Below, piece by piece: positions 1 to 64,000 of a DNA stretch of 64,000 nt. Both the position numbers and the translations under genes were made by a program. The notes below the pieces were generated by a model that saw only the letters and a program-made list of their open reading frames with translations, had not been told where the DNA came from and ran no database searches. This DNA is from Clostridia bacterium. GTDB taxonomy: Bacteria > Bacillota > Clostridia > TANB77 > CAG-465. The stretch is from the NCBI GenBank assembly GCA_017534305.1, contig JAFWCU010000001.1, positions 186,001-250,000 of the forward strand, in the 5' to 3' direction. Every line of letters begins with the position of its first letter. Positions within the stretch are counted from its first letter, which is position 1.

Positions 1-2
1 AA

Positions 3-3000
3 ACTGGACTTGCTTATATTCCAAAATATTATAAAGAGGAAGATAAGAATGGATTTGGTTTCTACAATGTACAAATAGAGTTATTACAAATGACTAGTAC
101 TCAAAATCCAACAACAACTATAGATGTTATGGTTAACGTTGACGGAATGCCTGGTGAGTATGCAAAATCTGGTAAAGCAACACTTAAAGGTATTGCAACA
201 GATTTTGGTGTTAAAATAGCTTTAGATGATGAAGCAATTAAAAATACTTATGCTGAAAACATAAGGGTTAAAGTTAATGGTGTATACGATGAAGAATGGT
301 ATTATTTTGATAGCGAAGGTATTGTTCAAATTCAATTATCACCTAACACAATTAACTCATTAGAAATTGAAATTAATCCAGAAAATGCAGAAACATATCT
401 ATCTCGTTTAGAAGATACTGCAAACTTTACTGGCCAAGAAACTCATATTAATTATAACCCTGATAATATGACAGTTAAAACTGAAGCTGGTACTTGGACT
501 TTTGAGGATGATCCTGTAGTTGGACAATCTTATATTTTAAATGCTGGAAATAGTTCTACAGGAAGTAGAAATTCTCCATTCTATGATGTATATTATGCTT
601 CTGAACAAAGTGGTAGATATGGTGTCTATATAGATAGACCAAATGGTGGAGATACTTGGAATGCTCTATCTAGAAGAATTATTCAAGGTACTAATGATTT
701 TAACTTAAGTAATTTAAATGAGTCTGGTGGTATGATTCAACACGTTGTTGTATTTAACCAAACAGTAGAACAAAATGGTGTTTCAATACCTGCTGGTACA
801 ACTATTCACTTGAGATGTTCTCATGGTGGTGTTCCTGTAGATAATACTGGATGGAACATGCAATATATTGATGGTGCAAATAGACCTACAGCTTATTCAT
901 TACTTATTAGAGTTTTAGATGTTCAAGAAGAATATCTTGTAGTTGGTCTTGCAACTAACGAATTATATACACAAAACGGTGCTGCTATTTGTAAAATCAG
1001 ATATAAGTCTGATGGCGGTGGATTTATTCACCTACACAAAACTGACGTAGATACAGGAGATGCTAAAAATGGTGATGCTGTTCGTGTAAGTGCTACTTAT
1101 GGCGTATGGCAAGGATCAGAGCTGATAACAACTGTTACTACAGATAATAATGGTAATGCTGTTACTGAAAAAATTAAAAAAGGTACATATTCAATTAGAG
1201 AAATATCTGCTCCTGTTGGATATAACCTATCTAATGATACATTTACTGTAGAAATTACATCAGATAACAAAGAGCCACTTGTAACAGTTACTGAAAAAGT
1301 AAAAGAAAATGACTTAATAATTAAAAAAGATATTGAAGCTACATCTAATACTGAACAAAAAGCTTTAGATGAGTGTCAATTTACTGCAACTTTAATATCT
1401 GATAGATCTAAAGTATATACAAGTGAACGTACTGCAGAAGGTGAATATACAATTAGAAACCTTCCATATGGTACTTATGAGGTTGTTGAATCTCAAACAA
1501 ATAAATACTCTTTAACTTGTGATAAATTCAATGTATTTATTGAAAAAGATAGAAGTGAAAGAGGTGCTTATGGCGCTGCAGATGGACAATATGAAACAAG
1601 TAAATTAGCTCAAAATCCAAATAGAACTCAATGGACTGATGCTCAAGGACATCTTGTAGATATAGCTAAAGTTATGGTAATTAATATCCATAAAGTAGAT
1701 TATGATAAAGATGAAAACGATCCTAAAACATATATGCAAGGTGACGCAAAACTAGAAGGCGCTGTATATGAAATATATAAATTCAATGAGGAAACTCAAG
1801 ATTACACAGACTATGTATATGATATAACAGTAGATCATATGGATGATGGTTATTGGACAGCTACATCTGGTGAATTACTTGTTGGAAAATATATGGTAAA
1901 AGAAAAAGTTAAATCTGAAGAAGAAATTGACGGAGTAACTTACCAATATTCTTATGCTAAAGGATATTTAGTAGATCCAGATCCTCATTATTTTGAACAA
2001 GTTCCTGAAGAACAAACTGAAAGAGTATCTCAACATTATGATATTTCAAGAGAAAAAGTTCAAAGAGGTAGAGTAACAATTACTAAATATGATGATGATA
2101 GAGATACAGATCCAAACCAAAATGATTCAGATAAAGTACCTTCAGCTGGAGCTAGATTAAGACTTACTCTTGTATCTAACCCTGAAATATACTATGAAGT
2201 TGTTTTAGATGATAATGGTGAAGGAGAATTCTTAGAAACAAATGATGGCGATGTTCATGTATCAACTGCAATTCATGATAGTTTAGCAGCTTATGCTCCT
2301 AATACTATTCCTTATGGTGAATATGAAATTACTGAAATAAAAGAAGCAGATGATACTGAAAGAGAAAGCTTCTTTGCACAACCAGAACCTGTTTCAATTA
2401 ATAAACAATGTGTTCATGAAAATAGAATTATTTCAGATAATCCTGTTCCAGTTTGGCTAAAACTTGTTAAGAAAGATGCTACAACAAATGTTACTGTTAG
2501 AGAAACAGGAGCAACATTTAGTGTATGGAATGTTAAAGAGAAAAGATTTGAAATGCAAAGAGTTTATCCTTCAGCTGTTGAAATTAGTGAATTTGAGACT
2601 AATGAAGAAGGATGGTTATATTTACCACAAAAACTTTATGCTGGAGACTATGTAATCTATGAAGTAGATGCTCCTGAAGGATATTATTTAGATGATGAAT
2701 ATAGACTTCCAGATGATCCAGCAGATTATGGTGTTGTTGGCGGAAAGAGAATTCATATAGACAAAGTTCTTACTGGACTAGCTGAAGATGCTGTAAATCC
2801 AGGTCATGTTGAAGTTGGTGAATTCCAATATGAATCTGCAATTCCAAATACACCATTATATATTAATATTAAAATTATTAAAACATCAGATAGATTAACT
2901 GGTGCTCAAGAAGGAACTGTAACTTATCCTACAACTCCAAATGAAGAAGTTGAAGTTGAAATGACTACTCCAGTATATACAGATGGAATTGGTCTTGGCG

Positions 3001-4766
3001 GAGTTAAATATGAAATCTATGCAGATCAAGATATTATTTCTCCTGACGGACAATTAAGATTTACTAATAATCAATTAGTAGATACAATTGTTACAGATCA
3101 AGACGGTATTGGTCAATCTAGAGATGATTTATTCCCTGGTAGATATAGAGTTGTAGAAGTAGAAGTTCCAGAAGGATATATTTTAGATAGAACTCCAAAA
3201 TATATTACTGCTGAAAACAATGATCAATATGTAAAATCAGCTACAGCTACACTTGAAATCACAGATGTAAGACAACATCTTGGATATAAATTTAAAAAGA
3301 TATTCAAACAATATAAATATGCTACTGGCGGTGAAAGAAAACACGCAGTATTTGGTATCTATACTAAAGATCCAATAAACAACTACTTAGGAGATAGAGT
3401 AATTGGACCAGATACCTTAGTAGACATATTAGTAGTTGATGGAGATAACTATGTTGAAACAACTACTGACTTACCAAATGGAAGATACTATGTAAGAGAA
3501 TTATATGTATCATATCCATATGCAATGAGTCAAGATACAGTAGACTTTACTTTAGCATTTAATGGAGATGGAGTAACTCCTAAGGTTGTAGTAGAAGGAC
3601 CTGAAATTGAAAATACTCCAGACTATGGATATGCTAAATTCATTAAATTATCTAAATCAATTAATGATAATATCATAATGAATGGTTCAGAACTTGATGA
3701 AGAAGGTTTAAATGAAAAATCTCTTGAAATATTAGAAGCAATTGCTAATATGACAAATGAAGAAGTTGCTGCATATATGATTGAAAATGGATATCAATTT
3801 GTTCCTGGTGCAAAATATGAAATTTGGTTAGATGAAGAGGGAACAAACAAACTTCAAGAAGTAAATCTTCAAACTGGTGATTTAAAAGTTGTAACATTTA
3901 CAACAAATGAATCTGGTATATTAGAATTATTTGAAATTCCAAAAGGTGCATACTTCTTAAAAGAAGTTGAAGCTCCAGATGGATATGAAGTTCTAGATGA
4001 AGTTGTTCCATTTACAATTACAAGTTCAAATCCAGAAACAACATTATATCAAGCAATTTTTGATGAGAGTGTTAAAACAACATTCTTACATAAAACAGAT
4101 ATATTCACTGGTGAAAACGTACCAGATTGTACATTTGAAATAACAGATGAATCAGGAAAAGTTATATTAAAAGCTACTACAGATAAAGATGGTTTAGCAT
4201 GGATTCCAAACGATGCATTCAAACCATATAAAGATGTAGAAAATCCTAAATTCTATTATACAGAGCTTGAGGCTCCAGATGTATATAAAGAAGATGGAAG
4301 ATTATATAAACTAAATACTGAACCTCATGAATTTACTGGTACATTTGATGAAGAAACTGGAGTATTTACTACTGATCTTCATGAAGTAGAAAACTACAGA
4401 CCAACAACAAATGTTAAATTCGTTAAAACAGATGAAGAATCTAACTTAGTTCCAAATTGTAAATTTGAACTAAAGAGTGAAGAAGAAAATCTTTACTATA
4501 AAACTGGTGTAACAGACGAAAATGGTATCTATGTATTTGAAGATGTACCACAAGGATGGTATACATATACAGAGCTTGAAGCTCCAGAACAATATGATCT
4601 AGATACAACTCCACATAGAGTATATGTAACAGGAGATGAGATGATTATAGACTTCGTAAATACAGGAGATATTCCAGTAGTTGCAATAGCTTGCTTAGCA
4701 GTAGTATGTATTGCAGGTGTTGCATTTGTTACAATAAGAAAATTTAAACTAGCTAAAAACAACTAG
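3..4766 (+). CDS. Multi-domain Cna-B/SpaA-type surface protein, 5' end missing
   Basis: The reading frame is open from base 3 without an upstream stop, so this is the C-terminal 1587 residues of a larger protein. The first ATG in the window (position 90) has no ribosome binding site and is probably internal. The C-terminal three quarters consists of roughly ten beta-sandwich repeats of the Cna-B/SpaA kind. Each ends in the family signature of an acidic residue followed by A-P-x-G-Y, for example REISAPVGY, YEVDAPEGYY, LKEVEAPDGY and YTELEAPEQY. Such domains usually carry Lys-Asn isopeptide bonds and form stalks of adhesins or pilins. The protein ends in NTGDIP, a hydrophobic segment and the basic tail RKFKLAKNN. 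This resembles a sortase signal but lacks the LP of LPxTG. A strong terminator follows. The ligand cannot be told from the sequence. Confidence 0.85.
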   Translation, partial: TGLAYIPKYYKEEDKNGFGFYNVQIELLQMTSTQNPTTTIDVMVNVDGMPGEYAKSGKATLKGIATDFGVKIALDDEAIKNTYAENIRVKVNGVYDEEWYYFDSEGIVQIQLSPNTINSLEIEINPENAETYLSRLEDTANFTGQETHINYNPDNMTVKTEAGTWTFEDDPVVGQSYILNAGNSSTGSRNSPFYDVYYASEQSGRYGVYIDRPNGGDTWNALSRRIIQGTNDFNLSNLNESGGMIQHVVVFNQTVEQNGVSIPAGTTIHLRCSHGGVPVDNTGWNMQYIDGANRPTAYSLLIRVLDVQEEYLVVGLATNELYTQNGAAICKIRYKSDGGGFIHLHKTDVDTGDAKNGDAVRVSATYGVWQGSELITTVTTDNNGNAVTEKIKKGTYSIREISAPVGYNLSNDTFTVEITSDNKEPLVTVTEKVKENDLIIKKDIEATSNTEQKALDECQFTATLISDRSKVYTSERTAEGEYTIRNLPYGTYEVVESQTNKYSLTCDKFNVFIEKDRSERGAYGAADGQYETSKLAQNPNRTQWTDAQGHLVDIAKVMVINIHKVDYDKDENDPKTYMQGDAKLEGAVYEIYKFNEETQDYTDYVYDITVDHMDDGYWTATSGELLVGKYMVKEKVKSEEEIDGVTYQYSYAKGYLVDPDPHYFEQVPEEQTERVSQHYDISREKVQRGRVTITKYDDDRDTDPNQNDSDKVPSAGARLRLTLVSNPEIYYEVVLDDNGEGEFLETNDGDVHVSTAIHDSLAAYAPNTIPYGEYEITEIKEADDTERESFFAQPEPVSINKQCVHENRIISDNPVPVWLKLVKKDATTNVTVRETGATFSVWNVKEKRFEMQRVYPSAVEISEFETNEEGWLYLPQKLYAGDYVIYEVDAPEGYYLDDEYRLPDDPADYGVVGGKRIHIDKVLTGLAEDAVNPGHVEVGEFQYESAIPNTPLYINIKIIKTSDRLTGAQEGTVTYPTTPNEEVEVEMTTPVYTDGIGLGGVKYEIYADQDIISPDGQLRFTNNQLVDTIVTDQDGIGQSRDDLFPGRYRVVEVEVPEGYILDRTPKYITAENNDQYVKSATATLEITDVRQHLGYKFKKIFKQYKYATGGERKHAVFGIYTKDPINNYLGDRVIGPDTLVDILVVDGDNYVETTTDLPNGRYYVRELYVSYPYAMSQDTVDFTLAFNGDGVTPKVVVEGPEIENTPDYGYAKFIKLSKSINDNIIMNGSELDEEGLNEKSLEILEAIANMTNEEVAAYMIENGYQFVPGAKYEIWLDEEGTNKLQEVNLQTGDLKVVTFTTNESGILELFEIPKGAYFLKEVEAPDGYEVLDEVVPFTITSSNPETTLYQAIFDESVKTTFLHKTDIFTGENVPDCTFEITDESGKVILKATTDKDGLAWIPNDAFKPYKDVENPKFYYTELEAPDVYKEDGRLYKLNTEPHEFTGTFDEETGVFTTDLHEVENYRPTTNVKFVKTDEESNLVPNCKFELKSEEENLYYKTGVTDENGIYVFEDVPQGWYTYTELEAPEQYDLDTTPHRVYVTGDEMIIDFVNTGDIPVVAIACLAVVCIAGVAFVTIRKFKLAKNN

Positions 4767-4780
4767 TTATAACTAAATGA

Positions 4781-4809
4781 GATAGAGGAGAAATCCTCTA
4801 TCTTTTTTT
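4781..4809 (+). terminator. Rho-independent terminator of the surface protein gene
   Basis: A perfect 9-bp stem GATAGAGGA/TCCTCTATC with a GAAA tetraloop is followed by seven T. It starts 15 bases after the stop codon. Confidence 0.93.
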
Positions 4810-4815
4810 ATTTTA

Positions 4816-4844
4816 TTGACAAGACAACATAATTATTGTATAAT
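4816..4844 (+). promoter_or_regulatory. Promoter of the hisS leader
   Basis: Consensus TTGACA (4816-4821), a 17-base spacer and TATAAT (4839-4844). It drives the leader peptide and attenuator before hisS. Confidence 0.92.
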
Positions 4845-4873
4845 TTAATTGTTAGTGAAAGGAGTAGAATAAA

Positions 4874-4939
4874 ATGAGAAATATAGAAAACATTAACACA
4901 TTAGCACATCATCATATTTATTCTATGTCTGCGTTTTAA
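4874..4939 (+). CDS. His-codon leader peptide of hisS (21 aa)
   Basis: A 21-codon reading frame starts at ATG 4874, nine bases after an AAAGGAG ribosome binding site. It lies about 30 bases downstream of a consensus promoter. It reads MRNIENINTLAHHHIYSMSAF and contains three consecutive CAT (His) codons at 4907-4915. It ends 54 bases before a strong terminator that precedes the histidyl-tRNA synthetase gene. The arrangement is that of a ribosome-sensing leader peptide: stalling at the His codons when charged tRNA-His is scarce would change folding of the RNA downstream. The peptide itself probably has no other role. Its size and location fit attenuation leaders such as enterobacterial hisL, but the call rests on architecture, not homology. 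Confidence 0.75.
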   Translation: MRNIENINTLAHHHIYSMSAF

Positions 4940-5025
4940 CCTAGAAAGTTAGCTCAGGCATAGTTTGTTGTGCCTGATGTGTAATAGATTACTACACGTA
5001 AGGCCATAAACTTACGTGTTTTTTT
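4905..5025 (+). promoter_or_regulatory. Transcription attenuator controlling hisS
   Basis: Four mutually exclusive pairings can be drawn. Segment 1, CACATCA (4905-4911), lies on the His codons and can pair with TGATGTG (4975-4981). Part of that same region, GTGTA (4979-4983), can instead pair with TACAC (4993-4997), the 5' arm of the terminator. The terminator is ACACGTAAG/CTTACGTGT (4994-5002 with 5011-5019) followed by a T run to 5025. A further hairpin TCAGGCA/TGCCTGA (4954-4977) competes with segment 2. A ribosome stalled on the His codons would mask segment 1, free segment 2 and favour the antiterminator. No T-box consensus (AGGGTGGNACCGCG) is present. The folding logic is inferred by eye. 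Confidence 0.7.
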
Positions 5026-5089
5026 ATATTAAAAATAAATATGAAAACACAAAAATTTAATAGAACGGAAATTAAAGGAGAGATTTAAA

Positions 5090-6412
5090 ATGAGTGAAAT
5101 AAAAAGAGTTGAACCAAGAACACTTAGCGGATTTATGGAACTATTACCGCAAGAACAAATTAAATTTAATGAAATGAAAAGAATAATTGAGGAAACATAT
5201 GAATTATATGGATTTTTACCTCAAGAAACACCAATAATTGAAGCAAGTGAAGTTTTACTTGCAAAAGCAGGTGGAGAAACTGAAAAGCAAATTTATTCTT
5301 TTACAAAAGGAGATACAGATTTGTCTTTACGTTTTGATCTTACTGTACCACTTGCAAAATATGTTGCAAAAAATTATGGACAATTAACTTTTCCATATAG
5401 AAGATATCAAATAGGTAAAGTATTTAGAGGAGAAAGACCACAAAAGGGGAGATACAGAGAACTTTATCAATGTGATATAGATATTATTGGAAATGGAAAA
5501 TTATCTATTGCAAATGATGCACAAATGCCAAGTATTATTTATTCTATTTTTAAAAAATTTGGCTTTGGTAAGTTTATTATTCGTATGAACAATAGAAAAA
5601 TATTAAATGGTTTATTTGAAGAAATTGGCCTAAAGGATCAAGCAAAAGAAGCTTTAGTTATAATAGATAAACTAGATAAGATTGGAATGGATAATGTAAA
5701 AGAAGAATTAAGAGAGATTGGCGTTACACAAGAAAATGTAACAAAGCTTGAAGAATTCTTTAACATTAATAAATTTGGCAATAATGACGAAATTCTTTCT
5801 GCATTAAAAGGACTAGGATTTAAATCTGAAACTTTTGCACAAGGCTTAGAAGAAATTGAAGAATTAATAACATACGTAAGACTATTTGGAGTAGAGGAAG
5901 AATACTTTAGAATAGATTTAACTATCGCAAGAGGACTAGATTACTATACTGGAACAGTTTATGAAACTAATATTATAGGATATGAAAATATTGGTTCAAT
6001 ATGTTCTGGTGGTAGATATGATAATCTAGCAGAATACTACACAAAACAAAATCTTCCAGGAGTTGGTATTTCAATTGGACTTACAAGACTTTTCTACGTA
6101 TTAAATGAATTAGATTTAATTAAAATAGAAAAAACATCTATTTCTAAAGCTGTAATTGTGACTATGGGAGTAGATTTTGGAGAAGGAGTTAAAGTATCTA
6201 ATGCGTTAAGAGATAATGGAATTAAGAATGAAATATATGCAGAAGACGCTAAAACTAAAAACAAATTCTCATATGTTGATAGCTTAAATATTCCTTATTG
6301 TATTGTAATTGGTCAAGATGAAGTGGATAAAGGACAATATACTTTAAAGAATATGGCAACAGGAGAACAAGAGCTATTATCTATTGATGAAATAGTAGCA
6401 AAATTAAAATAA
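5090..6412 (+). CDS. hisS: Histidyl-tRNA synthetase
   Basis: A class II aminoacyl-tRNA synthetase of 440 residues, near the usual bacterial HisRS length, that charges tRNA-His in the cytosol. Motif 1 is near the N-terminus (GFMELLPQEQ onward). Motif 2 appears around residue 115 (FRGERPQKGRYRE). The HisRS-specific HisA loop LDYYTGTVYE is near residue 283, and motif 3 (PGVGISIGLTRL) follows. The last about 100 residues form the anticodon-binding domain. The start has a good AAAGGAGAG site. The gene stands alone between two terminators and is preceded by a His-codon leader peptide and attenuator, so expression probably rises when charged tRNA-His is low. Confidence 0.97.
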   Translation: MSEIKRVEPRTLSGFMELLPQEQIKFNEMKRIIEETYELYGFLPQETPIIEASEVLLAKAGGETEKQIYSFTKGDTDLSLRFDLTVPLAKYVAKNYGQLTFPYRRYQIGKVFRGERPQKGRYRELYQCDIDIIGNGKLSIANDAQMPSIIYSIFKKFGFGKFIIRMNNRKILNGLFEEIGLKDQAKEALVIIDKLDKIGMDNVKEELREIGVTQENVTKLEEFFNINKFGNNDEILSALKGLGFKSETFAQGLEEIEELITYVRLFGVEEEYFRIDLTIARGLDYYTGTVYETNIIGYENIGSICSGGRYDNLAEYYTKQNLPGVGISIGLTRLFYVLNELDLIKIEKTSISKAVIVTMGVDFGEGVKVSNALRDNGIKNEIYAEDAKTKNKFSYVDSLNIPYCIVIGQDEVDKGQYTLKNMATGEQELLSIDEIVAKLK

Positions 6413-6443
6413 ATATGTATTATAATTAATTTATAAACAAAGG

Positions 6444-6468
6444 GACTAGCTGTATGCTAGTCTTTTTT
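6444..6468 (+). terminator. Terminator of hisS
   Basis: Stem GACTAGC/GCTAGTC with a 5-base loop and six T. The next promoter begins two bases further on. Confidence 0.92.
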
Positions 6469-6469
6469 G

Positions 6470-6499
6470 TTGACAATTTTTGTACATTTGTGCTAAAAT
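6470..6499 (+). promoter_or_regulatory. Promoter of the tetR-acyltransferase-GT8 operon
   Basis: TTGACA (6470-6475), an 18-base spacer, and an extended -10 TGCTAAAAT ending at 6499. No clear TetR palindrome was recognised, although GTAC occurs at both sides of the -10 (6482 and 6502). Confidence 0.8.
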
Positions 6500-6528
6500 T
6501 AGTACGAGTGTATTAAAGGAGATTTTGT

Positions 6529-7098
6529 ATGAGATTATCTTTTAGAAAAAAGTATAATACATCTGAAAAAATTAAAGAGGCAACTCTTAATATTTTGGCA
6601 AGGGATGGGTATGAAGATATATCTATGAGAAAAATTGCTAAAGAGGCAGATGTTGCACTTGGACAACTTACATATTATTACAAAACAAAGAATAATCTAA
6701 TAGTAGCTGTAGTAGATGAAGTATTAGATATGTTTTATGACGGCTTAAAAGAAAGAGTAAGTTCAAGTGAGAATAAAACTGAAGAAATAGTAAGTAGTAT
6801 AGAAAATGTAATTAATGAAGATTCACAAGTAGATCAATTATTAATTACAGTTATTTCTATGGCACAAGTTAATAAAAGATTAAATAAAAGGCTAAATAAA
6901 TTCTATGAGGACATTTTAGGCTTTGTTTCTTCATGTCTAAGACAAGATAATCCTACACTTTCAGAGAATGACTCAAATATGAAGGCACGCCTTCTTGCAG
7001 GTTCTGCAATAGAGGGAATGATAGAAAAATCTATCGGTATTAACAACTTAAATAATTCTCTTATTCGCGAGACTGCTAATACTATGAGGGAAAACTAA
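6529..7098 (+). CDS. TetR-family transcriptional regulator
   Basis: 189 residues, the normal TetR size. The N-terminal helix-turn-helix (about residues 10-60) contains the family pattern ILARDGYEDISMRKIAKEAD followed by the recognition-helix segment LGQLTYYYKTKNNLI. The remainder is a helical ligand/dimer domain without recognisable specificity. It is first in an operon: its TAA overlaps the ATG of the following acyltransferase by one base, so the two are translationally coupled. It most likely autoregulates this operon and may respond to a lipid or lipid precursor; both points are inference from position. A KRLNKRLNK repeat at about residues 115-124 is unusual but in frame. Confidence 0.9.
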   Translation: MRLSFRKKYNTSEKIKEATLNILARDGYEDISMRKIAKEADVALGQLTYYYKTKNNLIVAVVDEVLDMFYDGLKERVSSSENKTEEIVSSIENVINEDSQVDQLLITVISMAQVNKRLNKRLNKFYEDILGFVSSCLRQDNPTLSENDSNMKARLLAGSAIEGMIEKSIGINNLNNSLIRETANTMREN

Positions 7099-7886
7099 TG
7101 GAAAAGAAAATATATTATTATACAGACGAGTTAAATGATGATTTTGCAGAAAAATCCATTGAACCAATTAAAATAGATGAAAATTATAAATATATACATA
7201 AGAATGTATTTTGGAAAATAGGTTCATTTATTGTTTATAGACTTATTGCAATGCCACTTGCATTTGTTTATGCAAAATGTGTTCATAAACTTAAAATTGT
7301 TGGAAAAGAAAAACTTAAAGAATCAAAAAATAAAGGATACTTTACTTACCAAAACCATACACAGGTTATATTAGATACTTTAATGCCAACACTTATTAAT
7401 TTTCCAAGAAAAGCACATATTGTTGCACATCCAGATAATGTATCTATACCTATTCTTGGAGGTTTTAATAAAATGATGGGAGGTTTTCCAATTCCATCAG
7501 ACATTAAAACAACAAAAAATTTCTTAAGTGCAATGGAACTTTTTTTAAAGCATAAGAATGTTATTGCTGTATATCCTGAGGCACATGTTTGGCCATATTA
7601 CACAAAGATTAGAAACTTTGTTGCTACATCTTTTAAATATCCACTAAAATATAAAGTTCCTGCTTATGCATATACAACTACATATAAGGATAGACCTGGT
7701 AAAAAACCTCAAATAGTTGTATATATTGATGGACCTTTTTATGCAGATGAAAACTTATCTTCAAAAAAGGCTGAACAAGATCTTCGCGACAGAGTATATA
7801 ATACAATGCTTGAAAGAAGTAAAAATTCAAATGTAGAGTTTTATACATATATAAAACAAGAGGCAAAGGAGGAAACATATGATTAA
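7098..7886 (+). CDS. PlsC-like lysophospholipid acyltransferase homologue
   Basis: A 262-residue membrane-associated protein. A hydrophobic segment near residues 42-60 precedes the acyltransferase core. The catalytic block reads QNHTQVILD near residue 85, with five instead of the usual four residues between His and Asp (HX5D rather than HX4D). YPEAHVWPYYTK (about residue 159) replaces the FPEGTRS block of AGPAT enzymes. The family normally transfers an acyl group to a lysolipid or other hydroxyl acceptor at the inner membrane leaflet. It overlaps tetR by one base and the next GT8 gene by eight bases. Together with the downstream glycosyltransferases it probably builds an acylated glycolipid; the exact acceptor is unknown. 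Confidence 0.78.
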   Translation: MEKKIYYYTDELNDDFAEKSIEPIKIDENYKYIHKNVFWKIGSFIVYRLIAMPLAFVYAKCVHKLKIVGKEKLKESKNKGYFTYQNHTQVILDTLMPTLINFPRKAHIVAHPDNVSIPILGGFNKMMGGFPIPSDIKTTKNFLSAMELFLKHKNVIAVYPEAHVWPYYTKIRNFVATSFKYPLKYKVPAYAYTTTYKDRPGKKPQIVVYIDGPFYADENLSSKKAEQDLRDRVYNTMLERSKNSNVEFYTYIKQEAKEETYD

Positions 7887-8757
7887 CCTTATGTTTTGTG
7901 GTAATGACAAAGTAATTGATGGAATGATAATATCACTACTTTCAATTGTTAAACATTGTAAAAAACCACTTAATGTTTTTATTTTAACTATGGATTTACA
8001 TGAGTTAAATGAAAAATACATGCCAATAAATGAGAAGCATATAGCTGTTTTAGATAAAATACTAAAACAAGGAAATGAAAAGAGTCAAATTCATCTAATA
8101 GATATTACTAAATATTTTAAAGAAGAAATGATGAATAGTGCAAATATAGAGACACATTACACTCCATATATTTTAGTAAGACTATATTCAGATAAAGTTG
8201 AAGAATTACCAGATAAAGTTTTATATCTAGATAGTGATCTTGTAATATATAAAAATATAGAACCGCTTTTTGATACTAAAGTTGATGGATATCATTTTGC
8301 TGCTGCAGGAGATTATCTTGGACAATTCTTTATAAATAAAAAATATATAAACTCTGGTGTTCTTTTGATGAATATGAAGAAAATGAGAGAAGAAGATATA
8401 TTTCCAAAGTGTAGAAAAATGGTTGTAGAAAAGAAAATGCTTCTTCCAGATCAAACAGCACTAAATGAGTATTGTACAGAAATTAAGTACTTACCAAGTA
8501 AATATAACGAGCAAAATAAAAGACAAGAAGATACTGTAATTAGACACTTTAGTATGTGTATGAAATTTATGGTACCATTAAGTCTAAAAAAACGTAAAAT
8601 GATGAATAAATATAGACCAGTTTTAAGATTTTTACCAATAGTAAAATTCTTAAATATAAAGCCATGGCATATTGAAGGTATTCATGAAATATATAAGATT
8701 CATGATTTTGATGATATTTTAGAAGAATATAAACAACTTAAAGGAGAGTTAGAATAA
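7879..8757 (+). CDS. Glycosyltransferase family 8 protein
   Basis: 292 residues with the GT-A fold signature of family GT8, retaining enzymes that use UDP-hexose. It starts NLMFCGNDKVIDGMIISLLS and has the DxD metal/nucleotide motif in VLYLDSDLVIYK near residue 118. The NSGVLLMNMKKMRE block and LLPDQTALNEYC follow, both typical of the family. The C-terminal HxxGxxKPW block of GT8 enzymes is not evident, only a lone H in RHFSMCMKF, so acceptor or donor binding may differ. Its start overlaps the upstream acyltransferase by eight bases and its stop overlaps the next gene by one base, showing tight co-translation. The sugar and acceptor cannot be read from the sequence. Confidence 0.88.
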   Translation: MINLMFCGNDKVIDGMIISLLSIVKHCKKPLNVFILTMDLHELNEKYMPINEKHIAVLDKILKQGNEKSQIHLIDITKYFKEEMMNSANIETHYTPYILVRLYSDKVEELPDKVLYLDSDLVIYKNIEPLFDTKVDGYHFAAAGDYLGQFFINKKYINSGVLLMNMKKMREEDIFPKCRKMVVEKKMLLPDQTALNEYCTEIKYLPSKYNEQNKRQEDTVIRHFSMCMKFMVPLSLKKRKMMNKYRPVLRFLPIVKFLNIKPWHIEGIHEIYKIHDFDDILEEYKQLKGELE

Positions 8758-10580
8758 TGAAGAAACAAACTATACCAATATTTTTTGCATCAGATAATAA
8801 TTATGTACCATTTTTAGCTACTGCTATGAAGTCATTAATAGTTAATGCTAGTCCTAAATATAATTATGAAATAAATGTATTGCAAACTGGCATTAGTGAA
8901 AAAAATCAACAAAAAATGAGAAATATGGCAGAAGATAATTTTAAAATTAGATTTATAGATATTGAGCCTTTACTTACAGATATTAAAGAAAGACTTAAGT
9001 TAAGACTTAGGGATTATTATTCTATTTCAATATACTATAGACTATTTATTGAATCATTATTTAAACAATATCAAAAAGTATTATATTTAGATGCAGATAT
9101 TGTAGTGGAAGGAGATGTATCTGAACTATATAATGCAGACATAGGGGATAATCTCTTAGGAGTAGTTCAAGATGGTGTTGTACAAGCAGATAAAAGACTT
9201 ATTGATTCATTTACTCGCTCATTAGGTTTTGATGCTAATGATTATTTTAACTCAGGCGTTCTTGTAATGAATTTAAAAGAGTTTAGAAAAGAAATGATTC
9301 TAGACAAGTTTTTATATCTATTAGAACATTATAATTTTGATACAATCGCTCCAGACCAAGACTACTTAAATGTTTTATGCCATGGCAAAGTTAAATATCT
9401 AGAAAAGGGCTGGGATGTAATGCCTAATGCAGACAAAGAAATAGATATGGATCACTTGTATATAATACATTATAATATGTTTAAAAAACCTTGGAATTAT
9501 GATTGTACTCCACTTGTAGAAAACTTTAGAAAATATGCTAAAATGACTCCTTATGCAAGAGCTATTGAAGATATGAGAATGGATTATACTGAAGATAAAA
9601 AAGAAGCTGAAGATCTTGCATATGCTAAAATGGTTATGCGTAATGATGATATTGCTAATTCTACTGTAAATTTTGGTAAAGTTATAACACAAGATTTTTG
9701 GAATACAGATAGAGTAGGTGAAATGATGGAGAAGAATAAAGGAAGAATTAAAGTTATTGAAAATATTGAAAGAGCAATTAAAGAAGGAAACTACAACAAA
9801 AAAGTTGAAGAGGGCGATCCTGTAATTACTCAAAAACAAAGAGAAAAATATATTCAAAACTATGATTCTACTAAAAAGAAAATTAGACATAAAGTAGAAT
9901 TTGAAATAGCTAACGCTATTACTAATACTATTACTAGACAAATAAACAAAAATACTGAAATAGTAGGTCTTGAAAACTTAGAAGGAATAGAAGGTGGAGC
10001 TATAGTTACATCTAACCATTTCAATTTTGTAGATACTACTATCATTAAGAACATGATGAACAATATAAAAAAATCTAGAAAATATGCAATTATTGTTCAA
10101 GAAACAAACTTCTTAATGAAAGGATATTTGGGTTGGTTAATTAGAAATAATAAAACAATTCCTTTAAGTTTAGATCACAAATATTTAAGTGAGAATTTTT
10201 TACCTACACTTGAAACACTACTTAATAGAGGTTATTATATTTTAATTTATCCAGAACAAGAAATGTGGTATAACTATAGAAAGCCAAGAAATCCAATGCC
10301 AGGAGCATATCACTATGCAACTAAATTTAATGTGCCAATTATTCCATGTTTTACGGAAATACAAGATATGGACAAAGAAGATAGAGAAGGATTTAAAAAA
10401 TCTAAATATATTTTACATATTATGCCACCAATATATCCAGATCCAAATAAATCTCTAAAAGAAAACAAAGAAGAAATGAGAAAAAAAGATTTTGAATATA
10501 AAGTAGCTGCATATGAAAAAGCATATAATAGAAAATATGATGAAGATTATGACAGAACTAAAGATATAGCTGGATGGTAA
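8757..10580 (+). CDS. GT8 glycosyltransferase fused to a PlsC-like acyltransferase
   Basis: A 607-residue fusion. Residues 1 to about 270 form a GT8 glycosyltransferase with DxD in LYLDADIVVEGD (near 111), NSGVLVMNLKEF, APDQDYLN, and the C-terminal HYNMFKKPW block that the preceding GT8 lacks. A charged helical linker covers about 270-385. Residues about 390-580 are a PlsC-like acyltransferase with a proper HX4D motif (SNHFNFVD near 420). The block YPEQEMWYNYRKPRNP (near 498) matches the YPEAHVWPYYTK block of the separate acyltransferase upstream. Joining glycosyl transfer and acylation in one chain suggests a product that is both glycosylated and acylated, such as a membrane glycolipid or lipoteichoic-acid-like anchor. 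This is last in the tetR operon and is followed by a terminator. Confidence 0.88.
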   Translation: MKKQTIPIFFASDNNYVPFLATAMKSLIVNASPKYNYEINVLQTGISEKNQQKMRNMAEDNFKIRFIDIEPLLTDIKERLKLRLRDYYSISIYYRLFIESLFKQYQKVLYLDADIVVEGDVSELYNADIGDNLLGVVQDGVVQADKRLIDSFTRSLGFDANDYFNSGVLVMNLKEFRKEMILDKFLYLLEHYNFDTIAPDQDYLNVLCHGKVKYLEKGWDVMPNADKEIDMDHLYIIHYNMFKKPWNYDCTPLVENFRKYAKMTPYARAIEDMRMDYTEDKKEAEDLAYAKMVMRNDDIANSTVNFGKVITQDFWNTDRVGEMMEKNKGRIKVIENIERAIKEGNYNKKVEEGDPVITQKQREKYIQNYDSTKKKIRHKVEFEIANAITNTITRQINKNTEIVGLENLEGIEGGAIVTSNHFNFVDTTIIKNMMNNIKKSRKYAIIVQETNFLMKGYLGWLIRNNKTIPLSLDHKYLSENFLPTLETLLNRGYYILIYPEQEMWYNYRKPRNPMPGAYHYATKFNVPIIPCFTEIQDMDKEDREGFKKSKYILHIMPPIYPDPNKSLKENKEEMRKKDFEYKVAAYEKAYNRKYDEDYDRTKDIAGW

Positions 10581-10581
10581 T

Positions 10582-10604
10582 AAAAGGGGATTATTCCCCT
10601 TTTT
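10582..10604 (+). terminator. Terminator of the GT8/acyltransferase operon
   Basis: Stem AAAAGGGGA/TCCCCTTTT with a 4-base loop, starting just after the stop codon. The terminal T run is part of the stem's 3' arm. Read-through into the next gene, which has its ribosome binding site 7 bases later, is possible. Confidence 0.8.
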
Positions 10605-10627
10605 GTATTAGGAGGTAAAGTTAACCA

Positions 10628-11389
10628 ATGATTACTGAAAAATGCTCTATAATGTCAAATAGAGAAAATGAAGAGGTGTTTTTAATTAAATATCTACCAG
10701 ATAACAAAAAAATTGATGAAGTTATTATTGCAATACATGGATTTGGTAGTACAAAACATAGCGATACTATTACGATGCTAGCAGAAAAAATTAGTGAACA
10801 TGGCTATGCAGTTTTTGCACTAGATTTACCAGCTCATGGCGAATCTAAAACAGAAATATTAACAATAGATAAGGCAATTAACTATTTGTTAGATTTAGAA
10901 GATTATATAAAACAAGAATATAAAGAGGCAAAAATAGGATATTTTGCATCTAGCTTTGGTGCATATTTAACTCTACTTAGACTAAATAAACTTGAAAAAG
11001 AAGAAGAAATAGATAAAGTGGTACTTAGATGTAGCGCTATAGATATGAAAAATATTTTTAAAAATAATTTGCTAGATGAAGGATATGAGAAGTTTGAAAA
11101 GCAAGGTTATGCAGATTTGGGATTTGCTAGAAAAGTACATTGTACTAAAGATTTTTTAAGTGATTTAGAAAAGAACGATGTATTTAATAATTATCATTCA
11201 AATCATAAAGTACTACTTGTTCATGGAACAGATGATGAGTGTGCTCCATATGAAGATGCAGTAAGATTTGAAGAAAAGCATGAAAACATAACACTTAAAA
11301 CTATAGTTGGAGCAGGACATAGGTTCCTTAATCCTGGTGAAATTGAAAAAGCAATTGAAATTGCTTCAAATTACTATATAGAAAAATAA
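10628..11389 (+). CDS. Alpha/beta hydrolase (serine hydrolase family)
   Basis: 253 residues with an alpha/beta-hydrolase layout. The oxyanion-hole strand IIAIHGFGST is near residue 36. LDLPAHGES is near 60. The nucleophile elbow YFASSFGAY is near 105, where Ala replaces the first Gly of GxSxG. The acid is in VHGTDDECAP near 200 and the catalytic His in GAGHRF near 229. It resembles S33/monoglyceride-lipase type hydrolases. It has its own GGAGG site, but no separate promoter was seen between it and the preceding terminator. It may therefore be transcribed by read-through from the glycosyltransferase/acyltransferase operon, which would suit a lipid or ester substrate. The substrate is unknown. 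Confidence 0.85.
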   Translation: MITEKCSIMSNRENEEVFLIKYLPDNKKIDEVIIAIHGFGSTKHSDTITMLAEKISEHGYAVFALDLPAHGESKTEILTIDKAINYLLDLEDYIKQEYKEAKIGYFASSFGAYLTLLRLNKLEKEEEIDKVVLRCSAIDMKNIFKNNLLDEGYEKFEKQGYADLGFARKVHCTKDFLSDLEKNDVFNNYHSNHKVLLVHGTDDECAPYEDAVRFEEKHENITLKTIVGAGHRFLNPGEIEKAIEIASNYYIEK

Positions 11390-11391
11390 GT

Positions 11392-11415
11392 ATGGTATTA
11401 TATACCATCTTTTTT
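11392..11415 (+). terminator. Terminator of the alpha/beta hydrolase gene
   Basis: Stem ATGGTAT/ATACCAT followed by CTTTTTTATT. The interval from here to 11531 contains no gene. TATAAT-like hexamers occur, but no -35/-10 pair was convincing. Confidence 0.8.
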
Positions 11416-11531
11416 ATTGCCTTCTTTGTTAAATTTAATTTATATAATGTCATAAAATCCCTTTTAAAAATGACGATTTTGTAGTAAAATGTTATTGTCA
11501 AATGTTTATTCTATAAAGAGGGAGGTAAATA

Positions 11532-13217
11532 ATGCTTAAAACTTGGAATTTAAAGAAGTATGATAATTTAGAAATAGAAAAAATAATGAAGACATATGAA
11601 GTATCTGAAATTAAAGCAAAAATGCTTATGTTTAGAAATATAGACTTTGAAGATATTGGTGAATTCTTAAATGGTACGCTAGAAGATTTAAAAGATCCAT
11701 ATGGAATTAAAGATATGGATAAACTTGTTGAAAGAATAGATAAAGCTATTCAAAATGATGAACTAATTTGCATTTATGGAGATTATGATGTAGATGGTGT
11801 AACAAGTATTACTGTTTTATATAAATTTTTAACAGCTCATGGTGCAAGGGTTATGTATTATTTACCAGATAGGCTTACAGAAGGTTATGGGGTAAATAAA
11901 GGGGCTCTAGATGAGATTAAAGAAAAAGGTGTATCCTTAGTAATCACTGTAGACTGCGGAATTACAGCAGTAGATGAAGTAGAATATGCAAAAGAAACTG
12001 GTTTAGATATTTGCATTACTGATCATCATGAATGTGGAGAAAAATTACCAGAAGCAATTGCAGTAGTAGACCCTAAAAGACGTGATAGTGATTATAAATT
12101 TAGATTATTTGCTGGTGTTGGGGTTGCATTTAAAGTAATTACTGCACTTTCAATGAAATATAACTATCCAAAAGAAGATTATTTAAAATATATAGATATT
12201 GTCGCTGTAGGAACAATTTCAGACATTGTACCTCTTATTGGTGAAAATAGGATAATATCTAGATATGGTTTAAATGCAATGAAGACTACACAAAACATTG
12301 GCCTTAAAGCATTAATGGATTTAACTGGATATAAAGATATAGATAGCATGATGGTGTCTTTTGGACTTGCACCAAGGATTAATGCTTGTGGAAGAATGAG
12401 TAGCGCTTATGCTGCTGCAAAACTTCTACTTGCAGAAAATGAACAAGAAGCAATTAAGATAGCAACAGAACTTGATTCATTAAATGATGAAAGAAAAAAT
12501 GTTGAAAAAGTAATATATGATGATTCACTTGCTATGATTGAGTCAAGACATTTAGAAAATGCAAATAGTATTGTATTATATAATCCATCTTGGCATAATG
12601 GCGTAATTGGTATAGTTGCTTCTCGTTTGGTGGCAATGTATTATAAACCAGTAATACTTCTAACTAAAGAAAACGGAACTGTTAGAGGTTCTGGAAGGTG
12701 TCCACAAGGATTTTCAATTTATGAAGCATTAACTGAATGTAAAGATAAAGTTATTCAATTTGGTGGACATGAACTTGCAGCTGGTATGTCACTTGAAGAA
12801 GACAAAATAGATGAATTTATTGAAGCTTTTGAAAGAGTAGCTACTGCAAAAAAAGATGGCTTTGCAGAACAAATAATAGATATAGATGCAGAAATAACAT
12901 TAAAAAATCTAAATGGACAATTAATTAAGGATATTCGTTCAATGAAACCTTATGGACAATCTAATCCACAACCATTATTTGAATATAAGGGAGTAAAAGT
13001 ACAAGCTGTACGTACTCTTAAAGAAGATAAACATTTAAAACTTGTATTAAAAGATAATAGAAGTCTTATTGAAGCGGTTGGATTTTCAATGGGAGATAGA
13101 AGAGATGAATTAAGAATAGGAGACAAGGTAGATATACTTGGCACTATTGAACTTAATACATTTAATACTCCTCCAACAATTCAATTTGTACTTCAAGATT
13201 TTAAAAAATCTGTATAA
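11532..13217 (+). CDS. recJ: Single-stranded-DNA-specific exonuclease RecJ
   Basis: A 561-residue DHH-family 5'-3' exonuclease for recombination and mismatch or base-excision repair. The phosphoesterase motifs are all present: IYGDYDVDGVTS (near residue 82), VITVDCGIT, ITDHHECGE (the DHH motif) and VAVGTISDIVPL. The DHHA1 domain follows with HNGVIGIVASR, GSGRCPQGFSIYEAL and FGGHELAAGMSL. The final about 100 residues are the OB-like domain. It is close to Escherichia coli RecJ in length and lacks the long C-terminal extension of Bacillus RecJ. The start has a GGAGG site. It is followed 14 bases later by the rel gene, a neighbour pairing common in Clostridia. Confidence 0.96.
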   Translation: MLKTWNLKKYDNLEIEKIMKTYEVSEIKAKMLMFRNIDFEDIGEFLNGTLEDLKDPYGIKDMDKLVERIDKAIQNDELICIYGDYDVDGVTSITVLYKFLTAHGARVMYYLPDRLTEGYGVNKGALDEIKEKGVSLVITVDCGITAVDEVEYAKETGLDICITDHHECGEKLPEAIAVVDPKRRDSDYKFRLFAGVGVAFKVITALSMKYNYPKEDYLKYIDIVAVGTISDIVPLIGENRIISRYGLNAMKTTQNIGLKALMDLTGYKDIDSMMVSFGLAPRINACGRMSSAYAAAKLLLAENEQEAIKIATELDSLNDERKNVEKVIYDDSLAMIESRHLENANSIVLYNPSWHNGVIGIVASRLVAMYYKPVILLTKENGTVRGSGRCPQGFSIYEALTECKDKVIQFGGHELAAGMSLEEDKIDEFIEAFERVATAKKDGFAEQIIDIDAEITLKNLNGQLIKDIRSMKPYGQSNPQPLFEYKGVKVQAVRTLKEDKHLKLVLKDNRSLIEAVGFSMGDRRDELRIGDKVDILGTIELNTFNTPPTIQFVLQDFKKSV

Positions 13218-13231
13218 AAAGGAGGCTTAAG

Positions 13232-15394
13232 ATGAATTACGAGGAATATTTGAAAAAAATTAAGGATATATTAGATAAAGAAAATATTAAATATGATGAA
13301 GAAGAACTAAAACGTGTTGTAAAATACGCTTTGGATAAATATAAAGATAAAACTATACTAGACGAACCTACAATGGATTTTGTACTTGAAATTGCAGGAG
13401 AAGTTGCTACTCTTCGTCTAGATGATAAATCTATTTATGCTGCAATACTTAGTCCTATCGCAGATTTTCAAGATTATGATGAAAAAGAGCTTAAAGATGT
13501 TGCTGGAGATGAAACTGTAGAATTAGTTACTACTTTAAAACAATTAGAAGAAGAATATAGACCTGAAGGAAAACTAGAGGTTGCAACAAATCCAGAAACA
13601 TTAAGAAATATGTTTATGGCTCTGGCTAAAGATATTCGTGTAGTTATTATTAAAATAACTGAAAGACTATCATATATGAGAAGAATGAAAAAGCTAGAAA
13701 AAAGTGTTAAAGAGCAAATTGCAAAAGAATGTTTAGAAATATATGCTCCAATATCTCATAGACTTGGTATGTCTAAAGTTAAATCTGAACTTGAAGATAT
13801 TTCGTTTAGAATATTACTTCCAGATGAATATCACAAAATTAAAGAACAAATAGATGAGAAAAAAGAAGAGAGAGAAGAATATATTGCAGCTCGTATTGCA
13901 GAAGTTAAAGCAAAACTAGATGAAGATGGGATTGAAGCTACAATTTATGGTAGACCAAAACATTTCTATAGTATTTACAAAAAAATGAAAGCAAAAGATT
14001 GTTCAGCAGATGATCTTTTTGACCTTATTGCTATTCGTGTAATTGTAAATAGTATTAAAGATTGTTATAACGTTTTAGGTATTGTTCATGATATGTACAA
14101 ACCAATGCCGGGTAGATTTAAAGACTATATTGCAGTTCCAAAGACAAACATGTATCAATCATTACATACTACTGTATTTGGTGAAGGAGGACGTCCTTTT
14201 GAAATTCAAATACGTACTTGGGATATGCATAATGTTGCTGAGCGTGGTATTGCTGCTCACTTTTCATATAAAGAAAAAACTAAAAAAATTAGTGATGCAG
14301 ATAAAAAGATTATTTGGCTTAGAAAAACTCTTGAGATTCAAAAAGATCTAGAAGATAATACAGAAAATCTAGATAAAATAAAGACAGAAATTTTTGGAGA
14401 AGAGGTTTTTGTATTTACTCCTAAAGGTGAGATTAAATCTATGCCAAAGGGATCAACACCAATAGATTTTGCTTACGCAATTCACCAAAAGGTTGCAGAA
14501 ACAATGGTTGGTGCAAAAATTAATGGACGTATGGTTCCGCTTAATACTCAACTAAAAAACAAAGATGTAGTTGAAGTTGTAACAAGCAAAACTGCAAAAG
14601 GTCCAAATAGAGATTGGTTAAAATATGTTAAGACTACTAGTGCTAAAAATAAAATAACTAGCTTCCTAAAAAAAGAAGGTAGAGAAATTAATATAGCTAG
14701 TGGTAAAGAGTCTTTCGAAAAAATTCTTAAAAAGCAAAAATATTCTAGAGATGAGTTAATGAAAGAAGAATATTTAACTCCTGCTCTTAGAAAATACAAT
14801 TGTAAAACTATAGAAGATTGCTATGAAAATATTGGCTTTGGTAGTATTTCTCCAGTAAAAGTAGTAAATAAAATTGTTGAAGTATATGAAGAAGCTCAAG
14901 CACCTAACGAAGAAAAGGTTGTATATCTTCCTAAGAAAAGAAAAACAAATAGCAATGATCTTGTTGAAGTAGATGGAATAGACAATTGCTTAGTAAAATT
15001 TGCAAGATGTTGTTCACCAATTCCTGGAGATGATATTGTAGGATATATTACATTTGCAAATGGTATTTCTATTCATAGAGCAGATTGTAAAAATCTAAAA
15101 GCTCTAGATACAGGAGCAAGAACAATTGGTGTAAAATGGAAAACTCTAACAAATGCTGCATTTACTGCAAGAATTGCTGTAAAAGCAAATGACAGAGACG
15201 GAGTTTTAAGTGATATTCTAAAAACTATGAAAGATCAAAAAGTTGAAATTACTGAAATTAGTACTAAAGTTACAGAAGATAGAGAAAATATTACAAATAT
15301 GTCTGCAAACATTAAAGATGTTGAAACTCTTCAAAGTGTAATTAAAGCATTAAAGAAAATTGACTCTGTTTTTGATGTAAGGAGATTAAAATAG
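13232..15394 (+). CDS. rel: RelA/SpoT-type (p)ppGpp synthetase with a lost hydrolase centre
   Basis: A 720-residue long RSH protein with the full domain order. N-terminal HD-like domain (1-200); synthetase (about 235-345: GRPKHFYSIYKKM, RFKD at 295-298, EIQIRT); TGS (about 390-450); zinc-finger region (ARCCSPIPGD near 590); C-terminal ACT (about 645-720). It makes the stringent-response alarmone from GTP/GDP and ATP on stalled ribosomes. The hydrolase site is degenerate. Where Rel proteins have LHDVVEDT this one has LSPIADFQ (residues 73-80), the upstream H-P pair is E-P, and ADRLHNMR is TERLSYMR (143-150). The RFKD motif is the kind found in bifunctional Rel enzymes, so loss of hydrolysis looks secondary. 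The preceding recJ gene and the following MBL gene appear co-transcribed. Confidence 0.93.
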   Translation: MNYEEYLKKIKDILDKENIKYDEEELKRVVKYALDKYKDKTILDEPTMDFVLEIAGEVATLRLDDKSIYAAILSPIADFQDYDEKELKDVAGDETVELVTTLKQLEEEYRPEGKLEVATNPETLRNMFMALAKDIRVVIIKITERLSYMRRMKKLEKSVKEQIAKECLEIYAPISHRLGMSKVKSELEDISFRILLPDEYHKIKEQIDEKKEEREEYIAARIAEVKAKLDEDGIEATIYGRPKHFYSIYKKMKAKDCSADDLFDLIAIRVIVNSIKDCYNVLGIVHDMYKPMPGRFKDYIAVPKTNMYQSLHTTVFGEGGRPFEIQIRTWDMHNVAERGIAAHFSYKEKTKKISDADKKIIWLRKTLEIQKDLEDNTENLDKIKTEIFGEEVFVFTPKGEIKSMPKGSTPIDFAYAIHQKVAETMVGAKINGRMVPLNTQLKNKDVVEVVTSKTAKGPNRDWLKYVKTTSAKNKITSFLKKEGREINIASGKESFEKILKKQKYSRDELMKEEYLTPALRKYNCKTIEDCYENIGFGSISPVKVVNKIVEVYEEAQAPNEEKVVYLPKKRKTNSNDLVEVDGIDNCLVKFARCCSPIPGDDIVGYITFANGISIHRADCKNLKALDTGARTIGVKWKTLTNAAFTARIAVKANDRDGVLSDILKTMKDQKVEITEISTKVTEDRENITNMSANIKDVETLQSVIKALKKIDSVFDVRRLK

Positions 15395-16086
15395 TGATTG
15401 AGAAATTAAGAATTAATATACAAGATACAGAACATGTTACAAATGTATACATTGTATGGGATGAAATGAGCCAAGAAGCTGTTTTAATTGATCCAGCAGA
15501 TAAAGCTAGTATAATTTCAGATAGAATAGAAAGACTTGGCTTAAAACTCAAATATGTGCTTTTAACACATGCACATAAAGATCATACTGTAGCATTGCCA
15601 GATATAATGAAAAAATATCCAGATGCAAAAGTTATTGCAAATGAAAATGAAAGAGAAATGCTTGAAGGGAAATATAGTGACTCATCAATGGTGTTTAATC
15701 TTAAACAGTATTTAGATTATGATTTTTCAAGATTTGTTTTTCTAAAAGATGGCGATGAAATCTCTTTTGGGAACAAGAAAATTATAATGTATCATACACC
15801 AGGACATACAAAAGGTGGTGCGTGTTACTATATTAAAGCGGACAATGCATTATTTAGTGGTGATACACTATTTTCAGATTGTTTTGGAAGATGCGATTTA
15901 GTTACTTCTAACATATATGATATGGCTAAATCTTTAGATAGATTATATAAGATGTTTTATGGTACTGGTGTGTTTGTATATCCTGGTCATGGATGGGACG
16001 GAGAGACTATTGAGTCTGGCTATGAAGAGGTAAAAGAATTAATGTATCGTAGTTATGGAATAAACATAGGAGGAAAAAATGACTAA
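15394..16086 (+). CDS. MBL-fold (glyoxalase II-like) metallohydrolase
   Basis: 230 residues starting at GTG 15394, which overlaps the rel stop by one base and has AAGGAG ten bases upstream. The metallo-beta-lactamase zinc motif is intact: THAHKDH near residue 58 (HxHxDH), HTPGHTKG near 134, LFSGDTLF near 152, and YPGHGWDG near 192. It most resembles short glyoxalase-II-like hydrolases that often follow relA/rel in Firmicutes. Substrate assignment (glutathione-like thioester or other) is not possible. It overlaps the following ung gene by eight bases, so rel-MBL-ung form one translationally linked group. Confidence 0.9.
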   Translation: MIEKLRINIQDTEHVTNVYIVWDEMSQEAVLIDPADKASIISDRIERLGLKLKYVLLTHAHKDHTVALPDIMKKYPDAKVIANENEREMLEGKYSDSSMVFNLKQYLDYDFSRFVFLKDGDEISFGNKKIIMYHTPGHTKGGACYYIKADNALFSGDTLFSDCFGRCDLVTSNIYDMAKSLDRLYKMFYGTGVFVYPGHGWDGETIESGYEEVKELMYRSYGINIGGKND

Positions 16087-16744
16087 TCATTTTAAAGATA
16101 TAATAGAAGAAGAGAGTAAAAAAGAGTATTATCAAAAATTACATGAATTTGTATACAAAGAATATGATGAAAAAACTATTTTTCCAGAAAAGAAAAATAT
16201 ATTTGCTGCTCTAAAATATACACCTTATCAAGATGTTAAGGTTGTAATACTTGGACAAGATCCATATCATGGACTTGGAGAGGCACATGGATTATCATTT
16301 TCAGTGTGCCCTGGAATTAAGACTCCACCATCACTTAAGAATATCTACAAAGAATTAAATGCAGAACTTGGTTGCTATATTCCAAATAATGGTTATTTAT
16401 TAAAATGGGCAAGACAAGGTGTTTTACTTTTAAACTCTGTTCTTACTGTACAAAAAGACACACCTGCTTCTCATAGAGGTAAAGGATGGGAAACTTTTAC
16501 AGATAGAATAATAGAAGAAGTAAATAAAAAAGAAGAACCAGTAGTATTTATATTATGGGGTAACTTCGCAAGAAGTAAAAAAGATTTAATTACTAATCCT
16601 AAACATTTAGTACTTGAGTCACCTCATCCATCACCATTTAGTGCAAACTCAGGATTTTTTGGATGTAATCATTTTATTAAAACTAATGAATTCTTAAAGC
16701 AAAATGGAATGGAGCCAATAGATTGGCAAATAGAAAATATTTAG
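16079..16744 (+). CDS. ung: Uracil-DNA glycosylase
   Basis: A family 1 uracil-DNA glycosylase of 221 residues, the normal bacterial size, which removes uracil from DNA to start base-excision repair. The water-activating motif GQDPYHG is near residue 59. LLLNSVLTV follows, and the DNA-intercalation motif HPSPFSANSGFFG is near residue 182. It overlaps the MBL gene by eight bases. The AGGAGG site is inside the upstream gene. A terminator follows directly. Confidence 0.97.
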   Translation: MTNHFKDIIEEESKKEYYQKLHEFVYKEYDEKTIFPEKKNIFAALKYTPYQDVKVVILGQDPYHGLGEAHGLSFSVCPGIKTPPSLKNIYKELNAELGCYIPNNGYLLKWARQGVLLLNSVLTVQKDTPASHRGKGWETFTDRIIEEVNKKEEPVVFILWGNFARSKKDLITNPKHLVLESPHPSPFSANSGFFGCNHFIKTNEFLKQNGMEPIDWQIENI

Positions 16745-16761
16745 TTTTTGATTAATAATTA

Positions 16762-16790
16762 AGTAGTTACGAAAATGTAACTACTTTTTT
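16762..16790 (+). terminator. Terminator of the recJ-rel-MBL-ung group
   Basis: A 9-bp stem AGTAGTTAC/GTAACTACT, loop GAAAAT, then a T run. Confidence 0.93.
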
Positions 16791-16845
16791 TATTGCTAAT
16801 TTTACATAAATTGTTCGTTATAATATATCTTTTTTTTACATTTTA

Positions 16846-16854
16846 TGATATAAT
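16846..16854 (+). promoter_or_regulatory. Extended -10 promoter of queA
   Basis: TGATATAAT (TGn plus TATAAT), 24 bases before the queA start. No good -35 hexamer at the right distance, as expected for an extended -10 promoter. Confidence 0.65.
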
Positions 16855-16877
16855 AGACGCGTTTAAAGGAGAAGAAA

Positions 16878-17900
16878 ATGAAGACATCAGATTTTTATTA
16901 CGATCTACCTCATGAGCTAATTGCTCAAACACCATTAGAAAATAGACAAAAATCTAGAATGATGGTACTAGATAGATCAAAAGACAGTGTAGAACACAAA
17001 ATTTTTGAAAATATAGTAGATTATATAAATCCAGGAGATACTTTAGTATTAAACGATACAAGAGTTATTCCTGCTAGACTTTTTGGACATAGAGTAGGAA
17101 AAGAAGAGAAAATTGAAGTTCTTCTTTTAAAACAAAAAGAAGGAGATAGATGGCAAACTTTAGTTAAACCTGGTAAAAAATGTAAAATTGGAGAAATAAT
17201 TGAATTCTCAGATAAATTAAGACTTGAAGTAGTAGATATTCTAGAAGATGGTCAAAGAGTCGTAGAATTTAAATATGATGGGATATTTAATGAAATATTA
17301 GATGAACTTGGTACAATGCCACTTCCACCATATATTACAGAAAAGCTTGAAGATCAAGATAGATATCAAACAGTATACAGTAAAAATAAAGGAAGTGCTG
17401 CAGCACCTACTGCAGGGCTACATTTTACTAAAGAAGTATTAAAAGAACTAGAAGAAAAAGGCGTAAATCTAGTATATGTTACACTTCATGTAGGTCTTGG
17501 AACATTTAGACCAGTTAAAGTAGATGATGTAACAAAACATGATATGCATAGTGAGTATTATATTATTTCTCAAGAGGCATGCGACACAATTAATGCTACT
17601 AAAAAAGCTGGTAAAAGAGTTATAGCAGTAGGTACTACATCTTGTAGAGTACTTGAATCTGCAACAGGAGATGATGGAATTATTACTCCACATGCAGAAG
17701 AAACAAAGATATTTATTTATCCAGGATATAAGTTTAAAATGATAGATGGATTGCTTACAAACTTCCATTTGCCAGAGTCAACTTTAATTATGCTTGTATC
17801 TGCTTTAGCAACAAAAGAAAAAATAATGGATGCATACAAAATTGCAGTAGAGAATAAATACAGATTCTTTAGTTTTGGAGATTGTATGTTAATATTATAA
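16878..17900 (+). CDS. queA: S-adenosylmethionine:tRNA ribosyltransferase-isomerase
   Basis: A 340-residue QueA, full length, which converts preQ1-tRNA to epoxyqueuosine-tRNA. Recognisable family blocks include the start [80 protein letters not shown] and [19 protein letters not shown]. It opens a cluster in which its pathway partner tgt lies about 3.2 kb further on, separated by an ABC exporter pair. The start is preceded by AAAGGAG. Nothing unusual was seen in the coding sequence. Confidence 0.97.
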
Positions 17901-17919
17901 AAATAGGAAGGGAAAATAT

Positions 17920-18822
17920 ATGTTAGAGGTTAAAAATTTAAGCAAATATTTCGGAATAAAAAAAGCCGTAGATAATGTATCATTTTCAGTAGAGGATGGG
18001 AAAATCCTTGGTGTACTTGGAAAAAATGGTGCTGGTAAATCTACTCTTTTTAGAATGATTCTTAATATACTTGATCCAGATGAGGGAGAAGTATTATATA
18101 ATGGTGAAAAAATAGATACAAAGGTATCAGATAAAATTGGTTATTTACCAGAAGTTGGTTCACTTATAGATTCATATACTGTTTATGAGCTATGTGTTTA
18201 CTATGGTAAAATGAAATCTATGAAAACAGAAGATATTAAGAAAAATATGTTTGATCTTTTAGAAAGATTTGAAATAGTAGAGTTTGCTAATATGAAAATT
18301 AAAGAATTGTCTAAAGGAAATAAACAAAAAATACAATTTATTATAGCAATTTTACATGATCCGGATTTAATTATACTAGATGAACCATTTAGTGGACTAG
18401 ATCCTGTAAGTGTTGAATATTTTAAAAATACTATACTAGATCTTAAGGCTCGTGGTAAAACAATAATCTTTTCATCTCACATTATGAGCCATGTTGAAAT
18501 GCTTTGTGAGCAAATTGTAATTATTAATTCTGGTAAAGTTGTATTGCAAGGAAATTTAGAAGAAATAAAACAAGAGTATTCGTCTAAAACTCTAGATATT
18601 ACTGGTGTTATTCCTGAAACAGTGTTAAGACAAATTGCAATATTTGGTAAAGTTGAAGATAAAGGAGACAATAGATATATTGTTAATCTTGCAAATAAAG
18701 AAAGAATTAGTGATGTTTTTAGACTACTATATACAAGCAGCATTACTAAGTTTAGTGTATTAAATATTTCACTAAATGATATCTTTTTAGATAAGGTAGG
18801 TAAATCATATGATGAAGAATAA
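17920..18822 (+). CDS. ABC transporter ATP-binding protein (drug/Na+ exporter type)
   Basis: 300 residues with one nucleotide-binding domain in the first about 215: Walker A LGKNGAGKSTLF (near 34), signature ELSKGNKQKIQF (near 129; Lys-Gly-Asn rather than the usual Gly-Gly-Gln), Walker B LIILDEPFSGLD (near 149), and a switch His in SSHIMSH. The C-terminal about 80 residues form the regulatory extension common in NatA/CcmA-like exporters. It overlaps the start of the permease gene by 14 bases, so the pair is co-translated. The substrate is unknown. Confidence 0.93.
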   Translation: MLEVKNLSKYFGIKKAVDNVSFSVEDGKILGVLGKNGAGKSTLFRMILNILDPDEGEVLYNGEKIDTKVSDKIGYLPEVGSLIDSYTVYELCVYYGKMKSMKTEDIKKNMFDLLERFEIVEFANMKIKELSKGNKQKIQFIIAILHDPDLIILDEPFSGLDPVSVEYFKNTILDLKARGKTIIFSSHIMSHVEMLCEQIVIINSGKVVLQGNLEEIKQEYSSKTLDITGVIPETVLRQIAIFGKVEDKGDNRYIVNLANKERISDVFRLLYTSSITKFSVLNISLNDIFLDKVGKSYDEE

Positions 18823-21124
18823 TAAAGTTTTACCAATAATTAAAAATGAAGTCGAAAGAAGTATTAAAAATAAAGCATTTGTAATACTTAATGTATTATT
18901 ATTGTTAGTTACTGTAGTCGGACTAAACTTTAATAATATAAGGGCAATATTTAAAAATAAAAACATTAACTTATCTGATAGCATCATAGTTTATGTAAAA
19001 GATGAGGATAATATAGCATATGAGCAAATAAAAGCTGCATTTTCTAAATATGATAATGTTGAAATTAGAAATAATAAAGATTTTGAAAAATATAATACTC
19101 AAGAAGTTGATGCAGAAGAATTAGTTAAAGATCAAAATGATGTTAATACTTATGAACTTGAAATTAAAAAAGATGCTACACATTATGTTGTTGCAACTCT
19201 TACTACTCAAGAGACAGTAAGACAAGATTATATTGATACTATTACATCAACTTTAACATCAATCAAAGATAAAATGGTTCTTGCTAATTCTAATATGACA
19301 AAAGATGAACTTGCAATTATTAAAGAAGATGTAAAATTAGATAGAATAATATTAAACGAGTCAATAGATACAAGCGAGTCAACTGAGATTTTTCAACTTG
19401 CTTCTAACTACATTATTTTCTTTATATTATTACTTTGCTTAAATAAAATAGCAAATACAATATCTCAAGAAAAGATGTCAAAATCTATTGAGTATATTCT
19501 AACTTCAATTAGTACAAAAGAATATATGATTTCTAAAGTGTTAAGTATGGCACTAATTGTTGTAGTACAATTTGTTTTTGAAATTGCATATTTTTTAATT
19601 GGAATTATGATATCATATTTAGTTACTAAAGTTGGAGCAAATATAGATGGCGTACAAACAGTTAATGCCTCTATGTTTATATCTGGAAGAGTAATAGGAT
19701 ACTTTGCAATTACATTTGTATATATGTGCCTAACAACTTTCATACAAGGTATAATACAATCTGTAATGAGTGCTAAAACAACAAATATACAAGAGGCAGG
19801 AAATGCAACTTTAGTTCTTCTTACCCTTAACTTAGTATTATATTCAATAGTTACATTTATGGTTACACCTATTAAGGCTGCAAGTGTTTTTGCATATATT
19901 TTATCTGTGTTGCCAATTGCATCAATGTATTTTATACCTTCTATGATTTTAATTGGACAAGCAAATGTTATACAAGTAATATTATCCTTAGTTGTACTTG
20001 TAGCATCAATTCCACTTGTACTAATTGTTACACAAAAACCATTTAAGAATGCAATATTAGATTATTCAAGCAAAAAGAATAAAAAGATAGATGGAATAGA
20101 AAAGATTATCGCAACTAGAGAATATCAAGAAAGAATGATTGAAAGAAAAGAATCATCTAAAAAAGGACTTGTTGTTGGTATGGCTGTAATAATACTAATC
20201 CTATTACAAGTAGTAACATCACTAGGAAGTGAGCTTATAGCACCAGTTATTGCACAAAAAATAACTAGAATTAGTGTTGAAAATATCACACTAATACTTA
20301 TGTGTTTATCTTTTGCTATTTCAATATATATTCCATATATTCTTTTAAAAATGTATCTTCCAAAGGAAGAAAAGGTTTCTAAAGAAGAAAAGAATAGCGA
20401 GGAGTACAAAGAAAAAAGAAAGAAAAGTATATTTAAATGTATAAAATATATTATTCTTTCAATTCCTGTTATGTCTATGATTCAAATGATATGTTCATTT
20501 GCAATAGAAAAGTTTGGAATAAGTTCAGATGTTATGAATTCTGTAGGATTATTCAATTATTCTGGAAAACTTGCAACTATACTATTATTTGTAGAAATTG
20601 CAATACTTCCAGCAATATTTGAAGAACTATTTATACGTAAAGGAGTATACGGAATACTAAAGAGTAGAGGAGTTGTGTTTGCAACTATTATATCTGCACT
20701 TGTATTTGCAACAATTCATTTAAACTTTACACAATTTATCTTTGCATTTTTAATTGGTATATTATTTGCAATGGTAAGGGAAAAAACAGGAAAACTTTAT
20801 CCTACAATGATACTTCATTTTATAAATAATGCGGTTGCAACAATTGAAGTATTATTTTATGAACATACAACATTTATGCAAATATTTACATATCTTCAAA
20901 TTGGCATAAATGCAATTGGATTTGCAATACTAATTTATATGTTATACAACAAAGTTATGGAACTTAAAGATAAAGAAAAAATTAAGGAATTAAAAGAAAA
21001 ACTAGATTATAGAAAAATTAAATTAAATATTTCAGAAGATTTATTTATATTTAAAGATTATACATTTGGCTTAGCAGCATTACTTGCAATTGTTGCATTT
21101 GCTGTAATAGAAAAGATAATATAG
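18809..21124 (+). CDS. ABC exporter permease fused to a CPBP intramembrane protease domain
   Basis: 771 residues. The N-terminal about 420 form a NatB-like ABC-2 permease: an N-terminal membrane helix (about 22-40), a large extracytoplasmic segment to about residue 190, then about five helices. The C-terminal part (about 540-770) is a CPBP (CAAX-protease and bacteriocin-processing) domain with PAIFEELFIRKGVYG near residue 601 (EExxxR), FATIHLNFTQF, and LHFINNAVA, the three conserved metal-site motifs. This fusion type is known in Firmicutes. A joint role in exporting and processing a peptide or signal is inference. It shares the operon with the ATPase upstream. tgt starts ten bases after its stop. 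Confidence 0.92.
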   Translation: MMKNNKVLPIIKNEVERSIKNKAFVILNVLLLLVTVVGLNFNNIRAIFKNKNINLSDSIIVYVKDEDNIAYEQIKAAFSKYDNVEIRNNKDFEKYNTQEVDAEELVKDQNDVNTYELEIKKDATHYVVATLTTQETVRQDYIDTITSTLTSIKDKMVLANSNMTKDELAIIKEDVKLDRIILNESIDTSESTEIFQLASNYIIFFILLLCLNKIANTISQEKMSKSIEYILTSISTKEYMISKVLSMALIVVVQFVFEIAYFLIGIMISYLVTKVGANIDGVQTVNASMFISGRVIGYFAITFVYMCLTTFIQGIIQSVMSAKTTNIQEAGNATLVLLTLNLVLYSIVTFMVTPIKAASVFAYILSVLPIASMYFIPSMILIGQANVIQVILSLVVLVASIPLVLIVTQKPFKNAILDYSSKKNKKIDGIEKIIATREYQERMIERKESSKKGLVVGMAVIILILLQVVTSLGSELIAPVIAQKITRISVENITLILMCLSFAISIYIPYILLKMYLPKEEKVSKEEKNSEEYKEKRKKSIFKCIKYIILSIPVMSMIQMICSFAIEKFGISSDVMNSVGLFNYSGKLATILLFVEIAILPAIFEELFIRKGVYGILKSRGVVFATIISALVFATIHLNFTQFIFAFLIGILFAMVREKTGKLYPTMILHFINNAVATIEVLFYEHTTFMQIFTYLQIGINAIGFAILIYMLYNKVMELKDKEKIKELKEKLDYRKIKLNISEDLFIFKDYTFGLAALLAIVAFAVIEKII

Positions 21125-22276
<1,152 letters not shown>

Positions 22277-22300
22277 TTTAGTATAGGAGTAAATAAGGTT

Positions 22301-23887
22301 ATGAATAAGGAAGAAAAGATTCTAACAAAGCAAGTTAGAAAATCTGAAAGTAACTTACTTAGAACATTTTGGAAAACTTTAGTTGCAATTTTGCTTATAG
22401 CACTACAAGCTGTTGTCTTTTATTTTACGTATACAACAGCAGGTGATGTATACGTAAATAGTTTTTATATATATAATGCAATAAGAATAATAGCTGTTGT
22501 ATATATTCTAACAAGACATGATAGTTCACAATACAAGCTAGCATGGATTCTTGTTATAATGTTTTTACCTATTATGGGTATTACTGTATATATTCTATGG
22601 GGTAATAGTAGACTTAGAGCAAAGAAAAAAATTCAGATTAAAGAAATAGAAAATAATACTAACTATCTTTTAGATAATTCATTTGAAATAGATGAAGATA
22701 TTAAGGCAAAAGATAAGCATGTTTTCAATACTTTAAATTATATGAAAAATATTACATCTTATCCAGTATGTGAGAATTTAGATTCTAAGTATTATGATTT
22801 AGGAGATAAAGTTTTTGTTGATTTAAAAAAAGATTTACTTGAAGCAAAACACTATATTTTCTTGGAATTCTATATTGTAGATAAAGGCGAAATAGCAGAT
22901 GATATATTTAGAATTTTAAAGAAAAAAGCTCAAGAAGGAGTAGATGTTAAACTTATTTATGATGAATATGGATGCATAAGCAAGTTTAAAGGAAAAACTA
23001 AAAGAGAGCTAAGAGAGGCTGGAGTAGAAGTATATGCTTTTAATCCTTTCTCTATACTTATTAATTCATATTTTAATAATAGAATGCATAGAAAAATTGC
23101 TGTAATTGATGGTAAAATATCATATACTGGTGGATTTAATCTTGCAGATGAATATGCAAACATTAAAGAAAAATATGGACATTGGAAAGATGCAGGTATT
23201 AGATTTAAAGGCGAGATTTCATGGAGCTTTGCTTTACTATTTTTAAGAGATTTAAAATTAATAGATAAAAAGATAGATATAGATTTTGATCACTATAAAG
23301 AAATATCTCTAGAACAAAGAGAAGAGTATAAAGGAAGAGGAGTATGTGTTGCTATTGCAGATGGACCAAATAATAGAAAAAATCCAATTGAGTCTGTATA
23401 TATGCAAATAATTAATACTGCAACAGATTATGTATATATTACAACTCCATATTTTGCAATCTCTGAAGAGATGCTTGCATCCCTTCTTAATGCAGCAAGA
23501 AGTGGAGTAGATATACGAATTATTCTTCCTCATATTCCAGATAAACGTATAGTTCAAATGTCTACTAGATCATATTATGAAGTACTACTTAGTGCTGGCA
23601 TTAAGGTATATGAATATAAACCAGGTTTTATACATTCTAAAACTTTTGTTTCAGATGATAAAATTGGTGTGGTAGGTACTGCTAATATGGATTATAGAAG
23701 TATGAATCTAAATTATGAAAATATTAGTTATTTATATGATACAGGAGTTGAATTAGATATTAAGAAAGACTTTGAAAATATGATTGAAAACTCATGCATA
23801 GAAATTACATTGCAACAATGGTTAAAAAGACCATGGATACAAAAAATCATTGAAGCATTATTTACTTCTTTTTCAACAATGTTTTAA
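22301..23887 (+). CDS. cls: Cardiolipin synthase (PLD family)
   Basis: A 528-residue membrane enzyme that joins phosphatidylglycerol molecules into cardiolipin. Two N-terminal transmembrane helices (about residues 24-48 and 83-105) are followed by two phospholipase-D HKD motifs: HRKIAVIDGKISYTGG near residue 265 and HSKTFVSDDKIGVVGTANMD near residue 446. The region between carries the typical FLEFYIVDKGEIADD and ITTPYFAISEEML blocks. The start has an AGGAG site. A terminator lies just after the stop codon. Confidence 0.95.
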   Translation: MNKEEKILTKQVRKSESNLLRTFWKTLVAILLIALQAVVFYFTYTTAGDVYVNSFYIYNAIRIIAVVYILTRHDSSQYKLAWILVIMFLPIMGITVYILWGNSRLRAKKKIQIKEIENNTNYLLDNSFEIDEDIKAKDKHVFNTLNYMKNITSYPVCENLDSKYYDLGDKVFVDLKKDLLEAKHYIFLEFYIVDKGEIADDIFRILKKKAQEGVDVKLIYDEYGCISKFKGKTKRELREAGVEVYAFNPFSILINSYFNNRMHRKIAVIDGKISYTGGFNLADEYANIKEKYGHWKDAGIRFKGEISWSFALLFLRDLKLIDKKIDIDFDHYKEISLEQREEYKGRGVCVAIADGPNNRKNPIESVYMQIINTATDYVYITTPYFAISEEMLASLLNAARSGVDIRIILPHIPDKRIVQMSTRSYYEVLLSAGIKVYEYKPGFIHSKTFVSDDKIGVVGTANMDYRSMNLNYENISYLYDTGVELDIKKDFENMIENSCIEITLQQWLKRPWIQKIIEALFTSFSTMF

Positions 23888-23912
23888 AGCTAGTTTTAAA
23901 CTAGCTTTTTTT
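23888..23912 (+). terminator. Terminator of the queA-cls operon
   Basis: Hairpin AGCTAG/CTAGCT closed by TTTTAAA and followed by a T run. It overlaps the end of the cls stop codon region. Confidence 0.9.
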
Positions 23913-23923
23913 ATGTCCTTTGC

Positions 23924-23952
23924 TTGAAAATATATTTTAAATATAGTAATAT
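23924..23952 (+). promoter_or_regulatory. Promoter of rsgA, giving a probably leaderless transcript
   Basis: TTGAAA (23924-23929), a 17-base spacer and TAATAT (23947-23952). Normal spacing would start the transcript at or within a base or two of the ATG at 23959. No ribosome binding site is present in between. Confidence 0.6.
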
Positions 23953-23958
23953 ATTGTT

Positions 23959-24852
23959 ATGGAAGAAATAATTGGAAAAGTAATAAGAATAGATTTAGAT
24001 ATCTATGTAATTCAAACAAAAAAAGAAATAATACAAGCAAAAGCAAGAGGAAATACTAAGAAAAAAGGTAGTATTTTGGTGGGGGATGTTGTTTGTCTAG
24101 AGAAAGCTGGACAAGACTTTATGATTACGTCTGTAAGAAATAGGCAAAATTCACTTATTCGTCCACCGGTTAGCAACATTGATCAGATGATTATAGTTAC
24201 ATCTCTTGCCACACCTGTACCAGATTATATTCTTTTAGATAAGCAAATCGTACTTTGCATGTCTAAGGGAATTAATCCTGTTATATGTATAAATAAAATA
24301 GATCTTGAAAATGCTAACGAACAATCTAAATTAGATTTAGAATATATTAAAAATACATATTCAAATCTTGGAATTGAAATACTTTTTGTTAGTGCAAAAG
24401 AAAAAGTAGGATTAGATGAACTTAAACGTGTTCTTAAAGGTAAAACATCTGCTTTTTCAGGAAATAGTGGCGTTGGTAAATCTTCTATAACATCTGAACT
24501 TATTGGAGAAGATGTATTAGTAGGAGATATTGGACAAAAATCTAATAGAGGAAAACATACTACAAAGTCTGTAAATATTTACTCAATAGATGAAGATACT
24601 TTTATACTTGATACGCCAGGATTTTCTAGTTATGAACTATATGATATAGAATATAGAGATTTAAAAGATTTCTATCCAGAATTTAAATCTTGTCATTGCG
24701 ATTATAGTGATTGTGCTCATGTAATTGAAGATAATTCTGTATGTGATGTAAAAAGAAAGCTTAATGAAGGAAAAATAGATCAAGGAAGATATGATAGATA
24801 TGTATATATCTATGAAAAACTAAAAGAACAATATGATAGAAGATATAAATAG
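23959..24852 (+). CDS. rsgA: Ribosome small-subunit-dependent GTPase A
   Basis: 297 residues: N-terminal OB domain, circularly permuted GTPase and C-terminal zinc domain, as in RsgA/YjeQ, which matures the 30S subunit. The GTPase motifs occur in permuted order: NKIDLEN (G4) near residue 112, then SAKEKVG, then SGNSGVGKSSI (G1) near 168, TTKSVN (G2) near 194 and DTPGFSSYE (G3) near 216. The zinc ligands lie in SCHCDYSDCAHVIED. No ribosome binding site precedes the ATG. A promoter is placed so that the mRNA would begin at the start codon, so initiation may be leaderless. Confidence 0.95.
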   Translation: MEEIIGKVIRIDLDIYVIQTKKEIIQAKARGNTKKKGSILVGDVVCLEKAGQDFMITSVRNRQNSLIRPPVSNIDQMIIVTSLATPVPDYILLDKQIVLCMSKGINPVICINKIDLENANEQSKLDLEYIKNTYSNLGIEILFVSAKEKVGLDELKRVLKGKTSAFSGNSGVGKSSITSELIGEDVLVGDIGQKSNRGKHTTKSVNIYSIDEDTFILDTPGFSSYELYDIEYRDLKDFYPEFKSCHCDYSDCAHVIEDNSVCDVKRKLNEGKIDQGRYDRYVYIYEKLKEQYDRRYK

Positions 24853-24860
24853 GAGGCAAA

Positions 24861-25394
24861 ATGTATATTTACGTTATTAGACATGGACAAACAGATTGGA
24901 ATGTAGAACATAAATTGCTATCTCACACTGACCTTCCTTTAAATGAAGAGGGAAGAAAACAATGTGAGGAAGCTCAAAAGGTTATTAAAAACTTAGATTA
25001 TAATCTTGTTATTTCTTCTCCAAGACTTAGAACCAGACAAACTTTAGAAATTGTTAATACAAAAAATATTGAAACTATTTTTGATGATAGACTTGTCGAA
25101 AGAGATGCAAGAAGTATTGAAGGAATTGATGTATCTACTTTTGATTACCAAGCGTGGTGGACAGTAGGAAAAGATGAATATAAAGATAGTGAAACAATTG
25201 AGGAATGCAAAACAAGAGTATATGAACTATTAGATGAGATAAAAGAAAATTATAAAGATAAAAACATTTTAATTGTTACACATAATGGAATATGTAGAAT
25301 GATACACTCATATTTTAATGGTTTTCCTAGAAATGGTAGAATATTTAATACGGGATTTGAAAATGCAGAAATAAGAATATATGAGATAAAATAA
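24861..25394 (+). CDS. Histidine phosphatase family protein (phosphoglycerate-mutase-like)
   Basis: 177 residues with the branch-1 histidine phosphatase signature YVIRHGQTDWN at the N-terminus and the second catalytic His in IVTHNGICRM near residue 138. SSPRLRTRQTL supplies the family Arg. It is shorter than true dPGM enzymes (about 230-250), so it is a phosphatase of the GpmB/CobC type with unknown substrate. It lies eight bases after rsgA with a GGAGG site and is probably co-transcribed with it. Confidence 0.9.
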   Translation: MYIYVIRHGQTDWNVEHKLLSHTDLPLNEEGRKQCEEAQKVIKNLDYNLVISSPRLRTRQTLEIVNTKNIETIFDDRLVERDARSIEGIDVSTFDYQAWWTVGKDEYKDSETIEECKTRVYELLDEIKENYKDKNILIVTHNGICRMIHSYFNGFPRNGRIFNTGFENAEIRIYEIK

Positions 25395-25400
25395 AAAAAG

Positions 25401-25431
25401 ACACACATATCTAAAAAATATGTGTGTTTTT
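25401..25431. terminator. Bidirectional terminator between convergent genes
   Basis: A 10-bp stem ACACACATAT/ATATGTGTGT with loop CTAAAAA. T follows on the + strand and an A tract precedes it (a T tract on the - strand), so it can stop both converging transcripts. Confidence 0.9.
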
Positions 25432-25996
25432 ATAATAATATATTAGTTTGTTTATCTGTATTTTTCCCAATGTTACATAATGAAAAGTTAGTGCTATTGT
25501 ATGTATAACCTGTATATATGTTTTTATCTGCATATTCTAATGTCATAGAGCCTATTTCATCAAAATCTCCATCCCATTTGCTTTTGCCAATATTACCATT
25601 GTAGTTGTTTAAATTTAAAGATAGATTTGCACCAATATTTTCTACGTATTCTACAAAATAGTCTGCATTTTTTATCTTTTGCTTTTTAGTAAAAGAACTA
25701 TCACGTTTTTCATATTCGAATCTATCTGTATGTATTATTACGCTTTTTTTTGCTATTAAATTAATTTTTCCATCTATTGCAAAGACAAACCATTTGTTTT
25801 TTGAATTATCTATAACTAATATAGAATTATTGTCCTTTATTTTAATAGGTCCAGTTTTTACATTAGTTATATATAATTGTTCATTTTGCATAAATTCTAA
25901 CATTTTTGGATAAGTATTAAAATCTATACTACGTTTTAAATCTTTAATATAATTAAGTCTGTCTTGCTCACAAATTTGCTCGTAAAACTTTGCCAT
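25430..25996 (-). CDS. Hypothetical protein
   Basis: 188 residues with no family I recognise. It has no signal peptide or membrane segment. It is polar and mostly beta in its middle (KWFVFAIDGKINLIAKKSVIIH) and rich in Asn/Lys. A well-formed promoter (TTGACT, 17-base spacer, TATAAT) and the site GGGAGG placed seven bases before the ATG show that it is a real, independently transcribed gene. It stands alone between two + strand units and converges on the histidine phosphatase gene. No function can be proposed. Confidence 0.8.
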   Translation of the reverse strand: MAKFYEQICEQDRLNYIKDLKRSIDFNTYPKMLEFMQNEQLYITNVKTGPIKIKDNNSILVIDNSKNKWFVFAIDGKINLIAKKSVIIHTDRFEYEKRDSSFTKKQKIKNADYFVEYVENIGANLSLNLNNYNGNIGKSKWDGDFDEIGSMTLEYADKNIYTGYTYNSTNFSLCNIGKNTDKQTNILL

Positions 25997-26016
25997 ATTT
26001 AACCTCCCAGGTTGTG

Positions 26017-26045
26017 ATTATATCAAAATAAAAGCTAAAAGTCAA
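26017..26045 (-). promoter_or_regulatory. Promoter of the reverse-strand hypothetical gene
   Basis: On the - strand TTGACT (26045-26040), a 17-base spacer and TATAAT (26022-26017), about 20 bases before the ATG. Confidence 0.85.
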
Positions 26046-26114
26046 ATAAAGTAAACATAAGAATTAATGAATTTTTTATGTTAAAATATAGTAAAGAACA
26101 TTTGTACATTTTTA

Positions 26115-26144
26115 TTGACTATTCATATACTTTTTTAGTATAAT
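26115..26144 (+). promoter_or_regulatory. Promoter of recD2
   Basis: TTGACT (26115-26120), an 18-base spacer, TATAAT (26139-26144). Divergent from the promoter of the reverse-strand gene about 70 bases away. Confidence 0.85.
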
Positions 26145-26170
26145 TTACTTGTTAGAAAGGTAGACTATAT

Positions 26171-28381
26171 ATGAAAATAGTAGGAAAAGTTGCAACAATT
26201 ATATTTAAAAATGAAACAAATAACTGGACTGTACTTTTAGTAAAACAGGGAACAGAATATATTACATGTGTAGGTGAAACAGAAGAAATTGAAGTAGATG
26301 ATGAACTTGAATTTGAAGGAGAAGTTGTATCACATAAAGTATATGGTGAACAGCTTAAGTTTTCTTCATATAAAAAAGTGCTTCCTAAAACTACTTCAGC
26401 TCTAATTTCATATATAGCAGATAATATAATCGGTGTAGGTAAAAAGACAGCTAAAAATATAGTAGATATGTTTGGAGATGAAACCGTAAATGTTATTCGT
26501 TTTCAAATGGATAAATTATATGAAGTAAAAGGTTTAAATGCGGATAAAATTGAACGTTTAAATGACTTTTTTAACACTGAATGGGAAAAATGGAATACTA
26601 TTGAATTCTTAAGTAACTTTGGGTTATCTACTGTGGTATCTAATAGAATATATCAAGCGGTGGGAAAAGATACAATAAGTATAATTAAAGAAAATCCATA
26701 TTCTCTTCTTGGTTTTATTCGTTCACTAGATTTTAGAACTGTAGATAGAATTGGGAGAAATATTGGAATAAGCTTAACTAATTCAGATAGATTAGATCAT
26801 GGTATTATTTATGCAATGGATAAGATTACTGAATTTGGACATACTTGTGTTGAAAAAGAAAATTTACTAAGTTATAGCCAAGAACTTCTTGAAGTTGATG
26901 AGGCAGAGATTGCTAATGCTATTACTAGACTTACTATAAATAACAAATTATTTATTGAGAAAATAGATTTAAAAGAATATGTATTTAGACAAAGTATGTA
27001 TTTGGCAGAGGAAAATATTGCAAGATGTGTTATAGATCATACTCGTCAAAAAATTAAAACAAAAAAATTAGACAAAGTAATAGATAAAGTAAGTGAGGCA
27101 AATGGTATAGAGTTATCTCTAGAACAAAGAAATGCTATTAATACCTGCTTAAATAACCAAATAAGTATTGTTACTGGTGGGCCAGGTACAGGAAAGACTA
27201 CAATAATTAAATGTATCATAGATATACTTGAAGAAGAAAAGAAAAACTATGTTTTATGTGCTCCAACTGGACGTGCTGCAAAACGTATCACTCAGACTAC
27301 TGGTAAAGAGGCAAAAACATTACATAGACTTCTTGAAATATCTAAAATAGATGATCATGATATAGATATGTTTTTTGAATATCAAGTAAAACCAGTAGAG
27401 GATGAAGTAGTAATTGTAGATGAGGCTTCTATGATTGACCTTATGATGATGAATAACCTTGTTAAGGGAATAAAACCATCTACTCAGATAATTATAGTAG
27501 GAGATGTAAACCAACTTCCTTCTGTTGGTCCTGGAAGTGTACTAAAAGATATTATTTCTTCAGATGTTGTCCCAACTGTAGAATTAAAGCAAATATATAG
27601 ACAAAGTGCTAAGAGCGATATAATAGTTAATGCCCATAGAGTAAATGATGGTGAATATCCTGAATTTAAATCTAAAGATACAGACTTATTTTTTATTCCA
27701 ACAAAAACTATTGAAGATACTGTAAGTGAAATTTCTAGTTTAATATCATATAGACTTGAAAACTATGCAAATATAGATGTATTAAAAGATTTACAAATTT
27801 TAACACCAGTTAAAAAAACTGAGCTTGGAACTATTCAGTTAAATGATAAAATGCAAGAGTTACTTAATCCTGAAAATATTGTTAGAAAGCAAGTAACTCA
27901 TAATGGAAAAATATTTAGAGAAAATGATAAAGTAATGCAAATAGTAAATAATTATGACAAGAAGTATTCAATTGAAGGAAAGTTCTTTGAAGGGATTTAT
28001 AATGGCGATATAGGATATATTAATTTGATAGATAAGGATGAAGAAAAGTTATATGTTTTATTTGATGATGATAGACTTGTTGAATATGATTTTGATGAGC
28101 TTGATCAACTTGAGCATTCTTATGCGATTACTATTCATAAATCTCAAGGATCAGAGTTTGACTATGTGATTTTACCAATATTTACTGGATATAAAAAACT
28201 ATTATCTAGAAATTTGCTTTATACTGCTATGACTAGGGCTAAAAAGATGCTAATTATAGTTGGAAATAGAAATACTTTAAATTATATGGTAGATAATTTA
28301 GATTCTAAAAACAGAAAAACTGGTCTTAGAGAAAAAATAGAAAAAATGCTATATGAAGATAGTACTAAATTTAAATCATAA
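26171..28381 (+). CDS. recD2: SF1B DNA helicase RecD2
   Basis: 736 residues, the size of RecD2 proteins that work without RecBC. The N-terminal OB/HhH portion (about 1-190; GVGKKTAKNIVDMFG is a helix-hairpin-helix) distinguishes it from RecD of RecBCD. Helicase motifs: I VTGGPGTGKTTIIK near residue 334, Ia CAPTGRAAKR, II VIVDEASMID, III IIVGDVNQLPSVGPG, IV QIYRQS, V/VI HSYAITIHKSQGSEFD and NLLYTAMTRAKK. It unwinds DNA 5'-3' and takes part in repair and fork processing. It has its own promoter and AGAAAGG site. Confidence 0.96.
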   Translation: MKIVGKVATIIFKNETNNWTVLLVKQGTEYITCVGETEEIEVDDELEFEGEVVSHKVYGEQLKFSSYKKVLPKTTSALISYIADNIIGVGKKTAKNIVDMFGDETVNVIRFQMDKLYEVKGLNADKIERLNDFFNTEWEKWNTIEFLSNFGLSTVVSNRIYQAVGKDTISIIKENPYSLLGFIRSLDFRTVDRIGRNIGISLTNSDRLDHGIIYAMDKITEFGHTCVEKENLLSYSQELLEVDEAEIANAITRLTINNKLFIEKIDLKEYVFRQSMYLAEENIARCVIDHTRQKIKTKKLDKVIDKVSEANGIELSLEQRNAINTCLNNQISIVTGGPGTGKTTIIKCIIDILEEEKKNYVLCAPTGRAAKRITQTTGKEAKTLHRLLEISKIDDHDIDMFFEYQVKPVEDEVVIVDEASMIDLMMMNNLVKGIKPSTQIIIVGDVNQLPSVGPGSVLKDIISSDVVPTVELKQIYRQSAKSDIIVNAHRVNDGEYPEFKSKDTDLFFIPTKTIEDTVSEISSLISYRLENYANIDVLKDLQILTPVKKTELGTIQLNDKMQELLNPENIVRKQVTHNGKIFRENDKVMQIVNNYDKKYSIEGKFFEGIYNGDIGYINLIDKDEEKLYVLFDDDRLVEYDFDELDQLEHSYAITIHKSQGSEFDYVILPIFTGYKKLLSRNLLYTAMTRAKKMLIIVGNRNTLNYMVDNLDSKNRKTGLREKIEKMLYEDSTKFKS

Positions 28382-28398
28382 AGTATATTATAAATATA

Positions 28399-28431
28399 AC
28401 CTCAAACAATATTAATGTTTGAGGTGTTTTT
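28399..28431 (+). terminator. Terminator hairpin that also holds the next gene's ribosome binding site
   Basis: A 10-bp stem ACCTCAAACA/TGTTTGAGGT, then GTTTTT. The 3' arm contains GAGGTG, five bases before the ATG at 28432, so the hairpin both resembles the recD2 terminator and masks the ribosome binding site of the SpoVT-like gene. Confidence 0.75.
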
Positions 28432-28953
28432 ATGAGTATAATAAAAAGAATAGATAGTTTAGGAAGAATTGTTCTTCCTAAAAACATTAGAAAATCTTTG
28501 AATATTAAAAATAGTGATGAGGTTGAAATTGTATGTAGTCAAGATAAAATTATTATTTCTAAATATAATGTAGTAGAAAAAAACGAAGAAATTTTAGAAG
28601 ATATTATTTGTGTTTTAAAGAACTATTTACCAAAGGACTTATCAGTAGTAATAACTGATACAAATATAGTCTTAAATGCTTCAAATTTAGATTTTAAAGG
28701 ATTTAAATTATCATCTGGTTATCTTTTACATCTAAATGGCAGAAAACCGTTTAAAGAGAGCATTGCTCCAAGCTTTAATCCTTTTGAAAAATCAAAAGAT
28801 ATAATTTTAAAATTATCATTTCCAATAATTGTAGATTCTATACTTTATGGTTCTATTGCAGTTGTTGGCACACGTGAAAGTATAGGAATTAGCAAAGAAA
28901 TTGAAAAATTAGTAGAGTTTAGCACAAATTTGATTATAAAAATAATGAATTAA
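28432..28953 (+). CDS. SpoVT/AbrB-family transcriptional regulator
   Basis: 173 residues. The N-terminal swapped-hairpin AbrB DNA-binding domain is clear (IIKRIDSLGRIVLPKNIRKS, then SDEVEIVCSQDKIIISKY). The remaining about 110 residues look like the GAF-type domain of SpoVT, both in length and in the motif PIIVDSILYGSIAVVG. In Bacillus, SpoVT adjusts forespore genes late in sporulation. Here it could be that protein or a related transition-state regulator, so I leave the symbol empty. The ribosome binding site lies in the 3' arm of a terminator-like hairpin directly upstream, so expression may depend on recD2 read-through and on RNA folding. Confidence 0.85.
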   Translation: MSIIKRIDSLGRIVLPKNIRKSLNIKNSDEVEIVCSQDKIIISKYNVVEKNEEILEDIICVLKNYLPKDLSVVITDTNIVLNASNLDFKGFKLSSGYLLHLNGRKPFKESIAPSFNPFEKSKDIILKLSFPIIVDSILYGSIAVVGTRESIGISKEIEKLVEFSTNLIIKIMN

Positions 28954-28963
28954 TTTTACATTT

Positions 28964-28991
28964 TTGTTACATTTTCACTTGGAGTTATAAT
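28964..28991 (+). promoter_or_regulatory. Possible promoter of the helical lysine-tail protein gene
   Basis: TTGTTA (28964-28969), a 16-base spacer and TATAAT (28986-28991), about 90 bases upstream of the ATG. The ribosome binding site before 29084 is weak. Confidence 0.5.
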
Positions 28992-29083
28992 TTTTAATTT
29001 AAATCGGTTTATTATTTTTTAATGTTATGATAGTATTTATATTGTAAATGAATATATTGTGAGAGAGTGTTGGTGTAAATATT

Positions 29084-30328
29084 ATGAAAGAAAAAATTAA
29101 TATTATTAAAGCTAATCTAACTGGGGATTTTGAGAAGGATATACAAGATTTATATACTTTAGCTCAAGATAAGCAAAAAGAATTAGAAGATGGTATTGAA
29201 ACATTAAACGCAATAAATTCAGTAATAGAAGAACTAGAAAATACAAAAACAAATGAAGTAGTAGAAGAAGTAGATGAAAATAATGAAAATGTAGAAGAAT
29301 CACTAGAAGAAACTAGTGACGGTTTTGATGTTCAAAAACAAGAACAAATAAATTCTATGATAGCTGAGCTTACTCAAGATCTTCAAAATGGTGATATAGA
29401 TGAAGCCTTAACTGGTGCTGAGGGAGTTATAGCTGAGGTTGAAGAACTATCTAAATCTGATGATAATACAAAAATATATTGTAGTTGCTCTTCAGATTTT
29501 GAAAAAAGTATGATGAAATATGTATTTGCAGGAGATAAAGAAGTTGTTGATACTCCTTATTCTAATGATGTATTATATACTGTTTATTCAGATATATTAC
29601 TAGCTAAGAAAAAGACTAAAGCTGCTATGGATGCATTAGATAGAGCTATTTATTGGAATTTTTTAAGTAGGGATGCAAGAAGTAAAAAGATTGATTTATA
29701 TTATAGAAGAAATGAAATTGTTAAATGCTTAGATGCTATAAAAAAATTACAATCTATTTCTTATACTGCGCAAGACTTATCTGAATGTTATAATAAATAT
29801 GCATTTGTTTTTGAATCTTTAAAAGATCCAAAATCTGCTTATGCATTATATGTTGTAAGTTATTATTACGTAAATGATGAAAATGTACTTGCTGAACTTA
29901 ATAGACTTGCTGAACAAAATCCTGAACTTGCAGATATGACTTTAGAAGAAGCTTTTCAACTTGCAAAAGACAATGAAGTTAACGTTAATCCAAATAATAG
30001 AATAGTTGGTGCATATAGAAATATTATTAAAGATTATATAGAGAGTGGAGATATAGATTTTGCACTAACTCTTGTGGAAAATGATTATGCAATTACTAGA
30101 GATGAACAATTAAATGAAGTATATACAAGTCTTGTTGATTTAAAAGAACAACAAGAAGAATCTCAAGAAACAGAAGAAGTTGTAGAAGAGGAACCTGCTG
30201 CTGAGGAAAAACCTAAAAAGACTGCAACAAAAAAGACTACCGCTAAAAAAACAGCTACAAAAAAGACTACAACAACTAAGAAAAAAACAACTAAAAAGTC
30301 TACTAAAAAAGCTGAAGATAAAGAATAA
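29084..30328 (+). CDS. Helical-repeat protein with a Lys/Thr/Ala-rich C-terminal tail
   Basis: 414 residues, cytosolic by appearance (no signal or membrane segment). Three parts are visible. Residues 1 to about 125 are acidic and predicted coiled-coil. Residues about 130-355 are helix pairs resembling tetratricopeptide-type repeats (for example VLYTVYSDILLAKKKTKAAMDALDRA and YNKYAFVFESLKDPKSAYALY). Residues about 365-414 begin with an acidic stretch (EETEEVVEEEPAAEEKP) and end in repeated KKTATKKTTAKK, like the tails of histone H1 or HU-like proteins. The tail could bind nucleic acid or ribosomes, but no such function is demonstrated. It is a single gene with its own terminator. Confidence 0.8.
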   Translation: MKEKINIIKANLTGDFEKDIQDLYTLAQDKQKELEDGIETLNAINSVIEELENTKTNEVVEEVDENNENVEESLEETSDGFDVQKQEQINSMIAELTQDLQNGDIDEALTGAEGVIAEVEELSKSDDNTKIYCSCSSDFEKSMMKYVFAGDKEVVDTPYSNDVLYTVYSDILLAKKKTKAAMDALDRAIYWNFLSRDARSKKIDLYYRRNEIVKCLDAIKKLQSISYTAQDLSECYNKYAFVFESLKDPKSAYALYVVSYYYVNDENVLAELNRLAEQNPELADMTLEEAFQLAKDNEVNVNPNNRIVGAYRNIIKDYIESGDIDFALTLVENDYAITRDEQLNEVYTSLVDLKEQQEESQETEEVVEEEPAAEEKPKKTATKKTTAKKTATKKTTTTKKKTTKKSTKKAEDKE

Positions 30329-30353
30329 TATATATAAATAATATTAGTTATTG

Positions 30354-30381
30354 AAACCTAGATTTTTTATCTAGGTTTTTT
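30354..30381 (+). terminator. Terminator of the helical lysine-tail protein gene
   Basis: A 10-bp stem AAACCTAGAT/ATCTAGGTTT with a T-rich loop and T run. Confidence 0.92.
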
Positions 30382-30492
30382 CATTTTTTTAGCACCAGTT
30401 TTTCACATTTGGTGTTATTATTTTTCTTATTTGTAACATAGATTTATCACAAAATCAGCCTATAATAAAAGCAAGAAAGGAAGAGATTTAAG

Positions 30493-31272
30493 ATGAAAGG
30501 ATATGTAAGTAATTTTAAAAGAGTTGAAAAAAAGTACATGTTCACTTTAGATAAATATAACGAACTTATGAAAAGACTTGATAATAAACTTGATCCAAAT
30601 GAATTTCCTAATAGTTCTATATTAAATATATATTTTGATACAGATAATTATGATCTTGCTATTAAGTCTATTCAAAAGCCTATTTATAAAGAAAAAATTA
30701 GACTTAGAAGTTATAATGTACCAAATGAGAACTCTAAACTTTTTTTAGAACTTAAGAAAAAATATAAAGGCGTTGTAGGAAAAAGGAGAATAGCAATAAG
30801 TAAGACTCAATATGAAGAATACTTAAAATTTGGTACTATATCTAATGTTGAAAACGAGCAAATATTCGAAGAGATAGACTATGCATATAAAAGATATAGT
30901 TTAAAACCTAAAATAATGGTTGCATATGATAGAGTTGCTTATTACTTAAAAGGAAATCATGATATAAGAATTACTTTTGATTTCAATCTTCGTTCAAGAA
31001 CAACAGACTTAGATTTATTTATGGGGGACGCAGGTAAAAAATTCTTTGTAAATGATACAGTAATTCTTGAAATTAAGTCTTGTGAGGCAATACCAATATG
31101 GCTTGCAAAACTATTAAATGAACTTGAAATATATCCAACATCTTTTTCAAAATATGGTGAAATATATAAAAAGCATATACTAAATTCAAAAGAAAACAAT
31201 ACTTATGCAGTATGTGGAATTAATATAATAGATAAGAATAAATTAAGAATAAAAAAAGCGATGATCGCTTAA
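30493..31272 (+). CDS. VTC-domain polyphosphate polymerase
   Basis: 259 residues spanning one VTC catalytic domain, which polymerises ATP-derived phosphate inside a tunnel. Residues expected for the tunnel are visible: the start KRVEKKYMF, LNIYFDTDNYDL near 45, KIRLRSYN near 72, LELKKKYKGVVGKRR near 88, KIMVAYDRVAYY near 137, ITFDFNLRSR and VILEIKSCEAIPIWL near 192, and SFSKYGEIY near 220. It is followed, 13 bases on, by a DUF4956 membrane protein and then a beta-helix extracellular protein, an arrangement seen in other Firmicutes. A -10 hexamer TATAAT is at 30461-30466, without a clear -35. Confidence 0.9.
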   Translation: MKGYVSNFKRVEKKYMFTLDKYNELMKRLDNKLDPNEFPNSSILNIYFDTDNYDLAIKSIQKPIYKEKIRLRSYNVPNENSKLFLELKKKYKGVVGKRRIAISKTQYEEYLKFGTISNVENEQIFEEIDYAYKRYSLKPKIMVAYDRVAYYLKGNHDIRITFDFNLRSRTTDLDLFMGDAGKKFFVNDTVILEIKSCEAIPIWLAKLLNELEIYPTSFSKYGEIYKKHILNSKENNTYAVCGINIIDKNKLRIKKAMIA

Positions 31273-31285
31273 GGAGGAAATTTAA

Positions 31286-31960
31286 ATGTTTGAAAGTATT
31301 TTATCTAGCACAACTGGTACACTAAGTGTATCTACATCCCTAATTTGTATGGGAACATCTTTAGTATTAGGTTTAGCTATAGCCTTGGTTCACATGTGGA
31401 CTTCTAAATATAGCAAGAGTTTTGTAATTAGTCTTGCAATACTACCTGCACTAGTTCAAGTAGTAATGATGATGGTAAATGGAAATCTAGGAACATCAGT
31501 TGCAATACTTGGTGCATTTGGACTAATTAGATTTAGATCAATGCCAGGAACAGCAAAAGAAATTGTAAGTGTATTCTTTGCAATGGCAATTGGACTTGCA
31601 ACTGGTATGGGCCATGTACTATTTGCTACATATGTTACTGCAATAATTAGTATATTAATTGTAATTCTATCTAAAACTAAATTTGGTGAAAAGAATAATG
31701 ATGAAAAGAGACTAAAAATTATATTACCAGAAGAATTAGATTATAATGAAATATTTAAAGATATTTTTGAAAATTATACTAAATCTTGCAGAACTGAAAA
31801 AGTTAAAACTATTAATATGGGAAGCATGTATGAGCTTACATATAACGTAGTTTTAAAAGATCAAAGTAAAGAAAAAGAATTTATAGATAAGTTAAGAGTA
31901 AGAAATGGAAATCTAGCAATTTCAATGCAAAGAGTAGAGGAAGGATTAGGTGAGTTATAA
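31286..31960 (+). CDS. DUF4956 family membrane protein
   Basis: 224 residues. About four transmembrane helices occupy residues 15-130 (CMGTSLVLGLAIALVHMW; FVISLAILPALVQVVMMMV; then VSVFFAMAIGLATGMGHVLF and TAIISILIVIL). The conserved loop GAFGLIRFRSMPGTAKEI between them is characteristic of DUF4956. A soluble cytoplasmic domain of about 90 residues follows. The family regularly accompanies VTC polyphosphate polymerases, and its function is not established. A channel or export role for a polymer is inference. The strong AAGGAGG site and the one-base overlap of its TAA with the next ATG show operon structure. Confidence 0.9.
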   Translation: MFESILSSTTGTLSVSTSLICMGTSLVLGLAIALVHMWTSKYSKSFVISLAILPALVQVVMMMVNGNLGTSVAILGAFGLIRFRSMPGTAKEIVSVFFAMAIGLATGMGHVLFATYVTAIISILIVILSKTKFGEKNNDEKRLKIILPEELDYNEIFKDIFENYTKSCRTEKVKTINMGSMYELTYNVVLKDQSKEKEFIDKLRVRNGNLAISMQRVEEGLGEL

Positions 31961-33483
31961 TGAATAAGAAGAAAATTATAGGTATTGCCTTAGCAATTAT
32001 ATTATTAATTGCAATAGTTATAATTGCAGTACTATCAAATAACATTGGAAAGAATAATAATAGCCAAGTACTTGAAGAAGAAAATGAAACATCAAACTCA
32101 ACATTTTTAGCAGATTATAATGGAGAAGATGCTTCTTGGGATGATAGTATAGCTGAACATATTACTTTAAATGGAAATAGTGCTTCATCAGATAAAAATA
32201 CAGTAACAATTGAAAGTGGAGTTGTAAAAATTACAAAAGAAGGCATTTATGTATTTGAAGGAAAATATACTGGTCAAATTCAAGTAGAAACAGATGTAAA
32301 AGTTAGAATTATACTAAATGGAGTAGAGATTAATTCTCAAGATGGACCTGCTTTATATGTAGTAAATTCAGAAAAAACATATATTACTGTAGTAGATGGA
32401 ACTACAAATTCTTTAACAGATACTACTAACTATACAGATCAAGAACCTACAGCTGCTGTTTATTCAAAAGATGACCTTATATTTAATGGCACTGGAAAAT
32501 TAAGTGTTACAGGTAATTACCAAGATGGTATTGTTTCAAAAGATGATTTAAAAATTTGGAATGGTAATATTACTGTAGTGGCAATGAATAATGGTATTAA
32601 AGGCAAAGATAGTGTTAAAATCATAGATGGAAACATTACAATTAAAGCAGAAAATGATGGTATTAAGACAACAAATAATACAGATGAAGGTAAGGGATAT
32701 ATCTTAATTAGTGGTGGAAATATTAAAATAGAAGCTGGACATGATGGAATTCAATCAGAAACATTATTAACTATTGAAAATGGAAATATAGATATTATTT
32801 CTGGAGATGGTTCTTCAAGTTCAAACGTTTCAACTACAACAAATGATATGTTCTATATTAGAGGCCAATGGGGAGAGCAATCAAATACATTTGCTCAAGA
32901 TGAAGATACAGGAAGTTATAAAGGAATTAAAGCAAATGGAAATATTGTAATTCTTGGTGGTACAATAAATATAGATAGTGCAGATGATGGAATACATACT
33001 AATGCAGATTGCAATATTAGTACAGGAAATATTACAGTTAAATCTGGAGATGATGCAATTCATGCAGATGGGCTATTGCAAATAGATGGAGGTAACATAG
33101 ACTTAGATGCTCATGAAGGATTAGAAGCAACATATGTTAAGATTAATAATGGTACAACTAATATTAACGCTACTGATGATGGAATTAATGCTGGAAATAA
33201 ATCTAATGCATATACAACTACAATTGAAATTAATGGTGGTAACTTAACAATTGTGATGGGTCAAGGAGATACAGATGCAATAGATTCTAATGGAAATTTG
33301 TATATTAATGGGGGAATTATTAATATAACTGGTCAAAATGCTTTTGATTACGATGGTGAAGCTAAATATACAGGTGGAGATTTGACAGTTAATGGTACAA
33401 AAACTACTACAATAACAAATCAATTTGGCGGTCAAATGGGAGGTCAACCAGCAATGCAAGCTCCAATGCAAAGAGGAAGATAA
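31960..33483 (+). CDS. Cthe_2159-like extracellular beta-helix protein
   Basis: 507 residues: an N-terminal membrane anchor (KKIIGIALAIILLIAIVIIA), a Ser/Asn-rich linker, then a long series of parallel beta-helix rungs with repeated patterns such as NGNITV, DDGIHTNAD, GDDAIHADG and ISGGNIKIEAGHDGI. The N-terminal part (ITLNGNS... VVKITKEGIYVFEGKY) matches the carbohydrate-binding family typified by Cthe_2159. The paired acidic residues in the DDGI and DDAI turns are probable calcium sites. The C-terminus is Gly/Gln/Met-rich (GGQMGGQPAMQAPMQ). Third gene of the VTC-DUF4956 operon. A cell-surface role is clear; binding of acidic polysaccharide is the family precedent and is not shown here. Confidence 0.87.
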   Translation: MNKKKIIGIALAIILLIAIVIIAVLSNNIGKNNNSQVLEEENETSNSTFLADYNGEDASWDDSIAEHITLNGNSASSDKNTVTIESGVVKITKEGIYVFEGKYTGQIQVETDVKVRIILNGVEINSQDGPALYVVNSEKTYITVVDGTTNSLTDTTNYTDQEPTAAVYSKDDLIFNGTGKLSVTGNYQDGIVSKDDLKIWNGNITVVAMNNGIKGKDSVKIIDGNITIKAENDGIKTTNNTDEGKGYILISGGNIKIEAGHDGIQSETLLTIENGNIDIISGDGSSSSNVSTTTNDMFYIRGQWGEQSNTFAQDEDTGSYKGIKANGNIVILGGTINIDSADDGIHTNADCNISTGNITVKSGDDAIHADGLLQIDGGNIDLDAHEGLEATYVKINNGTTNINATDDGINAGNKSNAYTTTIEINGGNLTIVMGQGDTDAIDSNGNLYINGGIINITGQNAFDYDGEAKYTGGDLTVNGTKTTTITNQFGGQMGGQPAMQAPMQRGR

Positions 33484-33495
33484 AAATATATAATT

Positions 33496-33526
33496 AATAG
33501 GGTGCAGATATTGCACTCTATTTTTT
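33496..33526 (+). terminator. Terminator of the VTC operon
   Basis: An 11-bp stem AATAGGGTGCA/TGCACTCTATT (one G-U) followed by T's. Confidence 0.9.
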
Positions 33527-33604
33527 GTTATTTTACCCTTTTAATTTACTTTTTATGTTATTGTATGGTATTATATTAGTGTAAAACATAAAGGATGTGA
33601 CAAC

Positions 33605-35317
33605 ATGATAAGTTTAATAGATGTAAAATATGATCATGGGTATAAAGAAAAACTATTAGATGGTTTATCTTTTGAAATAAAAAAAGGTGAAATTGTTGCA
33701 ATTGTTGGTGGAAATGGTTGTGGTAAATCTACATTATTAAAGCTAATTAATGGGGAAGACACACCAGATAGTGGCACTATTGCGATAAGCCAAGATATGA
33801 AAGTTATGGCAAAACTTGAACAAATCCCAGAAAGACTTGAAGATAATATTACTGTTCAAGATGTTATAATGCCTGATGTATATAATGCTCAGCAAGAACT
33901 TGAAGCGGCAAGCCTTGAATTTGCAAATCCAGATGCTAATATGAAAAAAGTAGAAGAAAGATATAATAGGGCATTAAATCATCTAGAAGAAGTCTCTAAT
34001 AATATAGCTCACAAGATTTCTACAGCAAAGCAAAAATTAAATATAACAGATGATATGTTAGGTAGACATTACAATGTCTTAAGTGGTGGAGAAAAAACAA
34101 GAGTAAACTTATGCACGATTATGTCTAAAGACCCAGAAGTGCTACTTTTAGACGAGCCTACAAATCATTTAGATTTTGAAGCTTTAGCTGAACTAGAAAC
34201 TTTTGTTAAAAACTGTGGTAAAACAGTAGTAGTTGTATCTCACGATAGATATTTTATAGATAAAGTTGCAGACAAAACTGTTTTAATAGAAAATGGTAAA
34301 GCATATGTAACAAATGGAGGGTATACTAAATTCCTAGAAGAGAATAAACTAAGAAAGGAAAAAGAAGAACAAGATTATATTAATCAGCAAAACGAAATTA
34401 ATCGTCTAGAGGAAGCTGCAAAAAAGCTTAGAGCGTTTGGAAGAATAGGTGACAACGAAAATTTCTTTAAAAGAGCAAAAGCTATTGAAGGAAGAATTGA
34501 AAAGATGGATACTTTAGATAAACCTAAAGAGGCGCAAAAGATTAACTTAGACTTCAGTGTTCAAGGAAAAGCGGGAAATGATATAATTAAATTTAAAGGC
34601 TTAACTATTGGTTTTGCAGATAAGATTATCTTAAATGATTTAGATTTTAATTTATATCATTCAGATAGAATTTGTATTATTGGAAAAAATGGTGCTGGAA
34701 AATCTACACTTATCCATACTTTAATGTATGCAGTTGAAGAAAAGGAAATCCCAGGATATATTAGTGGAGATATTAAAATAGGTGGAAATATTAGTATTGG
34801 TTATATTCCTCAAGAAATTCATTTTGATAACGAAAATGAAACTGTAATAGATAATTTTAGAGAGGCTTTTACTGGTGAAGAAACAAGACTTAGAGCTACT
34901 CTTGTTCATTTTGGATTTAGAGGTGAAACAATATTTAAACCTATTGGAAAATTATCTGGTGGAGAAAAAGTTAGGTTATTACTTGCTAAAATAATTCAAT
35001 CTAAATGTAACATTTTAATATTTGATGAACCTACTAACCATATTGATGCTGAAACTAGAAATACTCTTGAAGCTGCTCTTTTAGAGTATAAAGGTACAAT
35101 TATTTTCGTATCTCATGATAGATATTTTATAAATAAAATAGCTACAAGTGTAGCTTTGTTAGAAGATGGTAAAATTCATCGTTATGTTGGAAATTATGAT
35201 GATTTTACTCATCAATTAGAAAAAGATAAAGAGAATAAAGAAAGATTAGATAACGAAAAAGAAAAATCTAAGCTTAACAATAAAATAATAAATAATTCTT
35301 TTAAAGATTGGAAATAG
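33605..35317 (+). CDS. ABC-F family ATPase
   Basis: 570 residues with two ABC domains and no membrane segment, as in ABC-F proteins that act on the ribosome E site. Domain 1: Walker A GGNGCGKST near residue 39, signature LSGGEKTRV, DEPTNHLD. Domain 2: GKNGAGKST near 363, LSGGEKVRL, DEPTNHID. The inter-domain linker (about 245-320) is long and charged and contains LRAFGRIGDNENFFKRAKAIEGR. A Lys/Glu-rich tail ends the protein. Family members either rescue stalled ribosomes or protect against antibiotics; the sequence does not decide which. The patatin gene follows 13 bases later. Confidence 0.92.
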   Translation: MISLIDVKYDHGYKEKLLDGLSFEIKKGEIVAIVGGNGCGKSTLLKLINGEDTPDSGTIAISQDMKVMAKLEQIPERLEDNITVQDVIMPDVYNAQQELEAASLEFANPDANMKKVEERYNRALNHLEEVSNNIAHKISTAKQKLNITDDMLGRHYNVLSGGEKTRVNLCTIMSKDPEVLLLDEPTNHLDFEALAELETFVKNCGKTVVVVSHDRYFIDKVADKTVLIENGKAYVTNGGYTKFLEENKLRKEKEEQDYINQQNEINRLEEAAKKLRAFGRIGDNENFFKRAKAIEGRIEKMDTLDKPKEAQKINLDFSVQGKAGNDIIKFKGLTIGFADKIILNDLDFNLYHSDRICIIGKNGAGKSTLIHTLMYAVEEKEIPGYISGDIKIGGNISIGYIPQEIHFDNENETVIDNFREAFTGEETRLRATLVHFGFRGETIFKPIGKLSGGEKVRLLLAKIIQSKCNILIFDEPTNHIDAETRNTLEAALLEYKGTIIFVSHDRYFINKIATSVALLEDGKIHRYVGNYDDFTHQLEKDKENKERLDNEKEKSKLNNKIINNSFKDWK

Positions 35318-35330
35318 AGAAGGTGAATAA

Positions 35331-36173
35331 ATGAAAATAGGAATACTATTTGAAGGTGGTGCAATGAGAGGGATGTACACTGCTGGTGTAATAGATGTGC
35401 TACTTGAAATGGGTGTTAAAGCCGATGTAATAATTGGTGTATCTGCTGGTGCATTATTTGGTATTAATTATAAATCTAGACAAAAAGGGAGAGCATTAAG
35501 GTCAAATCTTAAATATGTTAATGATAAGCGCTATATGTCTTTTTATAATTTATTAACTACAGGAAATATTGTTAATGAAGATTTTTGCTTTAATGAGATA
35601 CCTAATATATTAGATGATTTTAATTATGCAAGCTTTAAAAGGTCTAAAGGAGACTTTTATGCTACAGTTACAAATGTAAAGACTGGTGAAGCTGAATACA
35701 TTAAAATAAATGATTGTAAAAAAGATATGGAAGCTTTACGTGCATCTGGTTCTATGCCATTTGTGTCTAAACCTGTTGAATATAATGGTCAGTATTATTT
35801 AGATGGAGGAATTGCAGATTCTATTCCAATAGATAAAATAATGTCTATGGAATTAGATAAAGTTATAGTAGTTCTAACAAGGCCTAATGGTTATAGAAAG
35901 AAAAGAGTATCTGTTGCACCGGCTCGTGTAATCTATAAAAAATATCCAAAACTTATAGAAACTATGAAAAACAGATATAAAGTATATAACAAATCATTAG
36001 ATGAAATTAAATTTTTAGAATCTGAAGGGGATATATTTGTTGTTAGACCATCTGAACTAATTAAAATTAAGAAAATGGAAAAAGATGAAGATAAGCTAAA
36101 AGATATGTATAACTTGGGATATAACGATCTTAAATCTAAAGTAGATGAGCTTAATATATATTTAGGAAAATAA
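35331..36173 (+). CDS. Patatin-like phospholipase
   Basis: 280 residues of the YlbK/RssA-like patatin group. The oxyanion motif FEGGAMRGMYTAGV is at the N-terminus. The nucleophile elbow GVSAGA is near residue 37. The catalytic Asp is in the DGGIADS block near 161. It hydrolyses lipid acyl esters in or near the membrane; no membrane segment is present. It shares a transcript with the ABC-F gene. Nothing links the two functionally. Confidence 0.92.
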   Translation: MKIGILFEGGAMRGMYTAGVIDVLLEMGVKADVIIGVSAGALFGINYKSRQKGRALRSNLKYVNDKRYMSFYNLLTTGNIVNEDFCFNEIPNILDDFNYASFKRSKGDFYATVTNVKTGEAEYIKINDCKKDMEALRASGSMPFVSKPVEYNGQYYLDGGIADSIPIDKIMSMELDKVIVVLTRPNGYRKKRVSVAPARVIYKKYPKLIETMKNRYKVYNKSLDEIKFLESEGDIFVVRPSELIKIKKMEKDEDKLKDMYNLGYNDLKSKVDELNIYLGK

Positions 36174-36244
36174 TATATATAGTAAAATATGTTTCAATAA
36201 TGTTAAAAATAATTGGTAAACATAACAAAATGACGTAAAGCTGG

Positions 36245-36273
36245 TTGACTTTACATAAAAAAAGTGTTATAAT
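36245..36273 (+). promoter_or_regulatory. Promoter of the candidate structured RNA
   Basis: TTGACT (36245-36250), a 17-base spacer and TATAAT (36268-36273). The whole block including the spacer is nearly the same as the promoter at 55415-55443. Confidence 0.9.
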
Positions 36274-36279
36274 GATGTT

Positions 36280-36533
36280 AGTTGGAGCAGTTGCTTTTAA
36301 AAGATAATTTTTTTAAAAATTAATTACTAAATATATTAAAAATAGCCGGTTTTGCGGCGTATCTTTTAAACAAGATTTTTTGCCTGTCTTGATATGTTTT
36401 GAGTATAATACTCGATATGGAACTAACCTAGCCATTGAAGGTATATGTGAACTATATTCAAAACGGGCAACTGCATTACCGACTGTTTTTCTCCAAACGG
36501 ACCCAGTCTAATCGCTGGGTCCACAATTTTTTT
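36280..36533 (+). ncRNA. Unassigned structured non-coding RNA, about 250 nt
   Basis: The region lies in a 437-base gap without coding potential and is bounded by a near-consensus promoter and a strong terminator. The predicted start near 36280 begins a closing stem: AGTTGG/CCGACT (36280-36285 with 36479-36484), then GCAGTTGC/GCAACTGC (36287-36294 with 36467-36474). Inside are AAAAGATA/TATCTTTT (36299-36306 with 36360-36367), GCCG/CGGC (36345-36358), CAAGA/TCTTG (36371-36391), and GTTTTGA/TCAAAAC (36396-36402 with 36458-36464). The terminator hairpin is at 36499-36522. Nested long-range pairing, high local GC and isolation point to a trans-acting or housekeeping RNA such as a 6S-like or raiA-like class. 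I do not recognise a specific family. Confidence 0.75.
36499..36533 (+). terminator. Terminator of the structured RNA
   Basis: An 8-bp stem GGACCCAG/CTGGGTCC with an 8-base loop, then ACAA and seven T. Confidence 0.93.
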
Positions 36534-36610
36534 ATTGTGTATATTAAATGAAAATTATTGAATAATTAACTTTTAAATGATAATATATATTATGTGTTTA
36601 GGAGGATACT

Positions 36611-37894
36611 ATGGATACTAAAGAGATTGAGATATCTCATAATATAGATAACAAAAAAAGTAGAAGTAAGATTAAGTATATAGCACTTGCTTCAATTGTT
36701 GGTATTGTTGCGATTTCTTCAGTTATAGTTATTAATTTATCTTCAAAAAAAGGTAAAGATGTAACTGATGTAGAGGATGATTCATATTTAATATCTAATG
36801 AGAGTGATACTTATGAAGGCTTTAATTATTCTCAAGAAAAAGTAACTTTAGAACAACAAGGCTTTTTTTATAACTATTCTAAAAATCAAGAAGGAAGCAA
36901 AATAGATGTTTCATATTATAAAGTTGATGGGTTAATAGACAATAATTTAGAAGATAAGATTAATACATATCTAAAACTTACTGTAGAAGCTATGTATGAT
37001 AAAAATAATCTTCTTGATTCAAATGTTTTATATGATCATATAAGTAATTATACTGATGTTTATATTTTTAACAATGTATTATCTACTATGTATGTAGAAG
37101 AATTTTGTGATGTTGAAGGAAATATTCAAACAAAGTATTCGAGCGTAAATATAAATTTAAAAGATTTGAAAGAATTTGATTTAAAAGATGTATTTAGACA
37201 AAATACCGATATAAAATCTATAATTCCAGATTATAATGAAAATATGGTATTTAGTGTTTCTCCTAAATTTGTGTACTATGTAAATAGTAAAGGAATCATT
37301 CAAAAAACAAATCTTTATTATTATAAAGATCAAGTTGCTATTTATAAACGTTTTTTTGATAATACTAGACTTTTTGAAAAAACATTTAATGCTTATCCAT
37401 ATGTTTTTACAACTAAAAAGTTCGTAGAATCAGATGTATATGGTATGCAAGATGGTAATGTATTTATTGATACTTGTGATACTCTAGTTGATAGCAATTA
37501 TAATAAAGAAATATTGTTAGCTGCGTATAAATTATACAAAGATGGAGTAAATAAAGCTAAGAATTTAGCTTATTCAAATCCCAAAAATAGATATTTGGTA
37601 CAGCTTGTGTTAACAATAGATAAGGATACTTTAAATAATTCGTATATTATTAAAGTTAAGTATAATGCATATAAGGTTCAAAAGAATTTCTTTATTGAAC
37701 ATATAGATGAATTTATGGTTGCGTCTGAAAATAAATCTATGAAAGAAATTGATGTTATTAGTATTTTAGACAATCCACCTATAGATGGTCAAAACTATAT
37801 AGATAGTGTAGCTAATGATACTTTAAAAATTGAAGTGAATGAAAATGGTGAAGAAATTATTCAAAATACAAATAATATTTCTGGAATTAGTTAA
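36611..37894 (+). CDS. Membrane-anchored protein resembling RsiV/DUF3298 proteins
   Basis: 427 residues: about 25 cytoplasmic residues (basic), one transmembrane helix (IALASIVGIVAISSVIVINL, about 28-47) and a large extracytoplasmic domain. The sensor part looks like the DUF3298/RsiV fold, with a block resembling the family's loading motif (NINLKDLKEFDLKDVFRQNTD). The resemblance is weak. RsiV-like proteins are anti-sigma factors cleaved after lysozyme binding, but no sigma-factor gene lies beside this one and the cytoplasmic part is too short to be a recognisable anti-sigma domain. It has an AGGAGG-like site, follows the structured RNA's terminator by 77 bases and has its own terminator. Confidence 0.6.
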   Translation: MDTKEIEISHNIDNKKSRSKIKYIALASIVGIVAISSVIVINLSSKKGKDVTDVEDDSYLISNESDTYEGFNYSQEKVTLEQQGFFYNYSKNQEGSKIDVSYYKVDGLIDNNLEDKINTYLKLTVEAMYDKNNLLDSNVLYDHISNYTDVYIFNNVLSTMYVEEFCDVEGNIQTKYSSVNINLKDLKEFDLKDVFRQNTDIKSIIPDYNENMVFSVSPKFVYYVNSKGIIQKTNLYYYKDQVAIYKRFFDNTRLFEKTFNAYPYVFTTKKFVESDVYGMQDGNVFIDTCDTLVDSNYNKEILLAAYKLYKDGVNKAKNLAYSNPKNRYLVQLVLTIDKDTLNNSYIIKVKYNAYKVQKNFFIEHIDEFMVASENKSMKEIDVISILDNPPIDGQNYIDSVANDTLKIEVNENGEEIIQNTNNISGIS

Positions 37895-37917
37895 TTTTGT
37901 AACAATTTAGTTATTTG

Positions 37918-37950
37918 AAATACACTCTAGCAAAATAGAGTGTATTTTTT
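37918..37950 (+). terminator. Terminator of the RsiV-like gene
   Basis: A 12-bp stem AAATACACTCTA/TAGAGTGTATTT with loop GCAAAA and a T run. Confidence 0.93.
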
Positions 37951-37974
37951 CTTTACAATTTTTTTTAAATGGGA

Positions 37975-37999
37975 TATACTTTTTGTATAGAGATATAAT
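37975..37999 (+). promoter_or_regulatory. Inverted repeat and -10 region before the sdpR-like gene
   Basis: Inverted repeat TATACtttttGTATA (37975-37989) lies just upstream of TATAAT (37994-37999), a likely autoregulatory operator. No good -35 is visible, as expected if the repeat overlaps it. Confidence 0.6.
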
Positions 38000-38023
38000 A
38001 ACTCTCAAGAAAGGAAATTATAT

Positions 38024-38278
38024 ATGGGAAATATATGGGAAGCTTTGGCAGATAGCACTAGACGAGAAATATTAAATATACTAAAAGACGGTGAACTAAA
38101 TGCAGGTCAAATTCATGAGTTTTTCGATATTACAAAACCATCTTTAAGTCATCATTTGACAATTCTTAAGGATGCTGGTCTTGTAAATTTTAGAAAAGAA
38201 CGTCAAAGTATATATTATTCACTAAATATAAATGCTTTTAATGAGGTTATTTCGTACATTAAAGGACTTAAGAAATAA
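38024..38278 (+). CDS. sdpR: ArsR-family repressor, SdpR-like
   Basis: 84 residues consisting of a single winged helix-turn-helix. The pattern LADSTRREILNILKDGELNAGQIHEFFDITKPSLSHHLTILKDAGLVNFRKERQ is that of SdpR, including the NIXXPSLSHHL recognition helix and the LYYSLN wing. No metal-binding Cys pair of ArsR/SmtB is present. In Bacillus, SdpR represses the sdpRI operon and is removed by membrane-bound SdpI when the SdpC toxin appears. The next gene, 15 bases away, encodes an SdpI-like protein, so the pair is kept. An inverted repeat over the promoter fits autorepression. Confidence 0.82.
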   Translation: MGNIWEALADSTRREILNILKDGELNAGQIHEFFDITKPSLSHHLTILKDAGLVNFRKERQSIYYSLNINAFNEVISYIKGLKK

Positions 38279-38293
38279 TAGGAGGTTATTTAT

Positions 38294-38992
38294 ATGTTAC
38301 AAGGAAAAAAGAAGAATATTACCATTTTAGTTGTAGGTATTTTAAATCTTATTCTTACACTAGTTGCTATGTTTGGTATGGATAAAAGGTTACCACTTAA
38401 TGTATTTAAGAGTTTTGTACTAGATAAAATGGTATCTAGAGAAAACTTATTAATTATACCAGTCATTGTTTTAATTTTATGTATTATTCAAGTATATTAT
38501 AGAATTAAGACTATGGATAAACCCGTAACTAAAGGAAAAAGAATTGAAGATGCTGCATTTGCTTTAGTAGTAGGTGTAGTTATACTTCTTGGATGGTTAC
38601 TTGTAGATGTTGGCTACCAATATATGCCAAATCATAAAATAGGTTTTGAAGTTCCTGTATTAAGTGTTATACTTTCATGTTTAGCTATTATAATAGCTAC
38701 AGTAGCAAGTGTATTTCCAATTAATAAGTATAAAGATGTAATTGGTTTTAGATCTAAAGAGGCAATGGCAGATGAATCAATTTGGAGAGTTACTAATAGA
38801 TTTGCAGCAGTAACATTCTTTATTAGTGCAATTGTTTTAATTGTACTTGCTGTATATTTTGAAATGGTAACATTTAATTGGGCTTATTTAGTACTTGGCT
38901 TTGTATTTGACGCTATAATAATGATTTATGCTCCATATCTATATGCAAAAAATATTTATGGCAGAAAATATAGAGTTTCATTAGATAAATAA
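38294..38992 (+). CDS. sdpI: SdpI-family immunity membrane protein
   Basis: 232 residues with about six transmembrane helices. The DUF1648-like N-terminus (a helix followed by FGMDKRLPLN) and the SdpI motif NKYKDVIGFRSKEAMADE with VWR/IWR-T-N-R (near residue 150, IWRVTNRFAA) are both present. In Bacillus the protein confers immunity to the SdpC toxin and sequesters SdpR at the membrane. No toxin precursor (sdpC) or its accessory genes (sdpA/B) lie in this window, so this may be an orphan immunity pair. GGAGG precedes the ATG. Confidence 0.82.
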   Translation: MLQGKKKNITILVVGILNLILTLVAMFGMDKRLPLNVFKSFVLDKMVSRENLLIIPVIVLILCIIQVYYRIKTMDKPVTKGKRIEDAAFALVVGVVILLGWLLVDVGYQYMPNHKIGFEVPVLSVILSCLAIIIATVASVFPINKYKDVIGFRSKEAMADESIWRVTNRFAAVTFFISAIVLIVLAVYFEMVTFNWAYLVLGFVFDAIIMIYAPYLYAKNIYGRKYRVSLDK

Positions 38993-39034
38993 TATTTGTA
39001 AAGTTGGCAAAGATTAAGTTCTTTGCCTTTTTAT
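38990..39034 (+). repeat. 45-bp repeat, copy 1 (also the sdpI terminator)
   Basis: Exactly repeated at 39653-39697. It contains the terminator hairpin GGCAAAGA/TCTTTGCC (39006-39027) plus five T's, and it begins inside the sdpI stop codon. It is the left end of a tandemly duplicated unit of about 660 bases. Confidence 0.9.
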
Positions 39035-39047
39035 TTTTGCTTTCTTG

Positions 39048-39076
39048 TTGACATAAAAAGCAAAATATGGTATAAT
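39048..39076 (+). promoter_or_regulatory. Promoter of the first duplicated gene
   Basis: TTGACA (39048-39053), a 17-base spacer, TATAAT (39071-39076) with extended TGG. Confidence 0.92.
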
Positions 39077-39137
39077 TTTATCGGAATTTTACTTTTTTAA
39101 TTCAATAAATAATTTTTTTGAAAGGATAGGTGAGTAT

Positions 39138-39590
39138 ATGAACGAAGAAGATGTAAGACCATGGGCTATTGTTTACATTCGAGGTTTTAATTACCTTGAT
39201 ACAAATTCATTATCTTGTAATATGAATGGAAGGCCTTTTATGATTTACAAAGTGAGAGGAGACAATGTATATTTATTTTCGATTAGACCTAATAATCTGT
39301 TTTCTGCTAAGGAATTTTATTATCCAATTACTCTTAAATCCTATAAAGGAAATTTGAATAAATGCTACGTTAATTTAAGATATGTTTATTCAATTAAAAA
39401 AGATGTACTAATTAAAAAAGTATGTGAATTGAAATCTGAATTAAACTTGAATACAAAAACTAAATATCTTTCATCTAAATATAGAAATGGTATACTAAAT
39501 GGGATAGAGAAGATATGTTTTGTTGATGATTATAATAATATTATTAATGACGTTAAAAATGGCAAATTGAATACTAATATGTTTATTTAA
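39138..39590 (+). CDS. Duplicated small protein, copy A (unknown family)
   Basis: 150 residues. It and the next gene (39800) are about 60% identical, and their promoters and terminators are similar too, so this is a whole-unit tandem duplication. The best conserved core reads GFNYLDTNSLSCNM followed by GRPFxIYKVxG and VYLFSIR. The pattern of a substrate loop and strand-rich core recalls MazF/PemK-type toxins (GRPxxV followed by VxxxPIT), but the match is weak and no antitoxin gene is adjacent. There is no signal peptide or membrane segment. Short helix-rich C-terminus. Has a GAAAGG site 8 bases upstream and its own strong promoter and terminator. Confidence 0.8.
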   Translation: MNEEDVRPWAIVYIRGFNYLDTNSLSCNMNGRPFMIYKVRGDNVYLFSIRPNNLFSAKEFYYPITLKSYKGNLNKCYVNLRYVYSIKKDVLIKKVCELKSELNLNTKTKYLSSKYRNGILNGIEKICFVDDYNNIINDVKNGKLNTNMFI

Positions 39591-39610
39591 TTTATTTAGT
39601 TTAAAGATTG

Positions 39611-39635
39611 TTCCGGAAATTTCCGGAATTTTTTT
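39611..39635 (+). terminator. Terminator of duplicated gene copy A
   Basis: Palindrome TTCCGGAAA/TTTCCGGAA and a seven-T run. Confidence 0.88.
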
Positions 39636-39652
39636 AATTTTTTTGAGTATAT

Positions 39653-39697
39653 TAATATTTGTAAAGTTGGCAAAGATTAAGTTCTTTGCCTTTTTAT
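39653..39697 (+). repeat. 45-bp repeat, copy 2
   Basis: An exact copy of 38990-39034. Here the terminator hairpin GGCAAAGA/TCTTTGCC follows copy A's own terminator and lies just upstream of copy B's promoter. It is a relic of the duplicated sdpI terminator and shows how the unit was copied. Confidence 0.9.
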
Positions 39698-39710
39698 ATG
39701 TTCACTCAAG

Positions 39711-39739
39711 TTGACATAAATAATATAATATGGTATAAT
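39711..39739 (+). promoter_or_regulatory. Promoter of the second duplicated gene
   Basis: TTGACA (39711-39716), a 17-base spacer, TATAAT (39734-39739) with extended TGG, matching the first copy. Confidence 0.92.
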
Positions 39740-39799
39740 AATTATGCGTTGAATGTTTTTAATTCAAGAAAAAATTTTATTGAAAGGATAGGTGAATAT

Positions 39800-40267
39800 A
39801 TGGAAGAAGAAGATGTTAAAGCATGGGCTATAGTTCATATTAGAGGATTTAATTATCTTGATACTAATTCATTATCTTGTAATATGAAGGGAAGACCTTT
39901 TATTATTTACAAAGTTAAAGGACATTTTGTTTATTTATTTTCTATTAGAACTAGTAATGAGTTCTCTGCAAAGGAATTTTATTATCCTATTACGCTCAAA
40001 TCTAAGAAGGTTAAGAGAAGGAAATGTTTCGTTAACTTGCGTCATGTATATGCAATAGATAAAAATGTGCTAATACAGAAAGTAAGTGCTCTTAAATCTG
40101 ATTTAGATGATAAGAGAAATAGTAGAGTTAAATATCTTGCAACTGAATATAGAAATGGCATACTTAAAGAGATAGATAAACTATGCCTAGTTGAGGAATA
40201 CAAAGACATTATTACACAAGTTGAAAATGGCAAACTACATCCAAATATGTTTGTAGAAGCTGCATAA
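39800..40267 (+). CDS. Duplicated small protein, copy B (unknown family)
   Basis: 155 residues. The start at ATG 39800 is chosen by comparison with copy A (same distance to GAAAGGATAGGTGA, same N-terminal sequence EEEDVKAW). An in-frame ATG at 39686 is upstream of the promoter and is rejected. The core WAIVHIRGFNYLDTNSLSC and GRPFIIYKVKGHFVYLFSIR is kept, while the basic stretch KKVKRRKC is specific to this copy. The two paralogues retain separate promoters and terminators, so both are probably expressed. Function unknown; a faint resemblance to MazF/PemK proteins is noted without confidence. Confidence 0.8.
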   Translation: MEEEDVKAWAIVHIRGFNYLDTNSLSCNMKGRPFIIYKVKGHFVYLFSIRTSNEFSAKEFYYPITLKSKKVKRRKCFVNLRHVYAIDKNVLIQKVSALKSDLDDKRNSRVKYLATEYRNGILKEIDKLCLVEEYKDIITQVENGKLHPNMFVEAA

Positions 40268-40274
40268 TTTGAAG

Positions 40275-40305
40275 AATATTTCGGAATTTTCCGGAATATT
40301 TTTTT
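40275..40305 (+). terminator. Terminator of duplicated gene copy B
   Basis: A 10-bp stem AATATTTCGG/CCGGAATATT (one U-G) and a T run. Confidence 0.88.
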
Positions 40306-40355
40306 GCTTTTTGGCATATTTTATGTCTATTTACATATTTTGTTAAAAATTCCAC

Positions 40356-40384
40356 TTGCTATTCTCAATTTTTTAATGTATAAT
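40356..40384 (+). promoter_or_regulatory. Promoter of rny
   Basis: TTGCTA (40356-40361), a 17-base spacer, TATAAT (40379-40384). The about 160-base leader to the rny start contains no recognised element. Confidence 0.7.
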
Positions 40385-40548
40385 TTTAGTGGATAATTAT
40401 AAGTAATTTACTTATTTTTATCTGAGGTGAAATATAGTACATATAATTAAAGAATTTATTTAATAATATTAAATTATATATACAATAATCAAACACTGAC
40501 AATTAACAAATTGTACATTGACAATATTATAAGAAGGAGGATAGTCAA

Positions 40549-42093
40549 ATGCTATATGGATTAGTTGGAGCTGGTTGCTTTATACTAGGTTCAGTTATAT
40601 TCTTCTTTATGGGTATCCGTTATAGAAAGAATATAGCAGAGGCTACTATAGGCTCAGCTGAAGAACAAGCAGAAAAGATACTAAATGATAGTAAATTAGA
40701 TGCTGAAAGAATAAAAAAAGATGCTGTTATCCAAGCTAAAGACGAAATGATGAGAAGAAAAGACGAACTTGAAACTGAGTCTAAGCTTAGAAAAAAAGAA
40801 ATACAAGATCTTGAAAATAGAATTAATCAAAGACAAGATTTAGTAGACAAACGTGCAGCATTAATTGAAGAAAAAGAAAACAATATTACTAAAAGAAATG
40901 AAGAATTAAACAAAAAAGAAAAAGACTTAGAGAATGCTAAACAAAGAGAAATTGAAGCATTAGGAAAAATTGCTAAAATGACTGTAGAAGAAGCTAAAGA
41001 GCAAATGATGAAAAACCTAAAAGGTGATATGACTAAAGAAATGGCTGAATACATTCGTTTAGAAGAAGAAAAAGCTAAAGAAGAAGTAGACAAAAAAGCT
41101 AAAGAATTATTAATTGGAACAATCCAAAGATATTCTACTGATCACACTTCAGAAGCTACTGTTACAACTGTGGCTCTACCTAACGATGACCTTAAAGGTA
41201 GAATTATTGGTAGAGAAGGTAGAAATATTAAAACTATTGAAACTTTAACTGGAATAGATTTAATAATCGACGATACACCAGATGTAATCGTACTATCTAG
41301 CTTTGATCCAATAAGAAGAGAAGTAGCAAGAATTGCTATTGAAAGACTTATTGCAGATGGAAGAATTCATCCAGGAAAAATTGAAGAGATGATAGAAAAA
41401 GCTAAAGAGGAAATAGAAAATACTATCAAAGAAGAAGGCGAAAGAGCATTATATGAGACTGGTGTAATGAACTTACATCCAGACCTAGTAAAAATGCTTG
41501 GTAAACTAAAATACAGAACAAGTTATGGACAAAACGTTCTTAACCATTCTATTGAAGTTTCAAACCTATGTGGTCTATTAGCCGAAGAGTTAGGACTTGA
41601 TGTTAACCTTGCAAAACGTGCTGGACTTTTACATGATATTGGTAAAGCATATAACCAAGATGTTGAAGGAACACACGTAACTCTAGGTGTAGAACTATTA
41701 AGAAAATATAAAGAGAAAGAAGAAGTTATTTCTTGTGTTGCTGCTCACCATGGTGATACAGAACACACATCTTTAGAATCTGTACTAGTTCAAATTGCTG
41801 ATACTATTTCAGCTTCTCGTCCAGGTGCTAGACGTGAGACTGTAAGTACATACATTAAGAGATTACAAAAACTTGAAGAAATTTGTAATTCATATGATGG
41901 TGTAGATAAATCTTACGCAATCCAAGCTGGTAGAGAAGTAAGAATCATTGTTAAACCAGAACAAGTTACAGATGATTCTATTGTAGTATTAGCTAGAGAT
42001 ATAGCAAATCAAATAGAAAAAGAAATGATATATCCAGGACAAATTAAAGTTAATGTAGTTCGTGAAACAAGAGCTATAGAACTTGCAAAATAA
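40549..42093 (+). CDS. rny: Ribonuclease Y
   Basis: 514 residues, the standard RNase Y length. An N-terminal transmembrane helix ([20 protein letters not shown]) is followed by a long charged coiled coil (about 35-190), a KH domain (about 210-270: [23 protein letters not shown]), then the HD domain with [17 protein letters not shown] near residue 360 and AAHHGD. It is the membrane-anchored endonuclease that starts bulk mRNA decay. The start has AAGGAGG. Nothing odd is seen. Confidence 0.97.
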
Positions 42094-42096
42094 TTA

Positions 42097-42123
42097 GAGC
42101 CCACAAATGTGGGTTCTTTTTTT
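42097..42123 (+). terminator. Terminator of rny
   Basis: Stem GAGCCCACA/TGTGGGTTC with a 2-base loop followed by T's. Confidence 0.92.
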
Positions 42124-42155
42124 ATGCCTTAATGGTAATTAGTTATATAATATAC

Positions 42156-42174
42156 TATTTGTGAACTACATATA
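42156..42174 (+). repeat. 19-bp repeat TATTTGTGAACTACATATA, copy 1
   Basis: Identical 19 bases recur at 42832-42850. The similarity extends upstream (TAGTTA and TATAATA-like bases), giving an imperfect repeat of about 44 bases with one indel. Both copies follow a terminator and flank the unknown 144-residue gene. Confidence 0.75.
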
Positions 42175-42323
42175 TATTTTAAAATTAATAGGAAAATTCT
42201 GTTTTTAAGTGGGATATCACGGGACTTTCACAAAGTCAACACGTTATCTTTATACTAGATTGTTAAAATAGGGGTGTAAAAGAAGTTGCAGTCCAAATTA
42301 ATAATTTAATAGGAGGTTTTATT

Positions 42324-42758
42324 ATGTTTGAATTAAATTATTACTTTGTGGACGTGGGAGATAACTTTTGCGAAGTCAGAGAGAGGACAGCCGATATAGC
42401 TCTAAAAGATGCCTTTAGCGACAAAGGTGAGTCAAGGAATGCTTTTGCACGCAAATACATCCGTTTAAAACTTAAGGAAATGTTTATTTCTGATTGCGAT
42501 GTATATAAATTTGTTGCAGTAAATAAGGTCGGTAAGTTAAGTATTGAGTCACGGGTAGAAAATATCATGACACAGGAGGTAGTGGAACCATTCTATTCGG
42601 ATGATTCTTTAGATTTCTTTATTGTTCATCCTGAAGAAGAACTTTATATGATCTGTTCAGTTATTCCTAGAAACTTTGAGCATGTTGTAATAGGCTTTGA
42701 GCAACTTTATGATCCTTTCTCTAAAAATAGCAAAAAGACAAAACGGAAAACTCTCTAG
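42324..42758 (+). CDS. Hypothetical protein (144 aa)
   Basis: 144 residues, no recognised family. No signal peptide or membrane segment. It has an acidic middle (ENIMTQEVVEPFYSDDSLDFF) and a basic tail (KNSKKTKRK). A strong AGGAGG lies nine bases before the ATG. Its codons look somewhat richer in G and C (GTG, GAC, GCC, CGC) than those of neighbours, so it may have a separate history. It is flanked by two copies of a 19-base repeat. No promoter was identified with confidence. A short hairpin GACTTT/AAAGTC lies in the 5' region near 42234-42248. Confidence 0.75.
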   Translation: MFELNYYFVDVGDNFCEVRERTADIALKDAFSDKGESRNAFARKYIRLKLKEMFISDCDVYKFVAVNKVGKLSIESRVENIMTQEVVEPFYSDDSLDFFIVHPEEELYMICSVIPRNFEHVVIGFEQLYDPFSKNSKKTKRKTL

Positions 42759-42782
42759 AAGCAAAGTACCTTTATTCAAGCC

Positions 42783-42806
42783 AAGCGTGGTGTATTCACC
42801 GCGCTT
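42783..42806 (+). terminator. Hairpin after the 144-aa gene (weak terminator)
   Basis: Stem AAGCGTGGTG/CACCGCGCTT with one T-G pair and a TATT loop. The following sequence is only moderately T-rich, so it may be inefficient. Confidence 0.55.
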
Positions 42807-42831
42807 TATCTTAATAGTTAGTATAATACAT

Positions 42832-42850
42832 TATTTGTGAACTACATATA
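42832..42850 (+). repeat. 19-bp repeat TATTTGTGAACTACATATA, copy 2
   Basis: Second copy of the repeat at 42156-42174. It lies in the gap between two unknown genes. Confidence 0.75.
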
Positions 42851-42902
42851 AGTAAAATAATAAAACAGCTTCGCTGAAATTATTAAAAAATGAAGTCCTT
42901 AA

Positions 42903-42931
42903 TTGACTTTTTGTAGTCCTAATGTTATAAT
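42903..42931 (+). promoter_or_regulatory. Promoter of the 120-aa hypothetical gene
   Basis: TTGACT (42903-42908), a 17-base spacer, TATAAT (42926-42931). Transcription would start near 42938. Confidence 0.9.
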
Positions 42932-42997
42932 AGCTAAGTAATTAATTTGTTTTACATAAAAGTTTATTTAATAATATTTTATAAGGGGGTCTTGATT

Positions 42998-43360
42998 ATG
43001 GATCTTGACAGATTTGACGATGATAATCGTCCAAAAAACGCTAGAAATACCATTACATTAAGAGATGGTAGACAGTTTTCTCATAAGCATATATTTGATA
43101 CATTAAGAACATCAGGTCTTAAAGAACCGTTTATGAAAGAAGCATTTCATCAGCTTTTAATTAATACACCTATATCGATAGATACTAGACCTGTTATTGG
43201 AGATACTATTGATATTGAAAGTTATTTCAGAAGACCAAAAAGAGATTTAGAGCATTCAAAAGAAATTGTTGTTAAGCTTGAACCTGATGGTATATATAGT
43301 ACTGATGAAAGATTTCATGATGCTTTAATGAGAAATGGAATTACATTTGCAATTAAATAG
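42998..43360 (+). CDS. Hypothetical protein (120 aa)
   Basis: 120 residues from ATG 42998, preceded by AAGGGGGT eight bases upstream. An in-frame ATG at 42947 is only about nine bases after the predicted transcription start and has no ribosome binding site, so it is rejected. No known family is recognised. The sequence begins acidic (MDLDRFDDDNRPK) and has charged, strand-rich patterns (RNTITLRDGRQFSHKHIFDT). There is no membrane segment. It has its own promoter and terminator and sits directly before ymdB. Confidence 0.82.
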   Translation: MDLDRFDDDNRPKNARNTITLRDGRQFSHKHIFDTLRTSGLKEPFMKEAFHQLLINTPISIDTRPVIGDTIDIESYFRRPKRDLEHSKEIVVKLEPDGIYSTDERFHDALMRNGITFAIK

Positions 43361-43382
43361 TCGTATAATACGGCTATTTTTT
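43356..43382 (+). terminator. Terminator of the 120-aa gene, overlapping its stop codon
   Basis: Stem AATAGTCGTA/TACGGCTATT (one U-G) with loop TAA and T's. The stop codon TAG is in the 5' arm. Confidence 0.88.
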
Positions 43383-43434
43383 CTTGCTAATTTTTTCACT
43401 TAGGTATATAATACCATTTGTGGAGGAGAAAAAA

Positions 43435-44214
43435 TTGAAATTTTTAATCGTAGGAGATATTGTTGGTAGATCTGGTTTAGACAGATTGAAAGTTGAATTA
43501 GAAAAAAGAAAAGATAATGTAGATTTTATTATTGTTAATGGTGAAAATTCTGCAAGTGGTAAAGGACTTAGAACTAAAGAATATGAAGAAATTATGTCTT
43601 ATGGTGCAGATGTTATTACAATGGGAAATCACATGTATTACAGAAAAGAGATGGCAAGTGAGTATAGTAAACTTCCAAGATTACTTATTCCAGCAAACTT
43701 AACTAATTTAGATGGAAATAAATCTATTATAATTGAAAAAAATGGAGTAAAAGTTGGTGTAGTAAATTTACTTGGTTCATTTGGTATGGGTGATATGATT
43801 GAAAAGAATCTAGATAATCCATTTGAAGTTATTGATTCTATAATAAATTCATTTAAAGAGCAAGGAACAGATTATATTTTTGTAGATTTTCATGCTGAAG
43901 CTACAGCAGAAAAAATCGCTATGGGATATAATCTAGAAGATAAAGTTAGTTGTGTATTTGGTACTCATACTCATGTACAAACAGCAGATGAAAAAATACT
44001 AGATACTGGTATGGCATATATAACAGATGTTGGTATGACAGGACCTGCAGAGAGTGTTTTAGGACTTAAGAAAGAAATTGCCGTTCATAGATTTAAAACT
44101 GGAGAGTGGACACATTATGAATGCTCTACAAATAAAGCAATTTTTAATGCAGTAGAAATAGAATATGATGATAATACTAAAAAAGCTATTAGTATTAAAA
44201 GAATAAACGAATAA
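43435..44214 (+). CDS. ymdB: YmdB-family metallophosphoesterase
   Basis: 259 residues from a TTG start at 43435 (GGAGG eight bases upstream), beginning LKFLIVGDIVGRSG, which aligns with the MKxLFIGDVVG start of the family. A longer frame starting at ATG 43384 includes 17 extra residues not expected for the family and is rejected. Metal-site blocks: GDIVG, IVNGENSASGKGL, ITMGNHMYY, FVDFHAEATAEK and FGTHTHVQTADE. YmdB is a phosphodiesterase that influences biofilm and motility gene expression in Bacillus and often sits near rny, as here (about 1.3 kb downstream). Confidence 0.92.
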   Translation: MKFLIVGDIVGRSGLDRLKVELEKRKDNVDFIIVNGENSASGKGLRTKEYEEIMSYGADVITMGNHMYYRKEMASEYSKLPRLLIPANLTNLDGNKSIIIEKNGVKVGVVNLLGSFGMGDMIEKNLDNPFEVIDSIINSFKEQGTDYIFVDFHAEATAEKIAMGYNLEDKVSCVFGTHTHVQTADEKILDTGMAYITDVGMTGPAESVLGLKKEIAVHRFKTGEWTHYECSTNKAIFNAVEIEYDDNTKKAISIKRINE

Positions 44215-44222
44215 AAACAAGA

Positions 44223-44249
44223 CCTTAGATTTAATTCTAAGGCCTTTTT
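44223..44249. terminator. Terminator between convergent ymdB and rlmH
   Basis: Stem CCTTAGA/TCTAAGG with a T run on the + strand. A-rich sequence on the left may also serve the reverse strand operon. Confidence 0.8.
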
Positions 44250-44251
44250 CT

Positions 44252-44740
44252 TTATTTGTGATAAACTTCATTATTTATAATTTTAAATGCTCTAAAAGTC
44301 TGTTCTAGAAGAAATAGACGCATTAATTGATGTGGAAATGTCATTTTTGAAAAACAAATTTTATCTTGAGAGTAGTTTAGCAATTCTTGACTCATTCCAA
44401 GACTTCCTCCAATAACAAAAATTATAGTTGAAGAGGAGTAAGTAGAAATATCTTCTATTTTTTTAGCATATTCTTCTGATGTATATTCTTTTCCATGTAA
44501 ATCCAGTAAACATACATGTGCATTTTGATACTTGTTTAGTTTTTCTATTATTTTATTTGATTCTGTAATTTTTACTTGTTCTTCTATAGCTTCTGATGCA
44601 TTTGCAGGAATTTTTTCGTCATCAAGTTCAATTGTTTCTAGTTTTGCATATTTACTAATTCTTTTTTCATATTCTGCAAGTAAATCTTTTGTTGCTTTTT
44701 CTCTAATTTTTCCAACACAAATTATTTTAATATTTAACAT
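44252..44740 (-). CDS. rlmH: 23S rRNA (pseudouridine-1915-N3)-methyltransferase RlmH
   Basis: 162 residues, the full family length. SPOUT-fold enzyme that methylates pseudouridine 1915 in 23S rRNA. The C-terminal block FVIGGSLGMSQ through SKMTFPHQLMRLFLLEQTFRAF and the terminal NEVYHK match the Bacillus enzyme closely. It is last in a murA-walJ-rlmH operon on the reverse strand. Its start overlaps the walJ end by seven bases. Confidence 0.97.
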   Translation of the reverse strand: MLNIKIICVGKIREKATKDLLAEYEKRISKYAKLETIELDDEKIPANASEAIEEQVKITESNKIIEKLNKYQNAHVCLLDLHGKEYTSEEYAKKIEDISTYSSSTIIFVIGGSLGMSQELLNYSQDKICFSKMTFPHQLMRLFLLEQTFRAFKIINNEVYHK

Positions 44741-45528
44741 ATTGTATATTCCTCACTAGATAAAGTTTTAGATGCAAAATTCAATTCTATATTATCTAAA
44801 TTTACACCATTTTGTGTAAGTGTTGATTCTATAGTCTGTTTTGCTATGTCTAAATTATTGTTATTTTCGCTCATATGTGCAATTAGAAATTGTGTGTGAC
44901 CTTCATTTGCAAGAGTTGCAAGTGTTTGAGCACAAGCATCATTAGATAAATGTCCTTTAATACTTTTTATACGTTGCTTTAATGGAAATGGATATTTTCC
45001 AAATTGTAGCATTGTGTCATCATAGTTGGATTCAAGTATGGCAAAGTCTGATACTTTAAAATTATCCATTACATTAGGTGATACAAACCCTAAATCTGTT
45101 GCAAATGTTATCGTTTTATCATCATCAGATATTCTGTATCCACATGGCATTACTGCATCATGTGATGTTTCAAATGCACATATTTCAATATCATTAATTC
45201 TAAATGGTTTGTCATATTCTATTGCGTGTATATTGGCTTGTATGTTTTTAGACGTAAGTTCTTCATTAATATATGCTGCAGTGTCTATACAAGCATAAAT
45301 TGGAATGTTATTTTTTCTACAAAGTAGAGGAAGACCTTTTATATGATCTATATGTTCATGGGTAATAAGTACAGCGTCTATATTAGATATATCTGTATTT
45401 ATACTTTTAAGCCCGTCACAAATTGCCTTGTAGCTTACACCTACGTCTATTAGTATATTTGTTGTAAGAGAGGCAATATGAAACATATTGCCTGAACTAG
45501 AACTATATAGTGGATGTATTTTAAACAT
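44734..45528 (-). CDS. walJ: WalJ/YycJ-type MBL-fold hydrolase
   Basis: 264 residues of the metallo-beta-lactamase fold close to YycJ/WalJ: SSSSGNMFHI near the start, ITHEHIDHIKG near residue 54 (HxHxDH), TSHDAVMPCGY, ATDLGFVSPN near 142, and GHLSNDACAQTLA near 197. In Bacillus and streptococci the family is linked to cell-wall signalling (walRK operon) or DNA mismatch exonuclease activity. Here it lies between murA and rlmH rather than in a walRK operon. Its ATG overlaps the murA TAA by one base. Confidence 0.9.
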   Translation of the reverse strand: MFKIHPLYSSSSGNMFHIASLTTNILIDVGVSYKAICDGLKSINTDISNIDAVLITHEHIDHIKGLPLLCRKNNIPIYACIDTAAYINEELTSKNIQANIHAIEYDKPFRINDIEICAFETSHDAVMPCGYRISDDDKTITFATDLGFVSPNVMDNFKVSDFAILESNYDDTMLQFGKYPFPLKQRIKSIKGHLSNDACAQTLATLANEGHTQFLIAHMSENNNNLDIAKQTIESTLTQNGVNLDNIELNFASKTLSSEEYTIC

Positions 45529-46802
45529 TATTCATCATCCTCTGTTTTAATGTATTCTATTTTTGCTCCTAAACTTTCAAATTTACCAATAATATTTTCA
45601 TATCCTCTTAGAATGTGATGTATTTCTGTAATTTCAGTTTGACCTTCAGCACATAATCCCGCAATTATCATTGCAGCGCCAGCTCTTAGATCGTGAGCAA
45701 TAACTGGAGCTCCATATATTTTTTCTACGCCTGTAAATACAGCTGTTGAACCATGTGCAGTTATATTTGCACCCATTTTATTTAATTCATCAGTGTATTG
45801 GAATCTAGATTCCCAGATTGTTTCTAGTATTGTTCCTGTACCTTCGCCAAGTGTTAATAATATAGACATTTGTGGTTGCATATCTGTTGGAAAACCAGGA
45901 TATGGTAATGTTTTAATATTAAATGAAGTAGGGCGTTTGTCCATTTTAACTCTAATGCTAGACTCAAATTCTTCAACTTCACATCCAGCCTCAATTAATT
46001 TTGCTGTAATTGGTTCCATATGTTTTGGAATACAGTTTTTAACAAGTACATCTCCTTGAGTTGCTGCAGCTGCAGCCATAAATGTACCAGCTTCAATTTG
46101 ATCTGGTATTATAGAATAACTAGATTTTTGATGTAATTCTTTAACACCTGTTATTTTAATTATATCTGTACCAGCACCTTTAATATTTGCTCCCATAGAG
46201 TTTAGAAAGTTTGCTAGATCAACAATGTGTGGTTCTTTTGCAACATTTTCTAGTGTAGTAATTCCATCTGCAAGTGTAGCAGCAAGAATTGCATTCATTG
46301 TAGAACCAACTGATACAACATCAAAAAAGATGTTTGTTCCTTTTAATTGCTCTGTTTTAGATGCATATACATTTCCGTTTCTTACTATTATTTTTGCACC
46401 TAATTTTTTGAATGCTTTTATATGTTGGTCAATTGGTCTTGCACCAAGTTTACATCCACCAGGTAAACCTATTTGAACTTTATCAAAACGTCCAAGTAGA
46501 GAACCTAGTAAATAATAAGATGCTCTAAATTTACTTGTTAACTCATATGAAGCAATAGCAGAAGAAACTTCACTATTGTCAATTATCAATTCGTTATCTG
46601 AAACGTATTCTATTTTAGAACCTAAAGATTCAAGTATTTTACAATATGCTCTTATGTCACTAATGTTAGGTACATTTTCTAAATGACATTTTCCTTTAAC
46701 TAAAAGTGTTGCAGGTAGTATTGCTACAGCTGCATTTTTGGCTCCACTTATAGTAACTTCTCCTTTTAAGTGGCATGGCCCATGGACTACAAATTTTTCC
46801 AT
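45528..46802 (-). CDS. murA: UDP-N-acetylglucosamine 1-carboxyvinyltransferase
   Basis: 424 residues when started at ATG 46802 (MEKFVVHG), which has GGAGG placed eight bases upstream. A longer frame from 46820 would include the ribosome binding site itself and is rejected. MurA makes the first committed peptidoglycan precursor. Motifs: ISGAKNAAVAILPATLL, the phosphoenolpyruvate-reacting Cys in LPGGCKLGARPIDQHI near residue 115, FPTDMQPQM, and RAGAAMIIAGLCAEG. It heads a three-gene reverse-strand operon. The Cys at the active site predicts sensitivity to fosfomycin. Confidence 0.96.
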   Translation of the reverse strand: MEKFVVHGPCHLKGEVTISGAKNAAVAILPATLLVKGKCHLENVPNISDIRAYCKILESLGSKIEYVSDNELIIDNSEVSSAIASYELTSKFRASYYLLGSLLGRFDKVQIGLPGGCKLGARPIDQHIKAFKKLGAKIIVRNGNVYASKTEQLKGTNIFFDVVSVGSTMNAILAATLADGITTLENVAKEPHIVDLANFLNSMGANIKGAGTDIIKITGVKELHQKSSYSIIPDQIEAGTFMAAAAATQGDVLVKNCIPKHMEPITAKLIEAGCEVEEFESSIRVKMDKRPTSFNIKTLPYPGFPTDMQPQMSILLTLGEGTGTILETIWESRFQYTDELNKMGANITAHGSTAVFTGVEKIYGAPVIAHDLRAGAAMIIAGLCAEGQTEITEIHHILRGYENIIGKFESLGAKIEYIKTEDDE

Positions 46803-46885
46803 ATATATTCCTCCAATCATTATTATTATATATTATATTAAAGTCAACATTGAGTATATCATACTAATCTTAAAAATACAACAAT

Positions 46886-47101
46886 TTATTTATTACATTT
46901 TGACGATATTCCGTGAAACATGTTGCTTATAGTACAAGTAAGAGTGGATAATGTATTCTCTATACAAATTAGATTTGAAGTCATTGCAATTTGTTTACCG
47001 GATATTTTATGATTGTTACCAATAGGAATTTTAACATTTGTGGACCAGAGTATATTTTTTAACATCTTTTGTGGGGTAATATTACATTTTGAATTGTTTA
47101 T
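46886..47101 (-). CDS. Possible small protein with an AUA start codon (71 aa)
   Basis: A 71-codon frame on the reverse strand ends at TAA 46888-46886. A perfect AGGAGGTGAT ribosome binding site lies seven bases before the codon ATA at 47101-47099. No ATG, GTG or TTG sits within normal distance, and the first in-frame ATG is 12 codons inside. The translated sequence (MNNSKCNITPQKMLKNILWS and onward) is Asn/Ser/Thr/Cys-rich and has no recognised family. The frame is open over 216 bases in AT-rich DNA and fills most of the 466-base gap between murA and rpmE. Rare AUA initiation, or a pseudogene whose ATG was lost, could explain it. Confidence 0.5.
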   Translation of the reverse strand: MNNSKCNITPQKMLKNILWSTNVKIPIGNNHKISGKQIAMTSNLICIENTLSTLTCTISNMFHGISSKCNK

Positions 47102-47193
47102 ATAATCACCTCCTAAAATATTATATGTACTAGAAAAAATATAGATAATATTTACATAATTAATAAAAATAAGTACAAATTTAGCAAAAAAAC

Positions 47194-47222
47194 TTGAATT
47201 ATCTATTCAAGTGTGCTAAAAT
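47194..47222 (+). promoter_or_regulatory. Promoter of rpmE with an overlapping palindrome
   Basis: TTGAAT (47194-47199), a 17-base spacer, extended -10 TGCTAAAAT ending at 47222. The -35 lies within the palindrome CTTGAAT/ATTCAAG (47193-47211). The same palindrome has an A tract on its left and so reads as a hairpin-T terminator on the reverse strand. Confidence 0.75.
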
Positions 47223-47268
47223 ATCAAAGTAATGACGAAAAACTAATGATAGGGAAGGTGAAAAAAAG

Positions 47269-47475
47269 ATGAAAAAAGATATTCAACCAAAATACGGAAA
47301 AGCTACTATTAGATGTGTTTGTGGTAATGTTATTGAAACAGGTTCAGTAAAAGAAGAAATGAGAGTTGATACATGTAGTGCATGTCATCCTTTCTATACA
47401 GGTCAAAAACAAGCAATATCTAGCCAAGGTAGAGCTGCTAAATTCATGGAAAAATACGGAATTCAAGCAAAATAA
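47269..47475 (+). CDS. rpmE: 50S ribosomal protein L31
   Basis: 68 residues with four cysteines in the zinc-binding (C+) pattern: RCVCGN near residue 16 and CSACHPFYTG near 38. This is the form used when zinc is available. The C-terminal GRAAKFMEKYG is characteristic. It has a strong AAGGTG site and its own promoter and terminator. prmC, which acts on release factors, and whiA follow. Confidence 0.97.
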   Translation: MKKDIQPKYGKATIRCVCGNVIETGSVKEEMRVDTCSACHPFYTGQKQAISSQGRAAKFMEKYGIQAK

Positions 47476-47491
47476 TAATATTGAAATAATG

Positions 47492-47517
47492 GAACACCTT
47501 TTAGGTGTTCTTTTTTT
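47492..47517 (+). terminator. Terminator of rpmE
   Basis: Stem GAACACCT/AGGTGTTC with a TTT loop and seven T. Confidence 0.93.
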
Positions 47518-47524
47518 CGTTTTA

Positions 47525-47533
47525 TGATATAAT
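47525..47533 (+). promoter_or_regulatory. Extended -10 promoter of prmC-whiA
   Basis: TGATATAAT (47525-47533), without a clear -35. Transcription would start near 47540, just before the GAGGT ribosome binding site, so the leader is short. Confidence 0.6.
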
Positions 47534-47553
47534 TGTTTTGTGAGGTAAGAAAA

Positions 47554-48396
47554 GTGACTATTAGAGAAATTATAAATGAATATAAAGATAAATTTGAAAA
47601 TGTACAAGATATTTATAGTATTATTAAATATGTAACAGAAATGGATAATATACAAATTAGTTTATATAAAGATTTGCTTTTACCTGAGGATTTTAAAACT
47701 AAAATTATTTATTATTTAGATAAAATAATAAATGAAAATTATCCAGTACAATATATAACAAATTCTCAAGCTTTTTTTAACGAAGTATACTATGTAGATG
47801 AGCATGTCTTAATTCCTAGACAAGATACTGAAATACTCGTTGAAAAAGCAATAGATTATATTAGAAATGAAGGCATTAAAGATGCTATAGATCTTTGTAC
47901 AGGAAGTGGTGCAATTGGTATATCTGTTGCAAGAAACAGTGATATTGAAAAAGTAACACTCATAGATATATCAGAAGATGCACTTGATGTTGCATATAGA
48001 AATATTGAAGATAATTCTATGGAAGATAAAGTAACCGTTTTACAATCTAATCTTTTAGAAGAAGTTATTAAGAATCAAATTAAAACAGATATGATATTAT
48101 CTAATCCTCCATATATTAAAAGTGAGGATATGGCCTCTTTAGATGCAAATGTAAAATATGAACCTGCTTTAGCACTAGATGGTGGAGCTACCGGTATGAA
48201 TTTTTACGAAAAAATTATTGAACAAGCAAAGTATGTATTAAATAACAATGGATTATTAATATTTGAAATTGGTTATGATGAATTAGAACAAATGAAAGAA
48301 TTAATAGCTAAAAATAAAGAATATACAATGCTAGAGTCTGTAAAAGACTATGGCGGAAATGATAGGGTGGTAGTATGTCGTTTTCAACAGATGTAA
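47554..48396 (+). CDS. prmC: Release-factor glutamine methyltransferase PrmC
   Basis: 280 residues from a GTG start at 47554 (GAGG eight bases upstream), beginning VTIREIINEYKDKF. An in-frame TTG at 47533 overlaps the -10 region and is rejected. PrmC (HemK) methylates the GGQ glutamine of RF1/RF2. The SAM-binding motif DLCTGSGAIGIS is near residue 112, and the catalytic SNPPYI motif is near residue 182. The C-terminal NDRVVVCRF is typical. It overlaps whiA by 22 bases. The family usually clusters with rpmE and prfA; prfA is not seen here. Confidence 0.94.
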   Translation: MTIREIINEYKDKFENVQDIYSIIKYVTEMDNIQISLYKDLLLPEDFKTKIIYYLDKIINENYPVQYITNSQAFFNEVYYVDEHVLIPRQDTEILVEKAIDYIRNEGIKDAIDLCTGSGAIGISVARNSDIEKVTLIDISEDALDVAYRNIEDNSMEDKVTVLQSNLLEEVIKNQIKTDMILSNPPYIKSEDMASLDANVKYEPALALDGGATGMNFYEKIIEQAKYVLNNNGLLIFEIGYDELEQMKELIAKNKEYTMLESVKDYGGNDRVVVCRFQQM

Positions 48397-49124
48397 GAGA
48401 AGAGATACTTGAGTATTATAATAAAAAGCGTGATGGATATATAATAAAAGCAGAACGTTTTGGAGAGTATTTAACTCAAGCACAATATAAAAATGAATTG
48501 ATGGATGATTTTGAAGATTATTTTGAAATTTCTAATTTAACAGAAGATGAGATAAAAACAGTTATAAAAGGTGTATTTTTGTCTACTGGATGTATAATAG
48601 ATCCAAATAAGGAATATAGATATGAAGCAACATTTAAAAATAAAGCATGTGCTGAATATTATTTAGATTTATTATCTCTACTAGACTTTACACCAAAATT
48701 AGTAAAAAGAGATAAAGCTAATTTATACGTTGTATACTTTAAGGAAGCAGAACAAATATCATATATGTTAAGTTTGCTTGAAGCAAATAGATGTATGTTA
48801 AATTATGAGATGATAAGAGTAGAGAAGGATGTAAACAATTCTAAAAACAGAGCAACAAATTGTGAAGTTGCAAATGCAGCAAAAACAATTAATGCAGGCT
48901 TACTTCAAATTGAAGCTATAAAAACAATAAGAAATGCTGGAAAGTTTGCCTCTTTAACAGATAAGCTTAAATTTACTGCATTACTTAGAGAAGAACATCC
49001 AACGGATGCATTAGATAAACTAGCTTCTTATACAGAAGGAAAAGATAAAGTATCCAAGTCTGGTTTAAAGCATAGATTAGACAAAATAATGCAAATAGCA
49101 GAAGAAATAAAGAATAATAAATAA
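48375..49124 (+). CDS. whiA: DNA-binding protein WhiA
   Basis: 249 residues, shorter than the usual about 310, because the N-terminal LAGLIDADG-like part is reduced. The remaining LAGLIDADG block reads IKGVFLSTGCIIDPNKEYRYE near residue 63. The NCEVANAAKTINAGLLQIEAI block (near 157) is the conserved linker. The C-terminal helix-turn-helix TALLREEHPTDALDKLASYTE and KSGLKHRLDKI are well kept. WhiA is a Gram-positive regulator tied to cell division and, in actinobacteria, sporulation. It is translated from within the end of prmC (22-base overlap). Confidence 0.88.
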   Translation: MSFSTDVREEILEYYNKKRDGYIIKAERFGEYLTQAQYKNELMDDFEDYFEISNLTEDEIKTVIKGVFLSTGCIIDPNKEYRYEATFKNKACAEYYLDLLSLLDFTPKLVKRDKANLYVVYFKEAEQISYMLSLLEANRCMLNYEMIRVEKDVNNSKNRATNCEVANAAKTINAGLLQIEAIKTIRNAGKFASLTDKLKFTALLREEHPTDALDKLASYTEGKDKVSKSGLKHRLDKIMQIAEEIKNNK

Positions 49125-49130
49125 AAAAGA

Positions 49131-49162
49131 GTAGACAGCAAAATTAATGCTGTCTACATTTT
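49131..49162. terminator. Bidirectional terminator between whiA and a convergent gene
   Basis: Stem GTAGACAGCA/TGCTGTCTAC with loop AAATTAA. T's follow on the + strand and A's precede it (T's on the - strand). The 3' arm encodes the last codons of the reverse-strand gene. Confidence 0.9.
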
Positions 49163-49653
49163 TCTTGTACTGATTTTGGGTAACTTTCAAATATAGCTTT
49201 GTTATAGTTGAAGTTCTCAATGTTTTGAGCTCTAACTTTGGTGTTATGAATAACATCAGTAATTTCTTGTAGCTTTTTAGCATTTCTATCTTTTTCTTCT
49301 TTTTTGTTTTCTTCATCATATTCCTTTTGCATTTTAGTAATATGATAATTGAAGTCGTCATTGTAAGTATCGTTTGGTATTTGATACTTGTTATATAAAT
49401 CATTTATAGTTTTAGAAGTCTCAACTTTGTAGTTTTGAATTCCAATCTTGTCTATTCTTTCAATTTGAGAATAAACTTCTTTACATTCTTTTACGTCATT
49501 TCTAGTTTTATACGTATAAGCTGCAAAGAAAACAAGTAAGATTGCTAAAATGATGCATATAACTTTTGGTATGACTTTCCTTATAGATTCAAAGAAGATA
49601 GCAAGAGCTACTAAAATAAGCGCAATAACAGTACATACAATTTCAATCAACAT
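49144..49653 (-). CDS. Small membrane protein with a coiled-coil tail
   Basis: 169 residues from ATG 49653, which has GGGAGG at normal distance. A longer frame from 49677 would include that site and is rejected. Two adjacent hydrophobic helices (about residues 1-18 and 28-45) are followed by a charged, helical domain with KMQKEYDEENKKEEKDRNAKK, likely a coiled coil, probably outside the membrane. Its stop codon and last codons lie inside the terminator stem shared with whiA. No family recognised and no functional claim made. Confidence 0.78.
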   Translation of the reverse strand: MLIEIVCTVIALILVALAIFFESIRKVIPKVICIILAILLVFFAAYTYKTRNDVKECKEVYSQIERIDKIGIQNYKVETSKTINDLYNKYQIPNDTYNDDFNYHITKMQKEYDEENKKEEKDRNAKKLQEITDVIHNTKVRAQNIENFNYNKAIFESYPKSVQEKCRQH

Positions 49654-49825
49654 AATTTTTACCTCCCATTTTAACATTAGTTTAATGGTAAATTATCCAT
49701 TGAACGCCTATATTATAATATGCTTTTTGCTAAATGTCAATGATTTATGTGTTATATAGTTTACAATAACTTTGAACTGCTGCTATTTATATATTTTATT
49801 TATTAATTATAATATGTACATTTTC

Positions 49826-49854
49826 TTGAAATGGTATTTTCTTTATGATAGAAT
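49826..49854 (+). promoter_or_regulatory. Promoter of hemW
   Basis: TTGAAA (49826-49831), a 17-base spacer, TAGAAT (49849-49854) with extended TGA. Confidence 0.78.
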
Positions 49855-49880
49855 TAAACGAGAAATTTAGGTGAATAATA

Positions 49881-51035
49881 ATGAAAGAAATAGGAATATA
49901 TATACATATACCATTTTGTCTTTCTAAGTGTTTTTATTGTGATTTTGTATCATATTCTGGTAGAGAAGATATGATAGAAAAATATGTATATGCTCTATGC
50001 AATGAAATAATACAAAATGCTGAAGTGCTTGGGGAGTATAAAGTAACAACTGTGTATATTGGAGGAGGAACTCCTTCATTTATTGATGCAAAATATATAG
50101 CTCAGATACTAAATACTATTTATATGGTTACAGACAAATCTTGTATTGAAGAAATTACAATTGAGTGTAATCCAAATAGTATTACTAAAGAAAAGATGGA
50201 TGTGTATAAAGAAGCAGGAATAAACAGAGTAAGTATTGGTCTTCAATCTATTTATAATGATGTATTAAAAGTGATAGGTAGAGTACACAAATTTGAAGAT
50301 TTTGAAAATGCTTTAAGAATTGTTAATGATTCTGGTATAGAAAATATTACTATAGATTTAATGTATCCACTTCCAAATTTGACATTAGAGCGCTTAAAGA
50401 ATACAGTAGACTATATAGTTACTCTTAAAGACAAAAATGTTAAGCATGTGTCAATATATAATTTAGAAGTGCATGAGAATACTAAACTTGCTTTTTTATT
50501 ACAAGAAGGGTATGTTAGTTTAGTAGATGAAGACGAAGAATATGAAATGTATAATTATATAAAAGATACTTTAGAGCTAAATGGTTTTCATAGATATGAA
50601 ATATCTAATTATTCACTTGAAGGATATGAAGCAAAACATAACACTAGATACTGGAATCAAGAAGAGTATTTAGGATTTGGAATTAATGCATCTAGTTTCT
50701 TTAGAGGTGCTAGATTTACTAACATTAAAGATTTAGATTTTTACATAGAGAGTTTAACTAGTTTGGATAGAATTAAAGATGTTATTGTAGATGAATATGA
50801 AGAACTAGATCTTTTATCTTTGATGAAAGAATATGTTATACTTTCTTTAAGAAAAATATCTGGTTTAGATAAGGCTAAATTTAAATATAAATTTAAAAAG
50901 GATGCTAAAGATATATTCTTAGAAGAAATAAATGAACTTAAACAAGATAAATTAATAGATGAAAATGATACAAATATTTTCTTAACAGAAAGAGGACTAG
51001 AAGTTGCAAATATTGTTTGGGAAAAATTTGTATAA
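49881..51035 (+). CDS. hemW: Radical SAM protein HemW
   Basis: 384 residues. The radical SAM cluster motif CLSKCFYC is at residues 13-20 (CX3CX2C), within IYIHIPFCLSKCFYCDFVSY. GGGTPSF follows near 63 and the HemN-like C-terminal domain NTRYWNQEEYLGFG near 255. The extra N-terminal residues and Cys of true coproporphyrinogen dehydrogenase HemN are absent, so this is HemW, a haem-carrying chaperone. The ATG has a short AGGTG ribosome binding site. polA follows 47 bases later. Confidence 0.93.
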   Translation: MKEIGIYIHIPFCLSKCFYCDFVSYSGREDMIEKYVYALCNEIIQNAEVLGEYKVTTVYIGGGTPSFIDAKYIAQILNTIYMVTDKSCIEEITIECNPNSITKEKMDVYKEAGINRVSIGLQSIYNDVLKVIGRVHKFEDFENALRIVNDSGIENITIDLMYPLPNLTLERLKNTVDYIVTLKDKNVKHVSIYNLEVHENTKLAFLLQEGYVSLVDEDEEYEMYNYIKDTLELNGFHRYEISNYSLEGYEAKHNTRYWNQEEYLGFGINASSFFRGARFTNIKDLDFYIESLTSLDRIKDVIVDEYEELDLLSLMKEYVILSLRKISGLDKAKFKYKFKKDAKDIFLEEINELKQDKLIDENDTNIFLTERGLEVANIVWEKFV

Positions 51036-51082
51036 AACTTAAATATAGAAATACTATAAGATTAAAACAAAGGGGATAGAAT

Positions 51083-53857
51083 ATGGAAAAATACTTAGTA
51101 ATTGATGGAAATAGTATACTAAATAGAGCTTTTTATGGACTTGCTGGTGCTAGAATGACAACTGCAGATGGTCTTCATACTAATGCTGTGTTTGGGTTTT
51201 TAAATATATATTATATGATTATGGATAAATTAAATCCAGATTATGTTACAGTTGCTTTTGATCTTAAAGCTCCTACATTTAGACATAAAATGTTTGAGGA
51301 TTATAAAGGTACTCGTAAAGGAATGCCAGATGAACTTAAAGAACAAATGCCTGTAATTAAAGAAGTACTAACTGCTATGAATATAAATATTATAACCATG
51401 GAAGGGTATGAGGCAGATGATATTTTAGGTACTATTGCTCGTTTAAATGAAATAAAAAGTAAAGATACTGGAATAGATATTCATACATATATTCTTACAG
51501 GAGATAGAGATTCTTACCAACTTATTAGTGATAATACAACTATTCTTTATCCATCAACTAAAATGGGTAAAACAGATTATACAGAATATACTCCAGAGCT
51601 TTTAATGCAAGAAAAAGGTATTGAACCTTATCAAGTTGTAGATATTAAATCTTTAATGGGAGATGCATCAGACAACATTCCTGGTGTTAAGGGTATTGGT
51701 GAAAAAACTGCTTATTCTTTAATTGAAAAATATACTACTATGGAAAATATCTATGCCAATATAGATAACCTTGACGCTAGTGCTAAAGTCATAGAAAAGC
51801 TTAAGGCAGATGAGGATATGGCTCGTATGAGCTATACTCTTGCAACAATTAATAGAGAAGTACCACTAGATTTAGATTATGAACAAAACAAAGTTCATGA
51901 TATAAATAAAGAGGCACTTTACCCATTATTTAAAAAGCTATCTTTTAACAAATTCTTACAAAAATATGATTTTCAAGATGTTAAAGAAGAAGTAATAGAA
52001 CAGACAACAAAGCAAGCTAGTATTGAGCTTAATGAAGAAAATGTAATAGTTATAGATGATTCAGACTTTGCCTCTTTAAAAGATGAAATATATAACATAT
52101 TTAATGAAGATAAAGTATCATATGTTTTAAATATAGCTGGAAATGATGCTTCTTTTACTTCTATATTGAATCTTAAAGATAAAAACTTTTTTGCTTTTTA
52201 TTCTAAAAATACAGATAAATGCTATATACTTAATATAGATGGTATAGAAGATAAGGCTAAAGTAAATGAATTATTAAATCAATTTGCAAATTCTAAAGCT
52301 ATTAAACTTGGATATAATATTAAACAAGATATTCGTTATATCTTTACTAATGTATGTCCTCATATTTCAAATTTTAGCTATGATTTATTAATTGCATGTT
52401 ACTTGTTAGATTCAACAAGAAACTTTAAATTTGATACCGTTTTGGAAGAATTGTTTGGTATTATGATAGATGTTTCAAGTGATACAAAACAAGTTGTTCA
52501 ACTATCTCTTTTTGATAGCCAAGAAGAAGCAAAGCCAAGCATAGATAATAAGCTTGCTTATCAAATTGGATTAGCTACAAAATGTATTTTTGAATCTAAA
52601 GACTTGATGGATAATAAACTTGAAAAAGATAATATGAAATCTTTAATGTATGATATTGAAATACCTTTATCTGAAACACTTGCTTCGATGGAAACAGTAG
52701 GTATGTATGTAGATAAAGATAAGCTTGAAGCATTTGGCAAAGATATTACAGTTAGACTTGAAGAATTAGAAAAACAAATATATGAATTAGCAGGTGAAGA
52801 ATTTAATATTAATTCTACTCAACAACTTGGTAATATTCTATTTGAAAAACTTGGTCTTCCTGCTAAAAAGAAAACTAAAACTAAATCTGGTTATTCTACA
52901 AGTAAAGAAGTGTTGGAAGAATTAGAAGATGCACATGAGATTATTCCTTTACTTATTGAGTATAGACAAACAATGAAACTTAAATCTACTTATGTAGATG
53001 GTCTTAAAGAAACAATTAAAGAAGATTCTAGAATTCATACTACATTTACTCAAACTGTAACTTCTACTGGAAGGCTTTCAAGTGTAGAACCAAATTTACA
53101 AAATATACCAATTAGACTAGAACTTGGAAGTAAGATTAGATCTTTCTTTACTGCTCCTGAAGGTAAAGTTATAACAGATGCAGACTATAGCCAAATAGAG
53201 CTTAGAGTTCTTTCTCATATTTCTAAAGATGAGACAATGCAACATGCTTTCATTGAAGGAATAGATGTACATAAAGTTACTGCTTCTCAAGTTTTTGGTG
53301 TTCCACTTGATGAGGTCACAAAGCAAATGAGATCTAAAGCAAAAGCTGTAAATTTTGGTATTGTTTATGGTATTAGTGAATTTGGCCTTGCTAAAAATAT
53401 TGGTTCCTCTTGGGGAGAGGCAAAAGACTATATGAATACTTATCTTGAAAAATATCATGGAATTCGTGAATTTATGGCAAATATCGTTGAAATAGCTAAA
53501 CAACAAGGATATGTTACTACTATGTTTGGTAGACGTAGATATGTACCTGAGTTAAAAAATAAAAACAAAAATATTGTATTATTTGGTCAAAGAATTGCAA
53601 TGAATACTCCAATTCAAGGAACAGCAGCAGATATTATTAAAATTGCAATGAATAAATTATATAAAGCTTTAAAGGACAATAATTTGAAATCTAAACTTGT
53701 TATGCAAGTACATGATGAACTTATTGTTGAAACTTACAATGATGAAATAGAAAAAGTAAAAGAAATAATGATAGATGCTATGGAAAACGTTGTAAAATTA
53801 GATGTTCCACTAAATGTAGATTTAAATATTGGTCAAAGCTGGTATGATGCAAAATAA
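51083..53857 (+). CDS. polA: DNA polymerase I
   Basis: 924 residues with three regions. The 5'-nuclease (1 to about 290) has DGNSILNRAFYG, GYEADDILGT, GDRDSYQLI and GDASDNIPGVKGIGEKTA. The central 3'-5' exonuclease fold (about 310-510) lacks the acidic DxE and DxxxD metal residues; where Klenow has FDTET this protein has YVLNIAG. The polymerase (about 540-924) has motif A DADYSQIELRVLSHI, motif B RSKAKAVNFGIVYGIS and motif C QVHDELIVE. It fills repair gaps and removes RNA primers, probably without proofreading, as in many Firmicutes. Confidence 0.97.
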   Translation: MEKYLVIDGNSILNRAFYGLAGARMTTADGLHTNAVFGFLNIYYMIMDKLNPDYVTVAFDLKAPTFRHKMFEDYKGTRKGMPDELKEQMPVIKEVLTAMNINIITMEGYEADDILGTIARLNEIKSKDTGIDIHTYILTGDRDSYQLISDNTTILYPSTKMGKTDYTEYTPELLMQEKGIEPYQVVDIKSLMGDASDNIPGVKGIGEKTAYSLIEKYTTMENIYANIDNLDASAKVIEKLKADEDMARMSYTLATINREVPLDLDYEQNKVHDINKEALYPLFKKLSFNKFLQKYDFQDVKEEVIEQTTKQASIELNEENVIVIDDSDFASLKDEIYNIFNEDKVSYVLNIAGNDASFTSILNLKDKNFFAFYSKNTDKCYILNIDGIEDKAKVNELLNQFANSKAIKLGYNIKQDIRYIFTNVCPHISNFSYDLLIACYLLDSTRNFKFDTVLEELFGIMIDVSSDTKQVVQLSLFDSQEEAKPSIDNKLAYQIGLATKCIFESKDLMDNKLEKDNMKSLMYDIEIPLSETLASMETVGMYVDKDKLEAFGKDITVRLEELEKQIYELAGEEFNINSTQQLGNILFEKLGLPAKKKTKTKSGYSTSKEVLEELEDAHEIIPLLIEYRQTMKLKSTYVDGLKETIKEDSRIHTTFTQTVTSTGRLSSVEPNLQNIPIRLELGSKIRSFFTAPEGKVITDADYSQIELRVLSHISKDETMQHAFIEGIDVHKVTASQVFGVPLDEVTKQMRSKAKAVNFGIVYGISEFGLAKNIGSSWGEAKDYMNTYLEKYHGIREFMANIVEIAKQQGYVTTMFGRRRYVPELKNKNKNIVLFGQRIAMNTPIQGTAADIIKIAMNKLYKALKDNNLKSKLVMQVHDELIVETYNDEIEKVKEIMIDAMENVVKLDVPLNVDLNIGQSWYDAK

Positions 53858-53896
53858 TGTAGTATAATATAAATGAAATTATATAGGGGGATATTA

Positions 53897-54457
53897 ATGA
53901 AAAAAGATATTGTAATCTTGCTAATTGTAGTAATAGTTATAGGATTAATACTTGGGGGGATAGTTGTTGTAAAAACTTTTTATCCATTAAGATATACTGA
54001 TCAAGTTGTATCTTATGCTAAAAAGCATCATATTGATCCATATCTTGCTTTAGCAGTTATTAATACAGAAAGTAGGTTTAATAAAAATGCTACTTCTTCT
54101 CAAGAAGCTAAAGGCTTAATGCAAATTACAGATTCAACTGCTAAAGAGGTTAATGATATAACTAATTCTACTGAACAAATAGATGAAAACTCATTATATA
54201 ATGTTGATGTTAATGTTGAAATTGGTTGCAATTATCTTCAATCATTAATTTTAAAGTATAATGGAAATTATTATTTGGCAGTTGTTGCATATAATGCTGG
54301 AATGGGAAATGTAGACAATTGGTTAGCTCAAGGGATATTAAATGATAATCTTGATACAACAGATGTATCTTTACCATTTTCAGAAACAACAAATTATTTA
54401 AAGAAAGTGATTCATAATTACAAAACATACAAAATTTTGTATCCAAATTTAAAATAA
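53897..54457 (+). CDS. Membrane-anchored lytic transglycosylase
   Basis: 186 residues from ATG 53897, preceded by AGGGGG; an upstream in-frame ATG at 53873 overlaps a promoter-like TATAAT and is rejected. A signal-anchor helix (about residues 5-26) precedes an SLT (soluble lytic transglycosylase) domain. The catalytic Glu is in INTESRF near residue 57, with GLMQI near 74 and YNAGMGNVDNWL near 133. It cleaves peptidoglycan to 1,6-anhydro-muropeptides at the outer membrane face. It lies about 40 bases after polA, with TATAAT at 53863-53868 but no convincing -35. Confidence 0.9.
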   Translation: MKKDIVILLIVVIVIGLILGGIVVVKTFYPLRYTDQVVSYAKKHHIDPYLALAVINTESRFNKNATSSQEAKGLMQITDSTAKEVNDITNSTEQIDENSLYNVDVNVEIGCNYLQSLILKYNGNYYLAVVAYNAGMGNVDNWLAQGILNDNLDTTDVSLPFSETTNYLKKVIHNYKTYKILYPNLK

Positions 54458-54465
54458 TAAACATT

Positions 54466-54497
54466 AAAGAGGCAAATTGATGCCTCTTTATTTTTTT
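54466..54497 (+). terminator. Terminator after the lytic transglycosylase gene
   Basis: A 9-bp stem AAAGAGGCA/TGCCTCTTT with AATTGA loop and ATTTTTTT. The same stem sequence is used at 57178-57204. Confidence 0.92.
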
Positions 54498-54556
54498 GTC
54501 TGTTTAGTAAGCGTTTTATAAGTTTCTATTATGTTTAATTTTATATAAACTAAAAC

Positions 54557-54585
54557 TAGACAAATTGCGAACTTAGTGATATAAT
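54557..54585 (+). promoter_or_regulatory. Promoter of yebC
   Basis: TAGACA (54557-54562), a 17-base spacer, TATAAT (54580-54585) with extended TGA. Confidence 0.75.
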
Positions 54586-54652
54586 CTTAAAGAATTGTAG
54601 TAACATGTCCTGTTACTATTTATTATTTAATTTGAAAATGGAGGGATAAATT

Positions 54653-55378
54653 ATGAGTGGACACAGTAAATGGGCTAATATTAAAAGAAAAAAAGAAGCT
54701 ACTGATACAAAAAGAGCCGGAATCTTTTCTAAACTTGGAAAAGAATTAACAGTAGCAGTTAAGATGGGAGGAAGCCCTGACCCGAATGTCAACCGTAAAC
54801 TAAGAGATGTTATTGCTAAATGTAAAGCAAATAACATGCCTAACGATAATATAAATAGATGTATTCAAAAAGCAGCAGGAGATGGAAATGGTGACAACTA
54901 TGAAGAAATCACATATGAAGGATTTGGACCATGTGGAGTAGCAGTAATAGTTGAAGCTACTACTGATAATAAAAATAGAACAGCTGCGGATGTAAGACAT
55001 ATATTCTCAAAAGCTGGTGGATCATTAGGTGTTAATGGTTCAGTTGGTTACATGTTTGAGAAAAAAGGTTATATCTTAGTTGAAAAAGACGAAAATACAG
55101 ATGAAGATGAATTAATGATGATAGTACTAGATGCTGGTGCAGATGATTTTGTCCCAGATGAAGAATATATTGAAATATTTACTTCACCTGATGCTTTCTC
55201 AGATGTACTTGATGCAGTTGAAAAAGCAGGATGCAAAATTGTTGAATCTGACGTACGACAAATTGCAACAATGAAAAAAGAATTAACTGAAGAGGAAGAA
55301 GAAAAAATGCAAAACTTCCTTGATAGAATGGATGAAAATGATGACGTTCAAAACGTTTGGCACAATGCAGATATGTAA
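54653..55378 (+). CDS. yebC: YebC/PmpR-family translation and transcription regulator
   Basis: 241 residues, the standard length. The start MSGHSKWANIKRKKEATDTK and the blocks NDNINRCIQKA, YEGFGPCGVAVIVEATTDNK, and GGSLGVNGSVGYMFEKKG are those of YebC/TACO1 proteins. They bind DNA or ribosomes; recent work links several to translation of proline-rich stretches. It has GGAGGG before the ATG. Stands alone with its own promoter. Confidence 0.96.
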   Translation: MSGHSKWANIKRKKEATDTKRAGIFSKLGKELTVAVKMGGSPDPNVNRKLRDVIAKCKANNMPNDNINRCIQKAAGDGNGDNYEEITYEGFGPCGVAVIVEATTDNKNRTAADVRHIFSKAGGSLGVNGSVGYMFEKKGYILVEKDENTDEDELMMIVLDAGADDFVPDEEYIEIFTSPDAFSDVLDAVEKAGCKIVESDVRQIATMKKELTEEEEEKMQNFLDRMDENDDVQNVWHNADM

Positions 55379-55414
55379 TATCACATAAATTTGTAATAAA
55401 ATTGAAATAAAGTG

Positions 55415-55443
55415 TTGACTTTACATAAGGAAAGTGCTATAAT
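55415..55443 (+). promoter_or_regulatory. Promoter of the nuclease-like membrane protein gene
   Basis: TTGACT (55415-55420), a 17-base spacer and TATAAT (55438-55443). The spacer TTACATAAGGAAAGTGC is nearly the same as that of the structured RNA at 36245-36273 (TTACATAAAAAAAGTGT). Confidence 0.92.
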
Positions 55444-55489
55444 ATAGTTGTAGAGTGTTTCAAGTTATGAAAGGGAGGTTGTTGTAATA

Positions 55490-56119
55490 ATGTATTATGA
55501 TAATAAATTAGGCTTTTATATGAAACAATATGGTACTCAAATAGTTGCTGTTGTTGTTTGCTTAATTATAATTGCATCTGGTTTATTCGTATACTTAAAG
55601 ATCAACAACAGAAATAAAAATGCAGTTGATGTTCAAGCTCAAGTTGAACAAACTCAAACTGTAGAACAAACAGAAAACGTAACAATTGAAAATAATGATA
55701 CAATGCTTTCAGATGAATTAAACAAATTAAAACCTGGAGAGAAAGCTACTGTTAAAGTTGCTACTATCGATGATAAAGGTGTTATGGTTTTAATATCTGG
55801 AGATAAGAGAATAAATGCTAAGATGATAGGTATCGAGTTTAGTAATGAACTTCCTGATACACTATATCTAGTTGATCAAGATTTATCTGGTAAAAATGTT
55901 GAAATAGCTTTTGATGAAACTAAAACTTCAAATGGTTATGCAATGGTTTATATTTATACAGATAAAGATACTCTTTATAATGCAAAACTTCTTAAAGAAG
56001 GAAAACTAACATTTGATTCTACTACTAGTAAAAAAGCATTAGAATATAATAAACTAGCTGAATCTCAAGCTTTTGCTAAACAAACACTTGCTGGTTTATG
56101 GGAGAGTAGAAACAATTAA
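55490..56119 (+). CDS. Membrane-anchored thermonuclease-like (SNase fold) protein, active site degenerate
   Basis: 209 residues: a signal-anchor helix (about residues 17-38), a Gln/Thr/Val-rich linker (about 45-65), then a domain resembling staphylococcal nuclease. Matching parts are INAKMIGIEFSNEL (the VRLIGIDxPE strand), LSGKNVEIAFDETKTSNGYAMVYIYT, and a C-terminal segment LAESQAFAKQTLAGLWE like the family's EAQ.AKA...GLW ending. Catalytic Arg35, Asp40, Glu43 and Arg87 of the nuclease appear replaced (Lys, Glu, Ser/Asn and Ala). It probably binds rather than cuts nucleic acid, or is a structural surface domain. A strong promoter precedes it. Confidence 0.72.
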   Translation: MYYDNKLGFYMKQYGTQIVAVVVCLIIIASGLFVYLKINNRNKNAVDVQAQVEQTQTVEQTENVTIENNDTMLSDELNKLKPGEKATVKVATIDDKGVMVLISGDKRINAKMIGIEFSNELPDTLYLVDQDLSGKNVEIAFDETKTSNGYAMVYIYTDKDTLYNAKLLKEGKLTFDSTTSKKALEYNKLAESQAFAKQTLAGLWESRNN

Positions 56120-56172
56120 GCATGCCGAGCTAGGGAAAAACCTTAGTTTTCATATATCAACCTCTTATGATC

Positions 56173-56205
56173 GCCTCTATAGCAATGTAGAGGCATCTAT
56201 TTTTG
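56173..56205 (+). terminator. Hairpin terminator 1 after the nuclease-like gene
   Basis: Stem GCCTCTA/TAGAGGC with an 8-base loop followed by a short T run. Upstream, CTAGGG/CCTTAG at 56130-56147 forms another small hairpin. Confidence 0.75.
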
Positions 56206-56212
56206 TTTACAG

Positions 56213-56244
56213 CAAGTCTATTTTTAAATAGGCTTGTTTTTTTT
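56213..56244 (+). terminator. Hairpin terminator 2 after the nuclease-like gene
   Basis: An 11-bp stem CAAGTCTATTT/AAATAGGCTTG (one U-G) with TT loop and eight T. Confidence 0.9.
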
Positions 56245-56280
56245 ATTTCCTTTTAGTCACTTGACAATAATGGAAATTGA

Positions 56281-56309
56281 TTGAATATTTATTTTGGGTA
56301 TGATTTAAT
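56281..56309 (+). promoter_or_regulatory. Possible promoter of the first dockerin gene
   Basis: TTGAAT (56281-56286), a 17-base spacer and TTTAAT (56304-56309) with extended TGA. A consensus TTGACA lies at 56261-56266 without a matching -10. Confidence 0.5.
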
Positions 56310-56352
56310 ATTAGTATAAGATTTTGGATTATATTAATTTTGGGAGGTATAT

Positions 56353-57147
56353 ATGAAAAGAAATATTAAAGTATTTATTAGTATCATAATGGTGTTTGCA
56401 ATGCTTATGCTTAATTTTATGCCATTTACTGTAAATGCAGGTATTACAGATGGTGATGGACAAACTACAAGTCGTACTACTGTTGTTCCCCATTATAATG
56501 AATATAATATGTGGCAAACTCTAGATTTAATTAGTGGAGAAGATATATTTATAGATTCTGAGTATGCCTTACCTTTTGTTAAAGTATTTGGTCTAGATAA
56601 AGAAGATGTAGTCTTTCCAATTTATTATGCATATGATTCTGTTGAAGAAAAAATGGTTATATCAACTGAAGATGATGCTATATTTAAAATAATTAAACTA
56701 GATGATACACATTACCAAGTTGTTCCAGTAAATGCAGATAAATTTATTAATACTGAAGTTGAATTCTTACAAGGATGTGTAGATGAATTGTATGATTCTC
56801 ATACTTATTTTACTGGTGTAACAATTGTAGATGATAACTGGGAACCTATAGAAGACCCAAATGCTTATGTAGTAGGTGGCCATGCGATTTATGAATATAG
56901 ACGAGAAGATTACTATAATAGATATCAACTAATGCTTCAAGTAAATTATGGTACTCTTGAATATATAAAAGGAGATTTAGATGGTAATAATGTAGTAGAT
57001 GCAAATGATGCTTCTGTTGCTTTAGAACTATATAAAGCACAAAATGCTACAGCTCAAGATATACAAATAGGAGATATGGATAATAATAGTTTAATTGATG
57101 CGAATGATGCAAGTTTAATACTTGAGTATTATAAAACACATCAATAA
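56353..57147 (+). CDS. Secreted dockerin-containing protein
   Basis: 264 residues with a signal peptide (VFISIIMVFAMLMLNFMPFTVNA, cleavage after VNA), a central domain of about 170 residues without a recognised family, and a C-terminal type I dockerin (residues about 205-264). The dockerin has both calcium-binding repeats: DLDGNNVVDANDASVALELYK and DMDNNSLIDANDASLILEYYK, each with the Asp at positions 1, 3, 5 and 12. Such modules dock onto cohesins of cellulosome-like or cell-wall scaffolds. No cohesin is seen in this window. The next gene has a nearly identical dockerin. Confidence 0.9.
   Translation: MKRNIKVFISIIMVFAMLMLNFMPFTVNAGITDGDGQTTSRTTVVPHYNEYNMWQTLDLISGEDIFIDSEYALPFVKVFGLDKEDVVFPIYYAYDSVEEKMVISTEDDAIFKIIKLDDTHYQVVPVNADKFINTEVEFLQGCVDELYDSHTYFTGVTIVDDNWEPIEDPNAYVVGGHAIYEYRREDYYNRYQLMLQVNYGTLEYIKGDLDGNNVVDANDASVALELYKAQNATAQDIQIGDMDNNSLIDANDASLILEYYKTHQ
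56968..57138 (+). repeat. Dockerin cassette, copy 1
   Basis: 171 bases that align without gaps to 58009-58179, with about 14 differences by manual count. The flanking parts of the two genes are unrelated, so the cassette was copied as a module. Confidence 0.88.
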
Positions 57148-57177
57148 TCTAATTGTTATTTTAAATAATAAATTTTT

Positions 57178-57204
57178 AAAGAGGCATTTAATTGCCTCTT
57201 TTTT
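57178..57204 (+). terminator. Terminator of the first dockerin gene
   Basis: Stem AAAGAGGCA/TGCCTCTTT, loop TTTAAT, T run. Confidence 0.92.
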
Positions 57205-57237
57205 ATATTGTCATTTTACTTAATTGTTTTTTTACTG

Positions 57238-57266
57238 TTGAATAATTTTTCTCTTTGATATATTAT
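57238..57266 (+). promoter_or_regulatory. Promoter of the second dockerin gene
   Basis: TTGAAT (57238-57243), a 17-base spacer, TATTAT (57261-57266). Confidence 0.65.
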
Positions 57267-57294
57267 TTAATTGTAAGTTAATTGGGAGGCTTAT

Positions 57295-58188
57295 ATGAAA
57301 ATGTTTAAATTAAAACAAAAAATATTATTATTTGTTATTTTTGGCATGATATTTAGCTTGATTCCTTTTACTAGTGTTAAATGTTATGCTGAGCAAGGAG
57401 ATATATATGAAGTATTTGCTACATCTAATATAGATGATTTTGTTCCTGTAGTAAATAAAACTATTACTATTCCAAGAATTATTGTTACAACTGATAATGT
57501 GCAATTAAATCCAAATGCATGTTATTGGCAAAAGCAAAAAGGTGGTAGATGGTCTTATTATAGCAAAAACGTATTTGAAGAAGGTACATATAGGTATCAT
57601 TATTCATTTTTTATTCCTGAAAATGTAGGAAAGTTTGCTAAATATGTGTTAACATCTTTAGATGGATATACAATTTCAATGGAGTCAACATATGAAGCAG
57701 GTAAAGGTTATTATCTTTCGGGATTTTCAAAAGAATATGCAGCACAAACATCCGTTCTTGTATCACATAAAGTAGTATTTGACTCAAAAGGTGGTACTCC
57801 TATTAGTACTAAATATATTGAGCACGGACAAAGAATATTATCTCATGGTACACCATATAGAGAAGGATATACTTTCTTAGGATGGTATTGGAAACCAAAG
57901 AATAAAGATACTGGTTTAGAAGAAGCTGAAAGGTTATTTGATTTTTCTTTAGCTGTTGAAGATGACATTTATATGTATGCTAAATGGTTAGAAAATGGTT
58001 CATATGTTAAAGGTGATATGGACCGTAATAATGTAGTAGATGCAAATGATGCTTCTGTTGTTCTAGAATTATATAAAGCACAAAATGCTACAGCTCAAGA
58101 TATACAAATAGGTGATATGGATAATAATAACTTAATTGATGCGAATGATGCAAGTTTAATACTTGAGCTATATAAAACAAATAACTAA
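57295..58188 (+). CDS. Secreted protein with an InlB-type repeat and a dockerin
   Basis: 297 residues. A signal peptide (FVIFGMIFSLIPFTSVKCYA) leads to a first domain of about 130 residues of unknown family. Then comes one Listeria-Bacteroides/InlB B-type repeat (about 158-235: VVFDSKGGTPISTKYIEHGQ, then EGYTFLGWYWKP and IYMYAKW). The C-terminus is a type I dockerin with both calcium-binding repeats (DMDRNNVVDANDASVVLELYK and DMDNNNLIDANDASLILELYK). The dockerin DNA is about 92% identical to that of the previous gene. It has its own promoter and terminator, and is probably displayed by a scaffoldin or wall protein encoded elsewhere. Confidence 0.9.
   Translation: MKMFKLKQKILLFVIFGMIFSLIPFTSVKCYAEQGDIYEVFATSNIDDFVPVVNKTITIPRIIVTTDNVQLNPNACYWQKQKGGRWSYYSKNVFEEGTYRYHYSFFIPENVGKFAKYVLTSLDGYTISMESTYEAGKGYYLSGFSKEYAAQTSVLVSHKVVFDSKGGTPISTKYIEHGQRILSHGTPYREGYTFLGWYWKPKNKDTGLEEAERLFDFSLAVEDDIYMYAKWLENGSYVKGDMDRNNVVDANDASVVLELYKAQNATAQDIQIGDMDNNNLIDANDASLILELYKTNN
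58009..58179 (+). repeat. Dockerin cassette, copy 2
   Basis: See 56968-57138; ungapped alignment of 171 bases. Confidence 0.88.
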
Positions 58189-58203
58189 GATAGATACAAA
58201 AAT

Positions 58204-58241
58204 AAGATAGTAAGGAATGATCTTTACTATCTTTATTTTTT
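58204..58241. terminator. Bidirectional terminator between the dockerin gene and the recombinase gene
   Basis: A 10-bp stem AAGATAGTAA/TTACTATCTT. T's follow on the + strand and an A-rich run precedes it for the reverse-strand gene. Confidence 0.85.
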
Positions 58242-58245
58242 GTAG

Positions 58246-59214
58246 TTACATATTGTTTAATGGATTTTTTTCTAATGCCTCTTTAACTTGTTCATTATCT
58301 ACATGTGTGTAGATTTCAGTAGTTGATACACTTTCATGTCCAAGTATTTGTTGTAGTGAACGAATATCTACGCCTCCGTATTTATGCATTAGCGTTGCTG
58401 CTGTATGTCTTAATTTGTGTGGAGAATATTTTTTAGGATCAAGACCAGCAAGTACTATATACTTTTTAACCATCATTTCTACAGTCCTTTTACCAATTCT
58501 TGTTCCACGCTCAGATATAAATAGAGCATCTCTGTCTTTTGCATTTTTATCTCTTACAGCTATATATTCTTTAATTGCTTTTTGACAAGATTCATTTAAG
58601 TATACAGATCTTTCTTTATCTCCTTTTCCTATTACTCTAAGTGTGTTATCTTTATCTTTTATATCTTTAAAATTTATTGCAACAAGTTCAGATAAACGTA
58701 GACCACAATTTAGAAATAGTGTAATAATACATGTATCTCTTTTTTCGTTTTTACCTTCTATAGATTTTAGCAAATTTACACTTTCGTCTAGTGTTAAATA
58801 CTTAGGTAATCTTTTGCCAAGTTTTGGTGTTTCAAGTTCTACAGCTGGGTTTTTTTCTAGTATTTTTTGTTTATGTGTCATATAATTAAAAAATGATTTT
58901 ATAGCAGCTATTTTTCTTGCACGAGTTGTGGGTTTATCTTGTCTTATATTAGATAAGTAATTTAAATATTCGTATAGATCTGTTAATTCTACTGTTTTTA
59001 CAAATTCTATGTTTAGAGTTGTTATATCTGTATCGTTTATCATTTCATCATTAATTTGACTTAATTTTATTTTATCTATCTTATATAGTTTTAAGTATCT
59101 AAATGTATCTCTTAGGTCATAATGATATTCACGTATTGTGCTTTGTGACCTATTTTTTATGTTTTGCATATATAATAAAAATTCTCTTAAAAAATTAGGA
59201 ATATCATCAAACAT
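58246..59214 (-). CDS. Tyrosine recombinase of the XerC/XerD type
   Basis: 322 residues, the size of Xer recombinases or slightly longer. An N-terminal SAM-like core-binding domain (FLREFLLYMQNIKNRSQSTIREY) is followed by the catalytic domain with all six residues: Arg in NCGLRLSELVAI, Lys in GKGDKER, His-x-x-Arg in SPHKLRHTAATLM, His in LGHESVST and Tyr in TTEIYTHV. It could be a chromosome-dimer resolvase or an orphan integrase. No attachment site or mobile element boundaries were found. It stands alone on the reverse strand between the dockerin and surface-fibre genes. Confidence 0.9.
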   Translation of the reverse strand: MFDDIPNFLREFLLYMQNIKNRSQSTIREYHYDLRDTFRYLKLYKIDKIKLSQINDEMINDTDITTLNIEFVKTVELTDLYEYLNYLSNIRQDKPTTRARKIAAIKSFFNYMTHKQKILEKNPAVELETPKLGKRLPKYLTLDESVNLLKSIEGKNEKRDTCIITLFLNCGLRLSELVAINFKDIKDKDNTLRVIGKGDKERSVYLNESCQKAIKEYIAVRDKNAKDRDALFISERGTRIGKRTVEMMVKKYIVLAGLDPKKYSPHKLRHTAATLMHKYGGVDIRSLQQILGHESVSTTEIYTHVDNEQVKEALEKNPLNNM

Positions 59215-59318
59215 ATATTAACCTCCTGTTATGTATTTTCTCATGTCAAATATTATCATATATTTTTACAATAATCAATAAAGTAAAAATCAGACTTTAA
59301 AATATTTTTTGTGAGTTA

Positions 59319-59348
59319 TTGAAAAAAATATATCCTTTAGTATATAAT
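59319..59348 (+). promoter_or_regulatory. Promoter of the surface-fibre operon start
   Basis: TTGAAA (59319-59324), an 18-base spacer, TATAAT (59343-59348). Confidence 0.8.
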
Positions 59349-59392
59349 AATTTTGTAATCAAGTTAAATAATAAATAATAGAGGAGATTTAT

Positions 59393-59560
59393 ATGGAAAG
59401 TGTAGAAATTAGTCAATATTTAAAAAATTTAAAATTCAAAAAAAGCTTTATTGGTGGTCTTGATGAAGAAGATGTTTGGAAAAAGATACGTAAGCTAGAT
59501 GAAATGTATCAAAAAGAACTAGAAAATTATAAAAGAGAAAATGGTTTAGGAGATAAATAA
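59393..59560 (+). CDS. Small protein with a DivIVA-like motif (55 aa)
   Basis: A 55-codon frame starts at ATG 59393, preceded by GAGGAG at normal distance, and ends two bases before the signal peptidase gene. It reads MESVEISQYLKNLKFKKSFI and then GGLDEEDVWKKIRKLDEMYQ. The pattern F-x-x-G-G-x-D-x-x-D-V and helical tail resemble the start of DivIVA/GpsB-type proteins, which bind curved membranes, but the protein is far too short to be DivIVA. It may help localise the surface-fibre or peptidase machinery. Its position, spacing and codon content support a real gene. Confidence 0.72.
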   Translation: MESVEISQYLKNLKFKKSFIGGLDEEDVWKKIRKLDEMYQKELENYKRENGLGDK

Positions 59561-59562
59561 TA

Positions 59563-60108
59563 ATGAAAAAAACTAATTTGACAGAAAGTGTTATTTCAAG
59601 TAGATTACAGGCTATATATACTAAACAAGATTTTCTAGTTCTAGTTAAAAAGATATTGGTAATTGCATTATTTTTATTTTTAGTGTTTAGATATATTTTT
59701 ACTTTTCATGTTGTTGTTGGCGATTCAATGTCTCCAAATGTTAAGAATTCAGACTTAACAGTTATATATAAAATGGATCAAAAATATAGACAAGGAGATG
59801 TAGTATTAATTTCAAAAAACGACATATCATATATAGTAAGAGTAATAGGTATGCCTGGTGATACAATACTATTTAATGAAAAAGGTGAGGTTATTCTTAA
59901 TAACGAAAAATATGAAGAAGACTATATTTTTGAAAAAACATATGCAGATAATAATACAAATACATATCCTTTAAAACTTAACTCAAACGAGTATTTTTTA
60001 CTAGGGGATAATAGAACAACATCTAAAGATAGTAGAGACTTTGGTGTTGTTTCTATAGATGAAATAAAAGGAAAAGTAATATATGTATTTAGAAATAGAG
60101 AGATATAG
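59563..60108 (+). CDS. Signal peptidase I homologue lacking the catalytic lysine
   Basis: 181 residues of the type I signal peptidase fold with one N-terminal transmembrane helix (about 30-48). The serine box is present: VVVGDSMSPN, Ser55. Where the lysine general base should be (YVKRVIGxPGD) this protein has YIVRVIGMPGD, with Val92 in place of Lys. The second structural box GDNRTTSKDSRDFG (residues 148-161) is intact. The enzyme is therefore predicted inactive as a Ser-Lys peptidase. Streptococcal pilus loci carry similar pseudo-peptidases (SipA/LepA) that act as assembly factors. A downstream terminator separates it from the following surface-protein gene, though operon read-through is possible. 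Confidence 0.85.
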   Translation: MKKTNLTESVISSRLQAIYTKQDFLVLVKKILVIALFLFLVFRYIFTFHVVVGDSMSPNVKNSDLTVIYKMDQKYRQGDVVLISKNDISYIVRVIGMPGDTILFNEKGEVILNNEKYEEDYIFEKTYADNNTNTYPLKLNSNEYFLLGDNRTTSKDSRDFGVVSIDEIKGKVIYVFRNREI

Positions 60109-60128
60109 TTAAATATCTCTCTTTATTT
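60098..60128 (+). terminator. Hairpin terminator overlapping the signal peptidase gene's stop
   Basis: A 9-bp stem GAGAGATAT/ATATCTCTC, loop AGTTAA, then TTTATTTATT. The T run is interrupted, so termination may be partial. Confidence 0.72.
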
Positions 60129-60220
60129 ATTGCTAGTTATTTTATATTATAATATTATTATAGTTAAATTACAAAAAAGTAACAATTTGTGTGGGGTGTA
60201 CTATATCTTTGTGCATTTAA

Positions 60221-60250
60221 TTGAATAATTAATAATAAATGTGGTATTAT
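60221..60250 (+). promoter_or_regulatory. Promoter of the large surface protein gene
   Basis: TTGAAT (60221-60226), an 18-base spacer, TATTAT (60245-60250) with extended TGG. Confidence 0.65.
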
Positions 60251-60293
60251 TTTTTTGTAAAATAGAGAATTAATAAGTAAAGAGGCTGAAAAT

Positions 60294-63200
60294 ATGGAAA
60301 AGAATAAGAATAAAAGTTTGAAGTTTTTAACTCTTTTTATAGCCTTTCTAATTATCACTATAGTGAATAATTGTAATAAAGAACTTTATGCTGAAGGTAC
60401 TCGTGATTTAGCCGCGACACCAGATAGCAATGGAGTTTGGAGCTATAATAAGGGGTATAGACCATTTTTTGATTGTTGTAGTAAGACAACTGCCGGTATT
60501 AAAAGAGAGCAAGAATTATATGTTTATGCCAAAAAAGGTGAGACAATTCTTTTTGGAAGCTCTGTATACAATACAGTGTCAACTTTAAATGACGGCCATG
60601 AAGTTGTTGTTATACTACCTAATGGTAGAAGAGAAAATTTTGATATTACAAATGGTGGCGTTGGTAATATTAATACTCAAGTTAAGGAATTAAATGGTCC
60701 AAATTATGGAGATAAAACTGAAGGATATGATCCTTTATCTATCTATATTGATGGTACAGAACATCAAGAAGGTATATACACATTTAAGTTTAGCTCAAGA
60801 AACTATAGAGAGATTCAATATTATTCTTTCCTTAAAAATGTTGATGATAGTGTATTGAATCCAGCAAATGCAACTGGTCAAATTGCCTCTCTAGATATTA
60901 CTGTTATTACTGAAGAAAATGGTGTTTACACTGAACATCCAGGTAGAACATGGGCAGATTATCTTACTTTAAATACTGGTATAAACCAAAGCCCAAACCT
61001 ATATTCTGAAGTTTATGTATTAACAACTGATGGATATATTTATGAAGTTGATTTAAATGGTACAGATCCATATGGATTTATTTTCTTTGCTACAAATAGA
61101 GGTCTAATTGATACTTCTAATAATACTTCTTTATATATGTCTGTATTTGCAAAGAATAATGAGTGTTCAAATCCTACATATACAAAATTTGGTGAAGTAG
61201 TACCAGTTCAATTCCATAGACCTAATGCATCAAATACTAAATATGATAAAACGTATAAAATATTCTTTAATAATCCTTCAGCGGATTTACCACAATATAT
61301 AAAACCTAAAGCATATGAACCTGGTTCTATTACTAATATCTATTTTAGAGGTATAAATTCAACTGAAGGACTTGGAAGAGTCGGAGAAGGTGGATATTTC
61401 CACTTCCATGTTGAAAATGCAACATCTTACGAATTAAAATTAGATTTTGATGATATGACTGCTGCTAAAAAAGACGATCAAGGTAATTATGTTTTAGATG
61501 AAGAAGGACATAAAATACAAGAGAGAATTCAGGCTGTAGATAGATTAAATAGAAAAATATTTACTGATCCTGATGGAAATGAAGTTGCATTTAATAAGTA
61601 TGAATTAAAAAATTTACCAAATCCTGAAGATTATACACCTGTATACATTGGTGGCGTAGTATACTTAAGAAACTCATGTACAGATGGAGAAAATAATGTT
61701 TACTGGGATGGACGTGATGGAAATGGTCATTACTTACCAGAAGGCAAGTATGGTGGTGAAGATTCAAAATTTAAATTAACTGTTACACCAAAAGCTGGTG
61801 AGTATCACTTTGTAATGCTAGACGTTGAAAATAACGTTAATGGTACAAAGATTAAAATGATTGGAGATATATACGATTCTAACGAGGATCTAGTTGAAAT
61901 TAGTGATGAAGTTAGAAGTACAGTTTATTACAATAATAATAACCCTGAATTATTACTAAAAGGTCAACAAGAGAAAAAGCCTAGTGCTAGACCATATTGT
62001 TCACCAGATCATGATAAAACAACAGATGGTGTTGTAACTTTAGGTAGAGTTGGTGCTTCTCCTTATGTTGGAAATCTTGGAGATTCAAACCTAATGGATC
62101 TTTGGACATATATTAAAAGACAAACAGATGATTTGGATATTGCAACTCTTGCAGAATTCACTTTAGTTGCACAACCTGAACCTGATCCTGATGATCCGGA
62201 TTATCCTAATTATCCTCCTTCTGTAAAAGGTACTATAACTGGTAAGGTATTTTTTGATTCACAAGATGATGGCGGATCAATGAATTTATCTGAAGGAGAT
62301 TATGCATTAGATGAAGTAGAAGTTAAACTATATATGTTTACTTTAGATCCAGATACCGGAGATTTTGTTGAAGAAGAATTATATACTACAACAACTGATG
62401 CTCTGGGAGATTACTATTTTGCAAATTTGGATTTAAATGATGAAAATTCATATTATGAGGTTAGAGTATCAAGCCCAAATAGTTACGCTCACTGTACTAC
62501 AGATAATCAAACAATTTCTAATATAAAAATTTTATATGATAAAGATAATCCTGATGATATTAGTCAATTAGATATTAAAAATGATGATGTTGGATTTTGC
62601 TGGTCAGTAAAAACTATAACATTAAATAAACAATGGCTTCTTACTGATGTGCTTCCTAAGAAAATAAGAATTAATGTTTTGGCTTTTGATAATCAAGGAC
62701 GTCATATACTTCAAGATGATGGCCAAGGTAATCTTCAACCAGTATATGATGTATTAGGAGTTGAAGTTACTGCAGCAAATGGTTGGGTAACATCTCTACA
62801 TTTAAATGAAAAAGATACAGATGGTAATTATATTACATATTATCCTGAGTATGAAGAAGTTCTTACTGTAGATGGCCTAGGAAATGAAGTATGGTTAACA
62901 GCAAATGAAGCAGGTTACGATTATGATATAGTACCTCCTTTAAATGATGTTACTCCTATTACTTCAAAGATAGCATATAATATTGTTAATAGAAAAAGAT
63001 GTATTGAGGTAGAAAAAGTTCTAGATAGACGTGTAGATAAAGATGAAGGCGAAACATTCTCATTTAAACTAATTGATAATACTGATTCTACAGAAGAAAT
63101 AGTTACTATTAACATACCAAAAGGTGAATATAAAGAATCTATAATTATTTATGATGTAGTAAGTGATCATAACTATACTATAAAAGAAGTAAATATTCCT

Positions 63201-63857
63201 GGTGAATATGATTTTGATCCAGATAATAGTTATATGATAGTAAATGACGTTGATCAATCAACACCTACACTAAATAATGAAGAATATCAATTTTCTTTTG
63301 AATATGAATCTTCAAACAAATACAAAATATGTTTCCATAACGATTATAAAAGATCTAATTTAATAGTATCTAAAACTGTTTTAGGTAACAAGGGCGATAC
63401 TACAAAAGATTTTGAATATACTTTTAATTTTAATACTGCTGAATCATTTACTGGTATTAAAACATTAAAAGATGGTACAAATACAGAAGTTACAATTAAA
63501 AATAATTCTAAATTTACACTAAAAGATGGTGAAATGATTGTAATACAAAACCTTCCATATCACTATACATATAGTGTTGAAGAAGGCGACTACACATCAT
63601 TAGATGGTTATACAACAACTGTAAATGATGTTGAATCAAATAGATATGAAGGTGTAGTTGAGCTTGATGATCAAACGTTAGAGTTTAAAAACACACTAGA
63701 CGCAGACTCTCTTTTAGGAGTTGAGACCGAAGAAACTCACTCATTTAAGATAGTTTATGTTTTAGTAATGTTTTTAACTATATATTTAATATTATTTGTT
63801 AGAAAAGCAAAGCGAAAAGAATTTGCTAAAGAAACAGATAATAATTTTAAAAGATAG
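60294..63857 (+). CDS. Large secreted surface protein with SdrD-B/Cna-B-type domains
   Basis: 1187 residues. A signal peptide (FLTLFIAFLIITIVNN, about 10-33) leads to an about 600-residue N-terminal region without clear family, likely the exposed binding part. Residues about 640-760 are a SdrD-B-like domain (GTITGKVFFDSQDDGG through YYFANLDLN). Two Cna-B/DUF7601-like segments follow (about 900-1015 and 1020-1135: RCIEVEKVL and RSNLIVSKTVLGNKGDTTKDF). The C-terminus is a membrane helix (IVYVLVMFLTIYLILFVRK, about 1151-1169) with a basic tail, but no LPxTG-like motif precedes it. It lies between a pseudo-signal-peptidase gene and another secreted protein, so a pilus or fibre tip/shaft role is likely. 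Confidence 0.85.
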   Translation: MEKNKNKSLKFLTLFIAFLIITIVNNCNKELYAEGTRDLAATPDSNGVWSYNKGYRPFFDCCSKTTAGIKREQELYVYAKKGETILFGSSVYNTVSTLNDGHEVVVILPNGRRENFDITNGGVGNINTQVKELNGPNYGDKTEGYDPLSIYIDGTEHQEGIYTFKFSSRNYREIQYYSFLKNVDDSVLNPANATGQIASLDITVITEENGVYTEHPGRTWADYLTLNTGINQSPNLYSEVYVLTTDGYIYEVDLNGTDPYGFIFFATNRGLIDTSNNTSLYMSVFAKNNECSNPTYTKFGEVVPVQFHRPNASNTKYDKTYKIFFNNPSADLPQYIKPKAYEPGSITNIYFRGINSTEGLGRVGEGGYFHFHVENATSYELKLDFDDMTAAKKDDQGNYVLDEEGHKIQERIQAVDRLNRKIFTDPDGNEVAFNKYELKNLPNPEDYTPVYIGGVVYLRNSCTDGENNVYWDGRDGNGHYLPEGKYGGEDSKFKLTVTPKAGEYHFVMLDVENNVNGTKIKMIGDIYDSNEDLVEISDEVRSTVYYNNNNPELLLKGQQEKKPSARPYCSPDHDKTTDGVVTLGRVGASPYVGNLGDSNLMDLWTYIKRQTDDLDIATLAEFTLVAQPEPDPDDPDYPNYPPSVKGTITGKVFFDSQDDGGSMNLSEGDYALDEVEVKLYMFTLDPDTGDFVEEELYTTTTDALGDYYFANLDLNDENSYYEVRVSSPNSYAHCTTDNQTISNIKILYDKDNPDDISQLDIKNDDVGFCWSVKTITLNKQWLLTDVLPKKIRINVLAFDNQGRHILQDDGQGNLQPVYDVLGVEVTAANGWVTSLHLNEKDTDGNYITYYPEYEEVLTVDGLGNEVWLTANEAGYDYDIVPPLNDVTPITSKIAYNIVNRKRCIEVEKVLDRRVDKDEGETFSFKLIDNTDSTEEIVTINIPKGEYKESIIIYDVVSDHNYTIKEVNIPGEYDFDPDNSYMIVNDVDQSTPTLNNEEYQFSFEYESSNKYKICFHNDYKRSNLIVSKTVLGNKGDTTKDFEYTFNFNTAESFTGIKTLKDGTNTEVTIKNNSKFTLKDGEMIVIQNLPYHYTYSVEEGDYTSLDGYTTTVNDVESNRYEGVVELDDQTLEFKNTLDADSLLGVETEETHSFKIVYVLVMFLTIYLILFVRKAKRKEFAKETDNNFKR

Positions 63858-63872
63858 GGGAAGAGGTAAATT

Positions 63873-64000
63873 ATGAAAAAGATATTTATGACATTAACTG
63901 TTATGCTTTTAGGAATTGTTATGATGCTAGCACCTAATGCATATGCGGTAAGTAATCCAGAAAATTTAACTCCAGCTACTGGAACAATTACTTTTGATAA
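63873..64000 (+). CDS. Secreted protein, 3' end outside the window (probable fibre subunit)
   Basis: An open frame from ATG 63873 (GAGG upstream, 15 bases after the previous stop) runs off the window after 42 codons. It begins with a signal peptide ending in NAYA and continues with SNPENLTPATGTITFD. It is the next gene of the surface-protein group and may be the major pilin. The family cannot be told from this length. Confidence 0.7.
   Translation, partial: MKKIFMTLTVMLLGIVMMLAPNAYAVSNPENLTPATGTITFD

Follow-up and report, generated by a model that had tools for sequence, protein, structure and literature searches.

A conserved four-enzyme cassette of Clostridia, with homologues flanking horA in brewing bacteria, is a probable builder of acylated glycolipids

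Background

Among the described systems closest to the gene set reported here, the mycobacterial acyltransferase PatA adds an acyl group to a mannose residue of a glycolipid and acts together with GT4-type mannosyltransferases in PIM synthesis; it belongs to the same fold class as AT1, the first acyltransferase of our set, at 10-12% sequence identity. The Rouxiella glucosedilipid operon glcABC, going by the accessible text of its description, consists of three genes without a GT8, in which the PlsC-family protein GlcB attaches an acyl chain to a sugar lipid and has the GNAT-type GlcA and the HAD phosphatase GlcC as partners (PMC12299268). Clostridial glycolipid synthesis is represented by HexSDF, UgtA and UgtB of Clostridioides difficile (PMC10128005, PMC11898633). 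Expression of C. difficile ugtA and hexSDF in B. subtilis delta-ugtP has been carried out (PMC11898633). In the available portions of these papers, HexS carries the annotation of an MGDG synthase, and the hex operon of three genes includes the MprF-like flippase-domain protein HexF, as do many of the cassette loci studied here, but lacks an acyltransferase. In contrast, the window (the whole 64-kb stretch of DNA that was analysed) carries GT8 glycosyltransferases and two acyltransferases, and no match to the MGDG-synthase family PF06925 was found in its genome.

Among the papers listed by our search of the literature, mostly outside subscription journals, there was no glycolipid system combining GT8 and PlsC. 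Homologues of all four enzymes do occur in one stretch, however, in the genes that flank horA on plasmid pPECL-8 of P. claussenii and its relatives (PMC3765258, PMC4394401, PMC6533708). The accessible text on P. claussenii describes the genes around horA as phospholipid or cell-wall genes, transcribed more than 3-fold more than horA in beer, and this increase in transcript, in P. claussenii only, forms the record linking the flanking cassette to hop tolerance (PMC3765258); neither there nor in the accessible part of PMC4394401 is a pathway or product named, and the accounts give transcription data but no biochemistry. The first-pass annotation had taken the combination to be unknown, but the same four enzymes were already on record flanking horA (PMC3765258, PMC4394401, as far as seen). 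The gene set is therefore already known in brewing bacteria.

Results and Discussion

Layout of the operon

The four genes lie on the + strand and encode a TetR-family regulator (6529..7098, 189 aa; TetR_N PF00440, 34.2 bits), the PlsC/LPLAT-type acyltransferase AT1 (7098..7886, 262 aa; PF01553, 28.0 bits), the family-8 glycosyltransferase GT8a (7879..8757, 292 aa; PF01501, 73.3 bits) and the fusion protein GT8b-AT2 (8757..10580, 607 aa), which has its GT8 domain at residues 7-249 (8775-9503; PF01501, 172.3 bits) and its acyltransferase domain at residues 401-532 (9957-10352; PF01553, 55.2 bits). All Pfam matches of the set exceed the curated cut-offs, which are 24.3 for PF01501 and 23 for PF01553. 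The ORF coordinates bear out the overlaps of 1, 8 and 1 bases described in the first-pass annotation, and a ribosome-binding-like purine-rich stretch stands ahead of each of the four start codons; from the gene overlap itself we infer translational coupling. Pfam likewise upholds the two GT8 genes and the acyltransferase domain of the fourth gene, whereas the resemblance claimed between the two acyltransferases is only distant (27.7% identity over 195 aa, E = 3.5e-15).

The operon is flanked by hisS and by an alpha/beta hydrolase gene (10628..11389, + strand, 253 aa; PF12146, 61.5 bits), which lies outside the conserved set. We rejected the hydrolase as a fifth member of the cassette, as it is matched only in the near-identical L033 among the tabulated loci and is preceded by a weak terminator-like site, a stem-loop with a 5-bp stem and a T-run 3' of the fusion gene (10586..10598, + strand; two such sites were observed in the scan, 0.9 expected). 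The search of genome contigs gave a single near-identical relative, and no Rfam families or tRNAs were found in the 64-kb window.

Conservation of the cassette

The fusion protein is matched in 105 of the 385 genomes of the order, representing 22 of its 48 genera, and all four enzyme types are present in 92 of the 117 loci fetched around homologues, indicating that the set is not a product of chance. Conservation of gene order was the check that had been named for the original proposal, and we find that the set is kept together, in two orders. Its distribution in the window's genus is patchy (10 of 28 genomes), and outside the order some loci hold GT8b-AT2 only (L180, L183, L185-L187) or GT8b only (L190 and L196).

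Of 105 loci, 54 have GT8b fused to AT2 and 51 encode the two separately, so the fusion that the first-pass annotation stressed is optional. The tree shows fused and split forms in alternation, with 10 changes of state, at least five of them forced by starred branches, and we therefore do not regard the fusion as the key novelty. The AF2 model of the fusion (mean pLDDT 73.7, pTM 0.55) is too weak for conclusions on domain packing.

Housekeeping genes make up most of the module's neighbours, and the outer neighbours vary. One family recurs: the flippase-domain family PF03706 accounts for 32 of 85 upstream and 3 of 69 downstream neighbours, as against 0 of 84 control genes five or six genes away, using a profile built in the analysis (upstream versus control, Fisher P = 1.3e-11). 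No flippase gene stands beside the window's own operon, the single PF03706 gene of this genome being on another contig. CrtO-type glycosyl-lipid acyltransferases are found in 3 of 69 downstream positions and upstream in L186; further lipid or sugar genes are scattered, including a DAG kinase (3 of 85), a polysaccharide deacetylase (L046), an epimerase (L114) and an MBOAT protein (L037). Two other candidate neighbours were discarded, the CrtO family beside L107, L117 and L122, where DUF1064 is found, and a GalE-like protein in L099, which is a GH25 protein.

Active sites and structural relatives

AT1 carries the motifs NHTQVILD (HX5D) and PEAHVW, and its residues N86, H87, T88, D93 and P160-E161-A162-H163 are invariant in all 91 alignment rows, as is the HX5D spacing. 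The catalytic spacing usual for PlsC/LPLAT acyltransferases is HX4D, which AT2 keeps (NHFxxxD, 99 of 99 rows) and from which AT1 departs; judged by these motifs, the two are distinct subfamilies (HX5D versus HX4D). The metal-binding DXD motif of family-8 glycosyltransferases is present in GT8a (D118/D120, 92 of 92 rows) and in GT8b (D112/D114, 96 of 96 rows). Foldseek matches of the AF2 model of AT1 (pLDDT 89) include PlsC (5kym), PatA and LpxM; in this predicted structure the nearest fold is that of Thermotoga maritima PlsC, with PatA and LpxM, both of which acylate sugars, about as close. The best PDB matches of the glycosyltransferase part of the fusion are WbbM and LgtC, enzymes of surface glycan synthesis that act on glycans. 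No biochemically characterised close relative was found here for any of the four enzymes.

An acylated glycolipid as the probable product

We propose that the product of the four-enzyme cassette is probably an acylated (di)glycosyl membrane lipid, made under repression by TetR. The acylated glycolipid suggested in the first-pass annotation is thus retained as the best-fitting class of product, and a tandem palindrome dedicated to the TetR gene lies over the operon's promoter. The proposal is based on the conserved linkage of the four enzymes, their invariant active-site residues and the frequent flippase-domain neighbour; it also draws on the resemblance of the AT1 model to PlsC, PatA and LpxM, on the scattered lipid or sugar genes nearby, on the plasmids that carry matches to all the enzymes, on the description of the P. 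claussenii genes around horA (PMC3765258), and on the precedent of GlcB, a PlsC-family protein that acylates a glucolipid (PMC12299268, in its accessible part). Against it stand the patchy distribution, the loci with GT8b-AT2 or GT8b only, the lack of a flippase gene beside the window's operon, and the glycan substrates of LgtC and WbbM, the best PDB matches of the glycosyltransferase part, which make a glycan acceptor in place of a lipid possible.

In the mechanism that we envisage, GT8a and GT8b would each add one sugar from a nucleotide-sugar to an acceptor of glycerolipid type at the inner face of the membrane. With acyl-CoA or acyl-ACP as donor, AT1 and AT2 would place fatty acyl groups on hydroxyls of the sugar, the glycerol or both, and the GT8b-AT2 fusion would pass the glycosylated intermediate directly on for acylation. 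Outward transport of the lipid would fall to an MprF-flippase-domain protein in many Clostridia; in brewing lactobacilli the MsbA-like transporter HorA may take this part. TetR bound to two palindromes around the -10 element would repress the operon until released by an acyl ligand. Such a lipid would probably be of use by making the membrane harder for amphipathic stressors to cross.

The cassette may be one glycolipid route of the window's genus, because most genomes of the genus lack the MGDG-synthase family: PF06925 is absent from 24 of 28 genomes at E 1e-6, and the four that have it include none of the 10 module genomes. Mutual exclusion with the MGDG-synthase route is not supported at the level of the order, where six genomes carry both.

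A less likely account, though the foremost of the alternatives, is a special phospholipid route, in which AT1 and AT2 are lysophosphatidic or glycerol-phosphate acyltransferases that supply a dedicated pool of phosphatidic acid or diacylglycerol, the GT8 pair glycosylates this pool, and the sugars are never acylated. Membership of both acyltransferases in the PlsC/AGPAT-like Pfam family, the modelled proximity of AT1 to T. maritima PlsC and a DAG kinase adjoining the module in 3 of 85 upstream positions all accord with it, and AT1 and AT2 could make a special phosphatidic acid. However, the window's genome encodes two other PF01553 proteins, so that neither enzyme is needed for ordinary phosphatidic acid, the HX5D of AT1 is not the usual spacing, and the sugar-acylating PatA and LpxM match the AT1 fold about as well as PlsC does. 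Somewhat less probable still is a role in a surface polymer, with the product serving as a glycolipid anchor for, or a decoration of, a teichoic-acid-like or capsular polymer instead of a free membrane lipid. The glycosyltransferase part resembles LgtC and WbbM, which serve surface glycan synthesis, and the brewing-bacteria papers, in their accessible parts, call the homologues phospholipid or cell-wall genes; yet decoration would hardly be expected to need two acyltransferases of its own, and no polymerase, ligase or LTA synthase family is among the repeated neighbours listed. That the enzymes are unrelated, brought together by chance or by shared regulation only and without a joint product, agrees with the patchy module and its varying outer neighbours but is very improbable, strongly disfavoured by the four-gene linkage in two orders, by the repeated fusion and by the travel of the enzymes together on the same 18 plasmids.

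The cassette beside horA

Seventeen of these 18 plasmids, each with matches to all the cassette enzymes, belong to lactic acid bacteria, and 15 of the 17 come from beer or a brewery. In the three lactic-acid-bacteria records inspected, the cassette enzymes surround an ABC transporter, identified as the hop pump HorA in the accessible text of PMC3765258 and PMC4394401. The horA-flanking homologues are 34.8% (GT8a), 37.5% (AT1), 39.2% (GT8b) and 39.4% (AT2) identical to those of the window, their AT1 motif, NHTQPLGD, has the same HX5D spacing, their AT2 motif is NHFSPID, and the order AT1-GT8b-AT2 is common to the window and the three records. GT8b and AT2 from two horA plasmids group within the window's type-A clade. 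The two arrangements differ in that the horA cassette is plasmid-borne, has the transporter on the opposite strand between GT8a and AT1, encodes GT8b and AT2 as separate genes and has no TetR gene annotated alongside in the stretches viewed, whereas the window has a fused last gene, a TetR with its own proposed operator and no horA-type ABC transporter neighbouring 6529-10580.

Brewing microbiologists have reported that the genes flanking horA are conserved and that their transcription in beer is strong; the stand-alone cassette found across the Clostridia order separates the four enzymes from horA and points to a class of product. We raise, as a speculation unlikely on present evidence, that cassette and exporter work as a single system for assembling and flipping a glycolipid, in which the exporter is interchangeable: gut Clostridia would use an MprF-flippase-domain protein, and brewing lactobacilli would use HorA. 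If this were true, HorA, known as a pump for hop compounds, would also, or mainly, flip this acylated glycolipid, and the lipid itself would account for part of the hop resistance.

The TetR regulator and its proposed operator

Between the hisS stem-loop and T-run and the TetR start lies a sigma-70-type promoter (6470..6499, + strand; TTGACA-18-TAAAAT, with TG before the -10, 11 of 12 matches), the best of 44 matches in a scan whose total is close to the 38 expected from shuffles. The promoter is conserved together with two tandem imperfect palindromes that we propose as TetR operators (6479..6516, + strand; 6479-6496 and 6499-6516), which straddle the -10 with starts 20 bp apart. These palindromes align in all nine TetR-led loci examined, and among 57 genomes searched the composite occurs exactly once in each of those nine and in none of the other 48; its reversed form, used as a control, gave no match in the 57. 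The single-site pattern is found only at this locus in the window's genome, and 100 shuffles of the window gave no palindrome match.

The best PDB matches of the regulator are 1vi0 (residues 7-169) and 3whb (14-169), Fatty acid metabolism regulator protein. Its score against NCBIfam FadR NF053878 is 63.9 bits, below the equivalog cut-off of 200; by this measure the protein is related to FadR of Bacillus and is not a FadR equivalog. With a fatty-acid-metabolism regulator among its nearest solved relatives, the sensing of a lipid intermediate by TetR, as suggested in the initial annotation, is plausible.

The left arm TTAGTAC is common to these palindromes and to the FapR palindrome quoted in the accessible text of PMC5028935. 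We do not claim a FapR-type operator, since the palindromes here are 18 bp and not 17 and the regulator is a TetR. The proposed TetR switch accompanies the cassette in one clade.

Identity and conservation of the cassette

The cassette at 6529-10580 (+) is real and conserved, and in the window it is a TetR-switched, fused variant of a gene set that flanks horA, the gene of a hop-resistance ABC transporter. Its four forward-strand genes overlap in succession by 1, 8 and 1 bases and encode a TetR protein (6529-7098, +), the PlsC/LPLAT-type acyltransferase AT1 (7098-7886, +; PF01553), the family-8 glycosyltransferase GT8a (7879-8757, +) and the fusion GT8b-AT2 (8757-10580, +; GT8 and PF01553), each with Pfam matches above the curated cut-offs. 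The window spans bases 186001-250000 of a contig 251,804 bases long, from a genome (G000) of 1.6 Mb in 40 contigs.

In alignments that were restricted to domains of 200 bits or more, and that include the window, N86-H87-T88, D93 and P160-E161-A162-H163 of AT1 are present in all 91 rows, D118 and D120 of GT8a in 92 of 92, D112 and D114 of GT8b in 96 of 96, and N110-H111-F112 and D116 of AT2 (fragment numbering) in 99 of 99. The spacing from H to D is always five residues in AT1 and four in AT2; the two share 27.7% identity across 195 aa, indicating distant relatives rather than recent duplicates. The AT1 model (pLDDT 89) matches PlsC 5kym, PatA and LpxM at low sequence identity, and the glycosyltransferase part of the fusion matches WbbM and LgtC.

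Distribution, gene order and fusion state

The fusion as query (E 1e-40) matched 105 of 385 genomes within the same order, representing 22 of 48 genera. An 18-row fusion alignment (E 1e-60) matched 18 of 391 genomes within the class, seven from the order and 11 from outside it, and a phylum-wide draw of 398 genomes (E 1e-50) returned only the window's own. Within the window's genus, 10 of 28 genomes carry the module, a count that leaves out a short fragment in G013 and weak matches to other GT8 or AT1-like proteins. Taken together, these counts describe a module that is widespread in the order and sparse in the class, with a patchy occurrence throughout.

We classed the open reading frames of each locus with profiles built from 15 loci (eight for TetR). 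All four enzyme types are present in 92 of 117 loci, and part of the remaining 25 run into contig edges. Outside the order, five loci (L180, L183, L185, L186 and L187) hold GT8b and AT2 only, and one of the 11 class genomes matched there (G710, locus L190) has GT8b alone within the fetched stretch. In loci that allowed both AT1 and GT8b to be placed, AT1 comes first, as in the window (type A), in 22 loci and last (type B) in 74. Overlap lengths vary from locus to locus, and compact spacing is common. Of 105 loci, 54 have GT8b and AT2 in a single reading frame and 51 in two frames; a tree of 106 rows requires 10 changes of state, at least five of them forced by the starred branches; there the window and L033 are the sole fused members of an otherwise split, mostly type-A clade of 25 rows. 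The module of L104 (genome G321) has duplicated parts (GT8a, GT8b, a GT8b-AT2 fusion, AT2 and AT1), which may hint at the origin of fusions.

Relatives on plasmids of brewing bacteria

Separate tblastn searches of plasmid records with the fusion, with AT1 and with GT8a were headed by one common group of 18 records, as judged by eye. A pig-derived Roseburia plasmid, with the order AT1-GT8a-GT8b-AT2, is among them; the other 17 belong to seven species of lactic acid bacteria, and beer or a brewery is given as the source for 15 of these. Three of the 17, viewed whole, read GT8a, an ABC transporter on the opposite strand, AT1, GT8b and AT2; a fourth was viewed at its GT8a end only. The transporter, which matches MsbA-type models below their cut-offs, we infer to be a putative HorA. 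Our own profiles confirm each enzyme subtype, including HX5D in AT1, in two of the lactic-acid-bacteria records and in the Roseburia plasmid. A tree of 56 rows (three plasmids added to 53 of the earlier 106 rows) groups two lactic-acid-bacteria plasmids and the Roseburia plasmid within the type-A clade.

One report describes horA as flanked by two acyltransferases and a GT8 (PMC4394401), and another gives two glycosyltransferases and two acyltransferases as plasmid-borne in six of seven beer-spoiling L. brevis strains (PMC6533708). In the literature consulted, the gene set is known only as unexplained neighbours of horA.

Promoter, proposed operator and TetR

A sigma-70-type promoter sequence (TTGACA-18-TAAAAT, 6470-6499) lies between the hisS stem-loop and TetR, with two palindromes, a putative operator, flanking its -10 element (6479-6496 and 6499-6516). 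The block precedes TetR in all nine aligned TetR-led loci, even though the TetR proteins of the eight relatives share only 34-69% identity with that of the window; it was not matched in L126 and L127, whose TetR is more distant. A composite pattern derived from these same nine loci occurs once in each of their genomes and in none of 48 others searched, and its reversed control gave no match; the single-site pattern has two copies in G000, only at this site, against one chance match for its reversed control. The palindrome arrangement predicts autorepression and a regulon limited to this operon. The best solved relatives of TetR include a regulator of fatty-acid metabolism, and the protein falls below the FadR equivalog cut-off. 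In L045 (4387-8573, genome G004), GT8a lies 5' of TetR, not after AT1, with the putative operator still preceding TetR; in the brewing plasmids, too, GT8a and AT1 are apart.

Neighbouring genes and proposed function

We compared immediate same-strand neighbours with 84 same-strand control genes five or six places away, leaving out reading frames above 700 aa, below 90 aa or at stretch ends. Among the neighbours, 32 of 85 upstream and 3 of 69 downstream encode a protein with the MprF flippase domain (PF03706), and none of the controls does (upstream against control, Fisher P 1.3e-11, an optimistic value because related loci are not independent). DAG kinase adjoins the module in 3 of 85 upstream cases and a CrtO-type glycosyl-lipid acyltransferase in 3 of 69 downstream cases, plus L186; single neighbours are a polysaccharide deacetylase (L046), an MBOAT protein (L037), an epimerase (L114) and a lipase-like protein (L123), and the remainder are mostly housekeeping genes.

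The combination of two GT8 enzymes, two acyltransferases of the PlsC fold and a neighbour with a flippase domain suggests that the product is an acylated glycosyl membrane lipid, for which we infer the step order, sugars, acyl sites and acceptor alike. That AT1 or AT2 is the ordinary PlsC is argued against by two further PF01553 proteins encoded in G000. The MGDG-synthase domain PF06925 has no match in G000 and was not found in 24 of the 28 genus genomes, among them all 10 module carriers. Because six other genomes of the order hold both, the cassette is no mere substitute for that synthase. Two genomes of the same genus, both without the module, encode a GT8-MGDG-synthase fusion (PF06925/GT28; L051 7348-10088, L052 6962-9702) followed by a more distant AT1-like acyltransferase (NHVLFLD, HX4D), possibly an alternative glycolipid pair.

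Elsewhere in the window, a 427-aa reading frame (36611-37894, +) has no Pfam match at E 1e-4, and a 1187-aa protein (60294-63857, +) has DUF7601, close to its C-terminus, as its sole match. Located 5' of hisS and the cassette is a surface-type protein of 1558 aa (90-4766, +), with SpaA/prealbumin-like domains repeated in six stretches and a hydrophobic C-terminal segment.

What the first reader, a model, noticed from the sequence alone, without database searches (positions are those of the whole stretch)
59563..64000. Pilus-like locus with a pseudo-signal peptidase (Ser kept, Lys replaced by Val)
The signal peptidase homologue keeps Ser55 but has Val92 at the lysine position, while the other boxes are intact. 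It precedes a 1187-residue surface protein without LPxTG and another secreted protein. In streptococci, SipA-type pseudo-peptidases lack both catalytic residues and chaperone pilus assembly; here only the lysine is lost and the main subunit lacks a sorting motif. The locus may assemble a fibre by an unusual route.
Basis: partly seen in the sequence, partly recalled or inferred. Interest (0 to 1): 0.65.

Follow-up and report, generated by a model that had tools for sequence, protein, structure and literature searches.

The report
Dead signal peptidase in sortase-pilus locus
A gut Clostridia genome carries an ordinary sortase-built pilus locus whose signal-peptidase look-alike has lost its catalytic lysine, as nearly all its pilus-linked relatives have; a small, apparently undescribed gene just upstream may mark where the pilus is built.

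Summary
In detail: window 59563-60108 encodes an S26 signal-peptidase-like protein (Sip) with Ser55 kept and Val92 at the catalytic Lys position. The proposed unusual, sorting-signal-free route does not. The window stops mid-locus: the same contig continues with an FctA-like major pilin (IDTG sorting signal) and a class B sortase. Sip, sortase, pilin and the ancillary protein's C-terminus all have Streptococcus pyogenes FCT-pilus proteins as best solved-structure relatives. This is an FCT/PI-2-type pilus in a gut Clostridia lineage; the protein is a deep-branching SipA-clade pseudo-peptidase. The Lys loss is not recent: a 64%-identical orthologue has Leu, and of 44 Lys-less homologues 40 have a class B sortase downstream, against 0 of 52 Lys-bearing ones. 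With catalytic columns masked, 34 of them plus S. pyogenes SipA form one clade with one Lys loss and at least five Ser changes. 'Ser kept, Lys lost' recurs (at least 10 loci). New lead: a 55-aa DivIVA-like gene directly upstream recurs beside clostridial Sips, and Sips beside it carry a fixed-position cytoplasmic N-terminal motif (28 of 33) absent from those without it (0 of 57). It may be a spatial partner of SipA-type proteins; untested.

The parts
59319..59348 (+). promoter-like site (TTGAAA-18-TATAAT) upstream of the small ORF
   Evidence: 11 of 12 consensus matches; the stretch is largely conserved in the congener L054. Consensus match only; the scan found no more such sites than chance gives.
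59393..59560 (+). 55-aa DivIVA-like small protein, stop codon 2 nt before the sip start codon
   Evidence: Conserved directly upstream of sip in the congener (75% identity, dN/dS 0.14) and in 23 of 44 Lys-less Sip loci. DivIVA resemblance is by motif and through a longer relative that passes the Pfam DivIVA cut-off.
59563..60108 (+). sip: SipA-type pseudo-signal peptidase, 181 aa, Ser55 kept, catalytic Lys replaced by Val92
60097..60122 (+). terminator-like hairpin overlapping the sip stop codon
   Evidence: 10-pair A+T-rich stem; 0 expected in shuffles; stem kept in part in the congener
60294..63857 (+). ancillary (tip-type) pilin, 1187 aa, signal peptide, C-terminal isopeptide-type DUF7601 domain, degenerate sorting signal V1143-E-T-E, TM segment and basic tail
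63874..64000 (+). start of the FctA-like major pilin (367 aa; continues on the contig to the position equivalent to window 64977; then class B sortase, 246 aa, equivalent to 64984-65724)

Best explanation
The locus (small DivIVA-like gene, sip, ancillary pilin, FctA-like major pilin, class B sortase) builds a covalently polymerised pilus of the FCT/PI-2 type. Sip is a SipA-clade, proteolytically inactive signal-peptidase homologue: an N-terminal membrane helix holds a signal-peptidase fold outside the membrane, and its peptide-binding cleft holds the newly secreted pilin or its sorting signal for the class B sortase. The housekeeping signal peptidase, encoded elsewhere in the genome, removes the signal peptides. 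Shown here: gene content and order, family relationships, residue states and their conservation, predicted fold, link to class B sortase. Inferred: that pili form, that Sip does not cleave, and its chaperone or scaffold role (a need for SipA in polymerisation is demonstrated only for streptococci).
For: Downstream FctA-like pilin (PF12892, PF24547; IDTG signal) and class B sortase (TIGR03064, 196 bits over a 154 cut-off). Best solved relatives: Sip to SipA 4n31 (E 1e-16), ahead of SpsB (2e-12); sortase to 3psq (1.6e-42; recognised from memory as Spy0129, the S. pyogenes FCT pilus sortase); pilin and ancillary C-terminus to FCT T-antigens. Predicted fold (pLDDT 92): best match SipA, Z 21.0, rmsd 1.7 over 135 residues; next SpsB, Z 17.1. 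Lys absent in the window protein and all eight full-length genus homologues. Of 44 Lys-less Sips, 40 have a class B sortase downstream; 0 of 52 Lys-bearing ones do. With catalytic columns masked, 34 Lys-less Sips plus S. pyogenes SipA form one clade (SH-aLRT 95; one Lys change). The genome has a separate intact signal peptidase. SipA is essential for polymerisation, shows no peptidase activity and tolerates mutation of the residue at the Ser position (PMC4049620).
Against: No experiment on this organism. Ser55 and the whole of box E are intact, so a residual or alternative hydrolytic activity cannot be excluded from sequence. Sip is the least constrained gene of the locus (dN/dS 0.39). In the larger tree (95 rows) the best tree did not hold the Lys-less Sips together, though holding 43 of them (the unrelated L163 included) with SipA was not rejected (p-AU 0.20).
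Confidence: 0.85

Rival explanations
1. Sip is still a pilus-dedicated signal peptidase: Ser55 works with another base (Lys85, or a lysine supplied by the substrate) and trims the pilins.
For: Ser55 and box E intact; Lys85 invariant in the nine genus sequences. In S. suis a pilus SipF has both residues (PMC2797073).
Against: In the model Lys85 ends the strand before a turn and Val92 lies mid-strand, so by inference Lys85 is far from Ser55 (coordinates not measured). Ser changes at least five times in the same clade while the locus type stays. S. pyogenes SipA is inactive and tolerates mutation of its near Lys83 (PMC4049620).
Confidence: 0.08
2. The Lys-to-Val change is a recent inactivating mutation and sip is decaying.
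For: Highest dN/dS of the locus, 0.39.
Against: The 64%-identical orthologue has Leu at the site; the sortase-linked clade lacks Lys throughout; the ORF is intact and under purifying selection.
Confidence: 0.02
3. One reading: a fibre assembled by an unusual route, without sortase and sorting motifs.
For: The ancillary protein has only a degenerate VETE signal (VDTQ in the congener).
Against: A class B sortase with Cys226, Arg235 and the His of YGHH, and a pilin with IDTG at the position of VPTG/APTG in relatives, follow directly.
Confidence: 0.02

Closest known systems
SipA/LepA of S. pyogenes FCT-2/3/4 pilus loci (PDB 4n31; PMC4049620) and its PI-2/PI-2b counterparts
   Same: Signal-peptidase fold without a complete Ser-Lys dyad, same clade, next to FctA-type pilin and class B sortase; Lys position not Lys
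   Different: Ser kept (SipA has Asp48/Gly85); box E intact; the gene lies before the ancillary gene, whereas in S. pyogenes (order from memory) sipA lies between cpa and fctA; preceded by a DivIVA-like gene, with a matching N-terminal motif in the Sip
FCT-type class B sortase pilus (cpa-sipA-fctA-srtC-fctB)
   Same: Ancillary protein, SipA-type protein, FctA-type pilin with two isopeptide-type domains, class B sortase
   Different: Sorting signals IDTG and VETE instead of VPTG-type; no FctB-like basal pilin found in this locus or in the congener's, though small secreted proteins with a C-terminal anchor follow the sortase in other relatives; ancillary N-terminal half not recognised
S. suis SipF (PMC2797073)
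   Same: Signal peptidase homologue inside a pilus cluster
   Different: SipF has both catalytic residues and a class C sortase, and polymerisation did not require it
DivIVA/GpsB
   Same: Short motif GGxDExDVWxKIxxLxxxY resembles the DivIVA N-terminal GYDxxxV motif
   Different: The window protein is 55 aa and does not reach the Pfam cut-off itself; of the ten longer relatives scanned, one (L073) does

Membership tests
SipA-type pilus assembly factor | S26 signal-peptidase fold with single N-terminal membrane helix and small non-catalytic domain | tested here: met
   model pLDDT 92; helix 3-44; Z 21.0 to 4n31 over 135 residues
SipA-type pilus assembly factor | catalytic dyad absent or incomplete | tested here: met
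   Lys replaced by Val92; Ser55 is kept, unlike S. pyogenes SipA
SipA-type pilus assembly factor | encoded with FctA-type pilin and class B sortase | tested here: met
SipA-type pilus assembly factor | groups with SipA rather than with active signal peptidases | tested here: met
   one clade, SH-aLRT 95, catalytic columns masked; weaker in the larger tree
SipA-type pilus assembly factor | required for pilin polymerisation, no peptidase activity | not testable with these tools
   needs bench work
Type I signal peptidase (active) | Ser-Lys catalytic dyad | tested here: not met
   Ser55 present, Lys absent, although NCBIfam would name it signal peptidase I
Class B sortase | TIGR03064 equivalog cut-off and catalytic residues | tested here: met
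   196 bits over 153.75; YGHH, Cys226, Arg235
FctA (Spy0128-like) major pilin | FctA domain over cut-off, sorting signal, TM, basic tail | tested here: met
   PF12892 28.9 over 22.1 bits; IDTG; TM and KSKKNK tail
DivIVA (window small ORF) | Pfam PF05103 over gathering cut-off | tested here: not met
   the window protein does not reach it; relative L073 does at 36.5 over 28 bits; profile comparison with the genome's own DivIVA-like proteins E 0.006, probability 6%

The most novel reading that the evidence does not exclude
The small DivIVA-like protein binds the cytoplasmic N-terminal motif of Sip ([IVAL][IL]xx[RK], starting 43 residues before box B) and places this membrane scaffold, and thus pilus assembly by the class B sortase, at a defined site such as the septum or pole. 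The DivIVA-like/Sip pair is then an old module, also seen with catalytically intact Sips, that pilus loci took over with loss of catalysis.
Probability: 0.4. Interest if true: 0.68.

Novelty: new variant of a known kind. Interest (0 to 1): 0.45.

Why it matters
What SipA does, and how sortase-built pili are organised in space, are stated as open in the 2021 review of streptococcal pili (PMC7900414). The broad clostridial set shows that loss of the lysine, not of the serine, is the shared mark of the pilus-linked proteins, which argues against any Ser-based chemistry. The recurring DivIVA-like gene with a matching N-terminal motif offers a concrete, testable partner for a protein whose binding partners have escaped pull-down assays.

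Tried and rejected
Structure of the ancillary protein's N-terminal 606 residues: only three aligned sequences, pLDDT 31, not used. DivIVA membership of the 55-aa protein by Pfam, NCBIfam, solved structures and profile comparison: below cut-offs or weak. Formal test of gene-motif covariation on the tree: pairs agree, but only 2 independent pairs lie on well-supported branches, so no significance. The clade looked firmer in the smaller set than in the enlarged one. Papers linking DivIVA with pilus signal peptidases: none found in the held open-access library.

Full report
What is in the sequence. The ORF at 59563-60108 encodes a 181-aa S26 signal-peptidase-like protein with Ser55 in box B (GDSMSP), Val92 where signal peptidases have the catalytic Lys (SYIVRVIG; the genome's own housekeeping enzyme has SYIKRVIG), and an intact box E, GDNRTTSKDSR. 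Two bases upstream ends a 55-aa ORF (59393-59560). Downstream lie a 1187-aa secreted protein (60294-63857) and the start of another secreted protein.

The locus continues beyond the window. The same contig runs 1.8 kb further and holds an FctA-like pilin of 367 aa (FctA and DUF7601 domains; C-terminal IDTG, TM segment and basic tail) and a class B sortase of 246 aa over the TIGR03064 cut-off with its His, Cys and Arg. Pilin residues K43/E133/N192 and K204/E282/N322 are placed as isopeptide triads (by inspection, positions). The congener L054 has the same five genes in the same order. Sip, sortase, pilin and the C-terminal part of the ancillary protein each have FCT-pilus proteins of S. pyogenes as best relatives among solved structures: SipA 4n31 for Sip, 3psq for the sortase (recognised from memory as Spy0129), T-antigens for pilin and ancillary C-terminus. 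This is therefore an FCT/PI-2-type sortase pilus locus, not a sortase-free fibre system. Sorting signals are unusual: IDTG in the pilin, VETE (VDTQ in the congener) in the ancillary protein, against APTG or VPTG in other genus members.

Is the Lys loss real and old? The window protein and eight full-length homologues in the genus all lack Lys (V, L, G, S); Ser is kept only in the window protein and its 64%-identical orthologue, the others having N, A or D. In 80 named loci from a genome collection plus further relatives, Lys-less Sips have a class B sortase downstream and Lys-bearing ones do not (L062 and its copy L054 also have it, at 4.85 kb). An additional sample drawn from the class gave ten more Lys-less Sips, nine with a class B sortase. 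Together: 40 of 44 Lys-less, with two more on contigs that end too early to tell (L071, L101) and two exceptions (L083, L163), against 0 of 52 Lys-bearing. With the two catalytic columns masked, 34 Lys-less Sips and S. pyogenes SipA form one clade (SH-aLRT 95) needing one Lys change and at least five Ser changes, with the window pair at the deepest split when rooted on a Lys-bearing sequence. In a larger tree without the N-terminus, and with the unrelated L163 included, support is weaker but monophyly is not rejected (p-AU 0.20). Ser kept with Lys lost also occurs in L072, L079, L081, L089, L090, L093, L150, L154 and L156, so it is a recurrent, probably less-decayed state. All five genes of the locus are under purifying selection (dN/dS 0.14 to 0.39, sip highest).

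Fold and mechanism. The model (pLDDT 92) is a helix 3-44 followed by the signal-peptidase beta fold. Its best match is SipA (Z 21.0, rmsd 1.7, 135 residues), ahead of the active SpsB (Z 17.1). In S. pyogenes SipA is essential for polymerisation, has a conserved peptide-binding cleft and no detected activity, and mutation of the Asp48 and Lys83 equivalents has no visible effect (PMC4049620). The most likely mechanism here is the same: a membrane-anchored holder of the newly secreted pilin or its sorting signal for the class B sortase, with signal peptides removed by the separate intact signal peptidase (L007). This last part is inference.

A new lead. The 55-aa ORF is the short form of a family found directly upstream of sip. 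A profile from six genus members finds it at E 1e-35 to 1e-5 upstream of both Lys-less and some Lys-bearing Sips; in 291 genomes of the class it hit only three, two of them (the window's own included) directly upstream of a Sip. It resembles the N-terminal part of DivIVA; the 55-aa protein itself is below the Pfam cut-off, but the longer L073 relative passes it (36.5 over 28 bits). Sips beside this gene carry [IVAL][IL]xx[RK] starting exactly 43 residues before box B: 21 of 23 Lys-less and 7 of 10 Lys-bearing; Sips without the gene: 0 of 19 and 0 of 38 (L077, whose contig begins just before sip, has the motif and could not be scored). The motif pattern was written after looking at the sequences, and shared ancestry accounts for part of the agreement: only 2 independent pairs lie on well-supported branches. 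It is a hypothesis that this protein docks on the cytoplasmic end of Sip and places it in the cell. No paper linking the two was found in the held library.

Verdict. Observation confirmed, interpretation partly supported: a SipA-clade pseudo-peptidase in an ordinary class B sortase pilus locus, a new variant of a known kind. The DivIVA-like neighbour is what a specialist might not expect.

Noticed in passing
window 59393-59560; L151:1151-1600; L064:7527-7949; L078:7292-7942: DivIVA-like gene directly upstream of sip genes, short (55-67 aa) in this genus, up to about 220 aa elsewhere, also beside catalytically intact Sips, with a matching fixed-position N-terminal motif in the Sip.
   Followed up: partly
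window 60396-62213 versus L054:5127-6944: The ancillary protein's N-terminal 606 residues are 95% identical between two species whose Sip is only 64% identical; that half has no recognised Pfam domain over cut-off.
   Followed up: partly
window 56353-58188: Two secreted proteins ending in dockerin-like repeats (below the Pfam cut-off), one with a Listeria-Bacteroides repeat domain.
   Followed up: no
window 60097-60122: A+T-rich terminator-like hairpin overlapping the sip stop codon, partly kept in the congener; the small gene and sip may form their own transcription unit.
   Followed up: partly
L163:5044-5553: A Sip-like protein with Tyr at the Ser position and Arg at the Lys position, outside the SipA clade and without a class B sortase nearby: a separate loss of catalysis.
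   Followed up: no
L022 (G000:C1:132000-148601): A second locus in the same genome with two sortases and LPxTG-type surface proteins, probably a class C sortase pilus.
   Followed up: no
L021:6366-6563 (G000:C29:134366-134563): A third, partial S26 match in the genome between secreted, possibly TasA/camelysin-like genes; perhaps a SipW-type peptidase.
   Followed up: no
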